Assembly: GCF_001278805.1 (NCBI RefSeq)
Contig: NZ_CP012602.1
Span: 4,679,501-4,743,500, forward strand
From: Bacillus sp. FJAT-18017
GTDB taxonomy: Bacteria; Bacillota; Bacilli; Bacillales; Cytobacillaceae
Length of the DNA stretch: 64,000 nt
Reading direction: 5' to 3'
The notes below the pieces were generated by a model. The model searched no databases. It saw only the letters and a program-made list of their open reading frames with translations, and had not been told where the DNA came from. Below, piece by piece: positions 1 through 64,000 of this stretch (the stretch's first letter is position 1; each line of letters starts with the position of its first letter). Both the position numbers and the translations under genes were made by a program.

Positions 1-499
1 GCCAGGAGGACATGTTCTGGATCAGGTCATTTTTATAAGCGAAAAACGTGGTGATCGAGCCAACTATATTTCCGAACATCATTCCTACGAGCGGTATAAA
101 AATAGCATCCTTATATTTTACTCTGTCGAGGATCTTCATAAATATGAATGTACCTGCTAAGGCAAAGGCAAAAGCGACTAGCATTTTTACAAAAGGGCTG
201 GCAGATGTGAACAGCATTAGTGAAACAAGAATACCAAGCCTTGCGGAATCCATTGTTCCAGCAGTAGTCGGAGAAACGAATTTGTTTCGCGTTAGCTGCT
301 GCATAATGAGTCCACTAATACTCATCCCCACCCCGGCAAGGATGATACTCACCAAACGAGGAATACGGCTTGCAAGCAGTATGTCCGCTTGGTCTCCGCT
401 CAAACTAAATAAATCGAGCGGGCTTATATCAGTGACCCCAATAAATAGGGATGCAATGGATAGGATGATAAAAGCTGCAATTAAATAAATCAGTCTCAT
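1..499 (-). CDS. yclN: Siderophore ABC transporter permease, FecCD family (YclN-like), 3' end cut by window edge
   Basis: Membrane permease subunit that passes a ferric siderophore across the cytoplasmic membrane with a partner permease, ATPase and lipoprotein. Only the first ~166 residues are present, reading minus-strand from ATG at 499 and running off the window at base 1. The start of the protein (MRLIYLIAAFIILS), then SRIPRLVSIILAGVGMSISG and RNKFVSPTTAGTMD, are the typical N-terminal FecCD signatures and closely resemble Bacillus YclN as I remember it, the petrobactin permease. Several hydrophobic helices are visible. It should be the first gene of a yclNOPQ-type operon continuing outside the window. 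Two Fur-like boxes lie upstream, so iron repression is expected. The exact siderophore is inferred from the resemblance, not shown. Confidence 0.85.
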   Translation of the reverse strand, partial: MRLIYLIAAFIILSIASLFIGVTDISPLDLFSLSGDQADILLASRIPRLVSIILAGVGMSISGLIMQQLTRNKFVSPTTAGTMDSARLGILVSLMLFTSASPFVKMLVAFAFALAGTFIFMKILDRVKYKDAIFIPLVGMMFGNIVGSITTFFAYKNDLIQNMSSW

Positions 500-543
500 G
501 TGGCTTTCCCCAGGCCTTCAAAATTTTAGGTTCATTGTCTAAT

Positions 544-558
544 AGAGAATTATTATCA
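544..558. promoter_or_regulatory. Fur box 1 upstream of yclN-like gene
   Basis: AGAGAATTATTATCA matches the 7-1-7 Fur consensus TGATAATNATTATCA at 13 of 15 positions. It lies about 45 bp upstream of the permease start, where bound Fur would block transcription in iron-replete cells. Confidence 0.6.
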
Positions 559-639
559 TTTACTCATAAAAAAAAGGTGAAACAGTGTTTTTAATGTTTT
601 CACTATGGTTAGTGAATTATCTTACAAGTTTAATGTTAA

Positions 640-654
640 TGATATTCATTCTCA
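640..654. promoter_or_regulatory. Fur box 2 upstream of yclN-like gene
   Basis: TGATATTCATTCTCA matches the 7-1-7 Fur consensus at 13 of 15 positions and lies about 140 bp upstream of the permease start. Two boxes in one 320-bp intergenic region support Fur control of the operon. Confidence 0.55.
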
Positions 655-791
655 TTGTCAATCAGTTTTGACTTTTAAATGTGGCAAAAAGCAAAACCTT
701 CATTATTATCTCTCAGTTATTTTCTGATATGTATTTTCCTGTAATTATATTGTTATTTTATCCACAATTAATTGAACCAGGAACGTAAAAA

Positions 792-814
792 GCGGCTAAA
801 GAAAGCTTAGCCGC
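792..814 (-). terminator. Rho-independent terminator of the MerR-type gene
   Basis: GCGGCTAA and TTAGCCGC form an 8-bp stem. Read on the minus strand it is followed by TTTTTACG. It lies just past the stop codon of the MerR-family regulator. Confidence 0.8.
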
Positions 815-821
815 CACGTTA

Positions 822-1586
822 TTACTTTTTAAATTCTGTATAAATATGAATTGCATCCCTCAGGAACTTTGCAGTGCCTGGCTGGTCCTTATCATAATAT
901 GAAGTAAAACGTTCGTCATCAACATACATCTGTGCAAGACTGGCGTGAGCCTCCTTGCTATAGCTGCTCCAGTAAAACATCAGCCACTTCTTATGCAATC
1001 CCGCAGCCTTTTGAGCGAGTTCTCCGGCAGGATTACCGGTTTTGAAGGCTTCTGCCAATGTACGCTGAACCTCCACAGCAAGTTTCGTCACTTCTTCATG
1101 CTGTTCCGGCGTCATGCTCTTTACTTTCGCATACGATTGCTCAACTTCATCTTTTCCATACTTTTGTCTAATCTCATCCCCGTACTTTTCTTCATTCTCC
1201 TCAATCATCTTTTGTTTGAAGCCTTCAAATTTTTCTTTGTCACTCATCGTAGAACTCCCTTCCTTTGATTTAATTGTTTTTTCCACATTGGCTATCAACA
1301 GCTCAAGCTGTCGCCTCTTTTCCAGGAGTTTTTCGCGATGGCCCCTTAAAGCAGCCACCTCATTGAAGCCTGGCGCAATGATGATATCCTTTATTGTTTC
1401 AAGTGGCACATCAAGCTCCCTGTAAAATAGGATTTGCTGCAGCCTGTTCACCTCGGCGCTTCCATAAATACGATAACCCGATGAGTTTATTCTTGCCGGC
1501 TTAAGGATACCTATTTCATCGTAATACCGTAATGTCCTGGCACTAATCCCCGCCAGATCGGCAAGCCTCTGTACCGTATATTCCAT
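822..1586 (-). CDS. MerR-family transcriptional regulator with TipAS ligand-binding domain
   Basis: DNA-binding regulator of 254 residues. The N-terminal ~70 residues are a MerR winged helix-turn-helix (YTVQRLADLAGISARTLRYYDEIGILKP), followed by a dimerisation coiled coil. The C-terminal ~140 residues form an all-helical TipAS-like domain with aromatic-rich helices (KWLMFYWSSYSKEAH), as in TipA and Mta, which bind antibiotics or hydrophobic drugs. The ATG at 1586 is chosen because AGGAGGG lies 6 bp upstream; an in-frame start 34 codons earlier lacks such a site and would read through the promoter. The gene is monocistronic, with its own terminator. A MerR-type 19-bp-spacer promoter with a dyad directly upstream implies autoregulation. 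No target efflux gene is adjacent, so the regulon is unknown. Confidence 0.88.
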   Translation of the reverse strand: MEYTVQRLADLAGISARTLRYYDEIGILKPARINSSGYRIYGSAEVNRLQQILFYRELDVPLETIKDIIIAPGFNEVAALRGHREKLLEKRRQLELLIANVEKTIKSKEGSSTMSDKEKFEGFKQKMIEENEEKYGDEIRQKYGKDEVEQSYAKVKSMTPEQHEEVTKLAVEVQRTLAEAFKTGNPAGELAQKAAGLHKKWLMFYWSSYSKEAHASLAQMYVDDERFTSYYDKDQPGTAKFLRDAIHIYTEFKK

Positions 1587-1606
1587 CTGAATCCCTCCTA
1601 AATCCC

Positions 1607-1637
1607 ACTGTATACCTTTACGTTGCGTGAAGGTCAA
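1607..1637 (-). promoter_or_regulatory. MerR-type promoter and operator (autoregulation)
   Basis: On the minus strand a -35 TTGACC (1632-1637) and a -10 TACAGT (1607-1612) are separated by 19 bp, the over-long spacer typical of MerR-activated promoters. The spacer holds the dyad ACCTT.ACG...CGT.AAGGT (1614-1634). It sits 20 bp upstream of the regulator start, so drug-dependent self-activation is likely. Confidence 0.65.
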
Positions 1638-1686
1638 GGGGATCATGAATAAATGGGCAATCTTTTTCGGAAAGGTGAAGCCCAAC

Positions 1687-1965
1687 ATTGTTTTGACTAG
1701 TGAATGTTAACTATAAAGGTTTCAATTTTGATGGTTATTTGGTGCCACTTTTACCGGAATATATAGTACTTCATAGCATGGTTACTGCCTGTGAGTAACT
1801 AACCCCTGCACGGCATAGGCTAGTCCCTGCCTGTCAGCGCCTAGTTATTCTCAATTGCAAAATCGGACTGTTACTAGTGAAATCCAAGCTATTTTAACTC
1901 TTTCTTACTATATAAATTAAGGCTATCTAACTGACTAATCCATGTAAACTTATAATCCTTCCGCT
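1687..1965. other. Intergenic stretch without a recognisable gene
   Basis: About 280 bp between the MerR gene and the terminator of the protease gene. I see no open frame with a ribosome binding site. The segment 1770-1870 has short inverted, CTAG-containing words and may be decayed repeat DNA, but no second copy is evident in this window. Confidence 0.3.
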
Positions 1966-1969
1966 AAAA

Positions 1970-2013
1970 AAAGCCCCTCCCTGACAGGAGGTTCCTGCCT
2001 TGGGAGGGGCTTT
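1970..2013 (-). terminator. Strong terminator of the subtilase gene
   Basis: AAAGCCCCTCCC pairs perfectly with GGGAGGGGCTTT (12 bp), with a small inner hairpin in the loop. On the minus strand the stem ends in a run of seven T. It lies 15 bp past the protease stop codon. Confidence 0.9.
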
Positions 2014-2027
2014 CATACAGCTAGCGG

Positions 2028-5000
2028 TTAATACGTTTTAGCGGATCCAACAGAGGAATAACCACTGTAGTATTTTTTTCCGCTAACGGTTTTGACCGCA
2101 CGCACTTTGTAGTAGTATGTTTTACCTTTTGTTAGCTTTGTATTGATCACGCTTGCGACACTGCCCTTTGTAACAGTCGCTACTTTGGTATATTTGCCAG
2201 ATTTTGAAGTAGCGCGATATACCTCATATCCTGTTGCTTCGCTTGAAGCCTTCCAGGATACCTTAAGTGAAGTAGCCGAATACCTCTTTACAGACAGGCC
2301 TGTCGGTGTAGCAAGAACTGGAGCCTTGCTGACTACTGCGGAATTAGGACTCACTACTTTTACGCCATCTACCCTCTGGTAGGAAACAACTTTATAATAA
2401 TAAGTTTTTCCTGGAGTCAACGCGCCATTTGTGTAGCTTGTTGCCGTTCCGCTTGTTAAAGTTGCAATTTTGCTGTATGTGCCGTACTTGGAAGTTGAAC
2501 GATAAACTTCATAGCCTTGTGCACCAGACACTTTACCCCAGCTTATTTTCACCTTGTTATAGCCGGCAGAAGCTGCTTTAACAGATGCAGGAGCGGCAAT
2601 CTTTACAAACTTGGCATAAAGATTAGTATTTCCAGCTACTGCTTTGCTGAAATTGAACTTAGTCTTAAGAGCTTGATCTGAGTACCAGCCGATGAATGTA
2701 TATCCTTTCTTCACCGGTTTTGCAGGAGCCTTTAACGTACTGCCCTCAATGACATTCTCAGTTTTATAAACTTTACCATCAACGTAGTAGTTAACAGTAA
2801 ATGTTTCTTTGCCGCGGAATACATTGACTTCCTTGGTTGTCTTGTTGCCTGCAACGTCGACTACTTCAAGCAAGAATGTATTCACACCAGGCTGCAGGGG
2901 CAGCGTTGTTTTAACAGTATGGCTATAACCATCCATCACATATGGTTCAGGAAGCGGGTTATAGAATTCTTCACTTCCATCTACGTAAAAGCGGACTTCG
3001 TCAAAATTATCAGAAAGAGTTGCTGAAAGCTCAACAGAAGTCGTATCTTCACTTACCTTTGCAGGTACGGATACATCCAGGCCAGGAGCTTGTGTATCAA
3101 CAAAAACATGACGCAGGAAGTCAGCTGCCTTATTACCGGCGACATCTGTTCCGGCAAATCTGATTTTATGAAATCCATCTTCTAGAGTAAGAACCGTATC
3201 GAAATCCCAACGTTTCGTTGTTTCGTTCCATTTCAGCTCAACTTCATTGCCATTGACTGTTAAGCTGGCCGGAGCTGTTTCATCAACAACATATCCTTTT
3301 ACTGGTACTTGGTTTGTGCTGAAAATACCAAATGGTTCTGGATCGATTGCAAAAATTTGCGGGGCGTCAGTATCATTGACGCCTTTTAGGACTTTCTTAG
3401 CAACATTGCCTGCATAGTCGTAAGCTACCAAAGTTACTTCAGAACCTAATGCTGGAGCTTCTTTAAATGTATATGTTCCTGCATCCCCTGCAAGCGGTAA
3501 ATCATCTTTGCCAAATACAGAAGTACCATTTAGGAGGACATCCACATACGCAACGCCAGAGCCTTCAACATCGGAGGTTGTGAATGTCAATTGGTCCCCT
3601 TTTACTTTTCCATCAACAACTGGTACTTTTGTATCAACGATTACCGGCACTTGTACCTTTTGAGGTTCTTTGCCCGGATAGTCGATAGTAGACACAATTT
3701 CATAATAGTATTGTCCATCAGGCACTTTTAAATATTTTACTTTTCCATCCCAAGTTGTTGTAGAGCTATAGGAATATTCCAGTGCAGCTCCACTGTTATA
3801 ATAATTCTTCCTGACCATTGTATCGGATTTAATTTTCCTAAGGAAGTTCTTATCCTTATCCAGAACCCTGTAATCTACTGTTTTAGCATTCCTTAAGAAA
3901 GAAAGAACTGGAGTTGCGCTATCTTTAACACCATCACCATTAGGGGAGAAAGCAATCTTATTTGATTCATATGCTTTCTTTAACGGGTTGTAACCAAGAT
4001 AACTTCCCTTCTGATCTACCATTCCAGCTGCTTCGTAGTAAGAATTAGCGCCATCGTAGATCATTTCATCCAATACAGGCGCCTCGTTCCAATCCCCGCG
4101 GAACCCGACGTACGGAACAGTAAGTTCAGGATACTCATCAGTTGTATTTGTCAGTGTGATAAAGCCTTCTACGAAGTAGCCATTTTCAAACAACTCTTCC
4201 AGCGGCTCTCCGAAAGTAGATACATTATTTTTAAGGTCGATCGTAACTGTCAGTTCCGCTTCGTCGTTTGCAGGAACCTTTAATTCCTCTTTATCGAACT
4301 TTAGAGGAAGTTCCTCAGTATCCGCATTGAAAATAGCTTGCGCTTCGCCAAGATCAATTCCATATTTAGCATAAATCATATCAGTCAATACAGTTCCGCT
4401 TACCTTGTAGGTAACCTCTTTATCTGAGAAGTTTTTCGCCTTAAGTGTAAAGGTAGCTGTATCACCATTAATCTCCTTCAGTGCAACCTTTGCTTCGTTT
4501 GTTTTAGCCTCAGTTACAACGACTGGAGTGCTCAATGCGGCATGAAGCTGCATTAATCCTGCACCTTGTCTCCTAGGAGAATAAGGATTTTCGAGATTAA
4601 GGGCAACATTATTCGCACCTTTATCCATTACAGGCTTACTGGTGTTCATTAAAATATTTTTCGCGAAATTCACTTTTTCCTTTCCAGTCAATGCGGCGAA
4701 ATCCTCTTCAATGCGCTGCAGGATTAGTGCTGACCCACCGGCAACATGTGGAGCCGCCATTGAAGTGCCGCTCATCAAACCATATTCATTATTATTTAGA
4801 GTAGAAAGGATATTTCCGCCTGGTGCAGTGATCTCCGGTTTGAAATCAAGGTTTGGTGTCACGCCCCATGATGTGAAGTCGGACATCTCACCTGCTGTAG
4901 GACTAACAATGGTCTCAATATCGCCTTTGAATTGGACTTCAACCTTTGTTCCTTTGTCAAGCTCCTCTTTAAGCTTAAGGCCATCTGCCTGAAGGATAGA

Positions 5001-6515
5001 AAGGTGAGGAATTTTAATGGCTGGATCATCTGCCATATTAATCGTTCCGGTTGTATTGTTATAAATAATCGCACCAACTGCCCCTGCTTTCTGGGCATTT
5101 AATGTTTTATCAACAAACGCAATGCTGCCGCGTGAAATCAGTGCATATTTTCCCTTGAAATCCTTACCTTCAAACTCGGCAGGAGTTCCTAGGCCAGCTG
5201 AAACAACTTCATATTTACCGGTTGTCGTCTTTAAAGGATCCGCTGTTCCGGCAGTGAGGAATTGCAGTTTACCAGTTTCTGTGCCATTTAAAGAATACGT
5301 GAAAAGATTCAAATCAACATATTCATTTTCGTAGGATGCTACCTGGAGGGAATCATAGGATAACCCTGGTGATCCGACAACACCCTTGTCAGGATTGGAG
5401 GCATATGTGTTATAAAAGCCACTGCCAAGGCGGTCAGAGTTGCCTGCGGAAATTGACATTAATACGCCGTTTTCAACTGCACGGGCTATCGCTTTTTGTT
5501 CAGGGTCTTCAGGAGCAACAAACGATGCAGTCGAGCCAAGGCTCATGTTCAGGACATCAGCACCAAGGACAATTGCATCATCAATGGCCTTCACATAAAT
5601 ATCGCTCCATGTAGAAGGCATTTCCGGGTCGTTTCCAAATACTTTCAGGGCAAGAAGCTGTGCTTCAGGAGCAACACCCTTCAATCCCCCGTTCTCCTCA
5701 TCGCCATTCGCACCGACTGTTCCGGCAACATGCATGCCGTGCATAGATGCTCCTGGTCCCAGATCAAGGATTTCGGCGTTTTCGTCCATATAATTGTACC
5801 CATATGGGACTTTTTCGGTATAGAACTTACCCGGGAGGCCCTTTTCAGCTGCAACCTTATCCACGCCTTCCTTTGTAAGGCTTGCTTCGGAGGCATCCGT
5901 TAAAACCATGTCTCTGTGGCTTGGGTCAATACCAGTGTCAATGACACCGACAACCATGCCTTCACCTTTATAGTTGTACTCATTCCAGGCTTTTTGGGCC
6001 TCGACAAGTTCTTTACTGTATTTCATGTCTGGCAGTTCTTGTGGGCGTTGATATTCATGGGTAATTGTTACATTTTCAACACCTGCAAGATTTCTGATGA
6101 GTTGGATTTGTCCAAACTCAACAACACCGCTGAATCCATTGAATGCAGTTGTGAAATTTTCTTTATACTGCATTTTGATAGCTTTTTTGCTTAACAGTTC
6201 TTTAACTGATTTTTGCTGGCCAAGTGCTTGGGCCTGCAGCTTATCTTTAGTAGCTTTTGGAAGCTCATTGTATTTTTTTCCTTGCTTTGTGGCATATGTA
6301 ATCGCCGGTTCTCCTTCTACTTCAACAATGATTCTGACTTTATCAGTGTTTTTATAGCCCGACTTAGCGTCCGTCTTGGAGACAGTTTGCTTTTGGCCTT
6401 TTGCGTATTCTGGTTTTGTATTCTGGGACAGGATTGGTTTCCCGGCCCCGAGCGCGCTGTTCGAGAACACTAGCAGAAAAATCATCAAAAGCGCAAAACT
6501 TCTTTTTAACTTCAA
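2028..6515 (-). CDS. Secreted multidomain S8 subtilisin-family serine protease
   Basis: Large extracellular protease, about 1,495 residues. A signal peptide (KLKRSFALLMIFLLVFSNSALG) is followed by an I9-like propeptide (~60-160), a subtilase domain (~187-660) and an inserted PA domain (~430-535). Counting from the upstream GTG at 6524, the triad is Asp196 (VIDTG), His262 (HGMHVAG) and Ser588 (GTSMAAPH), with oxyanion Asn362. Then come a lactocepin-type Fn3_5 region (~680-810), several Ig-like domains (~860-1235, including SPNGDGVKD), an InlB/Listeria-Bacteroides repeat (~1241-1307, GYTFIGWY) and two fibronectin type III domains (~1312-1498). There is no LPXTG or SLH anchor, so it is probably released or held by wall-binding repeats. 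TTG at 6515 is preferred because GGGGAG lies 8 bp upstream, whereas the GTG at 6524 abuts that site. Substrates are unknown. Confidence 0.92.
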   Translation of the reverse strand: MKLKRSFALLMIFLLVFSNSALGAGKPILSQNTKPEYAKGQKQTVSKTDAKSGYKNTDKVRIIVEVEGEPAITYATKQGKKYNELPKATKDKLQAQALGQQKSVKELLSKKAIKMQYKENFTTAFNGFSGVVEFGQIQLIRNLAGVENVTITHEYQRPQELPDMKYSKELVEAQKAWNEYNYKGEGMVVGVIDTGIDPSHRDMVLTDASEASLTKEGVDKVAAEKGLPGKFYTEKVPYGYNYMDENAEILDLGPGASMHGMHVAGTVGANGDEENGGLKGVAPEAQLLALKVFGNDPEMPSTWSDIYVKAIDDAIVLGADVLNMSLGSTASFVAPEDPEQKAIARAVENGVLMSISAGNSDRLGSGFYNTYASNPDKGVVGSPGLSYDSLQVASYENEYVDLNLFTYSLNGTETGKLQFLTAGTADPLKTTTGKYEVVSAGLGTPAEFEGKDFKGKYALISRGSIAFVDKTLNAQKAGAVGAIIYNNTTGTINMADDPAIKIPHLSILQADGLKLKEELDKGTKVEVQFKGDIETIVSPTAGEMSDFTSWGVTPNLDFKPEITAPGGNILSTLNNNEYGLMSGTSMAAPHVAGGSALILQRIEEDFAALTGKEKVNFAKNILMNTSKPVMDKGANNVALNLENPYSPRRQGAGLMQLHAALSTPVVVTEAKTNEAKVALKEINGDTATFTLKAKNFSDKEVTYKVSGTVLTDMIYAKYGIDLGEAQAIFNADTEELPLKFDKEELKVPANDEAELTVTIDLKNNVSTFGEPLEELFENGYFVEGFITLTNTTDEYPELTVPYVGFRGDWNEAPVLDEMIYDGANSYYEAAGMVDQKGSYLGYNPLKKAYESNKIAFSPNGDGVKDSATPVLSFLRNAKTVDYRVLDKDKNFLRKIKSDTMVRKNYYNSGAALEYSYSSTTTWDGKVKYLKVPDGQYYYEIVSTIDYPGKEPQKVQVPVIVDTKVPVVDGKVKGDQLTFTTSDVEGSGVAYVDVLLNGTSVFGKDDLPLAGDAGTYTFKEAPALGSEVTLVAYDYAGNVAKKVLKGVNDTDAPQIFAIDPEPFGIFSTNQVPVKGYVVDETAPASLTVNGNEVELKWNETTKRWDFDTVLTLEDGFHKIRFAGTDVAGNKAADFLRHVFVDTQAPGLDVSVPAKVSEDTTSVELSATLSDNFDEVRFYVDGSEEFYNPLPEPYVMDGYSHTVKTTLPLQPGVNTFLLEVVDVAGNKTTKEVNVFRGKETFTVNYYVDGKVYKTENVIEGSTLKAPAKPVKKGYTFIGWYSDQALKTKFNFSKAVAGNTNLYAKFVKIAAPASVKAASAGYNKVKISWGKVSGAQGYEVYRSTSKYGTYSKIATLTSGTATSYTNGALTPGKTYYYKVVSYQRVDGVKVVSPNSAVVSKAPVLATPTGLSVKRYSATSLKVSWKASSEATGYEVYRATSKSGKYTKVATVTKGSVASVINTKLTKGKTYYYKVRAVKTVSGKKYYSGYSSVGSAKTY

Positions 6516-6891
6516 GCCTCTCACTCCCCGTTGTCTCTTATTCTTTCAAACCTGCTCCTTACCCCCACTGGCAAAGTCTTTACCAGCTTGTCTGACTTTT
6601 GTAAAATAACGATTCAAATTTTGGGATAAGAAAAAACACCCTATTCCAATGAACAGAGCATTTGCCTTAACTAAGAAGCATGGAGCCACTCAGCCCCAGA
6701 TCAGAATCGTATTTTACTACTTAAATGTGTTGGAAATTCCCTCCTCTAAAGGTTTTTAAATACAATTTCAGTTTATTCAAAATATAAACAATAGTCAATT
6801 AGTATTTTGTAAATAAATTAAATTTTTGGAAATAACAGAATTATCACATAACCATAAAATTTGAGCCGGCTATTTTATTTTCCTTGTATAG
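6516..6891. other. Divergent intergenic region, protease / pepF
   Basis: About 375 AT-rich bases upstream of both the protease (minus) and pepF (plus). It must carry the protease promoter, but I cannot pick one with confidence. No small ORF or strong hairpin is evident. Confidence 0.3.
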
Positions 6892-6919
6892 TTGACTTAA
6901 TTTTCAAATATTATAGAAT
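6892..6919 (+). promoter_or_regulatory. Candidate sigma-A promoter of pepF
   Basis: TTGACT (6892-6897) and TAGAAT (6914-6919) are separated by 16 bp in an AT-rich region about 35 bp upstream of the pepF start. It is a reasonable housekeeping promoter; the call rests on the hexamers alone. Confidence 0.5.
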
Positions 6920-6954
6920 TATATTTAGTATCTCGAAGTAATTAGGAGGACCGT

Positions 6955-8769
6955 ATGGAAAAAACAGTAGAAAAACGGCTTGTCCGATCCGAAGTACCGG
7001 AAGAAACCACATGGGATCTTTCCAGTCTTTTTGCAAATGACGAACAATGGGAAGAAGAATTGAATAAAACAGCGGCTTCACTGACCGAGTTTACAAGATT
7101 TAAAGGGCAATTGGGGAGAAATGCAGCCTCCTTGCTGGAATGCCTCGAAGCCCAAGAACAGTTATCTATGAAATTAGTTAAACTAATGACTTATGCCAAT
7201 CTAAAGCAAACTGCTGATGGGACAGACCCTGCCAACCAGGCTAATTCCGGCAAAGCTGCAGCGGTCAGGACCCAGGCAAACGCTGCACTTTCATTCATTG
7301 AGTCTGAAATTCTCTCTCTGCCTGATGGCACTCTGGAACAATACCTTTCCGAGGAGAAAGGGCTGAAGCCATTCCGTAAAACTCTTTTTGAATTGCTAGA
7401 AACCAAGAGTCACCGCCTGTCTTCTGAAACAGAGGAAGCACTTGCCGCTCTAGGCGAATTACATAATGCTCCTTATACCATTTATAATTTAAGCAAGCTT
7501 GCCGACATGGAATTTTCTCCAATCAAGGATGACCACGGAAACGAACTGCCGGTTTCATTCGCACTTTTTGAAAATAGATATGAATTCTCGGCGGATACAC
7601 AAGTCCGTCGTAAAGCATACGATTCGTTTATCAAAACACTAAAGCAATACAAAAACACAATTGCTGGGACCTATTCAACCGAAGTAAAGAAACAGGTTGC
7701 ACTTGCAAAGCTAAGGAAATACAACTCTGTTACCGAAATGCTGCTTGAACCCCAGAAAGTTTCACTGGACATGTACAACAATCAGCTGGATATCATTTTC
7801 ACTGAGCTAGCTCCACATATGCGGCGCTATGCGACGCTGAAAAAGAAAGTGCTTGGCCTTGAAGAATTGCGCTTCTGTGACTTGAAAGCTCCATTTGATC
7901 CGGACTTCAATCCCGAAACGACCTATGAAGAGGCGAGAAATGTCATTATTGAATCCTTAAAAGTAATGGGACCTGAATATACGGGTATCATTAAAAAAGG
8001 ATTTGACGAAAGATGGGTAGATCGCGCGGACAATGTCGGAAAGTCGACAGGAGCCTTCTGCTCAAGCCCTTATGGAGCACATCCTTACATTCTCATAACC
8101 TGGCAGGATAATATGCGAGGCGCATTTACCCTTGCACATGAATTTGGTCATGCAGGCCATTTCTATTTGGCCAATAAAGAGCAGCGAATTATGAATACCC
8201 GCCCGTCCATGTATTTCGTTGAGGCACCGTCCACAATGAATGAACTGCTATTGGCACAGCACCTCATGGAAGCCACGGATGATAAGCAAATGCGGCGCTG
8301 GGTGATTCTTCAGCTTTTAAGCACGTACTACCATAATTTTGTTACACACCTTCTAGAAGGAGAATTCCAGCGCAGGGTATACTCAGCAGCAGAAAATGGC
8401 GGTGCCCTGACCGCAAAATCCTTCAGTGAAATGAAAGGTCAAGTACTTTCTGAATTCTGGGGAGACAGTGTGTCCCTCGATGAAGGGGCTTCCTTGACAT
8501 GGATGCGCCAGCCGCATTATTATATGGGCCTTTATCCATATACGTATTCCGCAGGTCTGACTGCGTCTACTGCAGTTGCCCAATTGATCCAGGAAGAAGG
8601 CCAGCCTGCTGTAGACAGATGGCTTGAAGCGCTTCGGGCAGGAGGAACAAAAACACCTCTTGAACTTATGAAGCATGCAGGTGTCGATATGTCCACTCCT
8701 GAACCAATCAAGGTTGCCGTTTCCTATGTTGGTTCATTAATTGATGAACTTGAAAAATCATATGAGTAA
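6955..8769 (+). CDS. pepF: Oligoendopeptidase F (M3 family zinc metallopeptidase)
   Basis: Cytoplasmic peptidase of 604 residues, the usual length of the M3B oligopeptidase F family, which degrades short peptides. The zinc motif HEFGH is at residues 395-399 (LAHEFGHAGHFY), and the third ligand is probably Glu423 in FVEAPSTMNE. The N-terminal helical domain and the C-terminal substrate-channel motif (PYTYSAGL) are also present. AGGAGG lies 5 bp before the ATG. It is a single gene with its own promoter and terminator. No signal peptide is seen, so it is cytoplasmic and not secreted. Function is assigned from family membership; a role in peptide recycling is inferred. Confidence 0.95.
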   Translation: MEKTVEKRLVRSEVPEETTWDLSSLFANDEQWEEELNKTAASLTEFTRFKGQLGRNAASLLECLEAQEQLSMKLVKLMTYANLKQTADGTDPANQANSGKAAAVRTQANAALSFIESEILSLPDGTLEQYLSEEKGLKPFRKTLFELLETKSHRLSSETEEALAALGELHNAPYTIYNLSKLADMEFSPIKDDHGNELPVSFALFENRYEFSADTQVRRKAYDSFIKTLKQYKNTIAGTYSTEVKKQVALAKLRKYNSVTEMLLEPQKVSLDMYNNQLDIIFTELAPHMRRYATLKKKVLGLEELRFCDLKAPFDPDFNPETTYEEARNVIIESLKVMGPEYTGIIKKGFDERWVDRADNVGKSTGAFCSSPYGAHPYILITWQDNMRGAFTLAHEFGHAGHFYLANKEQRIMNTRPSMYFVEAPSTMNELLLAQHLMEATDDKQMRRWVILQLLSTYYHNFVTHLLEGEFQRRVYSAAENGGALTAKSFSEMKGQVLSEFWGDSVSLDEGASLTWMRQPHYYMGLYPYTYSAGLTASTAVAQLIQEEGQPAVDRWLEALRAGGTKTPLELMKHAGVDMSTPEPIKVAVSYVGSLIDELEKSYE

Positions 8770-8840
8770 ACATGGGAGCTAGACGGAGACACACCTGATA
8801 GTATCCACAGTAGCAAAATTTAATTCTATCCTTACTAATA

Positions 8841-8870
8841 AAATGCCCGCCAGCAAAATGGCGGGCATTT
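8841..8870 (+). terminator. Terminator of pepF
   Basis: AAATGCCCGCC pairs with GGCGGGCATTT (11 bp, 8-base loop) and is followed by CTTTT on the plus strand. It lies 70 bp after the pepF stop codon. Confidence 0.88.
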
Positions 8871-8963
8871 CTTTTAGCAAAATTTGTTGCTCATACTTCT
8901 ATGCAATATACTAAAGTTACCATCATAAGCTTCTACTAATCCTGTTGAAAGGAGTTGCTTCCC

Positions 8964-8990
8964 ATGAAATTAGCAAGGCCGCCTTGTTAA
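8964..8990 (+). CDS. Possible 8-residue leader peptide upstream of MFS exporter
   Basis: A tiny frame encoding MKLARPPC begins at ATG 8964 and stops at TAA 8988-8990. It has a textbook AAAGGAG (8948-8954) 9 bp upstream. Its codons contain a CAAGG/CCTTG self-complementary element. It ends about 20 nt before a hairpin that can mask the exporter's Shine-Dalgarno. The Arg-Pro-Pro-Cys end is the kind of sequence on which ribosomes pause. By analogy with erm and cat leaders it may couple ribosome stalling to exporter translation. Expression is not proven. Confidence 0.5.
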   Translation: MKLARPPC

Positions 8991-9009
8991 CCTGATTGCC
9001 CACGTCCCC

Positions 9010-9048
9010 CTCCTTGTTTGTAAGGTTTGAACCTTACAAATGAAAGGA
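9010..9048 (+). promoter_or_regulatory. Hairpin that can sequester the MFS exporter ribosome binding site
   Basis: An 11-bp perfect inverted repeat (TTTGTAAGGTT / AACCTTACAAA, 2-nt centre, 9017-9040) is extended at its base by CTCCTT (9010-9015) pairing with AAGGAG (9043-9048), the exporter's Shine-Dalgarno. No U-tract follows, so it is not a terminator. The 24-bp palindrome could instead be a repressor operator. Confidence 0.55.
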
Positions 9049-9057
9049 GAAAAGGAC

Positions 9058-10224
9058 ATGAATACTTTCGTTAATATCAGGCTTCTTTATGCCTATAGTT
9101 TTTTTCATAGCCTCATCCCCGCGTATGTCATAGAAAGGCTGTTTTGGGAAGACCGCGGGATGACGGTGCTCATGGTTATTTACACTGAAATCATCTATGC
9201 TGCCACCATTGTTGTACTCGAGGTCCCAACAGGAATACTGGCAGATAAATGGAGCAGAAAAAATCTTATTTTAGTAAGCGCTGCGCTTGGTTCCATGGAG
9301 TTTTTGATTTTACTATTTTCAACGGAATTTTGGCATTTTGCGGCTGTGGTTTTTCTTGCCGGAGTATCGAAGTCGGCATTCAGCGGCGCAGCCAACGCCC
9401 TATTGTACGACTCTTTGAAAGCTAGCGGGCTTGAGCACCGCTTTGAAAAGGATCTCGGCTACCTTGATGCCGTTGGTTTTTTTGCCGCTATCCTTGCGGC
9501 GTTATCCGGTAGCCTCCTTGCAACTAAATTCGGATTCGAATTTAATTACTGGCTTTCGTATGCAGCAAGTTCCTTATGTATCATTTTAGCTTTTGGCTTA
9601 ACCGAACCCGTTCTTTTCAAACTGAGAGAAACGAATCACGAGCCGCCTTTGAAAGAATACCTAACTGGTTCAATCAACTTTTTCAAGGCAAAGCCTGAAG
9701 TCTGCGTTGTCCTTCTTTCCGGGATGGCCACAGGCGCCGCAATCAATTATATTTACGAATTTTGGCAGCTTTATCTTGACCGGTTGACGATACCGGTTAT
9801 GTATTTCGGTGTATTCTCTGCGGGAATCATGGTGCTTTCCCTGCCTGGAAGCCTTCTGGCCCATTGGCTAATTGGGAAATTCAGTCATGCCAAGCTTTTA
9901 ACAGCCGTACTGGTTATTTTAACATGTGGTTTTTCGTACTTGGCAACTATAAAGGGATATACGGGACTGGCAGTCGTCTATCTTATCTGTCTAGCCTCCG
10001 GAATGGTCAACCCAATTGTGACAGGCTTTTTGCATCATCGGATTGATACAGATATGAGAGCGACCATTGATTCATTTCAGTCACTTTCCCTAAATGCATT
10101 CCAAATTATAACCGGAATCGGCTTTGGCTTTTTTGCTGGCCATTTTGATATTTTCGGCGGGTATGGATTCATTGCAATCCTTTGTGCTATTAGCCTGAGC
10201 ATCTTTATTCGATTTATCAAATGA
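9058..10224 (+). CDS. MFS transporter (probable drug exporter)
   Basis: Integral membrane protein of 388 residues with about 12 hydrophobic helices. The loop 2-3 signature of the major facilitator superfamily is clear (EVPTGILADKWSRK). The ATG at 9058 is chosen because AAGGAG lies 9 bp upstream; an in-frame ATG at 9040 has no site and would fall in the hairpin. It is monocistronic, with a terminator just past the stop. The substrate cannot be read from sequence. The upstream leader peptide and SD-masking hairpin resemble ribosome-targeting antibiotic attenuators, which suggests, without proving, export of a translation inhibitor. Confidence 0.85.
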   Translation: MNTFVNIRLLYAYSFFHSLIPAYVIERLFWEDRGMTVLMVIYTEIIYAATIVVLEVPTGILADKWSRKNLILVSAALGSMEFLILLFSTEFWHFAAVVFLAGVSKSAFSGAANALLYDSLKASGLEHRFEKDLGYLDAVGFFAAILAALSGSLLATKFGFEFNYWLSYAASSLCIILAFGLTEPVLFKLRETNHEPPLKEYLTGSINFFKAKPEVCVVLLSGMATGAAINYIYEFWQLYLDRLTIPVMYFGVFSAGIMVLSLPGSLLAHWLIGKFSHAKLLTAVLVILTCGFSYLATIKGYTGLAVVYLICLASGMVNPIVTGFLHHRIDTDMRATIDSFQSLSLNAFQIITGIGFGFFAGHFDIFGGYGFIAILCAISLSIFIRFIK

Positions 10225-10232
10225 ACATGAGA

Positions 10233-10262
10233 AAAGGCGCTATGGGTTCATCCCATGCGCCT
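10233..10262. terminator. Bidirectional terminator, MFS gene / LtaS-like gene
   Basis: AAGGCGC-ATGGG pairs with CCCATGCGCCTT with one bulged T. CCTCTTTT follows on the plus strand and TTTTCTCATG on the minus strand, between two convergent genes. Confidence 0.75.
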
Positions 10263-10292
10263 TCCTCTTTTGTCATTGGACCGAATAAGCTG

Positions 10293-12257
10293 CTAGTTTG
10301 AAGGGAAAATCTTTCTATAATAATCCAGTTCAAGGATTTTTGCAGAGTAATAGAATTTGCTTTGGACAATAGAAGAAATCGTGTTTATATATTTTTGGTC
10401 CACACTTACTCCAGGCACCGGAAGATACTCGCTCGTCACGGCATTATAGCGTCCCTTGTCTGTGATAAAACTTTTATTCATGAAAATAACCAGCGGAGCT
10501 TTTTCAGAAAAAATGTCCTGGCCCATTAACAACCTGGAGTCATAATCGAGTCCAAGTAGGTTTGAAAGTGTAGGGATAATGTCAAGGCTTGAAGCAGGCT
10601 TATCAATGACCTCTGGTTCCATCCCCTTTGAATAGAGGATAAAAGGGCTCCTGTACAACTCGAAATTCTCTTCAACCTTATGTCCGGCAAGCTCATTGAT
10701 TGTTTTTGGATCAAGACCATATGGGTAATGGTCCGCACTCAATGCAATCAGTGTTTTTTCAGCAACACCTACCTGTTCAAGCTGAGATAGCAGGCTTTCA
10801 AGCGCCCTATCAAGTTCGATTTGAGTCGCAAGATAAGCTTTGGCCTGATTGGATAATGAGAGTAAATCCACATGCTTTTTGTTCTTCCAGGCAATATAAT
10901 TTCCCGTGAACGAATATTGCATATGCCCGCTTACCGTCATGTAATAAGCGTGAAACGGTTCTTTTCCAATATACTCCGGCACAGTCTTTTCGATCATTTC
11001 AAGGTCTGATTCCGGCCATGTTTCTTTTACATTCAGGCCATTTCCCAGCCCTTTATACTCATAGCCCATATTTGGATGAGACAAATCTCTTCGATAATAA
11101 GTGTAAGTATGATTATGATAGGCCATTGTTTTATAGCCGAGTTTTTTTAACTGATTTCCCATTGCGAAAGGGAGCAAATTTCGTCCGGATTCCTGAAAGC
11201 TCCATACGCCGCTTTTCGGGATAAGGCCAAGCGTGGCAACATATTCCCCATCAGAGGTGCTGACACCCCAAATCGGATTATAAAAATTTGTAAAGTTATA
11301 TCCCCTATGGATGAGTTTATACAATGTCGGGGTAACTTCCTTATTGACTGCGTAAGGAGAAAAACCCTCGGCAGTAATGAATATCAAATTATAGCCCTTG
11401 AATTTCCCTGTATACTCATTTTTTTCTGTCGGCAGTACCTTGCTAAAATAACTGTGCACGCTTTTCAGGTCTTGATTCTTCTCCGCCCTTGCCATGGCTT
11501 CAAAGTCTATGTTCATTACATTATACTCTTCAGGTTTTTCCGGCTCCGCATCTGGACTGTCAGGCAGTGGATCTTCAGCCGGCAGTGGGATATCATCCGC
11601 GGACGCTTCGAGCCTCGGGGACCAACCTGTCACCATACGCTGCATATCCAGTCTCATTGTCGTAACAAGGCCGAGCTTTTCCATAGAAAGAAGAGGAAGA
11701 CTGTTTCGGTAATATAAGTCATAGGCTGAGTTGATGCCCTTTCCACTAGCAAAAACGGTCCCGATTCCGGCAATTTGGGCAATGACAAAACAAAGCGCTA
11801 TTGAAACACGATTGAATTTATCGAGCCTTTGAAAGGATAAAAGCCTCCTACCCCAGAAAACTAACAGCAGCAGGGGAATCATAAACAGTCCCAGCCAAAC
11901 GATATTCTCAACAAGAAGAGTACGAATATCCTTCCAGAATTCAAAGACCTGGGCACCGTTTCCCGCAGAATACACGCTATAAAACGTTCTGAAGAATTGA
12001 TAATACATAAATTGGGAGGCATAGAGTACGGTTACGAAGAGGAGAATCAGGCAGGCGATGACATGGCTCGCCGCGCCCCTAAAGAAACTGTTTATAAAAT
12101 GAAATAAAAAGGCTAACGCTAAAATAAAGATCAGCGAAAGGACGTAGTCACGAATATAAAAGTCTTCAAAAATACCTAATCTGAATGTAAGATCGATAAA
12201 AGCGATCGACACGAAATAAAAGATAAGCAGCGAGTCCCTCTTTGCAATTTCAGCCAT
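10293..12257 (-). CDS. LTA synthase-like sulfatase-superfamily membrane enzyme
   Basis: Polytopic enzyme of 654 residues: about five N-terminal membrane segments (~10-25, 38-58, 66-84, 118-136, 151-171), then an extracellular alkaline-phosphatase-fold domain from ~285. Visible metal and catalytic elements are Glu297 (ITAEGF), Thr334 in VSTSDGE, corresponding to the LtaS nucleophile context TSDSE, and ALSADHYP. LtaS-family enzymes polymerise glycerol phosphate from phosphatidylglycerol onto lipid-anchored teichoic acid, or prime that reaction. The motif around Glu297 diverges from canonical LtaS (usually ESLQ), and an acidic Pro-rich linker (~217-245) precedes the catalytic domain, so this may be a paralogue with another phospho-transfer role. 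It starts at ATG 12257 with AAAGGG 8 bp upstream. Confidence 0.82.
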   Translation of the reverse strand: MAEIAKRDSLLIFYFVSIAFIDLTFRLGIFEDFYIRDYVLSLIFILALAFLFHFINSFFRGAASHVIACLILLFVTVLYASQFMYYQFFRTFYSVYSAGNGAQVFEFWKDIRTLLVENIVWLGLFMIPLLLLVFWGRRLLSFQRLDKFNRVSIALCFVIAQIAGIGTVFASGKGINSAYDLYYRNSLPLLSMEKLGLVTTMRLDMQRMVTGWSPRLEASADDIPLPAEDPLPDSPDAEPEKPEEYNVMNIDFEAMARAEKNQDLKSVHSYFSKVLPTEKNEYTGKFKGYNLIFITAEGFSPYAVNKEVTPTLYKLIHRGYNFTNFYNPIWGVSTSDGEYVATLGLIPKSGVWSFQESGRNLLPFAMGNQLKKLGYKTMAYHNHTYTYYRRDLSHPNMGYEYKGLGNGLNVKETWPESDLEMIEKTVPEYIGKEPFHAYYMTVSGHMQYSFTGNYIAWKNKKHVDLLSLSNQAKAYLATQIELDRALESLLSQLEQVGVAEKTLIALSADHYPYGLDPKTINELAGHKVEENFELYRSPFILYSKGMEPEVIDKPASSLDIIPTLSNLLGLDYDSRLLMGQDIFSEKAPLVIFMNKSFITDKGRYNAVTSEYLPVPGVSVDQKYINTISSIVQSKFYYSAKILELDYYRKIFPSN

Positions 12258-12462
12258 TTCTCCAACCCTTTCAAAAGCACCGTAATCAATCCGGGTTCTA
12301 TACGTAAAGTATACTCGTCAAAACTGACGAAATAACTGATTATTTCGTTTCACTGATTCTTTTGTCCAGCCAGGTTTTAGTTTTTTAACAATGCTAAAAA
12401 GCCCATCCTTTTTATAGGACGGGCTGTGCATGCTTATTAGTGCTATTATGGCTATCACCAAA

Positions 12463-13359
12463 TCAAAATCTAAGTGGAATAACTGATTTCTTAATGTCAG
12501 TATCCATGTATCCAAGTGATTGCAGAAAGGCCTTAAGTCCAAGGTATGCATTGTCCATTTTGTTAGTTGGTCCAATCCAGACTTCTTTTACCGGAAGCTT
12601 TACATCAGTTTGATTCTGCTTTAAATCAAGTTCAATGTATGGAACCAGGCCGCCTGCCGAGGTCCGAAACAAAACGGCAAACTCCTGCACCTTTGCGAGG
12701 TTTTCGGGAAAAAAGGCAACTCTATACTCTGTTTCCGGCTTAAAAGCAGGATGCTTAAAAAAGTAGCTGTAATTGAGCATCCTGACCATGAATGCCCGGG
12801 CAATCTCCCGCCCCTCCTCATCACTCATCCTTACACGTTTCCAAATGCCTAAATATCTCTCCACTTCTTCTCTAACAATTTTCCTCTGAAGGCTTTCATC
12901 ATATAGGACATAGCCAGCCATATACGCCCCGGCATACTTTATTTCCAGCAGCTGATGGAGTTGAAGGCTATCCAAGCCTATGTTATAGCCATCAAAATTA
13001 GAATAAGCTGACCAGTTGGTAATTAAATCAGAAATTGCTGTCAATGAGAGAATATAGCATTTACTGCGGTGCTGTTCATTGAAGTATGAGCCATTTAAAA
13101 TTTCCTTAACTTCAGATTTGAATGTAGCCTCTATACTGGAAGCCGGTTTATCGGAAAAAACATCTTCAATAACTGTTTTTATATACGTCAATTCAGAGGC
13201 ATCATTAAGGAACTCGCTACGTGTCATCCAAATTGAGCCGGTTGAAAGAATTGCATAGAGTGCCTGCAGATTTGTGTAATGGTATAGTATTCCTTCATTC
13301 TCACGCTTAATCCTATAGGAATTTTCGAGAGATTTTTTCAAAATAACCTCAAGATCCAT
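12463..13359 (-). CDS. DUF2971 domain protein
   Basis: Cytoplasmic protein of 298 residues with no membrane segment. The N-terminal motif YHYTNLQALYAILSTGSIWMTR..FLNDASEL is the hallmark of DUF2971. The biochemical role is not established; remote similarity of this motif to ADP-ribosyl-transfer-like folds is sometimes suggested but cannot be tested here. The start codon lies inside the 3' end of the SAM hydrolase-like gene (11-bp overlap), with AGAGG 6-8 bp upstream, so the two are translationally coupled. DUF2971 proteins are often found in accessory or defence contexts in other genomes; here no defence partner is seen. Confidence 0.8.
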   Translation of the reverse strand: MDLEVILKKSLENSYRIKRENEGILYHYTNLQALYAILSTGSIWMTRSEFLNDASELTYIKTVIEDVFSDKPASSIEATFKSEVKEILNGSYFNEQHRSKCYILSLTAISDLITNWSAYSNFDGYNIGLDSLQLHQLLEIKYAGAYMAGYVLYDESLQRKIVREEVERYLGIWKRVRMSDEEGREIARAFMVRMLNYSYFFKHPAFKPETEYRVAFFPENLAKVQEFAVLFRTSAGGLVPYIELDLKQNQTDVKLPVKEVWIGPTNKMDNAYLGLKAFLQSLGYMDTDIKKSVIPLRF

Positions 13360-14206
13360 GATTAACCTCTTTACTTAAAAATGAGATCGTCCAATTTGTG
13401 CCTGAGCCGATATGAAAGGCATCGGCAAACGAACCCTGGTTAATCGCAATGGCCAAGTTATCAAGTGAATTGATATAAACGAGAGGCTCCCCGACTAGCG
13501 TATCAGCAAATGATCTGCCAAATGTCATCGTGTTCTTATAGACTTGACGTGTCCCGTTGCCAATCGTAACGGATAGGCGATCGCCGTATTGAATTCCGGC
13601 TTCTCTAAGCAAGTCGCGATTAATATTTGTCCATAGATTCCCAAATCGGACATCATGGATTTCTATTATCCCATCAATACTTCCTTCCGTTCTTGTTGCC
13701 TGATTTAATGGAAGGCTTACGATTGAGCTAACCTCAATTTCTTTTCCGATTTGCTCAAAAGATATTTTCCCCATCGCCAGCCGGGCACCTGTATAGGCAA
13801 AAATATCACGGCCATGAAATGTATAAGATTCCCTTGAATGAGGAAGCCTGTTCTTTTCCTCATCAAGCTCTCTAGCTTCCACAATGCCAATAAATCGATG
13901 GATATGTGTCAGAGTTCCATTGTTCGGAGTAATGATGATTTTCCCATCCTTCGTTTTAACAGCTACACTTTTCCTCGCAGAACCGACACCCGGGTCAACT
14001 ACAGATACAAAAACCGTACCTTCTGGCCAATAGGAGATGGCCTGAAGCAAGCGGTAAGAACCCTCCCATATATTGAATGGAGGGATATCATGTGTCAAAT
14101 CAAATATACGGATGGCACTGTCAACAGAAAATGCAACTCCGTACATCGCGCTTACTGCACCATCACTAATTCCAAAATCCGATTGAAGAACCAAAGCCCT
14201 ATTCAT
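13349..14206 (-). CDS. SAM hydroxide adenosyltransferase (DUF62 / SAM hydrolase family)
   Basis: Enzyme of 285 residues related to fluorinase and chlorinase. The family signatures are ALVLQSDFGISDG..AMYGV, DLTHDIPPFN and VVDPGVGS, followed by the C-terminal beta-domain (INSLDNLAIAINQGSFAD). Most bacterial members hydrolyse S-adenosylmethionine to adenosine and methionine using an Asp-Arg-His set rather than adding halide. ATG at 14206 is preferred over one nine codons earlier because GAGGGGG lies 7 bp upstream. It is the first gene of a two-gene unit with the DUF2971 gene. Halogenase activity is not expected, because the short non-halogenating form is seen. Confidence 0.85.
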   Translation of the reverse strand: MNRALVLQSDFGISDGAVSAMYGVAFSVDSAIRIFDLTHDIPPFNIWEGSYRLLQAISYWPEGTVFVSVVDPGVGSARKSVAVKTKDGKIIITPNNGTLTHIHRFIGIVEARELDEEKNRLPHSRESYTFHGRDIFAYTGARLAMGKISFEQIGKEIEVSSIVSLPLNQATRTEGSIDGIIEIHDVRFGNLWTNINRDLLREAGIQYGDRLSVTIGNGTRQVYKNTMTFGRSFADTLVGEPLVYINSLDNLAIAINQGSFADAFHIGSGTNWTISFLSKEVNHGS

Positions 14207-14457
14207 ACGTAATCCCCCTCTTCTAATACACAATCCTTCTATTAAATGTTTGTAAGATCTTCCTTAATTGACGCTATATTATTCTTCTATTTCTATATTT
14301 ACTTCCCCTTGTCTTAAAAAAGAAAAACTTCAACCCTTTAAAATAATTCTGTAAAAAGCATGTAGCAATTCTAAGGATTTTCACACTTGAATGTTTCCTT
14401 CTTCAAAAAACGGGGATAACAAATAAGTAGGTTTCGCAAGAATGGGAGGTTGGTTTA
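14207..14457. other. Divergent intergenic region, SAM hydrolase / SDR
   Basis: About 250 AT-rich bases that must carry both promoters. No strong hairpin or recognised operator is visible. Confidence 0.3.
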
Positions 14458-15240
14458 ATGGGAACATTGGATGGAAAAGTAGCATTTGTAACGGGGGCAA
14501 GTTCAGGTATCGGCCGCGCTGCTGCCATCAAACTGGCCAGCGAAGGAGCTAAGGTCGCGTTAATTGACCTGAAAGAAGAAAATGCCGGTGAGGTAAAGGC
14601 ACTCATTGAACAAAAAGGCAGCAGCGCCATCATTGCCGAGTGCAATATTGCAAACCCGGATGATGTAGAACAGGCCTATAAAAAGACGATAGAGGCATTC
14701 GGGCGGCTTGATATTGTGTTCGCCAACGCCGGGATCAATGGTGTCATCGCACCAATTGAGGATCTGGAGCCGGATGACTGGGATGAGACCATTACCACGA
14801 ATTTAAGAGGGACTTTCCTGACACTGAAGTATGCCATCCCCCATATGAAGGAACGTGGCGGAAGCATGATTATCACTAGTTCGATTAATGGAAATCGCTG
14901 GTTTAAGAATTTTGGCTTCTCGGCTTACAGCACGTCAAAAGCAGGACAAGTTGGTTTTGGGAAAATGGCTGCTCTTGAGCTTTCAAACTATAAAATCAGA
15001 GTCAATACCATTTGCCCTGGTGCGATCGATACCAATATCCACGACAATACCTTCCCTGCGGAGGAGGAGCTTGAAAAAATTACTATCCCTGTCGAGTACC
15101 CGGAAGGAAATCAGCCGCTCGCAGACCGGCCTGGAAAGCCCGAGCAGGTGGCCGACCTTGTTTACTTCTTGGCATCGGACCTGTCAAGCCACATCACAGG
15201 CACCGAAATTTACATCGACGGAGCGGAATCACTTTTATAA
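14458..15240 (+). CDS. Short-chain dehydrogenase/reductase
   Basis: NAD(P)-dependent oxidoreductase of 260 residues, the classical SDR length. The cofactor motif TGASSGIG is at 12-19, NAG at 90-92, the catalytic Ser at ~141-142 and Tyr157-x3-Lys161 (YSTSK). The acidic end of the second strand (ALIDLKEEN, Asp37) suggests NAD rather than NADP. The C-terminal GTEIYIDGAESLL resembles glucose-dehydrogenase-like Bacillus SDRs such as YxbG. GGAGG lies 9 bp before the ATG. It is monocistronic, followed by a repeat array. The substrate is not predictable from sequence. Confidence 0.88.
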   Translation: MGTLDGKVAFVTGASSGIGRAAAIKLASEGAKVALIDLKEENAGEVKALIEQKGSSAIIAECNIANPDDVEQAYKKTIEAFGRLDIVFANAGINGVIAPIEDLEPDDWDETITTNLRGTFLTLKYAIPHMKERGGSMIITSSINGNRWFKNFGFSAYSTSKAGQVGFGKMAALELSNYKIRVNTICPGAIDTNIHDNTFPAEEELEKITIPVEYPEGNQPLADRPGKPEQVADLVYFLASDLSSHITGTEIYIDGAESLL

Positions 15241-15385
15241 ATCATTTTAACGGAAAAGGCCGGTGCGCAGCTGCATCGTGCTTTTTTTGGTTTGTGCAGA
15301 TAGTACATACGCGGAGGATTGAGGTTTGAATCTTCACGTAGTTCGCTATGGAAAAGGCCTTCGTTGACAAGGGTCATGTATATAT

Positions 15386-15685
15386 CAGATGAATGACATT
15401 TCAGGCTGCCGTGTCAGTCATAAAGCAGATGAATGACATTTCGGGCTTCCGGATGAAGCAAAGTGTCAGTCATAAAGCAGATGAATGACATTTCAGGCTG
15501 CCGGATGAAGCAAAGTGTCAGTCATAAAGCAGATGAATGACATTTCAGGCTGCCGGATGAAGCAAAGTGTCAGTCATAAAGCAGATGAATGACATTTCAG
15601 GCTGCCGGATGAAGCAAAGTGTCAGTCATAAAGCAGATGAATGACATTTCGGAATATCGGTCGAAGCAAAGTGTCATTCATAAAA
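15386..15685. repeat. Six-copy 52-bp tandem hairpin repeat
   Basis: Copies begin at 15386 (12 bp shorter), 15426, 15478, 15530, 15582 and 15634, each starting CAGATGAATGACATTTC. The three central copies are nearly identical; the first and last are diverged. Across each junction TGTCAGTCAT and ATGAATGACA form a 9/10 inverted repeat around the loop AAAGCAG. No spacer variation is seen, so it is not CRISPR. It lies between the convergent SDR and ogt genes and has no reading frame with a start signal. Confidence 0.9.
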
Positions 15686-15736
15686 CCACAAGAGTATATT
15701 TTCGAAAAGATAGAGAGTAAAACTTTCACAAAAAAC

Positions 15737-15784
15737 AAAAGCTGCCCAATAAGGTTGTCAGTCAACAACCCGATGGGACAGCTT
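15737..15784 (-). terminator. Terminator of ogt, two-part GCTGTCCC hairpin
   Basis: On the minus strand GCTGTCCC pairs with GGGCAGC, enclosing an inner GGTTGT/ACAACC hairpin with loop TGACTG. It is followed by TTTTGTTTTTT. A relative with compensatory changes lies at 38566-38613. Confidence 0.85.
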
Positions 15785-15805
15785 CTTCAATTTATAATGC
15801 ATTCC

Positions 15806-16324
15806 TTATTGCTGTACAACGGCAAACTTGGTTTCATGCTCCAAAAGAAACTTCTTCATTTCAATGCCGCCTCGGAACCCTGTGAGAGCTCCATTTTTAC
15901 CTATGACCCTATGGCATGGAATTGTAATCATGACAGGATTTGCCCCAATAGCGGAGCCGACAGCCCTGACCGCTGCAGGCTTCCCTATTATATTTGCTAT
16001 ATCACTGTAGGTAACCGTCCTGCCGTAAGGGATTTCCTTCAGGGCAGCCCAAATACTCTCCTGAAAGGGAGTTCCCATCGTGTCCACCGGAAAGTTGAAG
16101 CTAGTAACTGAACCTTCAAGATAATCATTTAACTCAGTAAAATAAGGTTTCAAAAACTCCTCATTTTCAACAATTTGGGCCTTCGGACGATGCTTCAACA
16201 CCCAAGCCTCAAGTTCCTTGAACCCTTCACCTGGTGAACCTACATAGCACAATCCTTTTTCCGAAGCAGCGATATGCAAGGGCCACTGGCTATTTTTAAA
16301 AACCGACCAATAAATTGTTTCCAT
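15806..16324 (-). CDS. ogt: Methylated-DNA--protein-cysteine S-methyltransferase
   Basis: Suicide DNA-repair protein of 172 residues that removes alkyl groups from O6-methylguanine and O4-methylthymine. The alkyl-acceptor motif IPCHRVIG places the reactive cysteine at residue 137, and GxxxGTPFQ/IPYGRTVTYSDIA and GSAIGANP form the helix-turn-helix and active site. Length and domain order match the constitutive Ogt class without an Ada domain. The ATG is preceded by GAGGAG about 10 bp upstream. A bipartite terminator follows. Confidence 0.93.
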   Translation of the reverse strand: METIYWSVFKNSQWPLHIAASEKGLCYVGSPGEGFKELEAWVLKHRPKAQIVENEEFLKPYFTELNDYLEGSVTSFNFPVDTMGTPFQESIWAALKEIPYGRTVTYSDIANIIGKPAAVRAVGSAIGANPVMITIPCHRVIGKNGALTGFRGGIEMKKFLLEHETKFAVVQQ

Positions 16325-16537
16325 CTTGTCCAGGCTCCTCTCGTTATTCTGGCACTTCCTTCTTCATAACTACCAAAATATACAGGGAAAAGCAATGTTT
16401 TTTTAATAGCGGAAGAGTAACGTGCAAGTGTCCTCGTGACAGACAAAGGTCATTCATTGAGGCTTCTAATCAATCCCCGGCTCGCTTTTAACTCGTCTGG
16501 CCGAGTCAAAGTTAAAAGAGTAAGGCCCTTCTCATAT

Positions 16538-17218
16538 TCAATCAATCCATTTAATTACATCACTTTCAGGCCTGCGCTTTTTCGGGGCAGGTTCTTGTTT
16601 CCGATATCCAAACGCAGCCATAACGGAGATGCTGAATTTGCCATCCTCGAGCAAGCCCTCTTCTTCAAGGAGCGCATTCATTTTCTCGATATTGAAGCCC
16701 TCAATTGGACAGGAGTCGATTTTCAGCTGTGCAGCTGCTGTCATCATATTCGCCAGGGCTATATATGTTTGCCTACAGGCCCATTCATATAAAAGCCTGC
16801 CATCATCATCAAGCAGCTTGAAATCTTCTCTTTGGAATTCCTCAATTCTGCTTAGGAATTTTCCCAGAAAATCCTCTGGGATCTGCGCGGAATGAAGGAA
16901 ATGCTCCCGAAGGTAATTTGCATCATATCGTGTCTCACTAGCGGTCCTTGCTAGAAAAATCACAAAATGGCTGGCATTTTCCGCTTTACCATATGCACCC
17001 CAAGACGTCTCCTTAATTTTTTTGCGGAGCTCCTGGTTCTGTACCACAATAAACCGCCATGGCTCCACTCCAAATGAACTTGGCGATAAACGTCCTGTTT
17101 CTAATATGAAATCAAAATCTTCCTTACTAATTTTCTTTTTAGGATCAAATTCCTTCGTTGCATGCCGGAAGTTGAATGCCTCAAGAATGTCCTTTTTAAG
17201 TTCCTCGTTCGTTTGCAT
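16538..17218 (-). CDS. yfkO: NAD(P)H-dependent nitroreductase-family oxidoreductase (YfkO-like)
   Basis: FMN-dependent flavoprotein of 226 residues. The N-terminal FNFRHATKEFDPKKKIS and RLSPSSFGVEPWRFIVVQN are the FMN-binding and dimer signatures of the NfsB/YfkO group, and GYRKQEPAPKKRR closes the protein. Members reduce nitro compounds, quinones or flavins. The resemblance to Bacillus YfkO, recalled from family knowledge, is strong along the whole length. AGGAGG lies 5 bp before the ATG. It is divergent from the DHH phosphoesterase gene across the structured repeat element A. The physiological substrate is unknown. Confidence 0.87.
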   Translation of the reverse strand: MQTNEELKKDILEAFNFRHATKEFDPKKKISKEDFDFILETGRLSPSSFGVEPWRFIVVQNQELRKKIKETSWGAYGKAENASHFVIFLARTASETRYDANYLREHFLHSAQIPEDFLGKFLSRIEEFQREDFKLLDDDGRLLYEWACRQTYIALANMMTAAAQLKIDSCPIEGFNIEKMNALLEEEGLLEDGKFSISVMAAFGYRKQEPAPKKRRPESDVIKWID

Positions 17219-17328
17219 ATGTACCTCCTCGTTATCCTTCTATTTAACCATACTATTTAAGATACCTTTCACAGCAAGCAATTAAACAAATGATTGGATA
17301 GCTGATACAGGCTGCCCGCTTACTATTA

Positions 17329-17494
17329 TCCCACTATAAGGGGCAGCAAGCCTCCCTCGGAAGCAACTGACCCTAAAGGTCCGATTGGTAACTAAGATTT
17401 TTCTTGATCTTCAATCCTTAGAAAAATCAATCGGGCTTTGCGCGGCTAACAATCAGTGGAACCCTTCCACTTATAGAAGGTTCACTTTATCATA
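17329..17494. repeat. Structured intergenic repeat, copy A (degenerate)
   Basis: This copy shares ordered words with copy B at 26639-26846: TATCCCACT, GGGCAG.AAG, AAGCAACTG.CC, CGATTGG, TTTTTCTT, AAAAATCAATCG, GCGCG.CTA and GAAGGTTCACTTTAT. Several words pair with each other (GGGCAG/CTG.CC, CGATTG/CAATCG, AGTGG/CCACT). It lacks the long inner stem of copy B. It lies between divergent genes. Confidence 0.8.
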
Positions 17495-17596
17495 AAATTA
17501 ATATAGAGTAAGGACATGAATACTAAGTCAAATGAATAAGGAACTACTTGGGGTTAAAACTAATCCTTATGAATCACCATGAAAGGAGACTTCCTT

Positions 17597-18826
17597 ATGA
17601 AGCTTTTCACAGACATAGATTTGGATGGTTTAGGCTGCGGTTTGCTAGCCAAAATCGCATATGGAGACAAGGCGGACGTTGCCTATTGCTCGCATCGTGT
17701 CTTAAACGACCGCGTCCAGCAGCATCTTGCAAAGAATGAGACCGCCCATGATGAAATCTACATAACTGACATGGCTGTAAACTCCGAAGTGGAAAAAAGG
17801 CTTGCGGAGCGTTTTAAAAAGGGCGGCCATATTAGGCTTATTGATCACCATGTGACCGCTATGCATTTCAACCAATATGAATGGGGTTTCGTTTTACCGG
17901 AGTATGAAACAGGTAAAAAAACCTGCGCGACCTCTCTTTTCTATGAACATCTTGTCAAGACCAATGCCCTCCGCCCGACAAAGGCACTCGACGAATTTGT
18001 CGACCTTGTACGCCAATATGATACATGGGAATGGGATGAAAACAACAACACGGCCGCCAAAAGGCTTAATGATCTATTTTATATCATGGAACGGAATGAA
18101 TTTGAGGAGGTTCTGCTTGAACGGCTCAAGAAAAACCCGGAGGCCTTTTCATTATCTAAAAATGAAAACTTCCTGCTGGACATTGAAGATGCGAAAATCG
18201 AACGATATATCCGTTCTAAAAGCAGGCAGCTTGTCCAGGCAAAAGTTGATGGATATTTTGCAGGAATTATCCATGCCGAGCAATATTTGTCGGAGCTGGG
18301 TAACGCGCTGAACAAACTGTACCCACATCTTGATATGGTCATTCTCCTAAATGTTGGCGGGAAAAAGGCGGGGTTCCGGACAATTCATGATGAAGTGAAT
18401 GTTGCCGAATTTGCATCACGCTTCGGAGGCGGAGGGCACCCAAAGGCATCCGGCTGTGAACTCGGTAAAGATGCTTTCCAAATATTTGTAGTTGATGTTT
18501 TTTCGCTTCAGCCGCTTAAACTCGATGCAGACAGAAATGAACTGAACATAAAAGGCACCTCCTATGGAACCTTTTTTGAAAACAGAAATGGTGACATGAT
18601 TCTTATTCGGCCATCAGAAGGCGGGAAAGTTGAGGCTGTTCATAAAGGGGCAGTCCAAAAAGAGTATTCTACATTTGCCGATGCTGAACGGGATGTGAAA
18701 AGGAACTATTCAGCCTGGCTCAGCTATGACAATGACTTGCTAAGAAGACTGGGCGAGGCACTGGATATACCATTTGAAGAAGCAAGACAATCATACAAAG
18801 AAATGCTTCATCATTTAACAGAGTAA
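17597..18826 (+). CDS. DHH-family phosphoesterase, NrnB-like oligoribonuclease
   Basis: Predicted Mn-dependent phosphodiesterase of 409 residues. The N-terminal DHH domain shows TDIDLDGLG (Asp6, Asp8, Asp10) and the DHH signature at 83-85 (LIDHHVT); the C-terminal DHHA1 part has FGGGGHPKASGC. Family members of this layout degrade short oligoribonucleotides (nanoRNA) or cyclic dinucleotide products; the start MKLFTDIDLDGLGCG and the overall form recall Bacillus NrnB. An extra ~90 residues follow the DHHA1 motif. ATG at 17597 is chosen for its AAGGAG 8 bp upstream. It is monocistronic with a perfect terminator. The exact substrate is inferred. Confidence 0.8.
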   Translation: MKLFTDIDLDGLGCGLLAKIAYGDKADVAYCSHRVLNDRVQQHLAKNETAHDEIYITDMAVNSEVEKRLAERFKKGGHIRLIDHHVTAMHFNQYEWGFVLPEYETGKKTCATSLFYEHLVKTNALRPTKALDEFVDLVRQYDTWEWDENNNTAAKRLNDLFYIMERNEFEEVLLERLKKNPEAFSLSKNENFLLDIEDAKIERYIRSKSRQLVQAKVDGYFAGIIHAEQYLSELGNALNKLYPHLDMVILLNVGGKKAGFRTIHDEVNVAEFASRFGGGGHPKASGCELGKDAFQIFVVDVFSLQPLKLDADRNELNIKGTSYGTFFENRNGDMILIRPSEGGKVEAVHKGAVQKEYSTFADAERDVKRNYSAWLSYDNDLLRRLGEALDIPFEEARQSYKEMLHHLTE

Positions 18827-18831
18827 TAAAA

Positions 18832-18860
18832 AGCGCTCATTCCCGGTTGGAATGAGCGCT
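18832..18860 (+). terminator. Terminator of NrnB-like gene
   Basis: AGCGCTCATTCC and GGAATGAGCGCT form a perfect 12-bp stem with a 5-base loop, followed by GAATTTTTTA. Confidence 0.9.
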
Positions 18861-18976
18861 GAATTTTTTAAATTATAGTTTATACACACAGCTGCCTAGA
18901 GTTCTGGTCTAGGCGTATATCTATTTATCTTCCTCAAGTAGCATTCCATATCGCAATAGACATAGCCATAGGGCTT

Positions 18977-20647
18977 TTAATATAGGAAATATACTCTTGT
19001 TTCAAAAGGCTTCATTGTAAATTCCTTCGGCAGTTTCTTCCCCTGTACGGGATAGTTATTCAGGATCAATTCACTTTTCTTATATCGGATTGCTGCCGGC
19101 ATTTTAAACCTGGATGGAGTTCCATGCACATTGCACAGAATAATTGCCTTTTGTCTCCCCAGCGTCCGGGTGTAGACAAATAGCTTTGGGTGATTCGGAT
19201 AATATAAGTGATACTTGCCATAAACAAACAGCTTATTTTCTTTGCGCAGCCTAATTAATTCCTTGTAAAAATGAAGGATAGAATCCTTATCATCCAGCTG
19301 GCTGGCGACATTGATTTTTGTGTAATTTGGATTAATCCCGAACCATGTTTTATCCGCAGCCGTAAATCCAGCCAGATGTGAAGAATCCCATTGCATTGGG
19401 GTCCGTGCATTGTCACGCCCATGCTTCCAGATAAACTCCATAATTTCCTCATGGGAGCGGCCCTTTTCAGTTTCAATCCTATAATAGTTGCGCATGCCAA
19501 CATCATTATAGTCCTCGATAGAAGGAAATTGGACATTGGTCATTCCAATTTCCTGCCCCTGGTAGATAAACGGCGTTCCTTTCATGAAAAAGTACATCGC
19601 CCCTAGCATCTTTGCGCTTTCTTTCCAATACTTTTTATCATTTCCCCAGGTTGAAACCCGGCGCGGCTGGTCATGGTTTTCAATGAACAGGGCATTCCAG
19701 CCAATACCCTCAAGGCCTTTTTGCCATTTTGTCAAAACCCGCTTCAATGCTTTAACATCGACCGAGTCTTTCTTATTCTTGTCCCATAGTCCCAAGAACT
19801 CGAATTGAAAAATCATATTGAAATAGCCGTCCCTCTCACCAACCCACTTGTCGGCGTCAGTGATGCGGACTCCATTGGCTTCTCCGACTGTCATGACATC
19901 ATAGTTGCGGGTTGTTTTGCTGACAAACTCTTTCAGGAAGCCGTCAACACCCTCGACGTTCATCATATAATCAAAGGAAGGAACATACTCTAAGCCCTTT
20001 GGATTCGGCATGTCAGGCAAGCCAGGCTTCTTTTTTATATGTGAAATGGCATCGACCCTGAAACCGTCAATCCCTTTATCCAGCCACCAATTTACCATGT
20101 CATAAAGCGCATTTCTGACCTCGGGATTTTCCCAGTTCAAATCAGGCTGACGGGCTGAAAAAATATGCATGAAATATTGCCCGGTCTGCTCATCCAGTTT
20201 CCAGGCTGAGCCACTGAAGATAGATTCCCAATTATTCGGCTCCCGCCCGTCCTCGCCATCACGCCAAATATACCAATCTCGCTTTGGATTGTTTTTAGAT
20301 GACCGTGATTCAATAAACCAGGGATGCTCATCACTCGTATGGTTAATGACAAGGTCAAGGATAAGCTTCATCCCGCGCTTGTGCACTTCTTCCAAAAGCT
20401 CATTAAAATCCGCCATTGTTCCAAACTCGTCCATGATATCCTGGTAATCTGAAATATCATACCCATTGTCATCATTCGGCGACTTATACATTGGCGACAG
20501 CCAGATGACATCGATACCAAGCTCCTTTATATAATCGAGCTTTGCGGTTACGCCCTTCAAATCGCCAATCCCATCACCATTGCTATCCATAAAACTTCTG
20601 GGATACACTTGATAGCAAATACTTTCTTTCCACCACTTTTTATCCAT
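18977..20647 (-). CDS. malL: Alpha-glucosidase / oligo-1,6-glucosidase (GH13_31)
   Basis: Intracellular glycoside hydrolase of 556 residues that releases glucose from the non-reducing ends of maltose- or isomaltose-type oligosaccharides. It has the (beta/alpha)8 GH13 blocks: DLVINHTSDEH (~98-108), GFRVDAISHI with nucleophile Asp199, TVGEA with acid/base Glu256, and ENHDQPR with Asp326. The calcium-loop-like DSNGDGIGDL is at 21-30. Residue 200 is Ala; in this subfamily Val here goes with isomaltose activity, so maltose preference is possible. ATG at 20647 is chosen because TGAGGTG lies just upstream; earlier in-frame ATGs lack a site. A cre/LacI-type operator precedes it, implying sugar control. 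Confidence 0.88.
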   Translation of the reverse strand: MDKKWWKESICYQVYPRSFMDSNGDGIGDLKGVTAKLDYIKELGIDVIWLSPMYKSPNDDNGYDISDYQDIMDEFGTMADFNELLEEVHKRGMKLILDLVINHTSDEHPWFIESRSSKNNPKRDWYIWRDGEDGREPNNWESIFSGSAWKLDEQTGQYFMHIFSARQPDLNWENPEVRNALYDMVNWWLDKGIDGFRVDAISHIKKKPGLPDMPNPKGLEYVPSFDYMMNVEGVDGFLKEFVSKTTRNYDVMTVGEANGVRITDADKWVGERDGYFNMIFQFEFLGLWDKNKKDSVDVKALKRVLTKWQKGLEGIGWNALFIENHDQPRRVSTWGNDKKYWKESAKMLGAMYFFMKGTPFIYQGQEIGMTNVQFPSIEDYNDVGMRNYYRIETEKGRSHEEIMEFIWKHGRDNARTPMQWDSSHLAGFTAADKTWFGINPNYTKINVASQLDDKDSILHFYKELIRLRKENKLFVYGKYHLYYPNHPKLFVYTRTLGRQKAIILCNVHGTPSRFKMPAAIRYKKSELILNNYPVQGKKLPKEFTMKPFETRVYFLY

Positions 20648-20679
20648 CTTGCACCTCATAGTTAGCATATTCATTTTAA

Positions 20680-20693
20680 TGCAAACGATTGCA
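20680..20693. promoter_or_regulatory. cre or LacI-family operator upstream of malL
   Basis: TGCAAACGATTGCA is a near-perfect 14-bp dyad with the central CG of LacI/GalR-family operators and fits the CcpA cre consensus. It lies about 33 bp upstream of the glucosidase start codon, where binding would repress. Confidence 0.65.
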
Positions 20694-20783
20694 CAATTAA
20701 GCACAAAAACAGGATTGATAGAACAACCCATCACCTACATAGTAACATACTAATCTATTTTCCAAAACCAGTCTTAATAAAAA

Positions 20784-20834
20784 ATAGGCTTTCCTTAACA
20801 AAAAGCGCAAGCGTTTATAAAAAGAAAAGCCCTA
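20784..20834 (-). terminator. Terminator of the two-component operon
   Basis: AGGGCTTTTC and GAAAGCCT pair around an inner AAACGC/GCGCTTT hairpin. On the minus strand the end is ATTTTTTATT. It immediately follows the response regulator stop codon. Confidence 0.6.
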
Positions 20835-20837
20835 TAT

Positions 20838-21527
20838 TCAGATTTTCAGCCTATATCCCGCCCCCCAGACTGTTTCAATATACTGAGGCTTTGATGAATC
20901 CATTTCAATTTTTTCCCTGAGCTTCCTTATGTGGACTGTCACAGTCGAAATATCTCCAAAAGCATCAATACCCCATATATGCTCGAAAAGCTGCTCCTTA
21001 CTAAAGACCCGATTAGGATTTTTCACAAAGAATACTAAAAGATCGTACTCTTTAGCTGTAAGGGTAATTTCCTGGCCTTCCCGGTATACTCTGTGGTCAT
21101 CAATATCAATTGCCAAGGCCCCAAGCGAAATAACGCTCTTACGGGCAGTTTCCCTGCCAAGCAGCCGATCATAGCGTGACAAATGTGCCTTTACCCTCGC
21201 CACCATTTCTCCAGGAGAAAATGGCTTTACCATATAATCATCTGCGCCCAGCCCCAGGCCCCTAATTTTATCAACATCCTCTTTCCTTGCAGAAATCATC
21301 ACAATAGGTGTATCCTTCACCTGGCGTATATGCCGGCAAATTTCGAATCCTCCCAGACCAGGGAGCATCAAATCCAGTATAAAACAATCAAACTCTTCTG
21401 ATAGTGCCTTATCAAGCCCAGCTTTTCCATTTTCCTCTATATCAACACGGAAGCCCTCGGCCTCAAGATAGTCACGCTGCAGCTCAGCGATGTCCTGGTC
21501 ATCTTCAATAATCAGTATATGCTTCAT
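20838..21527 (-). CDS. OmpR/PhoB-family response regulator
   Basis: DNA-binding response regulator of 229 residues. The receiver domain (1-~115) has the acidic pocket EDD (8-10), phospho-acceptor Asp52 (LDLMLPG), Thr/Ser around 79 (MISAR) and Lys101 (VKPFSPGE). The C-terminal winged helix (~130-229) ends in TVTVHIRKLREKIE..YIETVWGAGYRLK. TAGGTGG precedes the ATG. It lies 51 bp downstream of the histidine kinase gene on the same strand and is its evident partner. The regulon is unknown. Confidence 0.93.
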   Translation of the reverse strand: MKHILIIEDDQDIAELQRDYLEAEGFRVDIEENGKAGLDKALSEEFDCFILDLMLPGLGGFEICRHIRQVKDTPIVMISARKEDVDKIRGLGLGADDYMVKPFSPGEMVARVKAHLSRYDRLLGRETARKSVISLGALAIDIDDHRVYREGQEITLTAKEYDLLVFFVKNPNRVFSKEQLFEHIWGIDAFGDISTVTVHIRKLREKIEMDSSKPQYIETVWGAGYRLKI

Positions 21528-21578
21528 CTTATACCACCTATAGTTCTACAAGATTATTAATATTATTTATGGGTGTGG

Positions 21579-23069
21579 CTACTCAGAATACGGGGTCATT
21601 AGAGGCAACGCAATAATCATTGTGGTTCCTTCCCCTTCTATGCTTTCAACCCTGATTAATCCGTTATGCATTTCGACAATTTGTTTGGCAATGGTCAGCC
21701 CAAGCCCTGAACCGCCTGTCTTTTTATTTCGAGAATCCTCGGCCCTGTAAAAGGTATCAAATACACGAGGAAGGGATTCTTCCTGGATGCCGGGTCCGTT
21801 ATCCTGAATTTTAACAACCGCAAATCCGTCTCTCTCTTTAAGCGAGATTTCTATCTTACCAGCTTCCTTGTCCATATACTTGGAGCTATTCTGAAAAATA
21901 TTATTGAAGACCCTCATTAGTTTTTCGCGGTCAGCCTTGACAAGGACTGTCAGCTCCAATTCCATCTCCAGCAACAGCTGAATTCCCTTTTTACGGAGTT
22001 CAAGTTCTGCTACCTCTGCGATATCCTTTATATATCTGGTTAAATCCACTTTTTCAAAATGGAAAGGCACTTGATTCAAATCGAGCGTAGAGGTTAGAAA
22101 CAGTTCATTTATCATTGCATCCATTTCATTTGCCCGCTTGTAGATTATATCTATATATTTAGTACGCTTTTCTTCGGTATTGGCAATCCCGTCCTTGATA
22201 CCTTCAACATATCCCTTTATCGAACTGATAGGTGTTTTTAAATCATGGGAAATATTCGATAACAAAAGCTTCCGATCGTTTTCAAACTGAATCTGTCTGT
22301 CTATGGATTCCTTAAGCTTCTCCCTCATCTTTTCAAAGTCCTCTATAAGTTCACCGATTTCATCCTTGCGTTTCGTCTCAAGCTTAAAGTCAAGATTGCC
22401 AGCCATAATTTTCCCGGCCGCATCCTGAAGAAGTTTCATTGGATTGATAATGCCCCTTGAAACGATATATGACAAAAGCCCGTTTGTTAAAAGGAGAGCT
22501 AGTACACAAATGACCATGATAACCGGAAGATGCTTTAGCGCAAACTGTTCAAGGGAAGTTGCTTCTTCAACAATAAAGATGCTTCCTTCCCGGCCATCAG
22601 GCAACACATAGTCATGCTGCCGGAATTTGAATGGTTTTCCGTCGACCTCTACACTCTCATGGACCTGATTCACAAAACTTCCAAACGAAGGCAGCTTGTC
22701 TTCGATTGCTACTCCTTTAAACATCTCATCTGTATAAGTTAGCTTCCCATCAATGCGGATGATCAGTTCGTAATCGTATTTATTAAGGCGGGAATCCATC
22801 TCATTAAGATAAGTTTCCTGCTCCAGCTTATCAGGCTCAGCGGTTGTCATCAGTTTAAGCTCACCAAACAATTCGTCACGTCTGGCTATCCGTTCAAGCT
22901 CATTCACATAACTCGACAGCCTGCCCTCTTCACCATATACAAGCATAAGAGCTGATACAGCGATCAGGAAAAAGAGGATAGGCACAACCAACATGGCACC
23001 GAATGCAAGCATAAGCTTTTTCTGAATCGACATATCCTTCACAACTTTCTTTGGCCTTCCACCAAACAT
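21579..23069 (-). CDS. Membrane sensor histidine kinase
   Basis: Transmembrane kinase of up to 496 residues. There is a membrane helix at ~17-45, an extracellular sensing domain (~46-177), a second helix (~180-203), HAMP (~204-258), a HisKA dimerisation domain with phospho-acceptor His275 (SNISHDLKTPISSIKGYVEG) and an HATPase_c domain (NIFQNSSKYMD, DNGPGI, GGSGLGLTIAK). The start is uncertain: neither the ATG at 23069 nor the in-frame ATG 12 codons later has a well-spaced ribosome site. It is the middle gene of a DUF6583-like/kinase/regulator unit. The ligand is not predictable; no cell-wall or metal-specific motif is seen. Confidence 0.92.
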   Translation of the reverse strand: MFGGRPKKVVKDMSIQKKLMLAFGAMLVVPILFFLIAVSALMLVYGEEGRLSSYVNELERIARRDELFGELKLMTTAEPDKLEQETYLNEMDSRLNKYDYELIIRIDGKLTYTDEMFKGVAIEDKLPSFGSFVNQVHESVEVDGKPFKFRQHDYVLPDGREGSIFIVEEATSLEQFALKHLPVIMVICVLALLLTNGLLSYIVSRGIINPMKLLQDAAGKIMAGNLDFKLETKRKDEIGELIEDFEKMREKLKESIDRQIQFENDRKLLLSNISHDLKTPISSIKGYVEGIKDGIANTEEKRTKYIDIIYKRANEMDAMINELFLTSTLDLNQVPFHFEKVDLTRYIKDIAEVAELELRKKGIQLLLEMELELTVLVKADREKLMRVFNNIFQNSSKYMDKEAGKIEISLKERDGFAVVKIQDNGPGIQEESLPRVFDTFYRAEDSRNKKTGGSGLGLTIAKQIVEMHNGLIRVESIEGEGTTMIIALPLMTPYSE

Positions 23070-23147
23070 GCGGCCATTTAATAGAAATACTAATCACTAT
23101 AACTATAATAGAAATAGGGCTATACGACACAGCCCCATTTCAACGAA

Positions 23148-24020
23148 TTAATGTACTTTTTTCATTTCGAATTGCTTGATCTCTTTGCCTGTCAGATCGA
23201 CCTTGTCAACTGTTGTAGTGCCAACTGACTTTACAGCGATATCCATGGTAATCTCAATTTTATGCTGGACGCCCAAGGCATCTTTGCCTTTAATTTTAAA
23301 AATGGCATCCTGCGACTTAATCAGACCTTCATCAGTGAGCTTAACTTTTACATACGCCTTTTCGATAGAAATTTCCTCTTCTAGCTTTGGAAGCTGGGAA
23401 GTGAAGCATTCACTTAAGAATGGATATTCAGCAGGCGTCAGTTCAATGTCACTGTGGGCTTTGAAGCCCATTTTTATGACCTGCTTGCCGATGGTATGAA
23501 TAATGTTAGGGAAATCGTCTTTATTCATATCAATTATGATTGTATTGCCTTTTTGTTGAAATTCCCCCTGGACCGGCTGGGCTACCGCATCGATAATCAA
23601 CTCTCCAAGCTTGAGCATTTCAGGGTCATGGAAAGTCTCGCCTTCCTTCTTGTTCATACTCGGATGTTCTACACCTTCAAGTATATAGTAAGCGCCGTCT
23701 TCAGGCTGAATGACCGGCCGGCCATTCTCAAGGAAACCATTCATTTTTAGTGTTTGGCTGCTGTTATTTACAGTAACAGTCCCGGCTGCCAAGTCGTTGT
23801 CCTTATCAAACTTCATGGTTGAATCGGTTGAAAGGAGAAGCTTGCCATTATCAGTAATTTTCATATCCATTTCCATCGTTGCATTGTCAATCGTGTGAAT
23901 CTTTTTCATTGCTTCCTTGTAGGCATCGTAGCCTGCTGAACCCGCAAGGATTTTGTATGAACCCGCCCCGGCAAACAGAATTCCAAGAGATGCTGCGATT
24001 GCAATTGCTTTCTTGTTCAT
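23148..24020 (-). CDS. Membrane-anchored or exported DUF6583-like protein
   Basis: Protein of 290 residues with an N-terminal signal-anchor (KKAIAIAASLGILFAGAGSY). The rest is a soluble, beta-rich domain facing outward, with threonine- and lysine-rich strands (TMEMDMKITDNGKLLL). It lacks a lipobox cysteine. The fold resembles the uncharacterised DUF6583 group and, loosely, outer-face lipoproteins of the LolA/LppX shape; this is an impression. A perfect AGGAGG lies 8 bp before the ATG. It is first in a unit with the histidine kinase (78 bp gap) and response regulator, suggesting a sensory accessory or a target. Confidence 0.6.
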   Translation of the reverse strand: MNKKAIAIAASLGILFAGAGSYKILAGSAGYDAYKEAMKKIHTIDNATMEMDMKITDNGKLLLSTDSTMKFDKDNDLAAGTVTVNNSSQTLKMNGFLENGRPVIQPEDGAYYILEGVEHPSMNKKEGETFHDPEMLKLGELIIDAVAQPVQGEFQQKGNTIIIDMNKDDFPNIIHTIGKQVIKMGFKAHSDIELTPAEYPFLSECFTSQLPKLEEEISIEKAYVKVKLTDEGLIKSQDAIFKIKGKDALGVQHKIEITMDIAVKSVGTTTVDKVDLTGKEIKQFEMKKVH

Positions 24021-24535
24021 AAGTATTTCCTCCTAAATAGTTGGTTGATTTGTATTTTTCAGCTGCTAGAAATTGATTCCGCCAAAGTGGCTGTTTTGCA
24101 CTTTTTCAGCCTCTTCAATGTTGAACAAAGGCACACAACGAAACCCTATGGAAAAATAAACCTACCACGTTTTCCATTCAAGCAACGGTAAAATGAGAAG
24201 CTGGCTTGCAAGTACAACAACCCCTCCTTTGGCTTTCGATAAATCAAGCATATCCAATAAACCTAAACTCCCTCTAAACGAATTCTTAAGAAAAGATTAA
24301 TTCTTTGACACACCGTTATTTACAATTACACCTCGTATTAACTCCCCACACTCTGATTGCAGGTTATAAACCGGAACTCAACATTTATAGCCCCGAACCA
24401 AAAATAATAGTCCTTGATCAAAAGTTATAAATTGACACCGCTGCTTGCGGCGATTCTCCTGTACAAGATGCTGTCGTGAGTCCATACTGAAGGTAAGAAG
24501 AAGCAATTGAATACAATAAAAATTGGAGGGTTCCT
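24021..24535. other. Divergent intergenic region without a recognisable gene
   Basis: About 515 bp between the DUF6583-like gene (minus) and the 96-residue gene (plus). It must carry both promoters. I see no ORF with a ribosome binding site, no strong terminator hairpin and no repeat shared with the rest of the window. Confidence 0.4.
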
Positions 24536-24826
24536 ATGGCAGTCAAAACAAAGAAAGTGAATTTTTCTATCCCGCTTACTAACGGCAAGGTCAGGGAGAT
24601 TACAGGCGGTTTGGAGTTCAAGCTGAATACTGGACATGCGGCAGTTGTTCACCCTAGCATCAAGGGGAATGGATGGAGCGTTACGTTAAAAGATACGGGT
24701 CTGCTAATGATTAAGGATGCCGCTAATAAGGATGAAGCGATTGACCTTGCCTTGGAGGAAAGTGAAAAGCTAGGTAAAGAGTTCATTGCCAACCGGATAA
24801 AGCGATTCAAAAAAGAAGGGAAATAA
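24536..24826 (+). CDS. Small basic hypothetical protein, 96 residues
   Basis: Not recognised. The frame begins at ATG 24536, with GGAGGG 5 bp upstream, so it is very likely expressed. The protein is soluble and lysine-rich. It opens with a strand-rich part (KKVNFSIPLTNGKVREITGG...GWSVTLKDTG) and closes with a charged amphipathic helix (DEAIDLALEESEKLGKEFIANRIKRFKKEGK). No signal peptide, cysteine pair or DNA-binding motif is evident. It stands alone between divergent and convergent neighbours, so context gives no role. Confidence 0.7.
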   Translation: MAVKTKKVNFSIPLTNGKVREITGGLEFKLNTGHAAVVHPSIKGNGWSVTLKDTGLLMIKDAANKDEAIDLALEESEKLGKEFIANRIKRFKKEGK

Positions 24827-25037
24827 GGAATACTAATACTCTATAATTTTGGGTTCATACGGGGAAACCACTAAAAGCACCCGCAATTCTTCTACTACTC
24901 ATTCTTCCAAGCCTTCTAAAAGTAAGAAAAACAGTATGGTAAAGTAATGCGGTTGAAAGCGTGGCCGGTTATTTGGACAAGAATTATCGCAGGAACTGGT
25001 TGGAATCGCTGTGGGGAGCAAATCTGCACAATAAAGA

Positions 25038-25074
25038 AAAGGCATCGCCACATATATACGGTGGCGGTGCCTTT
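25038..25074. terminator. Bidirectional terminator downstream of MDR gene
   Basis: AAAGGCATCGCCAC and GTGGCGGTGCCTTT form a 14-bp stem with one G-T pair and a 9-base loop. T-rich sequence flanks both sides. It closes the minus-strand MFS gene. Confidence 0.85.
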
Positions 25075-25085
25075 AATTGTTTATA

Positions 25086-26606
25086 TTAATTTTCAGCAAG
25101 CTTCTTTCTAACCGGAGCTTTATCAAGTGGATCTTCCGCTTGTGTCGCTCTCTTAATAAAGAAGGCAAGTATCAGGGCAATTACGGAAATGAACGTTGCT
25201 ACCAGGAACGAGAAATTAATTCCATCAAGCATCGCCTGTGCCATGATTTGCTGCTTCATTTGAGCTGCGACTTCTGCGGTAGGTTGTTCAGTCAATTTAC
25301 TCATCGCCTCTTTGCCAAGCTCTTCAGCACTTGACTCTGTCCGGTTCGTCATAATGGTGACCAGCAATGCTGTTCCTATAGCACCAGCAACCTGGTTCAT
25401 CGTGTTGTTCATTGCGGTCCCATGCGGATAAAACCTCGGCGGCAGCTGGTTCAGCCCATTTGTCGATACCGGCATGAAGACCATTGACATCCCCAGGCTC
25501 CTTATCGAATACAACACAATCAGATGAGTATAAGATGTTTCAAGGGTAAGCGTTGCGAAATCATATGTCGTAATTGTAATTATGAATAAACCAACAATGG
25601 CAAGAACCTTTCCTCCAAACTTATCAAACAGCCGTCCAGTAATAGGCGACATGAAGGCCATGATAAGGGCTCCCGGAAGCATCAACAGCCCAGCGTCCAT
25701 CGGCGTGATTCCACGCAGGTTTTGGGTATAGATGGGCAGAAGTATCATCCCCGAAAACAATGCCATATTTACGGTCATTGAGATGACAGAAGCCAAGGCA
25801 AAGGCAGGAAATTGGTAAACACGGAAGTTCAGCATCGGATTATCCTGTTTCAGCTGGCGCCAGATGAATATCATCAAGGAGGCGACACCGATAATAATTG
25901 TTCCGTATACTAAAGGACTATCCCAGCCTTTGTTACCCGCCGAGCTAAAACCATATAAGATACCGCCAAAACCAATACTTGATTGAGTGAGTGAAACGAA
26001 ATCAAGCCGGTCATTGGACTTTTCTTTCTTATCTTTTAAAAGGAAGAATCCAATGATTAGGATGGCAGCTGCTATTGGCGTGATGAAATGGAATAGCATT
26101 CTCCAATCATAGTGTTCTACAATCCAACCAGACAGGGTCGGCCCGATTGCAGGGGCAAACATCAAAATCAAACCAAACACACCCATCGCTGTACCCCGTT
26201 TTTCAATTGGGAAGCTGACGAGCATAACATTCATTAATAGCGGCATCAAGATTGCCGAACCCGAAGCCTGCAACATCCTGCCTGTAAGGAGAACAGGGAA
26301 AATGTGCGCAGTTCCAGCTATTATTGTACCCACTGTAAAAATCCCCAAAGCAGCCAGGAATAATTGCCTTACGGAGTATTTTTGGATAAGAAAAGCTGTT
26401 GTTGGAATCAATATTCCGTTAACAAGCATAAAACCTGTTGTCAGCCATTGTACGGTAGCTGGTTCTATTTTCAAATCCGCCATAATGGACGGAAGTGCGA
26501 TATTCAATAATGTATTATTTAAAAATGCGATAAACGCCCCGATCATCAAAACCGCGATAATGCCATAAGGGGGTCTCCCACTGTTGTTTACTGACTTTTG
26601 ATCCAT
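25086..26606 (-). CDS. MDR-type MFS efflux transporter (DHA2, EmrB/QacA-like)
   Basis: Proton-coupled multidrug exporter of 506 residues with about 14 membrane helices. The DHA2 signatures are NTLLNIALPSIMADLKIEPATVQWLTTGFMLVN cut here as NIALPSIM and QWLTTGFMLVNG, plus the antiporter motif C region (GVFGLILMFAPAIGPTLSGW). It resembles Bacillus LmrB/YhcA-type pumps. AGGAGG lies 5 bp before the ATG. It is divergent from a TetR regulator gene ~390 bp away, the usual repressor-pump arrangement, with structured repeat B inserted between them. The drug spectrum is not predictable. Confidence 0.92.
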   Translation of the reverse strand: MDQKSVNNSGRPPYGIIAVLMIGAFIAFLNNTLLNIALPSIMADLKIEPATVQWLTTGFMLVNGILIPTTAFLIQKYSVRQLFLAALGIFTVGTIIAGTAHIFPVLLTGRMLQASGSAILMPLLMNVMLVSFPIEKRGTAMGVFGLILMFAPAIGPTLSGWIVEHYDWRMLFHFITPIAAAILIIGFFLLKDKKEKSNDRLDFVSLTQSSIGFGGILYGFSSAGNKGWDSPLVYGTIIIGVASLMIFIWRQLKQDNPMLNFRVYQFPAFALASVISMTVNMALFSGMILLPIYTQNLRGITPMDAGLLMLPGALIMAFMSPITGRLFDKFGGKVLAIVGLFIITITTYDFATLTLETSYTHLIVLYSIRSLGMSMVFMPVSTNGLNQLPPRFYPHGTAMNNTMNQVAGAIGTALLVTIMTNRTESSAEELGKEAMSKLTEQPTAEVAAQMKQQIMAQAMLDGINFSFLVATFISVIALILAFFIKRATQAEDPLDKAPVRKKLAEN

Positions 26607-26638
26607 CTGTTCCTCCTGTATACTTTCAGTTCATATTT

Positions 26639-26846
26639 TATCCCACTCTTAACGGGCAGTAAGATTCCCCACATCAACATTCAGAGGATACAAAGAATGT
26701 TAGTGGGGAAGCAACTGCCCGTATATGTTCGATTGGTGAACTAATATTTTTCTTGGGGCTTTAGTCCTAAGAAAAATCAATCGTGCGTTAGCGCGACTAG
26801 CCATCCGTAGGGTAAGGACACCCCACGGATGGAAGGTTCACTTTAT
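26639..26846. repeat. Structured intergenic repeat, copy B (intact)
   Basis: A 208-bp element rich in pairing segments. ACGGGCAGT (26652-26660) pairs with ACTGCCCGT (26714-26722), enclosing CCCCAC/GTGGGG and ACATTC/GAATGT. CGATTG (26730) pairs with CAATCG, TTTTTCTT with AAGAAAAA, and CCATCCGT (26801) with ACGGATGG (26825). GTGAAC (26736-26741) can pair with GTTCAC (26836-26841), closing a multibranch domain. It has no ORF. A degenerate copy lies at 17329-17494 in the same orientation. Confidence 0.85.
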
Positions 26847-26959
26847 ATCCAAATTCCACATGCACTCTATCATATACCATGAGTCCAAAAAATTCAATCA
26901 GTAAATTTCCATGTTTTTCGGGGGTTTGAATAATCTTATAAAATAGTTTAGTATTGTTT

Positions 26960-26976
26960 TTGTACCGCAAGTACAA
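26960..26976. promoter_or_regulatory. Dyad operator candidate before the TetR gene
   Basis: TTGTAC-CGCAA-GTACAA is a perfect 6+6 inverted repeat ending 20 bp before the regulator start codon, positioned for autorepression. No second copy is seen next to the pump gene start. Confidence 0.5.
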
Positions 26977-26996
26977 GTAATCCATAAGGTGATGAA

Positions 26997-27875
26997 ATGA
27001 ACGATAGGAAGCAGCATGTTATAAAAAGCGCTCATAAATTATTTGTGGAAAAAGGATTTCAGGCTACGTCCATACAGGACATTCTTGAATATAGCTGCAT
27101 TTCAAAAGGAACATTTTACAATTACTTTTCCTCAAAAAATGAGTTATTAATCGCCCTTATAAAATCAATCCGCAAGAAATTGGAATTCGACCTAGATGAG
27201 CTGCAGTTCGGCCATGAACGATCTGATATTGAAGTCTTTACTAAACAAATAGAATTACATCTCAAAGCAAATCGTACAAATAAATTGCTTTCTCTTTATG
27301 ATGAAGTTATGTTTTCAAATGATCCGGAACTAAAAAGGTATTTGAAAGAAAATCATCTACAAAATTTGAGATGGCTGTACCATCGGTTCATTGATATTTT
27401 CGGTGAAGAGAGAAAGCCATACCTTCTGGATTGCTCACTCATGTTTATGGGGATTCTCCAGCAAAGCTTAAAATTCAACTCACTGGCAAACTCTAGTATA
27501 TCAATTCATGAAATTGTCCGATTCAGTGTTGATCGAATTGTAAAAATAGTCGATGAAGTTTCTTTATCAAATGACAGACTGCTGGATCCATCCTTCCTCG
27601 AGAAATTATTCCCTAAGGATAAAGGAACAGACCAGGTTTTATGTATGAAACTGCGAAAGATGATTTCAGCCATTAAAAAAAATTACCGCCTTCAGGAGCA
27701 GGACAAAACGTATGAACTTTTAAATTTCATCGAAGAAGAAATCGTGAATGCAAAGGCACCGCGTGTGTTCGTTATTGAAAGTGCTATTGGTACATTAAAA
27801 TCCGAAAGAACGATTGATATGGATCGTATTACTGAATTAGAGCAGTTTGCAAAGGCTGTCTTAGAAACCAAATAA
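26997..27875 (+). CDS. TetR/AcrR-family transcriptional regulator
   Basis: Repressor-type regulator of 292 residues. The N-terminal helix-turn-helix is typical (VIKSAHKLFVEKGFQATSIQDILEYSCISKGTFYNYFSSKNELL, read as KGFQATSIQDIL and ISKGTFYNYFSSK). The C-terminal part (~60-292) is unusually long for TetR, ~190 being common, and helical. It is predicted to bind a ligand and control the divergent MDR pump. AAGGTGATG precedes the ATG, and a dyad lies just upstream. A strong terminator follows, so it is not part of the ger operon downstream. Confidence 0.88.
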   Translation: MNDRKQHVIKSAHKLFVEKGFQATSIQDILEYSCISKGTFYNYFSSKNELLIALIKSIRKKLEFDLDELQFGHERSDIEVFTKQIELHLKANRTNKLLSLYDEVMFSNDPELKRYLKENHLQNLRWLYHRFIDIFGEERKPYLLDCSLMFMGILQQSLKFNSLANSSISIHEIVRFSVDRIVKIVDEVSLSNDRLLDPSFLEKLFPKDKGTDQVLCMKLRKMISAIKKNYRLQEQDKTYELLNFIEEEIVNAKAPRVFVIESAIGTLKSERTIDMDRITELEQFAKAVLETK

Positions 27876-27890
27876 CCTTTATACACCTCA

Positions 27891-27918
27891 AAGCTTCCGC
27901 TGCTACGGAAGCTTTTTT
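27891..27918 (+). terminator. Terminator of TetR gene
   Basis: AAGCTTCCG and CGGAAGCTT form a 9-bp stem with a 6-base loop, followed by TTTTAATT on the plus strand. Confidence 0.88.
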
Positions 27919-27939
27919 AATTCCTGGCCCGTTCTTGAC

Positions 27940-27968
27940 TCATATTTCTTTTCCAAACATACATACTA
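27940..27968 (+). promoter_or_regulatory. Candidate sigma-G promoter of the ger operon
   Basis: TCATATT (27940-27946) and CATACTA (27962-27968) are 15 bp apart, close to the forespore sigma-G pattern TGMATA/CATNNTA. The site is about 40 bp upstream of the first ger gene. Germinant receptor operons are generally sigma-G dependent. Confidence 0.45.
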
Positions 27969-28008
27969 ACCTTATGATTCCATTTTTTCCTACAGGTTGG
28001 TGGCATAG

Positions 28009-29523
28009 GTGTTTAAAAGGAAAAACAGCTCGACTGCGAAAACGAACCGTGATACTCCCGTTCAAATAAAGGATCTTCTGGCCAATGCCGGGGAGTCAAG
28101 TGATTTTTCAAGTATTAGTCCATTCGAGGATAAAAAAATTTCTCTTCATTACTATTCGACTTTAATTGATGAAAAAAAGCTTTACGAGCTGGTCCTTCAG
28201 AATCTCCAAGACAAAATCAAAAATATACAGGTAATTTCAGATATCGTGAACATTATTCCTGTTGATGGTGTAAAGATAACCGAAGATCCAAAGGAAGTGG
28301 AAGAGAAGCTGCATAAAGGCTATGCCATACTCCTGTTTAAAAATGATATCCGGCATTGTGCTCTAATCAATATCGAAAATTGGTCTCAGGGTGTGCGGAA
28401 AACGAACGATACTAATAGTGAATACAGTGTTGTTGGCCCTAAATTAGGATTTATTGAGGATATTAAGGCAAACATGCACTTATTGAGGCGCGAGCTTTTG
28501 ACTTCAGACTTGGTCTTCGAAGAAATCAAAGTGGGGACTAAATTGAAAACCAACACCTCGATCGTTTATATGAAAGGTATAACAAATCCCGAGTATATCC
28601 ATACTGTCAGGCAGCGCCTCAAGGATGTCGATTTTGACGGCAGGGTTGATTCAACTGTCATCGAGCAGCTTATTTCCGATAATAATTATACCCCTTTCCC
28701 ATTATTCATTGTGACAGAAAGGGTTGATAGAGCCGTTTCTTCCCTGCTAAACGGTCAATTGGTTATCCTGACTGAAGGATCTTGTTATGCAATCATTGGC
28801 CCTTCAACTTTGATGGACTTTTTCTCCGCCGCGGAGGACTATTATTTATCCTGGATTCAAGGAACTTTTTTTCGATTAATTCGTTTTTTCGGTGTAGGTT
28901 TTTCAATATTAGCAACGCCCATGTACGTTGCTATTCTTACATATCATTACGAAGTTATTCCCAGTGACCTGCTTGGCCCAATTATTTTTTCACGGGCAAA
29001 TGTACCCTTCCCGCCTTTTTTGGAGGTTTTGTTTTTGGAAATAACGATTGAGCTGCTCCGCGAAGCTGGAGCTAGGCTGCCAAACAAAATTGGCCAGACA
29101 CTTGGAATCGTCGGAGGTATTGTAATAGGGCAAGCAACAGTAGAAGCTGCATTAACGAGCAACATTCTATTAATCATTGTCGCACTAGCCGCATTATCAT
29201 CGTTCACAACACCCATTTACAAAATGTCCAACACCGTCCGGCTGTTGAGATTTCCGCTTATTTTTTTGGCTGCAATCTGGGGTGGTTATGGTTTGGCAGT
29301 TGCCATCGTACTCTTGCTCGGACATCTTATGAAACTAAAGTCAATCGGGAATCCTTATATGGTCCCTCTCTTTCCGTTTCGTGTAAATGATATAGGCTCC
29401 GGGCTTTCAAGGCTTCCTTATTCACTTTCTAGTAAGAGGCCTGGATTATTTAGGCCCTTGCAAAAAAAGCGGTATAAAGTATCCGAAAATAATGACCCTC
29501 AGAAAGACCTTGATACTGAATAG
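28009..29523 (+). CDS. Spore germination protein, GerA family A subunit
   Basis: Germinant receptor A subunit of 504 residues, placed in the inner spore membrane. A soluble N-terminal region (~1-250) is followed by about five membrane helices (~285-455). Family motifs include DRAVSSLLNGQLVILTEGS, SPFEDYY-like AAEDYYLSW and PFPPFLEVLFLEITIELLREAGARLP, cut here as PPFLEVLFLE and ELLREAGARLP. Translation starts at GTG 28009 with AGGTTGGTGG upstream. It is the first of three genes (A-C-B). The germinant recognised cannot be inferred. Confidence 0.94.
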   Translation: MFKRKNSSTAKTNRDTPVQIKDLLANAGESSDFSSISPFEDKKISLHYYSTLIDEKKLYELVLQNLQDKIKNIQVISDIVNIIPVDGVKITEDPKEVEEKLHKGYAILLFKNDIRHCALINIENWSQGVRKTNDTNSEYSVVGPKLGFIEDIKANMHLLRRELLTSDLVFEEIKVGTKLKTNTSIVYMKGITNPEYIHTVRQRLKDVDFDGRVDSTVIEQLISDNNYTPFPLFIVTERVDRAVSSLLNGQLVILTEGSCYAIIGPSTLMDFFSAAEDYYLSWIQGTFFRLIRFFGVGFSILATPMYVAILTYHYEVIPSDLLGPIIFSRANVPFPPFLEVLFLEITIELLREAGARLPNKIGQTLGIVGGIVIGQATVEAALTSNILLIIVALAALSSFTTPIYKMSNTVRLLRFPLIFLAAIWGGYGLAVAIVLLLGHLMKLKSIGNPYMVPLFPFRVNDIGSGLSRLPYSLSSKRPGLFRPLQKKRYKVSENNDPQKDLDTE

Positions 29524-29533
29524 AGGTGAAATA

Positions 29534-30613
29534 ATGTATCGCCCTTTGTTATTTTTGATCACCATCATCCTGATCCTTATTCCCGGATGTGAACGAACCA
29601 AGATTATTGACAGATTGAGCATTGTTCATACTCTTGGGTATGACATCCAAAAAGACGGGACATTAGGTGCAACTGTTCTGTATCCCGATTACACAAAAGG
29701 GAAAAATAAACAAGCTTTGGAAATCAGGAATGTCGAAGGAGCAAATTCCAGCGAAATGCTTGCCCATACAAATCAGCAAACCAAATTTCCCATTGAACTT
29801 TCGAAGACAATTGTCATTGTATTTGGCGAGGATTTTGGGAAGGAAGGAGTAGGGCATATCATTCGGACCGTCTTCAACAATCCAACGATAGGTACCAGTG
29901 TTCAGACAGCTGTCGTAAAACCAAATGCAAAGGAGTTCCTAAAAAAGGTTAAGGAAAACGGGACATTGGCAGTAGCGGAAACCATTACCCAAAACTATAC
30001 AACGTTGTCAATGCCTCGGACAGATCTTCATATTTTTTTAAACAATTATTTTGGAGCTGGCAGGGATCCTTATATGCCCGTCCTTTCTCAAGGTACAGAA
30101 AATAGTGTCCGTATTGAAGGGCTAGCCGTTTTTAAGGATGATAAGTTAAAGCTTGAATTAAAGGAAAACCAATACGAAATTCTTGCCCTCCTTGATCCCT
30201 TTGAACACCAGGTTTTATTTGAAATACCGATAAAGAAAAATGAAAAGAAGGGGGAGATAGGCGTACGCGAAATAAGGAGTAAACCAACCTGGAAAGTCAC
30301 TGCTAATGATTCAATTAAGGTAAATCTAGATCTAAATGTCAAAATTCGAGAATTTCCTGGCTGGATCCAACTGAATCAAAAGAGTGATATAGATCTGATA
30401 AAGTCAGCAATTGAGAAAGAGTTAAAAAGTGAAATTTTAGAACTGATCCAGTTGTTAAAAAAGAACGGGGTAGATCCAATTGGACTTGGGGATTTGATCA
30501 GGTCACATGACGAAGCATGGAATGAAGATGATTTCTATAAGAATGAATATAAACACCTAAAGGTCGAGCCTGATATAACAGTAACAATTATTCAGGCTGG
30601 TATTCGAAGATAA
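29534..30613 (+). CDS. Ger(x)C family spore germination lipoprotein
   Basis: C subunit of the germinant receptor, 359 residues. The signal peptide ends in a lipobox (LILIPGC) with the lipid-modified cysteine at residue 19, anchoring it to the outer face of the inner spore membrane. The mature part has the GerAC three-domain layout, with RLSIVHTLGYDI near the start and the LEVEPDITV-like end (LKVEPDITVTIIQAG). ATG 29534 is chosen because AGAGGTG lies 5 bp upstream; an earlier in-frame ATG would overlap the A-subunit gene and spoil the signal peptide. Confidence 0.93.
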   Translation: MYRPLLFLITIILILIPGCERTKIIDRLSIVHTLGYDIQKDGTLGATVLYPDYTKGKNKQALEIRNVEGANSSEMLAHTNQQTKFPIELSKTIVIVFGEDFGKEGVGHIIRTVFNNPTIGTSVQTAVVKPNAKEFLKKVKENGTLAVAETITQNYTTLSMPRTDLHIFLNNYFGAGRDPYMPVLSQGTENSVRIEGLAVFKDDKLKLELKENQYEILALLDPFEHQVLFEIPIKKNEKKGEIGVREIRSKPTWKVTANDSIKVNLDLNVKIREFPGWIQLNQKSDIDLIKSAIEKELKSEILELIQLLKKNGVDPIGLGDLIRSHDEAWNEDDFYKNEYKHLKVEPDITVTIIQAGIRR

Positions 30614-30631
30614 TGAATCGGGGTAATAAAT

Positions 30632-31741
30632 ATGGATCGGACTGTTCAAGAAAAAAATAAACTTTCCCCGTTTTTTTTGTTTTTCCTTTTTCCCGCCTCC
30701 CAAATTGGAATAGGGACCTTAAACTTTCAAACCAGAATCGCAAAAGGAGCAGGCCATGATGCCTGGCTTTCACTGCTAGTTGTCGGATTAAGCTTAAACA
30801 TATTGTTTTTGATGGTGATGAGCATCTTAAAAAGTTCTCCGTCTGGTGATTTAATGGGATTCCACAAAAAGACTTTCGGAAAATACATTGGAAATTCCCT
30901 TAATATGATCCTTGTTTGTTACTTTGGCTTAATCAGCTTCAGCCTACTCTATGGATATATCGATATTTTACAGACGTGGGCGTTTGACATGATTCCACTT
31001 TGGGAATTAACATTTGCTATCTGTATCGTTGTCTACTATATTGTATCGGGAGGATTCAGGGTAGTTACAGGAATAGCCTTTTGGGGAGTTGTCATACCCA
31101 TATTTCTTATTTTCCCTTTCATTCTCTTGTACCCTTATCTTGAACTTCGTAATATGATGCCTATTTTCTCACATAGCATAAAAGACTATTTCGTTTCCGG
31201 CAGGGAAAGCATTTATCTTTTTATTGGCTTTGAGAATATCCTTATCTACTTTCCGTTTATAAAGAACCATGGACAATCCAAAAAGTGGGGGCATTTGGGT
31301 CTCTTCTCTACAACATTGCTTTATCTAAGCCTTTGTATCCTGACTTTTTTATACTATACACAGGGAAAGCTTGCCCATACACTATGGCCGACACTGGCCA
31401 TGATTAAATTAATTCGTTTTTCTGTATTGGAGAGCTACGAATTTGTTTTTATCTTCACCTTCTTCCTTGTCATCACATCTATTATTTCCATTTCCCTATG
31501 GTCGTGTACAAGGATTCTAAAAGTAACATACGGCTTTAAACCTACCCGTGCTCTTTTAGGATTTTTGATTGCCTTTTTCATTTTAAATCTGGCTTTAGAA
31601 GATATAGAATATGGAGAAAAGCTATCAAGAATCACAGCTTATTCAGGAATAGCCTTTCTATACGGCTATATCCCCTTCCTCTTCCTCGTCAGCATCATAA
31701 AAAGGAAAATGGAGAAAAAGAATAGTAAGGAACAACTGTGA
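30632..31741 (+). CDS. GerB-type endospore germination permease
   Basis: B subunit of the germinant receptor, 369 residues with about ten membrane helices. It is related to the APC superfamily of amino-acid transporters and forms the germinant-binding membrane part. PASQIGIGTLNFQTRIAKGAGHDAWLS (read as QIGIGTLNFQTRIAKGAG) matches the family opening. GGGG lies 8-10 bp before the ATG, and the gene follows gerC by 18 bp. The A-C-B order is seen in several Bacillus operons. Confidence 0.93.
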   Translation: MDRTVQEKNKLSPFFLFFLFPASQIGIGTLNFQTRIAKGAGHDAWLSLLVVGLSLNILFLMVMSILKSSPSGDLMGFHKKTFGKYIGNSLNMILVCYFGLISFSLLYGYIDILQTWAFDMIPLWELTFAICIVVYYIVSGGFRVVTGIAFWGVVIPIFLIFPFILLYPYLELRNMMPIFSHSIKDYFVSGRESIYLFIGFENILIYFPFIKNHGQSKKWGHLGLFSTTLLYLSLCILTFLYYTQGKLAHTLWPTLAMIKLIRFSVLESYEFVFIFTFFLVITSIISISLWSCTRILKVTYGFKPTRALLGFLIAFFILNLALEDIEYGEKLSRITAYSGIAFLYGYIPFLFLVSIIKRKMEKKNSKEQL

Positions 31742-31745
31742 TATA

Positions 31746-31785
31746 AGAAAGCCGGGCTATCCATATAAGGATGCCCGGCTTTCTT
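31746..31785 (+). terminator. Terminator of the ger operon
   Basis: AGAAAGCCGGGC-ATCC pairs with GGAT-GCCCGGCTTTCT, followed by TGTCT. It is strong and possibly bidirectional with the proline dehydrogenase gene. Confidence 0.85.
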
Positions 31786-31792
31786 GTCTACG

Positions 31793-31830
31793 TCTAGCTT
31801 CAGCGCCACAAATCGCTTGCGCTTTTGATA
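31793..31830. repeat. Collapsed relative of the 53401-53523 repeat
   Basis: On the minus strand the ends AAAAGCGCAAGCG and GGCGCTGAAGCTAGAC match the two ends of the ~120-bp repeat at 53401-53523, but nearly all of the interior is missing. It reads as an internally deleted copy. Confidence 0.55.
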
Positions 31831-31831
31831 T

Positions 31832-32800
31832 TTATTTTTTCTTGGTCAGCCTGCCTAGAAGGAATGCTCCAGCTGCCAGTCCAATCATTGTGTTAGTTTT
31901 CTTGTTGAATACTTGTTTTGCGACAAGGTTCAGGTTCTGAGGCCTTTCTGCAAGGCGGCGCATGAAGTAGCCATACCAGTCTTTTCCGAATGGAACATAC
32001 GTACAGAAGTTATAGCCTTCTTTCGCAAGCTCGTATTGAAGTTCTTTCCTGAAACCATATAGCATTTGGAATTCAAACTGGCTGTTTGGGATATTATGCT
32101 CCTTCACAAACAGTTTTACATGGTTAATGATGTTATGGTCATGCGTAGCAATTGAAGTAAATTTGCCATTCAGCAAATGCCACTCAATGATTTTCCGGTA
32201 GTTTGCATCAATATCCTTCTTATCCTGGAAAGCAATTTCAGCAGGCTCTTTATAAGCTCCTTTTACAAGGCGGATACGCATGTTCCGATAATTTTGAACT
32301 TGCTCTAGTGCGTTATGAAAATAAGCCTGAATGACCGTGCCAACGTTCTCATAATCCTCATAAAGGCGGTCAACAAGAAGAAAAGTCTTTTCCAGGTGGC
32401 TTGAATCTTCCATGTCAATATTCACAAAGATGTCGTACTCTGATGCTTTCGCAACGATTTCCCTTACGTTAGCAAGACAGAAGTCAAAATCGATATCGAG
32501 GCCAACCTGAGTCGGCTTGATAGATAGATGAGCTGATAATTTGTGTTCATGAATGGCATTAACAACCTTGAGGATTTGTTCCTTTGCTTCAGTTGCTTCT
32601 GATTCTTTGTAGACGAATTCCCCTAAGTTATCAACAGTAGCGGAAATGCCGTGCCTGTTCAATTCTTTTATACTTTCAATTGTTTCTTCAACGTTTGTCC
32701 CGGCAACAACACTTTGTGCACCTAACTTAAGGCCGTAATTTTTTGCAGCAGTATTCAGCATTTGGTTTTTGGATAGGCCAATGAAAAGATCTCTTAACAT
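31832..32800 (-). CDS. Proline dehydrogenase
   Basis: Flavoenzyme of 322 residues that oxidises L-proline to pyrroline-5-carboxylate, passing electrons to the membrane quinone pool. The (beta/alpha)8 FAD domain carries KGAYKEP, THD, LYGFR and the substrate motif YFMRRLAERPQN. It is the monofunctional PutB/FadM form, with no P5C dehydrogenase gene adjacent. An extra ~17-residue hydrophobic, basic tail (MIGLAAGAFLLGRLTKKK) may anchor it to the membrane. AAGGAG lies 8 bp before the ATG. Confidence 0.93.
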   Translation of the reverse strand: MLRDLFIGLSKNQMLNTAAKNYGLKLGAQSVVAGTNVEETIESIKELNRHGISATVDNLGEFVYKESEATEAKEQILKVVNAIHEHKLSAHLSIKPTQVGLDIDFDFCLANVREIVAKASEYDIFVNIDMEDSSHLEKTFLLVDRLYEDYENVGTVIQAYFHNALEQVQNYRNMRIRLVKGAYKEPAEIAFQDKKDIDANYRKIIEWHLLNGKFTSIATHDHNIINHVKLFVKEHNIPNSQFEFQMLYGFRKELQYELAKEGYNFCTYVPFGKDWYGYFMRRLAERPQNLNLVAKQVFNKKTNTMIGLAAGAFLLGRLTKKK

Positions 32801-33041
32801 CCCAATTGCTCCTTGTTATGTATTTTCTTTTATTATATCATGGCTGTCGAAAAAACTATTAATTTATCTATTAAAATATTTTTCCACTATAACATTAGTA
32901 AAAAATAGCAAATCTTTAAAAGGAGCAGGGTTTTATAGAATCATAGTTACATAGTTCCTTGAAGAGGGAAAAAGATATGGAGTGTAAAACACCACACTAA
33001 TTTCGGCTTCAGGCAGCGCTTCAATCAACTCTTGCAAGAAA

Positions 33042-33072
33042 AAAACCGCCGTCCCTCGAGGGAACAGCGGTC
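33042..33072 (-). terminator. Terminator of ring-cleaving dioxygenase gene
   Basis: On the minus strand ACCGCTGTTCCC/GGGACGGCGGT pair with one mismatch around TCGA, then TTTTTTTCTTG follows. Confidence 0.8.
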
Positions 33073-33086
33073 ATTCGTGAAGATAT

Positions 33087-34064
33087 TTATTCTTTTTCAA
33101 ACTCAATGGTGCTTCTAATGGTATTAATAGGCCGGACCATTTTTTCAATTTGCTCGCGTTTCGGTTCCAAAAATGGCGGCAGTGACAGTTTTTCTCCTAG
33201 TGTTTCGTACGGCTCATCCCCCATGAATCCTGGTCCATCTGTCGCAAACTCAAATAAGATACCTGGTGCTACTCGTACATAAAGGGAACCGAAGAAGAAG
33301 CGGTCAACAAATCCAGACGTTTGAAAACCAAAGCTTTCCATCCTCTTGATCCAATAATCAAGCACTTCCCGGTTCTCAACCCTGAATGCGGCATGGTGGA
33401 CAGTACCGAAACCCTGCCTTCCCTGTGGAAGAAGTGTATTAGGCTCAACAATGACTCCAGCACCATTCCCGCCTTCACCGACTTCGAACAAATAGAGGGA
33501 ACCTTCATGGGCAACTTCTTTGTAATCCATGACCTTTTCAAGAACTTGTCTGAAGTAATCAAAATGTGCCGTCCTAACATGAATCGGCCCAAGCCCGACA
33601 ATCGCATACTCCAATGGAATCGGCCCTTTTTTCCACGGAATTCCAGGGGCTACTCCATCAAGATGTTCATCAGAAATCAGTTGATATTGCTGATCATCAA
33701 AATCAACAAATGACAGTGTCTTTCTGCCAAACTGTTCCTTTATCCCTTTGTGGCTGACTTGCAAACGGTCGAAGCGCTCTACCCAATAACTTAATGCAGC
33801 ATCACTTGGAACACGGAATGATGTTTTGAAAATTTCATCTGTCCCATGTGTGCCTTTAGGGATACCCGGGAAATCAAAAAAGGTCATATCTGTTCCGGCA
33901 CTTCCCTCATCATCAGCGAAGAACAAGTGATAGGTCTGGATATCATCCTGGTTCACCGTCTTCTTGACGAGCCTCATCCCAAGTACATAAGTGAAGAATT
34001 CATAATTTTTTTCAGCACTGCTCGTAATAGCCGTAACATGGTGCATACCTTTTAATCCGTTCAT
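33087..34064 (-). CDS. VOC-family ring-cleaving dioxygenase (MhqO/MhqA-like)
   Basis: Glyoxalase/extradiol-dioxygenase protein of 325 residues built of two VOC modules; GMHHVTAITSSAEKNYEFFTYVLGMRLVKKTVNQDD (seen as HHVTAITSSAEKNYEFF and LGMRLVKKTVNQDD) opens the first and TVHHAAFRV the second. These His residues and a late Glu (ILFEFATDGPGF) are the likely metal ligands. In Bacillus such proteins help detoxify quinones or catechols under MhqR. GGAGG lies 7 bp before the ATG. An MhqR-like operator lies ~45 bp upstream, which supports this role. The exact substrate is unknown. Confidence 0.88.
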   Translation of the reverse strand: MNGLKGMHHVTAITSSAEKNYEFFTYVLGMRLVKKTVNQDDIQTYHLFFADDEGSAGTDMTFFDFPGIPKGTHGTDEIFKTSFRVPSDAALSYWVERFDRLQVSHKGIKEQFGRKTLSFVDFDDQQYQLISDEHLDGVAPGIPWKKGPIPLEYAIVGLGPIHVRTAHFDYFRQVLEKVMDYKEVAHEGSLYLFEVGEGGNGAGVIVEPNTLLPQGRQGFGTVHHAAFRVENREVLDYWIKRMESFGFQTSGFVDRFFFGSLYVRVAPGILFEFATDGPGFMGDEPYETLGEKLSLPPFLEPKREQIEKMVRPINTIRSTIEFEKE

Positions 34065-34105
34065 GTTTTTTCCTCCGTAAGAATGGTTATTTATCTTTAG
34101 TTGAT

Positions 34106-34125
34106 TTATCTCTACTTCGAGATAA
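34106..34125. promoter_or_regulatory. MhqR-like operator
   Basis: TTATCTC-TACTTC-GAGATAA is a perfect 7+7 inverted repeat and closely follows the MhqR box TATCTCGAATTCGAGATA from memory. It lies 42 bp upstream of the dioxygenase gene; no mhqR gene is in the window. Confidence 0.6.
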
Positions 34126-34166
34126 ATATATCACGAACAATAAACTAAGTCAACCACCGGACCTTT

Positions 34167-34670
34167 TTAATGAGTTCCGGTGGTCTCCAATGCTTGTTTC
34201 TGTCTCTCTTTCGTGACTGCAATCGCGTTAATCAATGTATTGGCCTGCTTAATCATATTGCCTTTCCCTTGAACATGGAGATACATAATCCTTGGCTTTT
34301 CATACATCCAATGGTTATGGATAGCGGAAATCTCAAGGCCGCCCTCCCTTAACTCATCAATAACAGGATTTACTTCTTCTTGGAGCAGTGCCATTTCACC
34401 GATGACCAAAGTTTCTTTATCATTCAATTTCTCAAATGCAAAATGAAAAGCTAGGCCCAACGTTTCAGGTGAAACCATTTCCCCCATATGAGTTGCTTCA
34501 ATACTATTTCGAGTGATTTCCAGACTGCAAACATTTTTCTCTGCTTTAACCTTCGTCTTGAAGATCTGTTCTAATGCTTTGCACTCTGGATTTTGTTTAC
34601 CCGCATTGACTTCATTTCCGTTCATGATTAACACTGCAACTATACCAAATAAGATAAATGTTTTTTTCAT
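34167..34670 (-). CDS. Secreted DUF1259 (LppY/LpqO-like) protein
   Basis: Exported protein of 167 residues. A signal peptide (KKTFILFGIVAVLIMNGNEVNAG) precedes a single DUF1259 domain with GEMALLQEEVNPVIDELREGGLEISAIHNHW and PRIMYLHVQGKG, the family hallmarks; the IHNHW histidines suggest metal or ligand binding. The biochemical function is unknown. ATG 34670 is chosen because GGAGGT lies 7 bp upstream. It sits between two redox genes with no terminator visible just upstream, so coupling to the OYE gene (gap 53 bp) is possible. Confidence 0.85.
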   Translation of the reverse strand: MKKTFILFGIVAVLIMNGNEVNAGKQNPECKALEQIFKTKVKAEKNVCSLEITRNSIEATHMGEMVSPETLGLAFHFAFEKLNDKETLVIGEMALLQEEVNPVIDELREGGLEISAIHNHWMYEKPRIMYLHVQGKGNMIKQANTLINAIAVTKERQKQALETTGTH

Positions 34671-34723
34671 CCGGGACACCTCCACCCTTATCGTTCCCTC
34701 CGAGGCGCCATTTATAAGCTACA

Positions 34724-35848
34724 TCAATCCTTTAGAGGAAACCAGCCGGGTGTGTTGACAATTGCCTGCCATAACGGATTTGGGACTACAAGTTTTTCCT
34801 GGTCATTTCTTGTAAGTGTTACACGAATCTCTTCTTCGTGACCTGATTTTACCTTCTCCACCCATTTGGGTTCAACAATCAATTCACGGCCAAGTGCGAT
34901 CAATGGAACTCCGCCAGCCATTGCCTTCTTAACGTCATCGGGAGAATAAAGCGACCCTACTCCAATGACCGGAATCTTATCTCCTACGCGGTCATGTATG
35001 AGGACAACCCGGGAACGGGAATCTGACTTGTCCCTCAGCGAACCTTTCCAAAAATCTTGAGTCGAAACGTGGAGGTAATCCAAGCCCTGTTCCGATAAAA
35101 CATCAGCCAACGTTAAAGTATCTTCCATTGTAATTCCTGGTTGCTCGATTTCTTCGGGGGAGAGCCTGTAGCCAACAATAAACGGGTCTATGGCATATTT
35201 TTTTGCAGTTTGCTTTACTGAGTCAATTACCGCTAACGGAAATGCCATCCGCTTCTCCAGGGATCCTCCCCACTCGTCTTCACGGCGGTTGGAATGAGGA
35301 GAGAAAAACTGCTGGATAAGATACGTATTGGCACCATGTATTTCAACTCCGTCAAAACCTGCCTCAATTGCCCTTCTAGTCGCCTCCCCAAAGGCGTTAA
35401 TGATGGACTTGACCTCTTCCCCTGTTAGTTCGCGGGGAGTCTTCGCACCAGGGCGCGCCGCTGCGACAGCACTCGCACTAACCGGCTGGCCGTCCTCAAG
35501 CAATTCTGGAGGTGACATCCTTCCGGCATGAAAAATTTGCAAAATCGCTTTTGCACCTTCTCCTTTAATAGTTTCCGCAAGCCTCCTCAAGCTAGAAATC
35601 TGTTCATCTGAATAAGCACTTATCTGGTCCTTGAATCCCTGGCCATCCCTGGTAACATTTGCGCAAGCTGTAATAACAGCACCTACTCCGCCAGACCGCT
35701 CCCGATAATAAGCCAATTCATCATCAGTAACCATACCATCTGCACCAGAAGACCAATTTGTCATAGGCGCCATTAAAATCCTATTCTTTAGCTTTACACC
35801 TGATGGCAGCGCTATTTCTTCTAACATTGCTTTATATTCCTCTTTCAT
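34724..35848 (-). CDS. NADH-dependent flavin oxidoreductase, OYE family (YqiG-like)
   Basis: FMN enzyme of 374 residues in the old yellow enzyme family, which reduces activated C=C bonds. The TIM-barrel shows NRILMAPMT, ILQIFHAGR, GFDGVEIHGANTYLIQQFFS (seen as EIHGANTYLIQQFFSPHSN), and VGSLYSPDD..GREL. The closing LWQAIVNTPGWFPLKD resembles Bacillus YqiG. ATG 35848 is chosen for its GGAGG 8 bp upstream. It may be cotranscribed with the DUF1259 gene downstream. The physiological substrate is unknown; enone or quinone detoxification would suit the neighbouring dioxygenase. Confidence 0.9.
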   Translation of the reverse strand: MKEEYKAMLEEIALPSGVKLKNRILMAPMTNWSSGADGMVTDDELAYYRERSGGVGAVITACANVTRDGQGFKDQISAYSDEQISSLRRLAETIKGEGAKAILQIFHAGRMSPPELLEDGQPVSASAVAAARPGAKTPRELTGEEVKSIINAFGEATRRAIEAGFDGVEIHGANTYLIQQFFSPHSNRREDEWGGSLEKRMAFPLAVIDSVKQTAKKYAIDPFIVGYRLSPEEIEQPGITMEDTLTLADVLSEQGLDYLHVSTQDFWKGSLRDKSDSRSRVVLIHDRVGDKIPVIGVGSLYSPDDVKKAMAGGVPLIALGRELIVEPKWVEKVKSGHEEEIRVTLTRNDQEKLVVPNPLWQAIVNTPGWFPLKD

Positions 35849-35997
35849 GATGTAATCCTCCATTCCCCACTGCATTTTTCCTACAAAGTTCCTAGTTCCC
35901 TATATAAATTCAACACAAACAACATGATTAGCTTTGGCCCATGCACCGGTTTTATTCCTGGCAATAAACAAACTAGTTAACATTTGCATGCACATTA

Positions 35998-36031
35998 AAA
36001 AGTCATCAAAGGATTTCCCCATGATGACTTT
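35998..36031 (-). terminator. Terminator of yunB
   Basis: AAAGTCATC and GATGACTTT form a 9-bp stem with a 15-base loop. TTTTTAATG follows on the minus strand. Confidence 0.75.
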
Positions 36032-36044
36032 GCTAAACATCGAC

Positions 36045-36788
36045 TTAGTCAGGAATCACAATTGGATTGACATCATTGCCGCCCTTGTCGCTGCCGTTAT
36101 AATATTGAGGAACCTTTCCTTGCAAAAATAAATCACCTATCTTAACGGAGTTGGTTACCTTAACCTCTCTTTCAATGAGCGGAATTATGACACTCATTTG
36201 TACCTCTGTCTTCACATATAACTCAAGAAACGTATTATTGATGCCTATTTCTGAATACTTCGTTTCAATATTTGCTGTTACATCGCCGAGAATTTCAAAA
36301 CGGACCGGCACCTTTGGACCTAAGTTTGAAAAGAGGGTATTGTTAGTTGCCATTCCTAAAGGTATTTCATAAATAATCCCATCTTTTCCATTTGATTCAG
36401 ATATATCTGCTTCCTGAAAAGCCGCTTCAAGCTCGGCAATATCTCCTGATTCCAGTAAATTAAGATAGTTCTGGACCCGGGTTGTTGCTTCGGAAATGAC
36501 ATGGTTGTAAACTCTCGGATTAAAGCTGTAGCCAATTTCATTTCCATTATTATGAACTATGATTAATTGGTCAATCTCGATATTCTCAGATACATTTTGG
36601 GAAATTGCATTGTTTACTGCCTGGGATGCGATTTCCCTTGCTTTTGTTTCAGCAATTTTTATAAGGCTGGGCTCAATGTGTTTATTGATTAAACTTAAGC
36701 TTTGAAAAGTAACGAGTACAAAGGTAGTAAACGTAATGAGCACTACATATCGAAGGGGCAGCGGACCCCGCCTCCTCATTCTCCTCAA
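36045..36788 (-). CDS. yunB: Sporulation protein YunB
   Basis: Sporulation-stage protein of 247 residues with one N-terminal membrane helix (~14-34) and an external domain. RYVVLITFTTFVLVTFQSLSLINKHIEPSL (read as SLINKHIEPSL), QVNNAISQNV-like AVNNAISQNV and PLGMATNNTLFSNLGPKVPVRFEILGDV (read as ATNNTLFSNLGPK and VRFEILGDV) match Bacillus YunB closely. Translation begins at TTG 36788, with GGGGAGG 8 bp upstream; the ATG four codons later is too close to a site. Disruption is reported in the family to weaken sporulation; the exact role is unclear. Confidence 0.92.
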   Translation of the reverse strand: MRRMRRRGPLPLRYVVLITFTTFVLVTFQSLSLINKHIEPSLIKIAETKAREIASQAVNNAISQNVSENIEIDQLIIVHNNGNEIGYSFNPRVYNHVISEATTRVQNYLNLLESGDIAELEAAFQEADISESNGKDGIIYEIPLGMATNNTLFSNLGPKVPVRFEILGDVTANIETKYSEIGINNTFLELYVKTEVQMSVIIPLIEREVKVTNSVKIGDLFLQGKVPQYYNGSDKGGNDVNPIVIPD

Positions 36789-36820
36789 ATGGGATACCTC
36801 CCCGCAAAATCGTCTACTAC

Positions 36821-36850
36821 TTGTATATGCGCAACCGGCTCCCTATAGAC
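36821..36850 (-). promoter_or_regulatory. Candidate sigma-E promoter of yunB
   Basis: On the minus strand GTCTATA (36844-36850) and CATATACAA (36821-36829) are 14 bp apart, near the mother-cell sigma-E pattern (-10 CATACAMT). It lies ~35 bp upstream of yunB. Confidence 0.4.
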
Positions 36851-36942
36851 GAACAATAGAGGGAAGTGCCCTATAGTTAAAGGATTTGAATTGCATGCAT
36901 TCCACAAAAAAACACCAGGGACCCTGTGACCGGTCCCTGGTA

Positions 36943-38346
36943 TTAGTTTATTGAATATTGCTTGCACTTTTCATAAAACCTCGTCTTGCCTATATTAAGG
37001 AGCTTCGCCGCCTCGACCCGATTTCCGTCTGTTAGCGCAAGCGCTGATAGAATGGCCTGTTTTTCCGCCTCCGCTATCGTTTCTTTAAGGGGCTTTACAG
37101 GTCCGGCCTTTGGTTCAGGCGAAACAGGAATTAAATCCGGGGTTACAAATTCCTGGTCCCTTAAATATAGTGGAAGGTGGACAGGCTCAATCACATTACC
37201 GTCAAGTACATTAATGGATCGTTCCAATACATTCTCAAGCTCACGAATATTTCCCGGCCAGGAATGCTGCTCGAGTATGCGAAGTACTTCAGGAGAAATT
37301 AAGATTCCCTTCCGATGGAATTTCTTTTCCAGCTTGTTAACAAGCCCCTCAGAGAGAACTTTAATATCTTCTTTTCGTTTCCGTAACGGAGGAATCTCTA
37401 TTTTAATAACATTTAAACGATAGTAGAGATCCTGGCGAAACTTCCCTTCCTCGACCATTTTTTCAAGGTCGCGATGAGTCGCGGTTATTATCCTCACATC
37501 GACGGGAATTGTCTTTTGACTGCCTACAGGCTGGATTTCCTGTTCTTGCAGGACACGGAGCAGTTTACTCTGCATGGCAAGCGGCATGTCACCAATTTCA
37601 TCCAAAAATATCGTCCCTTTGTTGGCAAGCTGGAAAAGACCTTTCTTGCCACCCTTTTTGGCGCCAGTAAATGCGCCATCCGCATAGCCAAATAATTCCG
37701 ATTCAAGAAGATGCTCAGGAATGCTCGCGCAGTTAATTGGTACAAACGAAAAAGCAGATCTCATGCTGTTATCATGGATGGAATGCGCAAACAGCTCTTT
37801 ACCTGTACCCGATTCTCCTAATAGGAGAACTGCGGAGTTGCTGGCGGAAATCCTCCAGGCAAGTTTTTTCACCTCCATAAAGGACGGGCTTGTCCCAATG
37901 AGGTCACTAAATTCATACTTGCTGGTCAATTCCTTCTCGACTTTCTTTTTATAATATTTTAATTCATCCACAAGATGTTGTATCTTTGTTTTATAGGTAT
38001 GGAGTTCCTCTGGATTTCGGAACATAACTGTCCCCACTGCCCCGACCAATTGACCATCCACAATTAGAGGGAATCGGTTTGCAATCATCTCGGTCCCCTT
38101 TATTTTATGGACCGCCGCAATTTCTGCCTGCCCTGTTGCTGAAACAATATGCATTCTTGTATTTTCAATAACTTCTGTGACAGGACGTTTAATTGCCTTT
38201 TCAACAGTGGTCCCCAGAAACTCACAATAGGCGTCATTAATAAAAATAATGATTCCATCACGATCCGTTACGACGATTCTCTCTGCTGAAAGGTTGATAA
38301 TTTCCTCCAGCCAATCCGCAGGAATATCATCTATCCGTATACTCAA
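36943..38346 (-). CDS. Sigma-54 enhancer-binding activator with PAS sensor
   Basis: Activator of sigma-54 (SigL) RNA polymerase, 467 residues. An N-terminal PAS domain (~12-112) is followed by a short coiled coil and a AAA+ domain (~145-375) with Walker A GESGTGKE (177-184), the sigma-54-contacting GAFTGA loop (224-229) and Walker B TIFLDEIGDM. A Fis-type helix-turn-helix closes it (NRVEAAKLLNIGKTRFYEKC). It starts at TTG 38346 with AGGGGGG 6-7 bp upstream. It lies directly downstream of the ketone-body locus, which has two sigma-54 promoters, so it is the likely activator. The PAS ligand is probably a pathway metabolite. Confidence 0.93.
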   Translation of the reverse strand: MSIRIDDIPADWLEEIINLSAERIVVTDRDGIIIFINDAYCEFLGTTVEKAIKRPVTEVIENTRMHIVSATGQAEIAAVHKIKGTEMIANRFPLIVDGQLVGAVGTVMFRNPEELHTYKTKIQHLVDELKYYKKKVEKELTSKYEFSDLIGTSPSFMEVKKLAWRISASNSAVLLLGESGTGKELFAHSIHDNSMRSAFSFVPINCASIPEHLLESELFGYADGAFTGAKKGGKKGLFQLANKGTIFLDEIGDMPLAMQSKLLRVLQEQEIQPVGSQKTIPVDVRIITATHRDLEKMVEEGKFRQDLYYRLNVIKIEIPPLRKRKEDIKVLSEGLVNKLEKKFHRKGILISPEVLRILEQHSWPGNIRELENVLERSINVLDGNVIEPVHLPLYLRDQEFVTPDLIPVSPEPKAGPVKPLKETIAEAEKQAILSALALTDGNRVEAAKLLNIGKTRFYEKCKQYSIN

Positions 38347-38565
38347 CAGTTTCCCCCCTCGTTTAAAATCATTATATTTATGATTATATCAAGTTAAAAA
38401 GGTTTTGTGGCTCAAAATGCGTTTTTTGTTAGAAAACTGGAATTGTAGGGCTTTATGTCTTGGCGCTTAAACTGAAAAACAACAAGAAAATAGGTTAAGA
38501 ACAGAGGGAAACAGACACCAAAAATTGTAGAAATTCAGTTCTTATCAAAAATAATCTATAAACAT
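38347..38565. other. Leader of the activator gene
   Basis: About 220 AT-rich bases between the activator start and the terminator of the hbd gene. It must carry the activator's promoter. I see no ORF and no -24/-12 sigma-54 element. Confidence 0.3.
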
Positions 38566-38613
38566 AAAAAGCTGTCCCAAAAAAGTCGTCAATCAACGAC
38601 CTTTTGGGACAGC
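38566..38613 (-). terminator. Terminator of the gntP-hbd transcript, two-part GCTGTCCC hairpin
   Basis: On the minus strand GGCTGTCCC pairs with GGGACAGCT, enclosing an inner GTCGT/ACGAC hairpin with loop TGATTG; TTTTTATG follows. It is closely similar to the ogt terminator at 15737-15784. Confidence 0.88.
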
Positions 38614-38668
38614 CTCTTCTTGTATACTGTTTATGACTCAATAATACAAAGTAACTCTCTTTAAAGAT

Positions 38669-39451
38669 TTATTGTGCGGTATAGCCGCCATCAAGAATGA
38701 CAGCCTGGCCAGTAATGCCTCGGCCCTTTTCACTTGCAAGGAAGACTGCATAATCAGCAATCTCAGATACATCGAGCAGCCTCTTTTGAGGTACTAGCGG
38801 GTAAATAACTTCCTCAAGGACACTTTCAAGAGGTACATTTCTTGTTTTTGCAAGATCGTTCAATTGGCCGCGCACAAGCGGAGTGTCAACATATCCTGGG
38901 CAAAGGGAGTTAACAGTGATTCCATCTGCAGCGCCTTCAAGGGCAGCTACTTTGGTCAAACCGATAACGCCATGCTTTGCACTGTTATAAGCGGCTTTTC
39001 CAGCAAAACCAATTACTCCATTAATTGAAGCCATATTGATAATCCGGCCAAATTTTTGCTTCTTCATCACTGGGAATACAGTCTTGATGCCAATGAATGG
39101 AGCAGTAAGCATTACTTTAACGAGAAATTCAAACCTGTCAGTTGGGAATTCTTCAATTGGTGATACATATTGAAGACCTGCATTGTTTACAAGCACATCA
39201 ATTCTTCCAAATTCCTCAATCGCCGAATTAAGAGCATTCTTATACGCTTCCTCATTTGTTACATCACATGGAGCAGAAAGTGCTTCATATCCTTCCTCTC
39301 TTAGCTGTGCAACAACCTGTTCGCTTTTTTCCACGTTCAAGTCCGAAATGACAACCTTTGCTCCTTCTTTTGCGAAAGTGGTTGCAATTTCAAGTCCAAT
39401 CCCACTGGCAGAACCTGTTATAAATGCTACTTTTCCTTCCAATTGTTTCAT
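38669..39451 (-). CDS. D-3-hydroxybutyrate dehydrogenase
   Basis: SDR enzyme of 260 residues that interconverts 3-hydroxybutyrate and acetoacetate with NAD. It has TGSASGIG (12-19), NNAG (89-92), Ser142, Tyr155 and Lys159 (YNSAKHG), and a lid segment rich in hydrophobic residues. The full protein is the usual length and the closing GQAVILDGGYTAQ matches known hydroxybutyrate dehydrogenases such as Bacillus YxjF. GGGAGG lies ~7 bp before the ATG. It is 87 bp downstream of the GntP permease gene, and its terminator follows. Confidence 0.9.
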   Translation of the reverse strand: MKQLEGKVAFITGSASGIGLEIATTFAKEGAKVVISDLNVEKSEQVVAQLREEGYEALSAPCDVTNEEAYKNALNSAIEEFGRIDVLVNNAGLQYVSPIEEFPTDRFEFLVKVMLTAPFIGIKTVFPVMKKQKFGRIINMASINGVIGFAGKAAYNSAKHGVIGLTKVAALEGAADGITVNSLCPGYVDTPLVRGQLNDLAKTRNVPLESVLEEVIYPLVPQKRLLDVSEIADYAVFLASEKGRGITGQAVILDGGYTAQ

Positions 39452-39538
39452 GGTGAAGCCTCCCTTAATAAATTAGCTCAAAGCCTATTTCTGAAATACA
39501 CACCGGAGGGAGGTTACCCCCTCCTTGGTGTGTATGAG

Positions 39539-40969
39539 TTAAACTAGTCCAGTCAATGTGTAAAGTGTAATGATGACAAATACTGCCAATGTCTTGATAA
39601 CTGTGATAGCAAAAATATCCTTGTAGGACTGTTTATGTGTCAAGCCAGTAACAGCGAGCAACGTGATGACAGCACCGTTGTGCGGTAATGTATCCATACC
39701 GCCGGACGCCATCGCAACTACACGGTGCATAACTTCAGGGCTGATGTTTGCAGCAGCTATCGCAGCATTATAGGTATCAGCCATCGCACCAAGTGCAATA
39801 CTCATACCGCCGGATGCAGAACCTGTCACACCCGCAAGAACAGTAGTAGTTACTGCACCATTTACAAGTGGGTTAGTAAATGTCGAACCAATTGCATCAC
39901 TGATCTGTGCGAAGCCAGGAAGAATCGCAATAACACCGCCGAAGCCATACTCAGCACCAGTGTTCATAACAGCCAGCAATGAACCGGCGATTGCAGCATT
40001 CAGGCCTTCCTTAAATCCGAACTTAACCTTTTTGAAGTTATAAGCAAGGCTGGCAATGATACCAATACTAAGTGCCATCATGATGGACCAGATGGACATA
40101 GTGGCTGCAACATCAACCTTGTATGCATCAAGGCCGATTGCGGAAAAATCAAAACCGTTCGGATACCATTTAGGAATGTACGTAATGAACACTTTGTTTG
40201 CTACAGCAACCAGAATAAGTGGAACGAACGCAAGGATTTGTCTTGAGCGGGATTGCTCAAGATTCATCTCAGCAACAGGTTCTTCCTTCTTAGCTGCTTC
40301 TGCCGCAGCAGCATTTTCTTTTCCAAAACCAAAGTAGCCTTCACCGGCAGCCTGAGCTGTTTTCCTTCTCCATTCGAGATAGAATAGGCCAGAAGCAAGG
40401 ACAACAAGCCCACCAATAATACCAAGGGTTGGTGCTGCATAAATGTCAGTACCGAAGAAGGTCGTTGGAATAACGTTTTGGATTTGCGGTGTACCCGGAA
40501 ATGCATCCATTGTGAATGTAAATGCACCGAGTGCGATAGTACCAGGAATCAATCGTTTCGGAATATCAGCCTGTTTGAAGATTTGTGCAGCAAATGGATA
40601 AATGGCAAATACAGCTACAAATAGGCTGACTCCGCTGTAAGTCAAGATTGCACCTAATAAAACGATAGTTAAAATTGCACGTTTTGCTCCGAGCCAGCTG
40701 ACGATAGTCTTTGCAATCGATTCAGCGATACCGGACATTTCAACTACTTTACCGAAAATTGCCCCCAGCAAGAAGACGGCAAAATAGTTTTTAATAAAGC
40801 CGACCATCTTTTCCATGAAGACACCGGAGAAGAATGGAAGCACATTGGCTGGTTCGATGAGCACAACAGCCAATAGGGCAGCGATCGGTGCGAACAGGAT
40901 GACCGAGAAGCCCCTGTAAGCCATGAACATCAAAAGGCTTAACGAAAATAAAATAATAATTAAATCCAT
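39539..40969 (-). CDS. GntP-family permease, probable 3-hydroxybutyrate transporter
   Basis: Inner membrane proton symporter of 476 residues with about 12-14 helices. The GntP signatures are GSASGGMSIALGAMADTYN (seen as GSASGGMSIALG), DTLPHNGAVITLLAVTGLTHKQSYKD (seen as DTLPHNGAVITLL) and MVGFIKNYFAVFLLGAIFGKVVEMSG in part. Bacillus YxjC of this type sits beside scoAB and is taken as the beta-hydroxybutyrate permease. GGGGGA lies 6 bp before the ATG. A sigma-54 promoter lies ~80 bp upstream. Substrate is inferred from context. Confidence 0.9.
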   Translation of the reverse strand: MDLIIILFSLSLLMFMAYRGFSVILFAPIAALLAVVLIEPANVLPFFSGVFMEKMVGFIKNYFAVFLLGAIFGKVVEMSGIAESIAKTIVSWLGAKRAILTIVLLGAILTYSGVSLFVAVFAIYPFAAQIFKQADIPKRLIPGTIALGAFTFTMDAFPGTPQIQNVIPTTFFGTDIYAAPTLGIIGGLVVLASGLFYLEWRRKTAQAAGEGYFGFGKENAAAAEAAKKEEPVAEMNLEQSRSRQILAFVPLILVAVANKVFITYIPKWYPNGFDFSAIGLDAYKVDVAATMSIWSIMMALSIGIIASLAYNFKKVKFGFKEGLNAAIAGSLLAVMNTGAEYGFGGVIAILPGFAQISDAIGSTFTNPLVNGAVTTTVLAGVTGSASGGMSIALGAMADTYNAAIAAANISPEVMHRVVAMASGGMDTLPHNGAVITLLAVTGLTHKQSYKDIFAITVIKTLAVFVIITLYTLTGLV

Positions 40970-41047
40970 GTATATCCCCCTTAAAGTTTATGCAAGCCAA
41001 TCCCTTCCCTTGGCAGCGTTTCCAAGAATGACTCACATCTATCAATA

Positions 41048-41065
41048 ATGCAAGTTTCGTGCCAA
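41048..41065 (-). promoter_or_regulatory. Sigma-54 (-24/-12) promoter of gntP-hbd
   Basis: On the minus strand TTGGCACGAAACTTGCAT has the invariant GG and GC elements with exact spacing (TGGCAC-N5-TTGCAT). It lies about 80 bp upstream of the permease start. Confidence 0.88.
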
Positions 41066-41177
41066 TAATGGCAGAAAAATAACATTTTTTATTTTTTATA
41101 GTTTAGGCACGTCCCTCGACTTCTAATAAATTAATTTACCAAGCTATTATGTTTTTTCCAACAACTCACAAACTATT

Positions 41178-41228
41178 TTTTCCGGAATTCCGGAAAACCG
41201 GAAGCGCTTTCAGTTCGGAATCCCGGAA
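41178..41228. promoter_or_regulatory. Probable upstream activator sites for the sigma-54 promoter
   Basis: A perfect 20-bp palindrome centred on GGAATTCC (41178-41197, TTCCGGAATTCCGGAA core) and a second imperfect copy (TTCGGAATCCCGGAA, 41214-41228) lie ~115-165 bp upstream of the -24 element, the usual place for enhancer-binding protein sites. Confidence 0.65.
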
Positions 41229-41242
41229 TTTTTTAAAAAATT

Positions 41243-42427
41243 TTAATTTTCCATTTCTACAACAGTTGCAATACCCTGTCCTCCGCCAATGCACAATGTT
41301 GCCAACCCATAACGAGAGTTTCTGCGTTTCATTTCATGCAAAAGAGTAACAAGAACGCGTGCACCACTAGCCCCAATTGGATGGCCTAGGGCAATTGCTC
41401 CACCATTTACATTCAGCTTTTCGTTAGAAAATTCGAGTTCCCTGCCTACGCTCAGAGCCTGGGCCGCAAAAGCTTCATTTGCTTCAATTAGGTCAATATC
41501 ATTCATGCTCAAACCAGCAAACTGTAGAGCTTTTTTTGTAGCAGGAACTGGTCCGATTCCCATGATGGAAGGGTCTACACCAGCTGTCCCATTGCCCCTG
41601 ATAATAGCCATTGGAGTGATGCCTAGTTCTTCAGCTTTCTCCCTGCTCATCAAGACTAGAGCAGCGGCTCCATCATTGATTCCGGATGCATTTGCTGCTG
41701 TCACTGTCCCATCTTTCTTGAATGCAGGCTTTAACTTCGAGAGCCCTTCAGCTGTTACGCCTGCACGAGGGAATTCATCTGTTTCAAAACGGATTGGATC
41801 ACCTTTACGCTGCGGGATTTCAACAGCAACGATTTCATCCTTAAATCTGCCCTCATTAATTGCGGCTTCCGCCTTCTGCTGGCTCCATGCGGCAAACTCA
41901 TCCTGTTCTTCCCTGGTCAAACTGTACTTTTCAGCAAGGTTCTCGGCTGTAATACCCATATGGTAGTTGTTCATTGCACATTGCAGGCCATCAGCAATCA
42001 TGCTGTCGATTACTTTGCCATCACCCATTCTGTATCCAGTACGTCCTTTTGGAAGCAGATAAGGGGCAAGGCTCATATTCTCCATGCCTCCAGCGACAAC
42101 GATTTCAGCTGCTCCAGTTTGGATTGCCTGGGTTCCCAAATGAACAGCCTTAAGTCCTGAACCACACAATTTGTTGATTGCCATTGATGAGACTTCGATA
42201 GGAAGGCCGGCTTTTAGAGCTGCCTGGCGAGCGGGCCCTTGCCCAAGCCCTGCCTGGAGTACGTTGCCCATGATCACTTCATCAACCTGGTCGCCAGGAA
42301 TTCCAGCCCGGTTTAGAGCTTCTTTTATTACAATTGCTCCAAGTTCCGTTGCTGGTGTATTACTGAGTGTTCCGCCAAAAGTGCCAATTGCTGTCCTCAC
42401 AGCACTTACTATTACTACATCACGCAT
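41243..42427 (-). CDS. Acetyl-CoA C-acetyltransferase (thiolase)
   Basis: Degradative/biosynthetic thiolase of 394 residues that cleaves acetoacetyl-CoA with CoA into two acetyl-CoA. The nucleophile Cys88 lies in [10 protein letters not shown], His349 in GHPIGASG and the acid/base Cys379 in LCIGGGQG. Length and motif order are standard for the thiolase II family. GGGGGA lies 8 bp before the ATG. It follows scoB by 77 bp in the ketone-body locus and completes the route from acetoacetate to acetyl-CoA. Confidence 0.94.
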
Positions 42428-42504
42428 GTTAAACTTCCCCCAAACTTATAATCTATCAGTCTCAGCCTGTACTAATAGGCTGAGACCGGTATTCTATTAT
42501 ATTA

Positions 42505-43161
42505 TTATTTTGCAAGGTCCGGGCTCACCATGTATGAAGCCTCTGTTTTTTCTTCTACCATTTCCAGAGTTGCCCCATTTTGAAGCTCCTCAAGAATAAG
42601 GCCGGAATCTGTTACCCTGAATACAGCTAGCTCTGTGACAATCAGGTCAACAACACCCACGCCTGTCAGTGGCAGGCGGCATTCCTTCAAGATTTTTGGA
42701 GAGCCATTTTTCGCAACATGCTCCATAGCAACAATGACTTTTTTAGCACCTGTTACTAGGTCCATTGCTCCGCCCATTCCAGGAACCATTTTTCCAGGAA
42801 CCATCCAGTTAGCAAGGTTCCCCTTCTCATCAACTTCAAGGCCGCCAAGGACTGTAACATCCACGTGTCCGCCGCGGATTAATTCAAATGAGAATAAGCT
42901 GTCAAAGAATGCTCCCCCCGGAAGAATTCCTGAAGGCTGGCCACCGGCATTTACAAGATCAGGATCGATGTCGCCATCAAGCGGTCCAAGTCCTACATAA
43001 CCATTTTCCGATTGAAGGATTACGTTCACATCTTCTGGCAAATAATTTGGCACCATAGTCGGAAGTCCGATCCCAAGGTTTACGACGTCGCCATTTTGCA
43101 TTTCCTTTGCCACACGGGCGGCGATTACTTGTTTTGGATTAGTTTGTTGAGTTGTTGACAT
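42505..43161 (-). CDS. scoB: Succinyl-CoA:3-ketoacid CoA-transferase subunit B
   Basis: Beta subunit of class I CoA-transferase, 218 residues. It carries the catalytic glutamate in QSENGYVGLGP (Glu52) together with NLGIGLPTMVPNYLP and GAMDLVTGAKKVIVAMEH. With ScoA it moves CoA from succinyl-CoA to acetoacetate. The start codon shares a base with the scoA stop (TAATG), a sign of translational coupling. The third gene of the block is a thiolase. Confidence 0.94.
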   Translation of the reverse strand: MSTTQQTNPKQVIAARVAKEMQNGDVVNLGIGLPTMVPNYLPEDVNVILQSENGYVGLGPLDGDIDPDLVNAGGQPSGILPGGAFFDSLFSFELIRGGHVDVTVLGGLEVDEKGNLANWMVPGKMVPGMGGAMDLVTGAKKVIVAMEHVAKNGSPKILKECRLPLTGVGVVDLIVTELAVFRVTDSGLILEELQNGATLEMVEEKTEASYMVSPDLAK

Positions 43162-43820
43162 TATTTCTTACCTCCCGCTACCAAAATTTTATCAACGAGA
43201 ATTCCAGGGGTCATAACTTCATCTGGATCGATTTCTCCAACCTCAAGAATCTTATCCACCTGAACGATTACTACATCCGCGGCAAGTGCCATCAGCGGGT
43301 TAAAGTTACGTGCAGAACGTTTATAGACCAGATTTCCAGCCTTATCAGCCTTATGCGCCCGCAGTATGGCAACATCAGCGCGCAGAGGCTTTTCCAGCAG
43401 GTATTCACGGCCGTCTACTGTAATTTTCTCTTTGCCTTCCTCTACAACAGTACCAACACCTGTTGGAGTTAGGACACCGCCAAGGCCTGAACCGCCAGCA
43501 CGCACACGCTCTGCCAGTGTACCCTGGGGAACGAGCTCAACTTCCATCTCGCCAGCAATCATTTGCCTTCCTGTTTCAGGATTTGTACCAATATGGGAAG
43601 CAATTACTTTTTTAACTTGGCGGTTGGAGATTAGCGGGCCGACTCCAGTTTCAATAAAAGCGGTATCATTAGCGATCAGAGTGATGTCTTTAACTTCTTT
43701 TTCAAGCATGACGTCCACAAGATCCTGTGGTGTCCCCACACCCATAAATCCACCTGCCATTACAGTTACTCCATCGCGGAAAAACTGGGCGGCTTCTTGT
43801 TTTGTAATTACCTTGCTCAC
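43161..43820 (-). CDS. scoA: Succinyl-CoA:3-ketoacid CoA-transferase subunit A
   Basis: Alpha subunit of class I CoA-transferase, 219 residues, slightly shorter than the ~230 typical of the family. [20 protein letters not shown] and [15 protein letters not shown] are the family blocks for CoA binding, and [24 protein letters not shown] [15 protein letters not shown] is present. It starts at GTG 43820, with GGAGGT 9 bp upstream. It is the first gene of the sigma-54-dependent block; the -12 element lies ~60 bp upstream. Confidence 0.94.
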
Positions 43821-43879
43821 TATAAAAGCACCTCCGAAAAATTTTGGTGAGGTTAACTAATTGCTCACACCTTTTTATA

Positions 43880-43897
43880 ATGCAAGAAGCGTGCCAA
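43880..43897 (-). promoter_or_regulatory. Sigma-54 (-24/-12) promoter of scoA-scoB-thiolase
   Basis: On the minus strand TTGGCACGCTTCTTGCAT is a full match to TGGCAC-N5-TTGCAT. It lies about 60 bp upstream of the scoA start codon. Confidence 0.9.
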
Positions 43898-44055
43898 CTT
43901 AATGGACAATACCCTTTTCCATTCATCACCCCCTTAAATCAACTCAAACTGTAAAATTTGGTTATTTTTAACACAACGATATTACTTCTTTTCTAAATGG
44001 ATAACTCAAAAAAAAAAATATTTTTTTTAGCCCTCAAAACGCCGACAGGACAACA

Positions 44056-44070
44056 ATGTAAACGCTATCA
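44056..44070 (+). promoter_or_regulatory. cre (CcpA site) upstream of ilvE
   Basis: ATGTAAACGCTATCA fits the cre consensus WTGNAANCGNWNNCW fully. Its centre is about 90 bp before the predicted ilvE transcription start, the location known for the activating cre of the Bacillus subtilis ilv-leu operon. It is also ~160 bp upstream of the divergent sigma-54 promoter and could repress that side. Confidence 0.65.
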
Positions 44071-44117
44071 AATTTGTTAAACAATTCAGATTTTTCTGAT
44101 TAACTTTGGAAATTCAC

Positions 44118-44146
44118 TTGATTCTTCTCGACAATGGTTGTATCAT
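44118..44146 (+). promoter_or_regulatory. Sigma-A promoter of the ilv-leu operon
   Basis: TTGATT (44118-44123) and TATCAT (44141-44146) are 17 bp apart, giving a start near 44153 and a ~110-nt leader before ilvE. Confidence 0.6.
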
Positions 44147-44150
44147 ACAG

Positions 44151-44165
44151 AAATATCAGAAAAAT
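44151..44165 (+). promoter_or_regulatory. CodY-like box at the ilvE transcription start
   Basis: AAATATCAGAAAAAT matches the CodY motif AATTTTCWGAAAATT at 12 of 15 positions and overlaps the predicted start site, where bound CodY would block initiation when branched-chain amino acids are plentiful. Confidence 0.5.
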
Positions 44166-44264
44166 CAATCTAAGACCAGCTATGATTTATGTGTGTAAAA
44201 CATCTTACACATGGCTTATCTCATCTCATATTAATTGAATACCAGATTGTAAGGAGTGTTGAAT

Positions 44265-45173
44265 TTGTCCAGCCAGTATATCTTCTTAGATGGAAAATTT
44301 GTTAAAAAGGAAGAAGCAGTCATTTCCGTGTACGACCATGGCTTCCTTTACGGAGACGGAGTCTTTGAAGGAATCCGCGTTTATAATGGGAACATCTTTA
44401 GATTGGATGCCCATATTAAAAGGCTGTATGAATCGGCTCACTCCATTAGGCTTGAGATTCCCTACACCATTGAAGAATTTAAGAACATCATTGTAGAAAC
44501 AGTTCGTAAAAACCAATTATCCAGCGCATATATTAGACCGGTTGTTTCAAGAGGAATGGGAAACCTTGGATTGGATCCTAATTCCTGCTCCAATCCGAAG
44601 GTCATCGTCATAGCTGAACCACTCGCTCTCTACCCGCAGGAATTGTACGAACGGGGCCTGAAAATTGGTTCAGTTGCAACGAGAAGAAATCGGCCGGATG
44701 TATTAAGCCCTCAGATTAAATCGCTTAACTACTTAAACAATATCCTTGTTAAGCTCGAGGCAAACCAGGCCGGTTTAGATGAAGCACTTATGTTAAATGA
44801 CCAGGGTTATGTCACAGAGGGCTCGGCCGATAATATTTTCATAATCAAAAATGGCGTCATCTTCACTCCTCCAGTCTATCTTGGAGCTTTGGAAGGGATT
44901 ACCCGCAATGCAATAATCGAGCTTGCAAGAGACTCTGGCTACGAGGTCAGAGAGCAGCCATTTACAAGACATGATGTATATATTGCCGATGAAGTGTTCC
45001 TTACTGGTACTGCAGTTGAAGTGATTGCAGTTATCGATGTTGACACAAGGAAAATTGGCGACGGGAAACCAGGACCGATAACAAATCATCTATTAAAAGA
45101 ATTCAGGAAATTGGTTACCGAGGACGGCGTGAAATGCTATCCGGATGTGAAACCAGAAGCAATCGTTGGGTAA
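44265..45173 (+). CDS. ilvE: Branched-chain amino acid aminotransferase
   Basis: PLP enzyme of 302 residues that carries out the last transamination to leucine, isoleucine and valine. It is class IV, with [16 protein letters not shown], the PLP lysine at residue 152 ([14 protein letters not shown]) and [16 protein letters not shown] (read as [12 protein letters not shown]). TTG at 44265 is chosen because AAGGAG lies exactly 8 bp upstream; a GTG nine bases earlier overlaps that site. It heads the operon; ilvD follows after 11 bp. Confidence 0.93.
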
Positions 45174-45184
45174 GGAGGTCCATC

Positions 45185-46852
45185 ATGCGAAGCGATATGA
45201 TCAAAAAGGGAATTGACAGGGCTCCTCACCGAAGCCTTCTATATGCAACAGGAGTAAAAACTAGCGACCTTGAAAAGCCCTTTATCGGAGTATGTAATTC
45301 ATACATCGATATCATCCCCGGCCACAAGCATTTGAATGTTTTTGCCGAGGTTGTAAAAGAGGCAATCCGCGAAGCAGGCGGGATTCCATTCGAATTTAAT
45401 ACGATTGGTGTGGATGATGGTATAGCAATGGGTCATATTGGTATGCGCTACTCTCTCCCAAGCCGTGAAATAATTGCCGATAGCGCCGAAACAGTCATTA
45501 ATGCCCATTGGTTTGACGGTGTTTTCTATATCCCGAATTGCGACAAAATTACACCCGGAATGCTGATGGCCGCTGCAAGGACCAACGTCCCTTCTGTTTT
45601 TGTATCAGGCGGGCCGATGGAAGCTGGCGTCTCCTCGACCGGGAAGCCTCTCTCGCTTGTCTCAGTATTTGAAGGTGTAGGTGCCTATCATAAAGGAACT
45701 ATGTCCCAGCAAGAATTGTTGGATATCGAAACAAACGCATGTCCAACTTGCGGCTCATGCTCCGGGATGTTTACAGCAAACTCCATGAATTGCCTAATGG
45801 AAATGCTTGGAATGACCGTTCCGGATAATGGAACAATTGTTGCTACTTCAGATCAGCGTCATCAGCTTATCAGACAGGCAGCAAAGCATTTAATCGATAT
45901 GGTTCAAAACGATGTTCGTCCGCGTGACATCATGACTAAAGAAACATTTGATAATGCCTTTGCACTCGATATGGCAATGGGCGGCTCTACAAACACTGTA
46001 TTACATACATTAGCGATTGCCCATGAGGCCGGAATTGACTATGATCTCCATGAAATCAACCGTATTGCGGAAAAGGTTCCATACCTTTCAAAAATCAGTC
46101 CCGCTTCCGATTATTCGATGGAAGACGTTCATCATGCTGGCGGTGTTAGTGCTATTATTCACGAACTATGCCAGATTGACGGATTGATTTACAAAGACCA
46201 GCTAACGATTACTGGAAAAACGATTTACGAAAATGTTAAGGATGCAAAAATCACAAACGACAAGGTAATCAGAAGGAAAGAAAATCCTTATAGTCCGGTA
46301 GGTGGATTGTCCATCCTGTTTGGTAACCTGGCTCCTGACGGCGGCGTTATTAAAGTGGGTGCTGTCGATCCATCAATCAAAACATTCCTTGGCGAAGCAA
46401 TTGTATTTGAATCACAGGAAGATGCACAAGCCGGGATTGACAGCGGCAAAGTAACTTCGGGCCAGGTTGTGGTTATCCGGTATGAGGGGCCTAAGGGCGG
46501 GCCGGGAATGCCCGAGATGCTCGCACCAACCTCGGCGATTGCCGGGCGCGGCCTTGAAAAAGAAGTAGCTCTCATTACCGACGGACGATTTTCCGGAGCT
46601 AGCCGCGGAATCTCTGTAGGGCATATCTCCCCTGAAGCAGCCGAGGGCGGACCAATCGCATTCGTTGAAAATGGCGACTTGATTATGATCGATTTGAACG
46701 CACGTACAATTGACCTGTTAGTCGATGAGGAAGTGTTAAGCGAGCGCCGCAAAAACTGGGTGAAACCCGAACCAAAAATCAAAACGGGTTACCTGGCCAA
46801 ATACGCCAAGCTCGTCACCTCAGCAAGCACAGGCGGAATCATGAAGTTTTAA
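45185..46852 (+). CDS. ilvD: Dihydroxy-acid dehydratase
   Basis: Iron-sulfur enzyme of 555 residues that dehydrates dihydroxy-isovalerate and dihydroxy-methylvalerate to the 2-oxo acids. Cluster cysteines are in [16 protein letters not shown] and [19 protein letters not shown] (seen as [15 protein letters not shown]). [23 protein letters not shown] (seen as GRFSGASRG and GHISPEAA) is the C-terminal signature. ATG 45185 has AAGGAGG 7 bp upstream. The T-box leader for the rest of the operon begins just after its stop. Confidence 0.95.
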
Positions 46853-46861
46853 CCTATATGA

Positions 46862-47170
46862 AAAATCGCAGACGGGAAAAAAGGAATAAGATTTTAGTAT
46901 TCACAGAGATCCGGGGTTGCTGGAAGCCCGGAAATACTACTTATTCCGACATCGTCCCTGAGTGTTATGCCGAAAAGTATTCTTAGTAGGCCTAGCCGGG
47001 TGTTTTCCAGCACTCGTTACTAAAACCGGAGCGGGAAGTTTCCGCTCCATGAGGCAGCAGTTGAAAGACTGTTGTGAAACCGGGTGGTACCGAGAAAAGC
47101 AAGAGCCTTTTCTCCCCGATGATACTCGCTGAAAAAATCAGCAGTGTTTTCGTGGGGGAAAAGGCTTTTT
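46862..47170 (+). ncRNA. T-box leader riboswitch before ilvB
   Basis: tRNA-sensing leader that ends in an antiterminator/terminator choice. The T-box GGGTGGTACCG lies at 47082-47092 and the terminator stem AGCCTTTTCTCCCC/GGGGGAAAAGGCT (47104-47167) ends in a T run. Stem I begins GGAATAAG (46883), with an AGAGA bulge motif and GTTGCTG loop, and Stem III is GGAGCGG/CCGCTCC. The specifier is not certain: CUU (46940-46942), a leucine codon followed by A, is the best reading. It sits inside the operon between ilvD and ilvB, so it controls ilvBNC-leuABCD-ilvA rather than ilvE-ilvD. Confidence 0.92.
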
Positions 47171-47232
47171 GTTGGAACAAGCATAGTTAGAGTTGGGCGT
47201 TTAGCCAAATACAAAAAACAGGAGGTTATCAC

Positions 47233-48954
47233 GTGAAAGTGGAAGCGATGCCGGCATTGGAACCGGCGGTAACGCCAAAGACAGGAGCCGATATCTTAAT
47301 CGAATCATTGGTGAATGAAGGTGTCGATACGATTTTTGGATACCCGGGTGGTGCTGTACTGCCAATTTATGATGCCATTTATCGGGCAAAAGGACAAATC
47401 CAGCATCTCTTATTCCGGCATGAACAAGGTTCCATCCATGCTGCCGAAGGTTTTGCCAGGGTTACAGGCAAACCGGGGGTCGTCATTGCTACTTCCGGAC
47501 CTGGGGCAACTAATCTGATTACGGGCATTACCGATGCGATGATGGACTCATTACCACTTGTTATTTTTACAGGCCAGGTGGCAAGCGGAGTCATCGGAAC
47601 CGATGCATTCCAGGAGGCAGATATTATCGGCATCACGACTCCAATCACAAAACATAACTATCAGGTTCGCTCAATTTCGGATTTGCCAAGGATTATTAAA
47701 GAAGCTTTCCATATTGCTTCTACCGGCCGGCCAGGTCCAGTCGTAATTGATATCCCAAAGGACATTTCAAGTAATCCTGTCCATGTTGAACTGACGGACC
47801 ATTTTCACTTGCCCGGATATCAGCCAACCACAAAGCCGAATCCGCTGCAAATCATTAAGCTGGCAGATGCACTTTCCAAAGCAAAGAGGCCTATCATCCT
47901 TGCGGGTGCCGGCATCCTGCACGGGAAGGCATCCAATGAACTGAAACAATTGGCAGAAAAACACCAAATTCCTGTAACAACTACCCTGCTTGGACTAGGA
48001 ACCTTTCCCGGGAACCACCAATTATCGCTTGGAATGGCGGGTATGCACGGGACTTATACAGCGAACATGGCATTGTATGAATGCGACCTGCTTCTTAATA
48101 TCGGGGCACGTTTCGATGACAGGCTGACCGGCAACCTTAAACACTTTGCCCCACAAGCGACAGTTGCCCATATCGATATCGATCCCGCGGAAATAGGAAA
48201 AAATGTACCAACTAATATCCCGATCGTTGGAGATGCGCGGGTAGCATTGGCAGAACTATTAAAACAGGAGTTTACGGTAAACCAGCATACGGATTGGTTA
48301 AGGAAACTTGAAGATAACAAGGCTCACTTCCCGCTTTGGTATCAAAAGGACGATGAATCGATCAGTCCTCAGGAACTTATTGAAAAAGTTCATCAGTTCA
48401 CCAATGGTGAGGCAATTGTCGTAACGGATGTTGGCCAGCATCAAATGTGGGCGGCCCAGTACTATAACCTTTCAGAACCTGATCGCTGGGTCACTTCCGG
48501 AGGCTTAGGCACAATGGGATTCGGGTTTCCGGCTGCAATCGGCGCCCAGCTGGCGGATCCTGAAAGGACAGTGGTTGCATTAGTCGGTGACGGTGGCTTC
48601 CAAATGACTTTGCAGGAACTTGGCGTTCTCCAGGAGAGGAACCTGCCAGTCAAGGTCGTTATAGTCAATAACGGTGCCTTGGGGATGGTTCGGCAGTGGC
48701 AGCAGGAATTTTATGGTGAACGATATTCGGAGTCCCTCCTCCCTGTCCAGCCTGATTTTGTAAAACTGGCTGAAAGCTATTCAATCAAAGGGGTAAAGAT
48801 TGATTCCGAAGACCAGCTCTCAACGCTCCTTCCTGAGGCACTTGCTTTTCCAGGGCCGGTTCTGATTGATTGCCGTGTCGCTCCTGGAGAGAACGTTAAT
48901 CCGATGATTGCCCCTGGTAAAGGACTGCATGAAATGATAGGAGTGAAACCATGA
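47233..48954 (+). CDS. ilvB: Acetolactate synthase large subunit
   Basis: ThDP-dependent carboligase of 573 residues making acetolactate or acetohydroxybutyrate from pyruvate. [14 protein letters not shown], the catalytic-Glu motif [13 protein letters not shown], the FAD region and the ThDP motif [25 protein letters not shown] are all present. Starts at GTG 47233 with GGAGG 7 bp upstream, first gene after the T-box. The ilvN start overlaps its stop by 4 bp (ATGA). Confidence 0.95.
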
Positions 48955-49472
48955 AACGGATCATTACAGCAATAGTCCAAAACAAAAGCGGTGTCTTAAA
49001 TCGTGTAACCGGACTCCTTCAGCGGCGCCAATTCAATATTGAAAGCATTACTGTCGGCCCAACCGAAGTTGAAGGAATTTCCAAAATGACGTTAGTCGTT
49101 GAAGTTGGCGACAGCATGAAGCTGGAGCAGCTGACTAAACAGCTCCACAAACAGATAGATGTACTTAAGGTCTCCGATATCACAGATAAATCGGTTGTTT
49201 CAAGGGAACTTGCTCTTATAAAAGTTTCAAGCACAGGCCATATAAGGCATGAAATCAAAGAAATTATTGAGCCTTTCCGCCCTGCCGTCATAGATGTTGC
49301 TAAAGACAGCATTACGATACAAGTAACAGGGAAGCCGGAAAAGGTGGAAGCGTTGATTGAATTATTAAGGCCATACGGAATTAAGGAAATCGCCAGAACA
49401 GGGCTGACAGCTCTGTTGCGGGGCAGCCAGCAAAACGTCTCGGAAATGCCCGCCTTTTCAATGCATAAATAG
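48951..49472 (+). CDS. ilvN: Acetolactate synthase small (regulatory) subunit
   Basis: Regulatory subunit of 173 residues with an N-terminal ACT domain ([20 protein letters not shown]...[11 protein letters not shown]) that binds valine and a C-terminal ALS_ss_C domain ([19 protein letters not shown]). It confers feedback inhibition on IlvB. It overlaps ilvB by 4 bp, indicating coupled translation. Confidence 0.95.
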
Positions 49473-49589
49473 GAACGACTTGCCCTTTCTTAGCTTAGCA
49501 CTATACGCTGAGCCCGAAACAGCGTCAAAGATTGTGTTCAATTAATTTTATATAAAACAATCAATCTCAAAAACCGGAAGGATGGATGA

Positions 49590-50606
<1,017 letters not shown>

Positions 50607-50635
50607 CATCTGGAACTATTCGAGAAGGAAATTCG

Positions 50636-50662
50636 GCCCTTCCTATATTAAGGGGAGGGCCC
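50636..50662 (+). other. GC-rich intra-operon hairpin between ilvC and leuA
   Basis: GGCCCTTCC pairs with GGGGAGGGCC across a short AT loop. No T-tract follows, so it is more likely an mRNA stability or processing element than a terminator. Confidence 0.45.
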
Positions 50663-50678
50663 AACTCCAAAGAGAGGG

Positions 50679-52238
50679 ATGGGAAAAGGAATGACCAACA
50701 ATATCCTCATTTTTGATACGACTTTGCGCGATGGGGAGCAGTCGCCCGGAGTTAACCTGAACAAGCTTGAAAAATTGGAAATTGCCAAGCAGCTCGAACG
50801 TTTCGGGGTAAACGTGATGGAAGCCGGATTTCCAGCTTCGTCCCAGGGTGATTTTGATGCAGTCAGAAATATCGCCCAAACTGTTAGGAATGTTTCGGTT
50901 GCTGGCCTTGCAAGGGCTAATGTCTCCGATATTGATGTGACTTGGGAGGCACTAAAAGAAGCAGAAGCTCCCCGCCTTCATGTCTTCCTGGCCACCTCTC
51001 CCATTCACATGACCTACAAGCTGAAAAAGTCACCTGAGCAGGTCATAGATCTGGCAGTCGATATGGTCAGATATGGAGCGGGCAAATTCCCATACGTTGA
51101 ATGGTCCGCAGAGGATGCCTCCCGTTCCGATTTAAATTTCCTTGCTAAAATCATTGAAAAGGTAATCGATGCAGGAGCGAAAGTCATCAATCTTCCTGAT
51201 ACTGTCGGCTATGCAACCCCGGAAGAATATGGGCGAATGTTCAGGTATGTCAAAGAACATGTTCCTAATATCGATAAAGCAATACTTTCCGCACATTGCC
51301 ATAATGACCTTGGAATGGCGGTTGCCAATTCAATGGCAGCGATTGAAAACGGGGCAACCCAGGTCGAAGGGACAATAAATGGAATCGGTGAACGTGCCGG
51401 CAACGCTGCTCTGGAAGAGTTTGCAGTCGCACTGGCAATCAGGAATGACCAATATCCATACACCACAAGCCTTGAACTGAAAGAGATTAAGAGGACAAGT
51501 GATTTGGTCCGGAAACTCACCGGGATGCCAATCGCCCCGAATAAGGCTGTTGTTGGGCAGAATGCATTCGCCCACGAATCAGGAATTCATCAGGATGGAG
51601 TGCTCAAACATGCACAAACCTATGAAATTATCACTCCATCCATGGTAGGTATTCAGTCAAACGAACTCGTACTTGGGAAGCATTCAGGGCGGCACGCCTT
51701 TAAAGACAAAATAGAACAGCTCGGCTTTGCCTTGACGGATGAAAAAATCGAGGAAGCGTTCAAGGATTTTAAATCATTGACTGATACAAAGAAAGAAGTA
51801 ACCGATGAGGATTTATTTACTATCCTTACCGATATCCAGACGTCCATATCCGATTTGAAAAAGTATGACTTACTTGCATATCAGGTCCAGTCGGGATCAA
51901 TAAACCTCCCCACTGCTACGGTCGCACTTAAAACTCCGGAGGGGTTAAGAGTTGAAACCGCACGGACCGGTAAGGGGCCCGTCGAGGCTCTCTACAATAC
52001 GCTTGAAGCTCTAATAAAGGAAGAAATCCATTTAAGCAGATATCAATTAAGCTCAGTTGGCCAGGGCCGTGATGCACTAGCCGAGGTCCATGTAAAAATG
52101 ACCGTTAATGATATCCCTGTGAGTGGGCGCGGCTCTTCACAAGATGTGCTTGAAGCTTCCGCAAAAGCATTCCTGAATGCAGTGAACCGGGTTTTTTACA
52201 ACAAAAACTATAAAGTTATCGAAACTGTGAGCAGCTAA
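50679..52238 (+). CDS. leuA: 2-isopropylmalate synthase
   Basis: First leucine-specific enzyme, 519 residues, condensing acetyl-CoA with 2-oxoisovalerate. The HMGL-like TIM barrel has [16 protein letters not shown] and [15 protein letters not shown], and a C-terminal leucine-binding LeuA dimer domain gives feedback inhibition. The start may be the ATG at 50679 or the ATG four codons later; both sit close to purine-rich sites, so the choice is not decided. Follows ilvC by ~70 bp. Confidence 0.94.
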
Positions 52239-52293
52239 CTGTTTAAGGGGCTAACCCGTTCTAGCTTTTTCAAATATAAAGGAGGACCAACCG

Positions 52294-53400
52294 ATGAAAA
52301 AACATATCGTCCTGCTTCCAGGTGATGGAATTGGAACAGAAGTCATCAACGCCGCTCAGGAAGTTCTTACTGCAATTGCTGAGGAATACAATCATTCCTT
52401 CAGCTTTGAAACCCATGATATTGGAGGGGCGGCAATTGACCGCCATGGAACTCCCCTTCCCGAAGATACAATAAAAGCCTGCAAGAGTGCCGATTCTGTC
52501 CTGCTCGGGGCTGTTGGCGGACCAAAATGGGATCACAACCCTTCCCATCTTAGACCGGAAAAAGGCTTGCTTGGGATTAGAAAAGCACTCGGCCTATTTG
52601 CGAATTTAAGGCCGGTAAAAGGGTTTGAACAATTACTGCATACCTCCCCTCTAAAAGAAGATATTGTCAAAGGGAGCGACTTGTTAATTGTTCGGGAACT
52701 TACTGGCGGGTTATATTTCGGAACTCCAAGTGAGCGGCAAAATGACGGGAACTCAGTCGTAGATACCCTTTTCTATACACGCGGGGAGATTGAAAGAATT
52801 GTAGATACGGCATTCCAATGTGCCAAGCAGCGGCGAAAGCAACTTACATCGGTTGACAAAGCAAATGTCCTTGAATCAAGTAAGCTTTGGCGCGAAATCG
52901 TCGAAGAGAAAAAACAGCAGTACCCTGACGTAACGGTTGAGCATCAGCTTGTTGACTCAGCCGCGATGAAATTGATCACGAACCCTTCCCACTTCGATGT
53001 CATTGTCACAGAGAATATGTTCGGTGATATTTTAAGTGATGAAGCTTCAGTTTTAACAGGTTCATTGGGAATGCTCCCTTCTGCAAGCCTGAGAGAGGAT
53101 GGTTTCGGACTATACGAACCCGTTCACGGATCGGCACCTGATATTGCTGGCAAAGGAATTGCAAACCCGGTTGCAATGGTGCTTTCCGCAGCCATGATGC
53201 TCAGGCATTCCTTTGGACTTGAGGAAGAAGCTAAAGTTATTGAAGATACAGTTGAATCAATCTTGAAAGCCGGCTTCCACACCTCGGATATCCGGATTGA
53301 ATCTGGCCAAAAGGTAAGCACCGAAGAAATGACAATCTTAATTACGGAATCAATCAAAACCAGAAGCGCGGCTAATTGTATTATGAGCTGTTATGCCTAA
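52294..53400 (+). CDS. leuB: 3-isopropylmalate dehydrogenase
   Basis: NAD-dependent enzyme of 368 residues that oxidatively decarboxylates 3-isopropylmalate. LLPGDGIGTEV, RELTGGLYFG, VTENMFGDILSDEASVLTGSLG and YEPVHGSAPDIAGKG are diagnostic. AAGGAGG lies 8 bp before the ATG. The last residues (RSAANCIMSCYA) are unusual, and the stop is immediately followed by a dispersed repeat at 53401, which may have replaced the normal 3' end. Confidence 0.94.
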   Translation: MKKHIVLLPGDGIGTEVINAAQEVLTAIAEEYNHSFSFETHDIGGAAIDRHGTPLPEDTIKACKSADSVLLGAVGGPKWDHNPSHLRPEKGLLGIRKALGLFANLRPVKGFEQLLHTSPLKEDIVKGSDLLIVRELTGGLYFGTPSERQNDGNSVVDTLFYTRGEIERIVDTAFQCAKQRRKQLTSVDKANVLESSKLWREIVEEKKQQYPDVTVEHQLVDSAAMKLITNPSHFDVIVTENMFGDILSDEASVLTGSLGMLPSASLREDGFGLYEPVHGSAPDIAGKGIANPVAMVLSAAMMLRHSFGLEEEAKVIEDTVESILKAGFHTSDIRIESGQKVSTEEMTILITESIKTRSAANCIMSCYA

Positions 53401-53523
53401 GAAAAGCGGAACCGCCTTGGTCAGGGGCGACAAGCGCTGGAGGGCCTGAAGTGGAAGTCGTTCTTTGACTTCAACTGAAGGATCGAAGCGACCTCGAGCC
53501 CCTAGGCGCTGCAGCTGGACAAT
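53401..53523. repeat. Structured ~120-bp dispersed repeat inside the ilv-leu operon
   Basis: It opens AAAAGCGGAACCGCCTTGG and closes GGCGCTGCAGCTGGAC. An inner stem AGTGGAAGTC/GACTTCAACT pairs around GTTCTTT. The type recalls a repeat common in Bacillaceae genomes. It has no ORF and lies directly after the leuB stop codon, before leuC. A collapsed relative lies at 31793-31830. Confidence 0.75.
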
Positions 53524-53570
53524 TCTCCATGAGATTATGACTTATTTATTACTTAAAGAGGAGGTACTTT

Positions 53571-54986
53571 ATGACTGCCAAAACGATTATCGAAAAAATA
53601 TGGGAGAAACACGTTGTCCATCAGGAAGCTGGTAAGCCAGACCTATTGTATATTGATTTGCACTTGGTTCACGAAGTCACCTCCCCTCAGGCCTTTGAGG
53701 GCTTGAGAATGAACGGGCGTAAAGTACGCCGCCCTGATAAGACGTTTGCTACTATGGACCACAATGTGCCGACGAAAAACCAACTGGTTATTAAGGACTT
53801 AATCTCCAGAAAACAAATCGATACATTGATGCAGAATTGCAAGGAGTTTAACATACCGCTTGCTGATATCACCCATCCTGACAATGGGATCGTCCATGTC
53901 ATCGGACCTGAACTCGGCCTTACCCAGCCCGGAAAGACGATTGTTTGCGGTGATAGCCATACCTCAACACACGGTGCTTTTGGGGCTCTCGCATTCGGCA
54001 TTGGCACGAGCGAGGTGGAACATGTGCTTGCCACTCAAACACTTTGGCAGCAGCGTCCCAAAACAATGAATGTAAAGGTTAATGGAAAACTTGGGTTTGG
54101 GGTGACGGCAAAGGATTTGATTTTGGCGATTATCGGCAAATTCGGCGTCCGTTTTGGCACAGGTTATGTTATGGAGTATACAGGCGAAGCCATCCGCTCC
54201 CTTTCGATGGAAGAAAGGATGACCGTCTGCAATATGTCAATCGAAGCAGGTGCACGGGCCGGGTTGATTACTCCAGATGAAACAACCTTTGAATACCTGT
54301 GCGGAAAAAAATATGCTCCTCAGGGAGAAGCTTTTGAAGAGGCTGTAAAGAAGTGGCGAGCGCTTGCCAGCGATGATGGCGCTGTCTACGATGAAACAGT
54401 CGAAATCGACGCCTCGGAAATCGCACCTCAGGTCACCTGGGGAACGAATCCGGGAATGTGTATCCCTGTTGATGCAGCCATTCCCGCTCCGGAATCGGCC
54501 CGGACAGATAATGAACGAAACGAAATCGAGCGTGCCCTTGAGTATATGGGACTAGAAGCAGGAAAGCCAATCTCGTCTGTCACAGTCGAACATGTATTCA
54601 TAGGTTCCTGTACGAATTCGAGGCTGAGCGACCTTCGCAGGGCTGCCTCAGTTATCAGGGGCAGATCAGTTAATTCGTCGGTACGCGCTATTGTTGTTCC
54701 CGGTTCCAAGAGCGTAAAGGCTGCCGCTGAACAGGAAGGCCTTGACGCAGTATTTAAAGATGCTGGCTTTGAATGGCGTGACGCTGGCTGCAGTATGTGC
54801 CTGGCAATGAATGATGACTTTGTACCGCCTGGCGAGCGCTGCGCATCTACATCGAACCGTAACTTTGAAGGACGGCAAGGTACCGGGTCACGAACTCACC
54901 TGGTCAGCCCCGAAATGGCAGCTGCCGCCGCGATAGAAGGCCATTTCGTTGATGTTCGGGAATACGCTGCCGCGGAGGTGCTTTAA
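53571..54986 (+). CDS. leuC: 3-isopropylmalate dehydratase large subunit
   Basis: Aconitase-family subunit of 471 residues that isomerises 2- to 3-isopropylmalate. The [4Fe-4S] cysteines are in [12 protein letters not shown] and [11 protein letters not shown], and [25 protein letters not shown] (seen as [19 protein letters not shown]) marks the substrate site. GGAGG lies 7 bp before the ATG. It is joined to leuD with no gap. Confidence 0.95.
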
Positions 54987-55568
54987 ATGGAACCAATTAC
55001 AGTTCATACAGGTCTTGTCTTCCCACTTAACAGAAGCAATGTTGACACTGACCAAATCATCCCTAAGCAATTTTTAAAGCGAATAGAGCGCCAAGGCTTC
55101 GGACAGTTCTTGTTCTATAACTGGCGTTTTGACCTTAACGGCAATCCGCGCGAGGATTTTCCACTTAACGCCGAAAAATATAACGGTGCATCGATTTTAG
55201 TTGCCGACGAGAACTTTGGGTGCGGGTCATCCCGGGAACACGCGCCATGGGCCTTGCTGGATTATGGCTTTAAAGTGATTATTGCGCCGAGCTTTGCCGA
55301 TATTTTTAAAAACAACTGCCTGAAAAACGGCATACTAGCAATTGAATTGGAAGCAGAGAAAGTCAAAGCGCTTTTGGAAAAGGCTGAAGATGAGAGTTAT
55401 TACGTAACGGTCAATCTTAATGAGCAGACAGTCCAGGATTCGGACGGCTTTTCTTATCACTTTGATATCCCTGCCTACAACAAGGAAATGCTGTTAAACG
55501 GCCTTGATGATATCGGGATTACTCTTTTATATGAAGAAAAAATTACTGTCTTTGAAAACAGCCGATAG
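54987..55568 (+). CDS. leuD: 3-isopropylmalate dehydratase small subunit
   Basis: Swivelling-domain subunit of 193 residues. NVDTDQIIPKQFLKRIERQGFG and ENFGCGSSREHAPWALLDYGF (seen as NFGCGSSREHAPWAL) are the family signatures. The ATG directly follows the leuC TAA, with GGAGGTG 6 bp upstream inside leuC. Confidence 0.95.
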   Translation: MEPITVHTGLVFPLNRSNVDTDQIIPKQFLKRIERQGFGQFLFYNWRFDLNGNPREDFPLNAEKYNGASILVADENFGCGSSREHAPWALLDYGFKVIIAPSFADIFKNNCLKNGILAIELEAEKVKALLEKAEDESYYVTVNLNEQTVQDSDGFSYHFDIPAYNKEMLLNGLDDIGITLLYEEKITVFENSR

Positions 55569-55639
55569 AAATTTGGTTATATTCAACAACAAACATTTAA
55601 AAGGAGTGTGACTCCCTTGGGGATTCCTTAACGACTAAT

Positions 55640-56608
55640 ATGATTTCCGATGCGATGGAACAATTGGCAAAAATCGTGTATCGGACACCGCTTACAACAT
55701 CTAGTTTTTTAAATCAATTGGCAGGGACTAACATTTTCTTCAAAATGGAGAACCAGCAAAAAACAGGCGCCTTCAAGGTCCGCGGGGCAAGCTATAAGAT
55801 GGCCCGATTGTCTAAACATGAAGCCCAAAAAGGTGTTATAGCTGCCTCTGCCGGTAATCATGCCCAGGGTGTTGCATATGCTGCGGCAAGCCGCGGGATT
55901 TCAGCAAAAGTTTTTATGCCTGCCAGCACCCCTGCCGCAAAGGTTCAAGCGACGGAATATTATGGGGCCAAGGCCGTGCTTACTGGTGCTACTTTTGAAG
56001 AAGCATATTCCGCCGCCTGCCAGGAGCAGAAAAAAACAGGCAGCTTCTTCCTCCATCCGTTTGACGATTACGAGGTGATGGCTGGTCAGGGAACTGTAGC
56101 AATTGAAATGCTTAGTCAGCAACCTGATCTTGACACTATAATCGTACCAGTCGGCGGCGGCGGACTGATAAGCGGCGCTGCCGTGGCGGCCAAGCAGCTT
56201 AAGCCAAAGATCCGAATCATCGGTGTTCAGGCCGAAGGAGCCAAGGGAATGCACGATAAATTCCATGGCTACCCATCCATGGTGGCTGGGACTTCCAAGA
56301 CTATTGCAGAGGGTATTGCAGTAAAGGAGCCGGGGAAGTTGACCCTGCCTATCATCCAGCACTTGGTTGATGACATAGTCACAGTAAGCGAAAAAGATAT
56401 CGCCACTGCCATTGTTTACATGTTGGAAAGAAAGAAAACATTAGTCGAAGGTGCAGGAGCTGCAGCATTTGCGGCCCTACTTGCCCACCGCAGCACCATC
56501 CGCTCTAAAAACTGCGGCATCATTGTCAGTGGGGGAAACGTGGATATAACGAGCCTAGGATATATTCATCAGCTTGCTAACAGTGGAGCAATTTCTCTGC
56601 TTGCATGA
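55640..56608 (+). CDS. ilvA: Short threonine dehydratase (IlvA/TdcB type, no ACT domain)
   Basis: PLP enzyme of 322 residues that deaminates threonine to 2-oxobutyrate, the isoleucine precursor. Lys46 in KTGAFKVRGAS binds PLP, with NHAQGVAYAA and the phosphate loop VGGGGLISG. It ends at ~322 residues, whereas anabolic Bacillus IlvA is ~420 with a C-terminal ACT-like regulatory domain, so feedback control by isoleucine may be absent. The called ATG has no ribosome site; AAGGAG at 55601 serves a TTG (55617) that is one base out of frame. Last gene of the operon. Confidence 0.85.
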   Translation: MISDAMEQLAKIVYRTPLTTSSFLNQLAGTNIFFKMENQQKTGAFKVRGASYKMARLSKHEAQKGVIAASAGNHAQGVAYAAASRGISAKVFMPASTPAAKVQATEYYGAKAVLTGATFEEAYSAACQEQKKTGSFFLHPFDDYEVMAGQGTVAIEMLSQQPDLDTIIVPVGGGGLISGAAVAAKQLKPKIRIIGVQAEGAKGMHDKFHGYPSMVAGTSKTIAEGIAVKEPGKLTLPIIQHLVDDIVTVSEKDIATAIVYMLERKKTLVEGAGAAAFAALLAHRSTIRSKNCGIIVSGGNVDITSLGYIHQLANSGAISLLA

Positions 56609-56630
56609 CGTTAACATGGCTATCAAAAAC

Positions 56631-56658
56631 AAGGATTCCCTAATTGGAATCCTTTTTT
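56631..56658 (+). terminator. Terminator of the ilv-leu operon
   Basis: AAGGATTCC and GGAATCCTT form a 9-bp stem with a 6-base loop followed by TTTTAG. It lies 22 bp past the ilvA stop. Confidence 0.9.
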
Positions 56659-56784
56659 AGTTCCAAATCAAAAGGTAAATTGAAGAGTAGGAACAAAAGC
56701 CCAAGCGCCTTCATGACAGGCAAAGTGCCGACTAAGACGAAAAAAAAGCAATACTGCCCGCAGCATTGCCATCATTAACTTATT

Positions 56785-56895
56785 TTATTTCTTCCTGGAT
56801 GCCTCCAGCTTCTTGCCAAGTATATATTCTGCTAAACAGTAGCAAAATTCCATACTGGCCACAATAACTGAGTAAGCATTTTTTACTCTATTCAT
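56785..56895 (-). CDS. Possible 36-residue small protein
   Basis: A minus-strand frame from ATG 56895 to TAA 56785 encodes MNRVKNAYSVIVASMEFCYC and then LAEYILGKKLEASRKK. GAGGTGA lies 6 bp upstream, a good ribosome site. The middle is hydrophobic with two cysteines, the ends basic, as in small membrane-associated or spore proteins. It is not recognised as a known family. It stands alone between the ilv-leu terminator and glpD. Confidence 0.5.
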   Translation of the reverse strand: MNRVKNAYSVIVASMEFCYCLAEYILGKKLEASRKK

Positions 56896-57315
56896 ATTTA
56901 TTCACCTCTAACCCATCAATAATTCTACCATGATTTTATCAGACACCGCTACAGTTTCCTTTACAAGCTTGCCTTCACTCACCTTCCATTTCAAGCGCCG
57001 CATCCCCACAATTCAAACTCATGCCTCTAGATATGTATGTATAACACTCTCATTATATATAGACTAATTTTCAGTCTATTTAGTTTCTTATCAATTTAAA
57101 ATTTCTTAGAAAATTTCTTTGAGTCGAACTGCGTGTATTGGTGAACCGACCCATATTAAGTACGTATGTTACAATGAGGATGAAATTTTAACCAAATTCA
57201 ATAAGAAAGCTTAATTAATCCTCAATAAATTCATTCGTTTTTTATGGTACATGAACATAAATGTTTAAGGGTAATGGTAAGTGGGTCTTTTTTCTTGTTT
57301 AAGGAGGAAACTATC
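56896..57315. other. Upstream region of glpD
   Basis: About 420 bp between the possible small gene and glpD. A short hairpin (AGACT/AGTCT, 57061-57077) is seen. A TACAAT hexamer near 57170 may be a -10 box. I see no convincing GlpP antiterminator hairpin, cre site or ORF. Confidence 0.3.
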
Positions 57316-58977
57316 ATGTCAATTTCTTTTTCAAATCTCCATAGGAAAGAATTTATAGAAAACCTTACATCCCAATCTTTTGACGTCCTCATTATTGGCG
57401 GCGGCATTACAGGTGCCGGGATTGCTCTCGATGCCACAACCAGGGGCATGTCAGTCGCCTTGGTTGAAATGCAGGACTTTGCAGCGGGCACCTCGAGCCG
57501 CTCAACTAAGCTAGTCCACGGCGGCCTCCGCTATTTAAAGCAATTGGAAGTAAAAATGGTTGCCGAAGTCGGCAGGGAGCGTGCAATTGTATACGAAAAC
57601 GGTCCCCATGTTACAACCCCGGAATGGATGCTTCTCCCTTTTCATAAAGGCGGTACGTTCGGCAGTTTTACTACATCAATTGGGTTAATGGCTTATGACC
57701 TCCTTGCTGGCGTTAAAAAAGGTGAGCGCAGGATGATGCTTTCAGCCAAAAAAACGCTTGATAGGGAGCCGCTTATTAAAAGAGAAGGTCTTCGGGGCGG
57801 TGGATTTTATGTTGAGTACCGGACTGACGATGCCCGATTAACCGTCGAAACCATGAAAAAAGCTGTTGAAAAAGGGGCTACCGCTCTCAATTACGCTAAA
57901 GTTAATAGGCTATTATATAATGATGGCATTATTTGTGGTGCAGTTGTAGAGGATGTTTTGACGGGAGAGGAATTTGAGATCCGAGCAAAGAAGATCGTCA
58001 ATGCGACAGGCCCTTGGGTCGATAACTTGAGGGTTTTAGATAACTCAAAGAAAGGTAAATTCCTGAGATTATCCAAAGGTGTCCATATCGTAATCGACCA
58101 TTCCCGCTTCCCCCTCAGGCAGGCAATTTATTTTGACACACCGGATGGGAGGATGGTTTTCGCAATTCCTCGGGCAGGTAAGGCGTACGTCGGGACAACC
58201 GATACGTTCTACGAAGGCGATCCTGCTAACCCGGAAATAACAGAGGCTGATCGAACATATCTTCTGAAGGCAATCGATTATATGTTCCCGAATGTAAATA
58301 TAACCGATAAAGACATTGAGTCTACCTGGGCAGGGGTCAGACCCCTTATTTACGAAGAAGGAAAAGCTCCATCCGAAATTTCTAGAAAGGATGAAATCTG
58401 GGAATCTGAAACCGGGCTGATTACGATTGCTGGCGGGAAACTGACCGGCTATCGGAAAATGGCTGAGACTATTACAGATTTACTCGTGGATAAACTGTCA
58501 GCCGAGAACGGACGAAGCTTACTGTCCTGCCAGACAAAGCACCTTCCGATTTCCGGCGGCGATGTTGGCGGGGCGGAAATGTTTGAAACGTTTGTTGAGT
58601 CTCTAACTTTATCAGGTGTGGAGGCCGGTTTAACAGCAGAAGAAGCCCGGCATCTTTCCCGGATGTATGGGTCCAATGCACCTAGAGTATTCCAGCTTGC
58701 TACTACCCATAAAGAGGAGGCTTCCCGTTTCAGGCTGCCTTCTGTCCTTTTTGCAAAATTGGCCTATGCCATCGAGGATGAAATGGCGGTCACTCCAACG
58801 GATTTCTTTAACCGAAGAACAGGAGCGGTTTTATTCGATATTCAAACGGTATTAGAATGGAAGGATGCTGTAGTCGATTACTTTGCCTATCGATTTGGTT
58901 GGAACGATGAGGAAAAACAAAGGCACTTGGCCGACCTTGAACAGGCGATTGCGGAGGCTGCCGGGGCTTCTCAGTAA
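57316..58977 (+). CDS. glpD: Aerobic glycerol-3-phosphate dehydrogenase
   Basis: FAD enzyme of 553 residues at the inner face of the membrane that oxidises glycerol-3-phosphate to dihydroxyacetone phosphate and reduces quinone. The Rossmann motif is VLIIGGGITGAGIALDATTRG (seen as IIGGGITGAGIALDA), with TSSRSTKLVHGGLRYLK (seen as SSRSTKLVHGGLRY) and the C-terminal GlpO-type DUF. ATG 57316 is chosen for AAGGAGG 7 bp upstream; an earlier in-frame ATG has none. No glpF, glpK or glpP gene is adjacent. Confidence 0.94.
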   Translation: MSISFSNLHRKEFIENLTSQSFDVLIIGGGITGAGIALDATTRGMSVALVEMQDFAAGTSSRSTKLVHGGLRYLKQLEVKMVAEVGRERAIVYENGPHVTTPEWMLLPFHKGGTFGSFTTSIGLMAYDLLAGVKKGERRMMLSAKKTLDREPLIKREGLRGGGFYVEYRTDDARLTVETMKKAVEKGATALNYAKVNRLLYNDGIICGAVVEDVLTGEEFEIRAKKIVNATGPWVDNLRVLDNSKKGKFLRLSKGVHIVIDHSRFPLRQAIYFDTPDGRMVFAIPRAGKAYVGTTDTFYEGDPANPEITEADRTYLLKAIDYMFPNVNITDKDIESTWAGVRPLIYEEGKAPSEISRKDEIWESETGLITIAGGKLTGYRKMAETITDLLVDKLSAENGRSLLSCQTKHLPISGGDVGGAEMFETFVESLTLSGVEAGLTAEEARHLSRMYGSNAPRVFQLATTHKEEASRFRLPSVLFAKLAYAIEDEMAVTPTDFFNRRTGAVLFDIQTVLEWKDAVVDYFAYRFGWNDEEKQRHLADLEQAIAEAAGASQ

Positions 58978-59006
58978 TCCTTTATTAAGACGCAATCAGA
59001 AACGTA

Positions 59007-59045
59007 AAGGAACATCCAATCTTTAAACGGATTGGCATGTTCCTT
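59007..59045. terminator. Bidirectional terminator, glpD / reductase-like gene
   Basis: AAGGAACA-CCAATC pairs with GATTGG-TGTTCCTT, with small bulges around a ~8-base loop. TCTTC follows on the plus strand and TTACGTTTC on the minus strand, between convergent genes. Confidence 0.75.
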
Positions 59046-59670
59046 CTTCATTGATTCTTTCAGCAAATCCATCTCTGCCATACCTTTTTAAAAATTTATG
59101 GAACGGTTCACGTTTCTTGGCCTCTTCCTTATAGACCTGGATGATTCTTTCGACAGTTTTATAGAGTTCCTCCGGCTGAAGGCCTTCCCGAAATAGGCTC
59201 CCTGCCTCGGCATCCCTTCCTTTTGATTTCCCGCCGATATATAAATCATAATCTTTACCCATTTTCATGACGCCGATATCATTGATGAGCGGTTCACCGC
59301 ATCCGGTCGGACAGCCTGTATACGCAGGCTTTAGAGTGAATGGAACTTGGGCTCCTGCAATCCGCTTGTTTAACTCTTTTGCAACAGGCATGCCTTCTTC
59401 CTCAGACCCTTTGCAGAAATTGCATGTTCTCAGGCTTTTCACAAAGTTGCCGACAGGATAACAGCTTAGCCCTGCTGCTTCAAATTCGGCTATCACTTCA
59501 TCCTTTTGGGATACAGGGATATCGATATAAAACTGCTGGAAGGTTGTCAACTCAAGCTCGCCCCCGTCATTCATATACTTGGCGATAGCAAGCAGTTGCC
59601 TTGCGGTCAGCTTTGCACCAAATCCAATACCTCCGTTGACTGCCAGCTTAACTTTATTTTCTGCCTTCAT
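59023..59670 (-). CDS. Half-size nitrite/sulfite reductase-like [4Fe-4S] protein
   Basis: Protein of 215 residues that matches one half of siroheme-dependent nitrite or sulfite reductases: an N-terminal ferredoxin-like half-domain (~18-68, LTTFQQFYIDIP) and a cluster/siroheme region with Cys83, Cys86, Cys120 and Cys124 (TCNFCKG...GCPTGCGEP). Canonical enzymes use C-x5-C and C-x3-C; here the first pair is C-x2-C. It is unlikely to be a complete assimilatory reductase and no partner gene is adjacent. A role in electron transfer or as part of a larger reductase is possible but not shown. GGAGGAG lies 6 bp before the ATG. Confidence 0.75.
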   Translation of the reverse strand: MKAENKVKLAVNGGIGFGAKLTARQLLAIAKYMNDGGELELTTFQQFYIDIPVSQKDEVIAEFEAAGLSCYPVGNFVKSLRTCNFCKGSEEEGMPVAKELNKRIAGAQVPFTLKPAYTGCPTGCGEPLINDIGVMKMGKDYDLYIGGKSKGRDAEAGSLFREGLQPEELYKTVERIIQVYKEEAKKREPFHKFLKRYGRDGFAERINEEGTCQSV

Positions 59671-59689
59671 TTAAATTCTCCTCCTACCT

Positions 59690-60487
59690 TTAAACCTGCA
59701 AATCTCGTTTTCTATAAAAGATATACGTAACCCAAACCATTATGCTTATAATTATGACAGACAAAAGGACATACACAGCATCAAAGCCAGTTCCATTCAG
59801 CATTTGTGCAGCATCGAAATATTTAAATGGTGTGATATATTTCAAGCCCTCAAGATTTTCATTCATATCAACAATAACGGATAGGATAAAAGCTCCTAAC
59901 AGGATTGTCGTTGCTAATGAAGCCGCCGATTTAGGATTTTTACATAAAGCCGCAATCCCTGTTCCAATTACCAAAAACATTACCTGCAAGATGAACAGCC
60001 CAGCTATTAATAACCCGATCTCACTCGATACCTCTTCTCCACTTGCATAGCTGTTGACAATTGCCATGGACGAAACAAGCGTAACGAGATTGAGTATGAC
60101 AACGTTCACTATCGCTGCCAACAGCTTAAAGGTAATAATTCTACTCCTTGAAACAGGCTTAACCATCAGGAATTCTGTTGTTTTGTCGCGCTCTTCTTTT
60201 GAAATGATATTCGCCCCAAGCATCACCGCGTGGATGGTTGCCATTATAACAAGATAGAGAAATAGCACTCCGTAAAATCCACTTGCCTTTGTAAGATCGA
60301 AATCGCCAAAGCCCAGCACAGTCCTGAGCGTCTTCGGTATTTGTGAGATCAGTTCATTCACTGCTTCCCCCGACCCTTCATAATAGGAGAACTTCCCCAT
60401 ACCGCTAATTACCATAAAGACAATCCCGATGCTCCAAAAAACAAGAGATTTTAAATGCGCTTTTAGTTCCCTGGCAAAAATATTCAT
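59690..60487 (-). CDS. ABC-2 type exporter permease, copy 2
   Basis: Integral membrane subunit of 265 residues with about six helices. FARELKAHLKSLVFWSIGIVFMV and the TEFLMVKPVSRSRIITFKL motif are typical of ABC-2 permeases in Bacillus. It is a homologue of the upstream permease (30-bp gap), and together with the ATPase gene forms a three-gene exporter. GGAGGTG lies 7-8 bp before the ATG. The cargo is unknown. Confidence 0.88.
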   Translation of the reverse strand: MNIFARELKAHLKSLVFWSIGIVFMVISGMGKFSYYEGSGEAVNELISQIPKTLRTVLGFGDFDLTKASGFYGVLFLYLVIMATIHAVMLGANIISKEERDKTTEFLMVKPVSRSRIITFKLLAAIVNVVILNLVTLVSSMAIVNSYASGEEVSSEIGLLIAGLFILQVMFLVIGTGIAALCKNPKSAASLATTILLGAFILSVIVDMNENLEGLKYITPFKYFDAAQMLNGTGFDAVYVLLSVIIISIMVWVTYIFYRKRDLQV

Positions 60488-60517
60488 ATCGGTCCACCTC
60501 CGTTTCCGCTGCCAAAA

Positions 60518-61312
60518 CTAGACGGCATGGATATCCTTTTGTAAAAAAATGAAAAAGCTTAATGAGATTACCGCAACCACGAAGACGACTGCCCCAATGG
60601 TATAGGGAACCTCATATGCAGCGTGTCTAATGATGTAGGCTGTATCGAAATATTTAAATGGTGAGAAATATCTCATTGCTTTATCCTCGAGGAGCGAACC
60701 AATTGCCGAAACAATGAAGAATCCAAACACGGTGCTGATTGAAATCGAGATAACAGATTGTACTTTTCCTAGAGCCACCGAAACTAGCAAACCCAACGCC
60801 AAGAACATCAATTGGACGAAGAACATCGACAATGAGATTAGTAGAAAGACCTTCATATTGAAGTCTTGGTCAACAGTAAGCGACATCGCAACCGTAATGA
60901 CAAGATAGATAGCATTGGTAATGGCAAGTGCCACAATCGCAGCCATGACCTTGCTTCCAAGTACATCCGAGCGGCGGACTGGCTTTGTCATTAAGAACTC
61001 TGCTGTCTTGCCGGTTATTTCTTTTGAGAGAATGCCCGTACCTAGGCTCATTGCCTGAATGGCCCCGCACAGAATGATGTAGACGAACACAAATGAGTAA
61101 TAGCCTTCGAGAGTCGCAATGCTGTCTACATAAATCCCGAGTGCCTTTCTCATTGCCTCAGGCATCGAGGACAGCACATTCTTGTAAGCGTCAATTTCCC
61201 CAAGCATTGATGAAAACATTGAGATAAACAATGCCGCAAGCCCCGCCATTGATAAAGCCCAAATGAGAATGGATTTACGGTAGACCCTCAGTTCGTGCAG
61301 GAACATATTCAT
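60518..61312 (-). CDS. ABC-2 type exporter permease, copy 1
   Basis: Integral membrane subunit of 264 residues with about six helices. FLHELRVYRKSILIWALSMAGLA and KTAEFLMTKPVRRSDVLGSKV align well with its neighbour, so the pair likely arose by duplication and works as a heterodimer. Its start overlaps the ATPase stop by 4 bp (ATGA), with GGAGG 10 bp upstream. Confidence 0.9.
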   Translation of the reverse strand: MNMFLHELRVYRKSILIWALSMAGLAALFISMFSSMLGEIDAYKNVLSSMPEAMRKALGIYVDSIATLEGYYSFVFVYIILCGAIQAMSLGTGILSKEITGKTAEFLMTKPVRRSDVLGSKVMAAIVALAITNAIYLVITVAMSLTVDQDFNMKVFLLISLSMFFVQLMFLALGLLVSVALGKVQSVISISISTVFGFFIVSAIGSLLEDKAMRYFSPFKYFDTAYIIRHAAYEVPYTIGAVVFVVAVISLSFFIFLQKDIHAV

Positions 61313-62202
61313 TGCTTACCGGCCTCCTTCTCATAATAATGCATGAAGATTTCCTCCAGGTTCGGCTCTTCTATCCAGGCATTGGCCAAATCAATTTCGG
61401 AGATTTTTCGCATGATTGAGTTTATGTTGCCTCTATATAAAAAACTGATGGTTTTTCCTTCAATGGAGAGATTGCTTACTCCTTCCATTGCAAAATGGTC
61501 GGCGCTTACTTCACCTTTCACTTCCAGCTTGAATTTCTTGTAACTATTTTCGGTCAAGTCGCTGATTTTTTCGACCTTAACAATCTGCCCTTCCTTGATG
61601 ATTGCAACACGGCTGCATAGCTTCTGAACTTCACTCAGAATGTGAGAAGATAAGAAAATGGTCGCTCCCTTTTTATTTTCTTCATGGAGCAGGTCAAAGA
61701 ATTTCTGCTGCATTAAAGGGTCAAGGCCGCTTGTTGGCTCATCAAGGATAATCAGCTTCGGCTCATGAAGCAGAGCCTGAACAATCCCAACCTTCTTCCT
61801 GTTTCCAAACGAAAGATCGTCGATTCGCTTTTTCAGGTCGAGGTCCATGATGGTGGCCAGCTCTTCAATCCGATTCCTGCAATCCTTTTTATAAAAACTG
61901 GCAGAATACTTTAATAAGTCAATGACTTTCATTTTGTCATAATAAAACACTTCTGACGGGAGATAGCCTATGTCTTTCGCAATCTCGGGGGCAAATTTGA
62001 TGCAGTCCTTTCCGAAAATTGCAGCGCTCCCGCTATCAGGGTAGATTAGCGATAGCAGTGTCCGAATGGTCGTAGACTTTCCTGATCCATTCGGGCCGAT
62101 GAAACCAAAGATTTCACCCTCCATAACATTGAAACTTACATCAATAATGCCTCTGGACTTTCCATAGCTTTTGTTGAGACTGTTAATCTCGATAACATTC
62201 AT
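61309..62202 (-). CDS. ABC transporter ATP-binding protein
   Basis: Cytoplasmic ATPase of 297 residues. Walker A GPNGSGKST (36-44), Q-loop, a signature in the form LSFGNRKKVGI, Walker B LIILDEPTSGLD and a C-terminal regulatory extension with ACT-like strands are seen. It powers two downstream ABC-2 permeases. ATG 62202 has GGGGGA 8 bp upstream; an earlier in-frame ATG does not. The substrate is unknown; similar sets export lipids, peptides or antibiotics. Confidence 0.9.
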   Translation of the reverse strand: MNVIEINSLNKSYGKSRGIIDVSFNVMEGEIFGFIGPNGSGKSTTIRTLLSLIYPDSGSAAIFGKDCIKFAPEIAKDIGYLPSEVFYYDKMKVIDLLKYSASFYKKDCRNRIEELATIMDLDLKKRIDDLSFGNRKKVGIVQALLHEPKLIILDEPTSGLDPLMQQKFFDLLHEENKKGATIFLSSHILSEVQKLCSRVAIIKEGQIVKVEKISDLTENSYKKFKLEVKGEVSADHFAMEGVSNLSIEGKTISFLYRGNINSIMRKISEIDLANAWIEEPNLEEIFMHYYEKEAGKQ

Positions 62203-62491
62203 GACGGCTTCCCCCTGTATTTTAGAAGCAACTCGAAGTTCATTCTTCGACCTCATTATAAACCTATTCCATTACCAGTGGGATAGACTTTCTATGACTT
62301 TTTAACAGGAAAACGCCAACTGCTTTTAGGTAAGGCCGTGTATAATATCAGAGTGGATAGAGTTACAATTAAAGAAAGAAAGTGCTTCCTTGTAGAGCCA
62401 GTAATCCCTAGATTGCATTTTTGGTTTTCCCAAAACGGACAAAATGGATTATACTAAGGGGACAAGCCAATCCAATCAAGGAGAGATTCCA

Positions 62492-62677
62492 ATGAGTGAA
62501 ACAAATGAGCCAAAAAAGAAAATAAGCCTTCAGGAAGCAATGAAGCAGCAGCTTGCCAATAAAAAGAACCAGGCGGCCACAAATAAAGGATCATCAAATG
62601 GAGATATGTCAACGAAAAAAATGAAAAGCCAGCTGACGAAAAAACCAAGCAATACTCGAAGGAAAATGGGCACCTAA
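62492..62677 (+). CDS. Small lysine-rich hydrophilic protein, 61 residues
   Basis: The frame MSETNEPKKKISLQEAMKQQLANKKNQ runs from ATG 62492, with AAGGAG 8 bp upstream. It is rich in Lys, Gln and Asn and without hydrophobic segments, so probably disordered. It is not recognised. The stop overlaps the next start by one base (TAATG), so it is coupled to ywbE. The fixed link with ywbE is worth testing in other genomes. Confidence 0.75.
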   Translation: MSETNEPKKKISLQEAMKQQLANKKNQAATNKGSSNGDMSTKKMKSQLTKKPSNTRRKMGT

Positions 62678-62874
62678 TGGATGGCCGTAGTCGCAAGGAT
62701 ATCACTCCTGGGATTTCAGTGGATATAGTCCTAAAAGCCGACCAAAGGACAGGCAAGCTTACCCGGGGCATTGTAAAGGATATCCTTACCAATTCACCTT
62801 CACACCCACATGGAATTAAAGTCAGGCTGACAGATGGCCAGGTCGGCCGAGTTCAAAAAATTCATACTGACTAA
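62677..62874 (+). CDS. ywbE: YwbE family protein
   Basis: Small soluble protein of 65 residues. ITPGISVDIVLKADQRTGKLTRGIVKDILTNS (seen as GISVDIVLKADQRTGKLTRG) and SHPHGIKVRLTDGQVGRVQ are the hallmarks of the YwbE family, an SH3-like beta barrel of unknown function. Its ATG shares a base with the preceding stop, so it is coupled to the 61-residue gene. A strong terminator follows. Confidence 0.93.
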   Translation: MDGRSRKDITPGISVDIVLKADQRTGKLTRGIVKDILTNSPSHPHGIKVRLTDGQVGRVQKIHTD

Positions 62875-62919
62875 AGAAATTTTGTCCATTGACAAGTGAC
62901 TTTATCAACAGAAATCAAA

Positions 62920-62960
62920 AAAGAAATAGCAACTATCCAATGGATAGTTGCTATTTCTTT
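62920..62960 (+). terminator. Terminator of ywbE
   Basis: AGAAATAGCAACTATCC pairs perfectly with GGATAGTTGCTATTTCT around AAT, then TTTTTC. It has a 17-bp stem. Confidence 0.92.
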
Positions 62961-62963
62961 TTC

Positions 62964-63497
62964 GGTGCTAGTTTTTTCGCTATTAGCTAGTGAGTGTCCG
63001 AGTACTACTAGTGACAAGTAACCATTCACGAATCTCAACTAGTAAAAAATTGTGGTTCAGAAATGTAGTTCTTTGTAGTACTACTCAGAGTACTACTAGT
63101 TTTTTCAGCTTATTGCCTAGTGAGTGTCCGAGTACCACTAGTAACAAGTAACTATTCACGAACCTCGACTAGTAATAGTGTGGCTCAGTAATGTAGTCCT
63201 TTGTAGTACTACTCAGAGTACTACTAGTTTTTTCAGCTTATTGCCTAGTGAGTGTCCGAGTACTACTAGTGACAAGTAACCATTCTAGAATCACGACTAG
63301 TAATAAAGTGTACCTCAGTAATGTAGTTCTTTGTAGTACTACTCAGAGTACTACTAGTTTTTTCAGCTTTATGCCTAGTGAGTGTCCGAGTACCACTAGT
63401 GACAAGTAACCATTCATGAACCTCGACTAGTAATAAAGTGTGGCTCAGTAATGTAGTCCTTTGTAGTACTATTCAGATTACAGTTAGTTTAATGCCT
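62964..63497. repeat. Four-copy ~129-bp tandem repeat array
   Basis: Copies begin at 62987, 63117, 63245 and 63375, each starting CTAGTGAGTGTCCGAGTAC, spaced 130, 128 and 130 bp. A partial copy end lies at 62964-62986. Each of the first three has the perfect hairpin GTAGTACT-ACTCAG-AGTACTAC; the fourth is degraded. CTAGT/ACTAG words recur at regular positions. No ORF and no spacer variation are present. It separates ywbE from the convergent GH3 gene. Confidence 0.92.
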
Positions 63498-64000
63498 CTA
63501 AAGCCTAGTATCCCACTTATTGCACCAGACAAGTTCATTTGGAGTTCCTTTGAATTCGGACTCGCCCATGAGTTTATCAATTGTTTTTGTGATGGTGATT
63601 TCATCATCGTTGTAGGCGTTAATATATGCTTTCACCATAGGAACATCAGTCAAGTGAGTTGTGAAATTCAAGGATACGAATACGGTTGGAACTTCATATA
63701 CATACCAGGGAACTTCATTGCTCATTGCTGTTTTCCATTGGATACGATAGTTGTTTTGCGCGCCATAGCCGACGACATTGGCAAATACAAGTGCTGCATC
63801 AACCTCATCACGATATTTCAATGTTGGGCCCTTAATACGGGTTGTTCCATCGTTCACTGTTACTTCAAAGCCGCGCCTTTCAAGCTCCGCTTTAATGAAA
63901 TCCAGTGTTTCAGAACCTGCCTCATAAATTCCGCCCTTTTCACCTTCCAGGTAGTACAAACGAATGCGTTTATGTGTCTCGGGACGGATTGGCAGCTGGT
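63498..64000 (-). CDS. Glycoside hydrolase family 3 protein, C-terminal end (5' cut by window edge)
   Basis: Minus-strand frame running from beyond base 64000 to a stop at 63498; ~167 residues are visible. It carries the GH3 C-terminal alpha/beta sandwich, with strands PTLKYRDEVDAALVFANVV, an HLTDVPMVKAYINAY segment and the typical Bacillus end CNKWDTRL. GH3 enzymes remove N-acetylglucosamine or glucose from cell-wall or plant glycans; the N-terminal catalytic domain and any signal peptide lie outside the window, so specificity is open. Confidence 0.75.
   Translation of the reverse strand, partial: QLPIRPETHKRIRLYYLEGEKGGIYEAGSETLDFIKAELERRGFEVTVNDGTTRIKGPTLKYRDEVDAALVFANVVGYGAQNNYRIQWKTAMSNEVPWYVYEVPTVFVSLNFTTHLTDVPMVKAYINAYNDDEITITKTIDKLMGESEFKGTPNELVWCNKWDTRL

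Follow-up and report, generated by a model that had tools for sequence, protein, structure and literature searches.

A conserved leader before a Bacillota exporter gene, a candidate translation attenuator gated by stop-codon readthrough

The window, that is the whole stretch of 64,000 nucleotides analysed here (the host genome is a single contig of 5.27 Mb), carries an MFS transporter gene preceded by a very short reading frame and a hairpin, and it raises the question of how such a leader could switch on the gene behind it. An earlier note on this DNA proposed a translation attenuator in which, as before erm and cat genes, a ribosome stalled on an 8-codon leader peptide unmasks the Shine-Dalgarno (SD) sequence of the exporter. 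The class named there, a conserved leader with an SD-masking hairpin before an exporter, was broadly right, while the mechanism, stalling on the leader, is probably wrong. The feature that had been missed is that the leader frame runs past its TAA into a second motif, Arg-Pro-Pro-Pro. The explanation that we favour, and think probable, is a translation attenuator gated by stop-codon readthrough and not by stalling on the leader.

The leader is flanked by a 604-aa ORF on one side and by the transporter gene on the other (Table 1). Its peptide MKLARPPC, described previously together with its own SD, is indeed present and is conserved in relatives. Past the TAA, the frame reads CCT GAT TGC CCA CGT CCC CCT CCT TGT TTG TAA (PDCP-RPPP-CL-stop). 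In the hairpin, CTCCTT (9010–9015) stands opposite the AAGGAG of the exporter, and an 11-bp inverted repeat, TTTGTAAGGTT/AACCTTACAAA, occupies 9017–9027/9030–9040; both elements are as the earlier note had them. For the region 8930–9075 the folding energy is −39.8 kcal/mol; its shuffles average −25.9 (z −4.5), and none of 200 reached the same stability. No intrinsic terminator-like site was found in 8780–9100 of the window, which argues against a transcription attenuator, and no curated Rfam covariance model matched anywhere in the window at its gathering score.

Table 1. Features of the leader and exporter locus, in window coordinates
Feature	Position	Strand	Basis
Possible promoter, TTGTTG - 17 nt - TATACT, weak first hexamer	8884..8912	+	By eye; not reported by promoter scan
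Leader SD, AAAGGAG	8948..8954	+	Sequence; AGGAG-like SD in consensus of 62 aligned leaders
Leader ORF, MKLARPPC-TAA (ATG AAA TTA GCA AGG CCG CCT TGT TAA)	8964..8990	+	Sequence and relatives
Leader stop TAA, following motif 1 (Arg-Pro-Pro-Cys)	8988-8990	+	Sequence and relatives
In-frame spacer past the stop, 4 codons (PDCP)	8991..9002	+	Frame kept in relatives
Motif 2, CGT CCC CCT CCT (Arg-Pro-Pro-Pro), same frame as leader; CCNCC is the anti-SD	9003..9014	+	
End of read-through frame (Cys-Leu-TAA), within the 5' arm; relatives do not conserve it	9015..9023	+	
SD-masking hairpin, 9010-9026 paired with 9031-9041 and 9044-9049	9010..9049	+	Folding
Exporter SD, AAGGAG, paired inside the hairpin	9044..9049	+	Sequence, folding
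MFS transporter, 388 aa from ATG 9058	9058..10224	+	Pfam MFS_1 7.6e-23

The transporter itself matches NCBIfam models only far under their naming cutoffs, and is 94% identical to the exporter of Bacillus sp. EB01. The window's genome yielded a single copy of transporter and leader, and R1, a sequence-only model built from 62 leaders, likewise has one match there. Within the 64 kb of the window the double motif is present a single time, and each of 62 distinct loci has it once, at the leader.

To place the leader in the context of its relatives, exporters were gathered from overlapping sets of 61, 398, 394, 193, 36 and 3 genomes. With repeated copies of the same genome removed, and L032 counted as the same locus as L011, there are 70 distinct exporter loci: 62 with a leader recognised by pattern, 2 with one recognised by eye (L024, L026), and 6 in which none was recognised (L007, from a Clostridiaceae MAG, and L018, L019, L023, L025 and L073, from genomes of the same phylum). 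The pattern avoids circularity by choosing leaders by motif 1 alone, as Arg-[Ala/Pro/Ser]-Pro, up to two codons and any stop; CGNNNNCCNCC was then sought in any frame within 75 nt.

Eleven of 12 named relatives have the leader, and all 11 continue in frame past the stop to Arg-x-Pro-Pro. In the larger collection, selected on motif 1 only, 62/62 distinct loci have Arg-x-Pro-Pro in frame past the stop. Matches to CGNNNNCCNCC lie in frame 0 in 63 of 64 cases over 65 rows, the single out-of-frame match being an overlapping one, and in 60 of 61 over the 62 distinct loci; L036 and L046 have no match because their Arg is AGA, and their motif 2 is still in frame 0. The spacer is a multiple of three in all 62 loci while ranging from 9 to 36 nt (21 nt in 35 loci, 15 in 12, 18 in 7, 12 in 3 and 27 in 2, with 30, 36 and 9 also found). 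Indels indifferent to frame would keep it in about one in three cases. On a tree of 55 transporter rows, which omits L005 and L017 (short translations) and L074–L081 (upstream DNA only) and retains the duplicates L027 and L031, spacer length changed at least 12 times, against a mean of 23.4 and a minimum of 19 changes in 200 label shuffles. The 62 loci are kin, so they are not independent samples, and the 12 changes on the tree are the more careful figure.

The spacer is also kept open. Stop codons make up 3 of 402 spacer codons in the leader frame versus 61 of 680 in the other two (35/340 and 26/340). Three of the 62 loci (L042, L043, L055) have a second in-frame stop two codons past the leader stop, with motif 2 still in frame; they may be decaying, or may better fit an inducer that blocks termination generally. 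In-frame ATG, GTG or TTG occurs in the spacer of none of the 62 loci, with 13 and 8 loci having one in the other frames; motif 2 thus lacks its own start codon.

Differences between 23 close pairs fall at codon positions 1/2/3 in the ratio 4/2/32 in motif 2 (32 of 38 at the third position) and 63/42/62 in the spacer, where no amino-acid constraint is visible. Hence it is the peptide of motif 2 that is conserved, and of the spacer only its openness and its frame. Among 60 unique leaders, motif 2 is RAPP in 40, RPPP in 15, RGPP in 3 and RSPP in 2, and motif 1 is RPPC-stop in 52, RPPS in 4, RAPS in 2, RSPC in 1 and RSPS in 1. Two more distant relatives fit the plan by eye, L024 with MSIRSPS-stop-VATHSSA-RPPP and L026 with MYKNKGSC-stop-PYKLMSLSS-RPPP. 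Taken together, the data on frame, spacer, stop and motif 2 indicate that reading across the stop is under selection; the conserved open frame across the leader stop is what a readthrough-gated leader should have, and the simplest reason to keep it is that ribosomes sometimes read through.

These patterns also bear on the idea of a non-coding RNA element, a riboswitch or protein site that looks codon-like by chance. Motif 2 is in part under constraint at the RNA level, since its CCNCC must pair with the SD; nevertheless, differences concentrated at third positions, a frame kept in 62/62 loci, two motifs encoding related peptides and the lack of any Rfam match in the window make this reading very improbable. 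Two further routes past the stop were considered and rejected. Reinitiation at motif 2 would need the in-frame start that is absent from all 62 spacers (the spacer of L026, fitted by eye, does hold TTG ATG), and hopping to a downstream Cys would need an in-frame spacer Cys, which is present in the window, L015 and L017 and absent in L008, L010 and L013.

The hairpin was scored in 63 of 65 rows, the other two (L017 and L081, the same organism) having no recognised SD. In 60 of these 63 the SD pairs, by at least three of its five bases, with the start of the CCNCC of motif 2. The inner part of the hairpin is more stable than its shuffles (mean z −3.0), and its arm sequences differ by lineage. 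Leader peptide and SD-masking hairpin are therefore both kept in relatives, which is the conservation of small frame and stem that the earlier note had asked of orthologous exporters, and together they point to a ribosome-targeting compound as the putative inducer. The same comparison bears on whether the inverted repeat could be the operator at which a repressor of the exporter binds. Judged from the window only, the 11-bp repeat does look operator-like; we reject this reading, which is almost certainly wrong, because the arms vary among relatives while the SD pairing stays, and leader peptide and leader SD are conserved besides.

How could translation of the leader open the hairpin? In a classical stalling attenuator, a macrolide- or phenicol-type drug would stall the ribosome at Arg-Pro-Pro-Cys and re-pairing would free the SD, the second R-x-P-P serving as anti-SD RNA only. 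Much of the anatomy agrees with this: a short leader ORF with its own SD, an SD-masking hairpin, a strongly conserved motif 1, and a leader whose length and peptide conservation resemble those of erm and cat leaders. However, a stalled ribosome would have to cover or rearrange the masking arm, and the last leader codon begins 21–48 nt before CCNCC in every one of the 62 distinct loci. The front edge of a ribosome is about 15 nt ahead, and with this gap a ribosome at the leader end cannot cover the anti-SD. The re-pairing proposed in the earlier note fares no better, as its alternative CAAGG/CCTTG element within the leader is not conserved, being broken already in the 94%-identical relative L006. 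Stalling also leaves unexplained the frame 0 in 62/62 loci, the multiple-of-three and stop-poor spacers, and the third-position variation of motif 2. We consider it distinctly unlikely. A ribosome on motif 2, on the other hand, would cover the entire 5' arm of the window's hairpin (9010–9026). The distance between leader and anti-SD, combined with the open frame past the stop, thus points to gating by stop-codon readthrough.

The stop codon that such a gate would use is a strict one. The leader ends in TAA in 60 of 62 loci (TAG in one, TGA in one). In a control that takes all open runs of at least 120 codons on both strands of these loci, and so includes non-genes, 177 of 388 end in TAA. A T follows TAA in 39 of 60 leaders versus 44 of 177 control ends; in the window this base is C. 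An E. coli reporter study describes TAA as the strictest stop (PMC10959953). A strict stop suits a low-background sensor, while constant programmed readthrough would favour the opposite.

From the leader, frame coupling, strict UAA, masking hairpin and exporter linkage read in the sequences, we infer the following steps. In the uninduced state, a ribosome would translate MKLARPPC and terminate at the strict UAA upstream of the hairpin, leaving the exporter SD paired with the CCNCC of motif 2 and the exporter off. A drug that causes misreading or failed termination would let some ribosomes continue in frame through the spacer to Arg-x-Pro-Pro. Pausing on these proline codons, which are themselves the anti-SD arm, the ribosome would occupy the 5' arm of the hairpin and free the SD, so that the exporter would be translated and, presumably, export the drug. 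The Arg-Pro-Pro-Cys before the stop may add to this by slowing termination and favouring readthrough. Slow release at motif 1 is proposed by analogy only, as Pro-Pro precedes the last residue and is not itself a C-terminal proline; according to work cited in PMC7246954, C-terminal proline can stall termination, although the measurement of that paper itself gave no expression change with proline.

To assess how closely the leader is tied to this exporter family, we turned to the searches with R1. Over 394 genomes of the family that includes Paenibacillus, R1 matched in 39, of which 38 are those holding the exporter and are mostly the model's own source sequences; the informative part of this search is the one further match in the other 356 genomes, with search filters that lose weak matches. 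That match, in G660, lies before a decayed exporter remnant. Over 398 genomes of the phylum, six had matches: the window's own, G371 and G414, both before exporters, and three that scored weakly. L024 and L026 have leaders that R1 missed in this search. The matches in G137 and G349 (contig 62) showed no motif pair and were judged to be chance. Ten neighbour genes from seven loci had no family in common, so the exporter gene stands alone. Among plasmids no relatives of this MFS transporter were found at E 1e-40, and the viral contigs searched contained no relatives of it or of the AAC(6') described below. As side observations, the leader of G660 (L113) has Gly in place of the Arg of motif 1 with motif 2 still in frame, and in one Paenibacillus an RlmN-like radical SAM gene (L010, 4476–5549) lies downstream of the exporter, which was absent among the other neighbours tested.

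The phylum search also placed the same plan before a different gene. In G067 (L121), R1 gave 16.9 bits (E 0.006), which is not significant by score alone over 398 genomes, at MMLCIRYPC-stop-SEVYARA-RSPPG-stop followed by a hairpin over the SD of a 179-aa acetyltransferase. This protein resembles AAC(6')-Ii (NCBIfam 1.1e-37; 129.6 bits, under the naming cutoff of 300) and matches PDB 1n71 with E 1.1e-30. Its clostridial relatives number 473 proteins at E 1e-20. A gene 79% identical to it, on the Klebsiella plasmid NZ_AP022205.1 (L124), follows a leader of the same plan in which the spacer differs, MFYIRYPC-stop-FAIKAKA-RSPPG-stop. For each of the two upstream regions, 0 of 20,000 dinucleotide shuffles contained the double motif. 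Since both spacers are 21 nt, the pair is uninformative as to frame. Three Klebsiella plasmids carry the 151-bp leader DNA in identical form; nine Citrobacter plasmids match just its last 35 bases, and in the one of these that was read (L125) other sequence stands in place of the leader. The 47%-identical acetyltransferase L123 is without the leader, and a search for close matches did not find the plasmid AAC region in E. coli genomes. The AAC(6') link is thus supported by few examples, namely one weak R1 match (1 of 398 genomes) and plasmid relatives.

Even so, the leader plan before an AAC(6')-Ii-like gene suggests miscoding drugs as inducers, and with an acetyltransferase as the second gene family the aminoglycoside type is favoured. 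The likely inducers would be aminoglycosides or other miscoding compounds. Published work lists aminoglycosides, odilorhabdins and negamycin as readthrough inducers (PMC7544508) and reports that lariocidin, a lasso peptide from Paenibacillus, causes readthrough (PMC11451635). In the reporter study, amikacin raised readthrough most, overall, in low-basal reporters such as TAA; the effect of aminoglycosides is modest, about twofold in the case of amikacin (PMC10959953).

The same gate could be opened without miscoding drugs if release factors were trapped or depleted, or if release after Arg-Pro-Pro-Cys were blocked, by a PrAMP-like, macrolide-like or unknown compound. With motif 1 the leader has a peptide signal at its stop, as this reading would have it, and apidaecin causes pervasive bypass that is comparably efficient at each of the three stop codons, which would fit both the UAA and the two-stop loci (PMC7544508). 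Azithromycin, moreover, is described as causing more readthrough than amikacin (PMC10959953). Against it stands the second gene family with the leader, an aminoglycoside acetyltransferase, and we think a block of termination alone rather unlikely. We also know of no termination-blocking compound for these hosts.

Readthrough-gated attenuation, as we propose it, has partial precedents. The erm, cat and integron cmlA attenuators likewise have a short leader ORF with an SD, followed by a hairpin masking the resistance gene's SD (PMC8876359); they respond to a ribosome stalled on the leader, whereas here the leader end lies 21–48 nt from the masking arm and the frame runs past the stop to a second conserved motif. 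Ketolide-induced frameshifting on the ermC leader is the closest precedent seen, since there a drug-induced error likewise takes the ribosome out of the leader ORF and turns the resistance gene on (PMC10959953). That case is a frameshift, unlike the same-frame continuation over a strict UAA to an Arg-x-Pro-Pro on the anti-SD arm seen here. The aminoglycoside-inducible leader of integron aac/aad genes likewise places an aminoglycoside resistance gene under a 5' leader, proposed to be a riboswitch or attenuator; it is the attI1 site with ORF-11, and is set apart by its description alone, which in the parts available proposes no stop readthrough (PMC8876359, PMC7588185). Among the matches listed in open full-text literature, as titles and starts of abstracts, no resistance-gene leader under the control of in-frame stop readthrough appeared, and we did not find this leader class described there.

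In the autoregulation of prfB (RF2), termination failure at a stop codon is the signal, as proposed here, with the difference that prfB uses a +1 frameshift at a UGA inside the gene itself, in contrast to an in-frame UAA in a separate leader of a downstream gene. To our knowledge, drug-sensing leaders such as those of erm and cat sense a ribosome that has stalled, a signal better matched to macrolides and phenicols than to error-causing drugs. We are evenly divided on whether this is a new class of switch, whose sensor would be termination failure itself: miscoding drugs would cause readthrough of the strict UAA, pausing on the Arg-x-Pro-Pro/anti-SD codons would follow and resistance would turn on, in a design common to an exporter family of several Bacillota groups and to an AAC(6') moved onto enterobacterial plasmids. 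If true, it would explain how bacteria sense aminoglycosides and other error-inducing compounds, provide a natural biosensor for drugs impairing termination or fidelity, and predict the substrate class of an uncharacterised exporter family. The double-motif anatomy can be used as a search pattern.

One further observation concerns the last sense codon of the leader (8985–8987 in the window), which encodes Cys in 55 and Ser in 7 of the 62 loci and is TGY or AGY, never TCN. Such usage may mean that the codon or its tRNA is constrained besides the residue.
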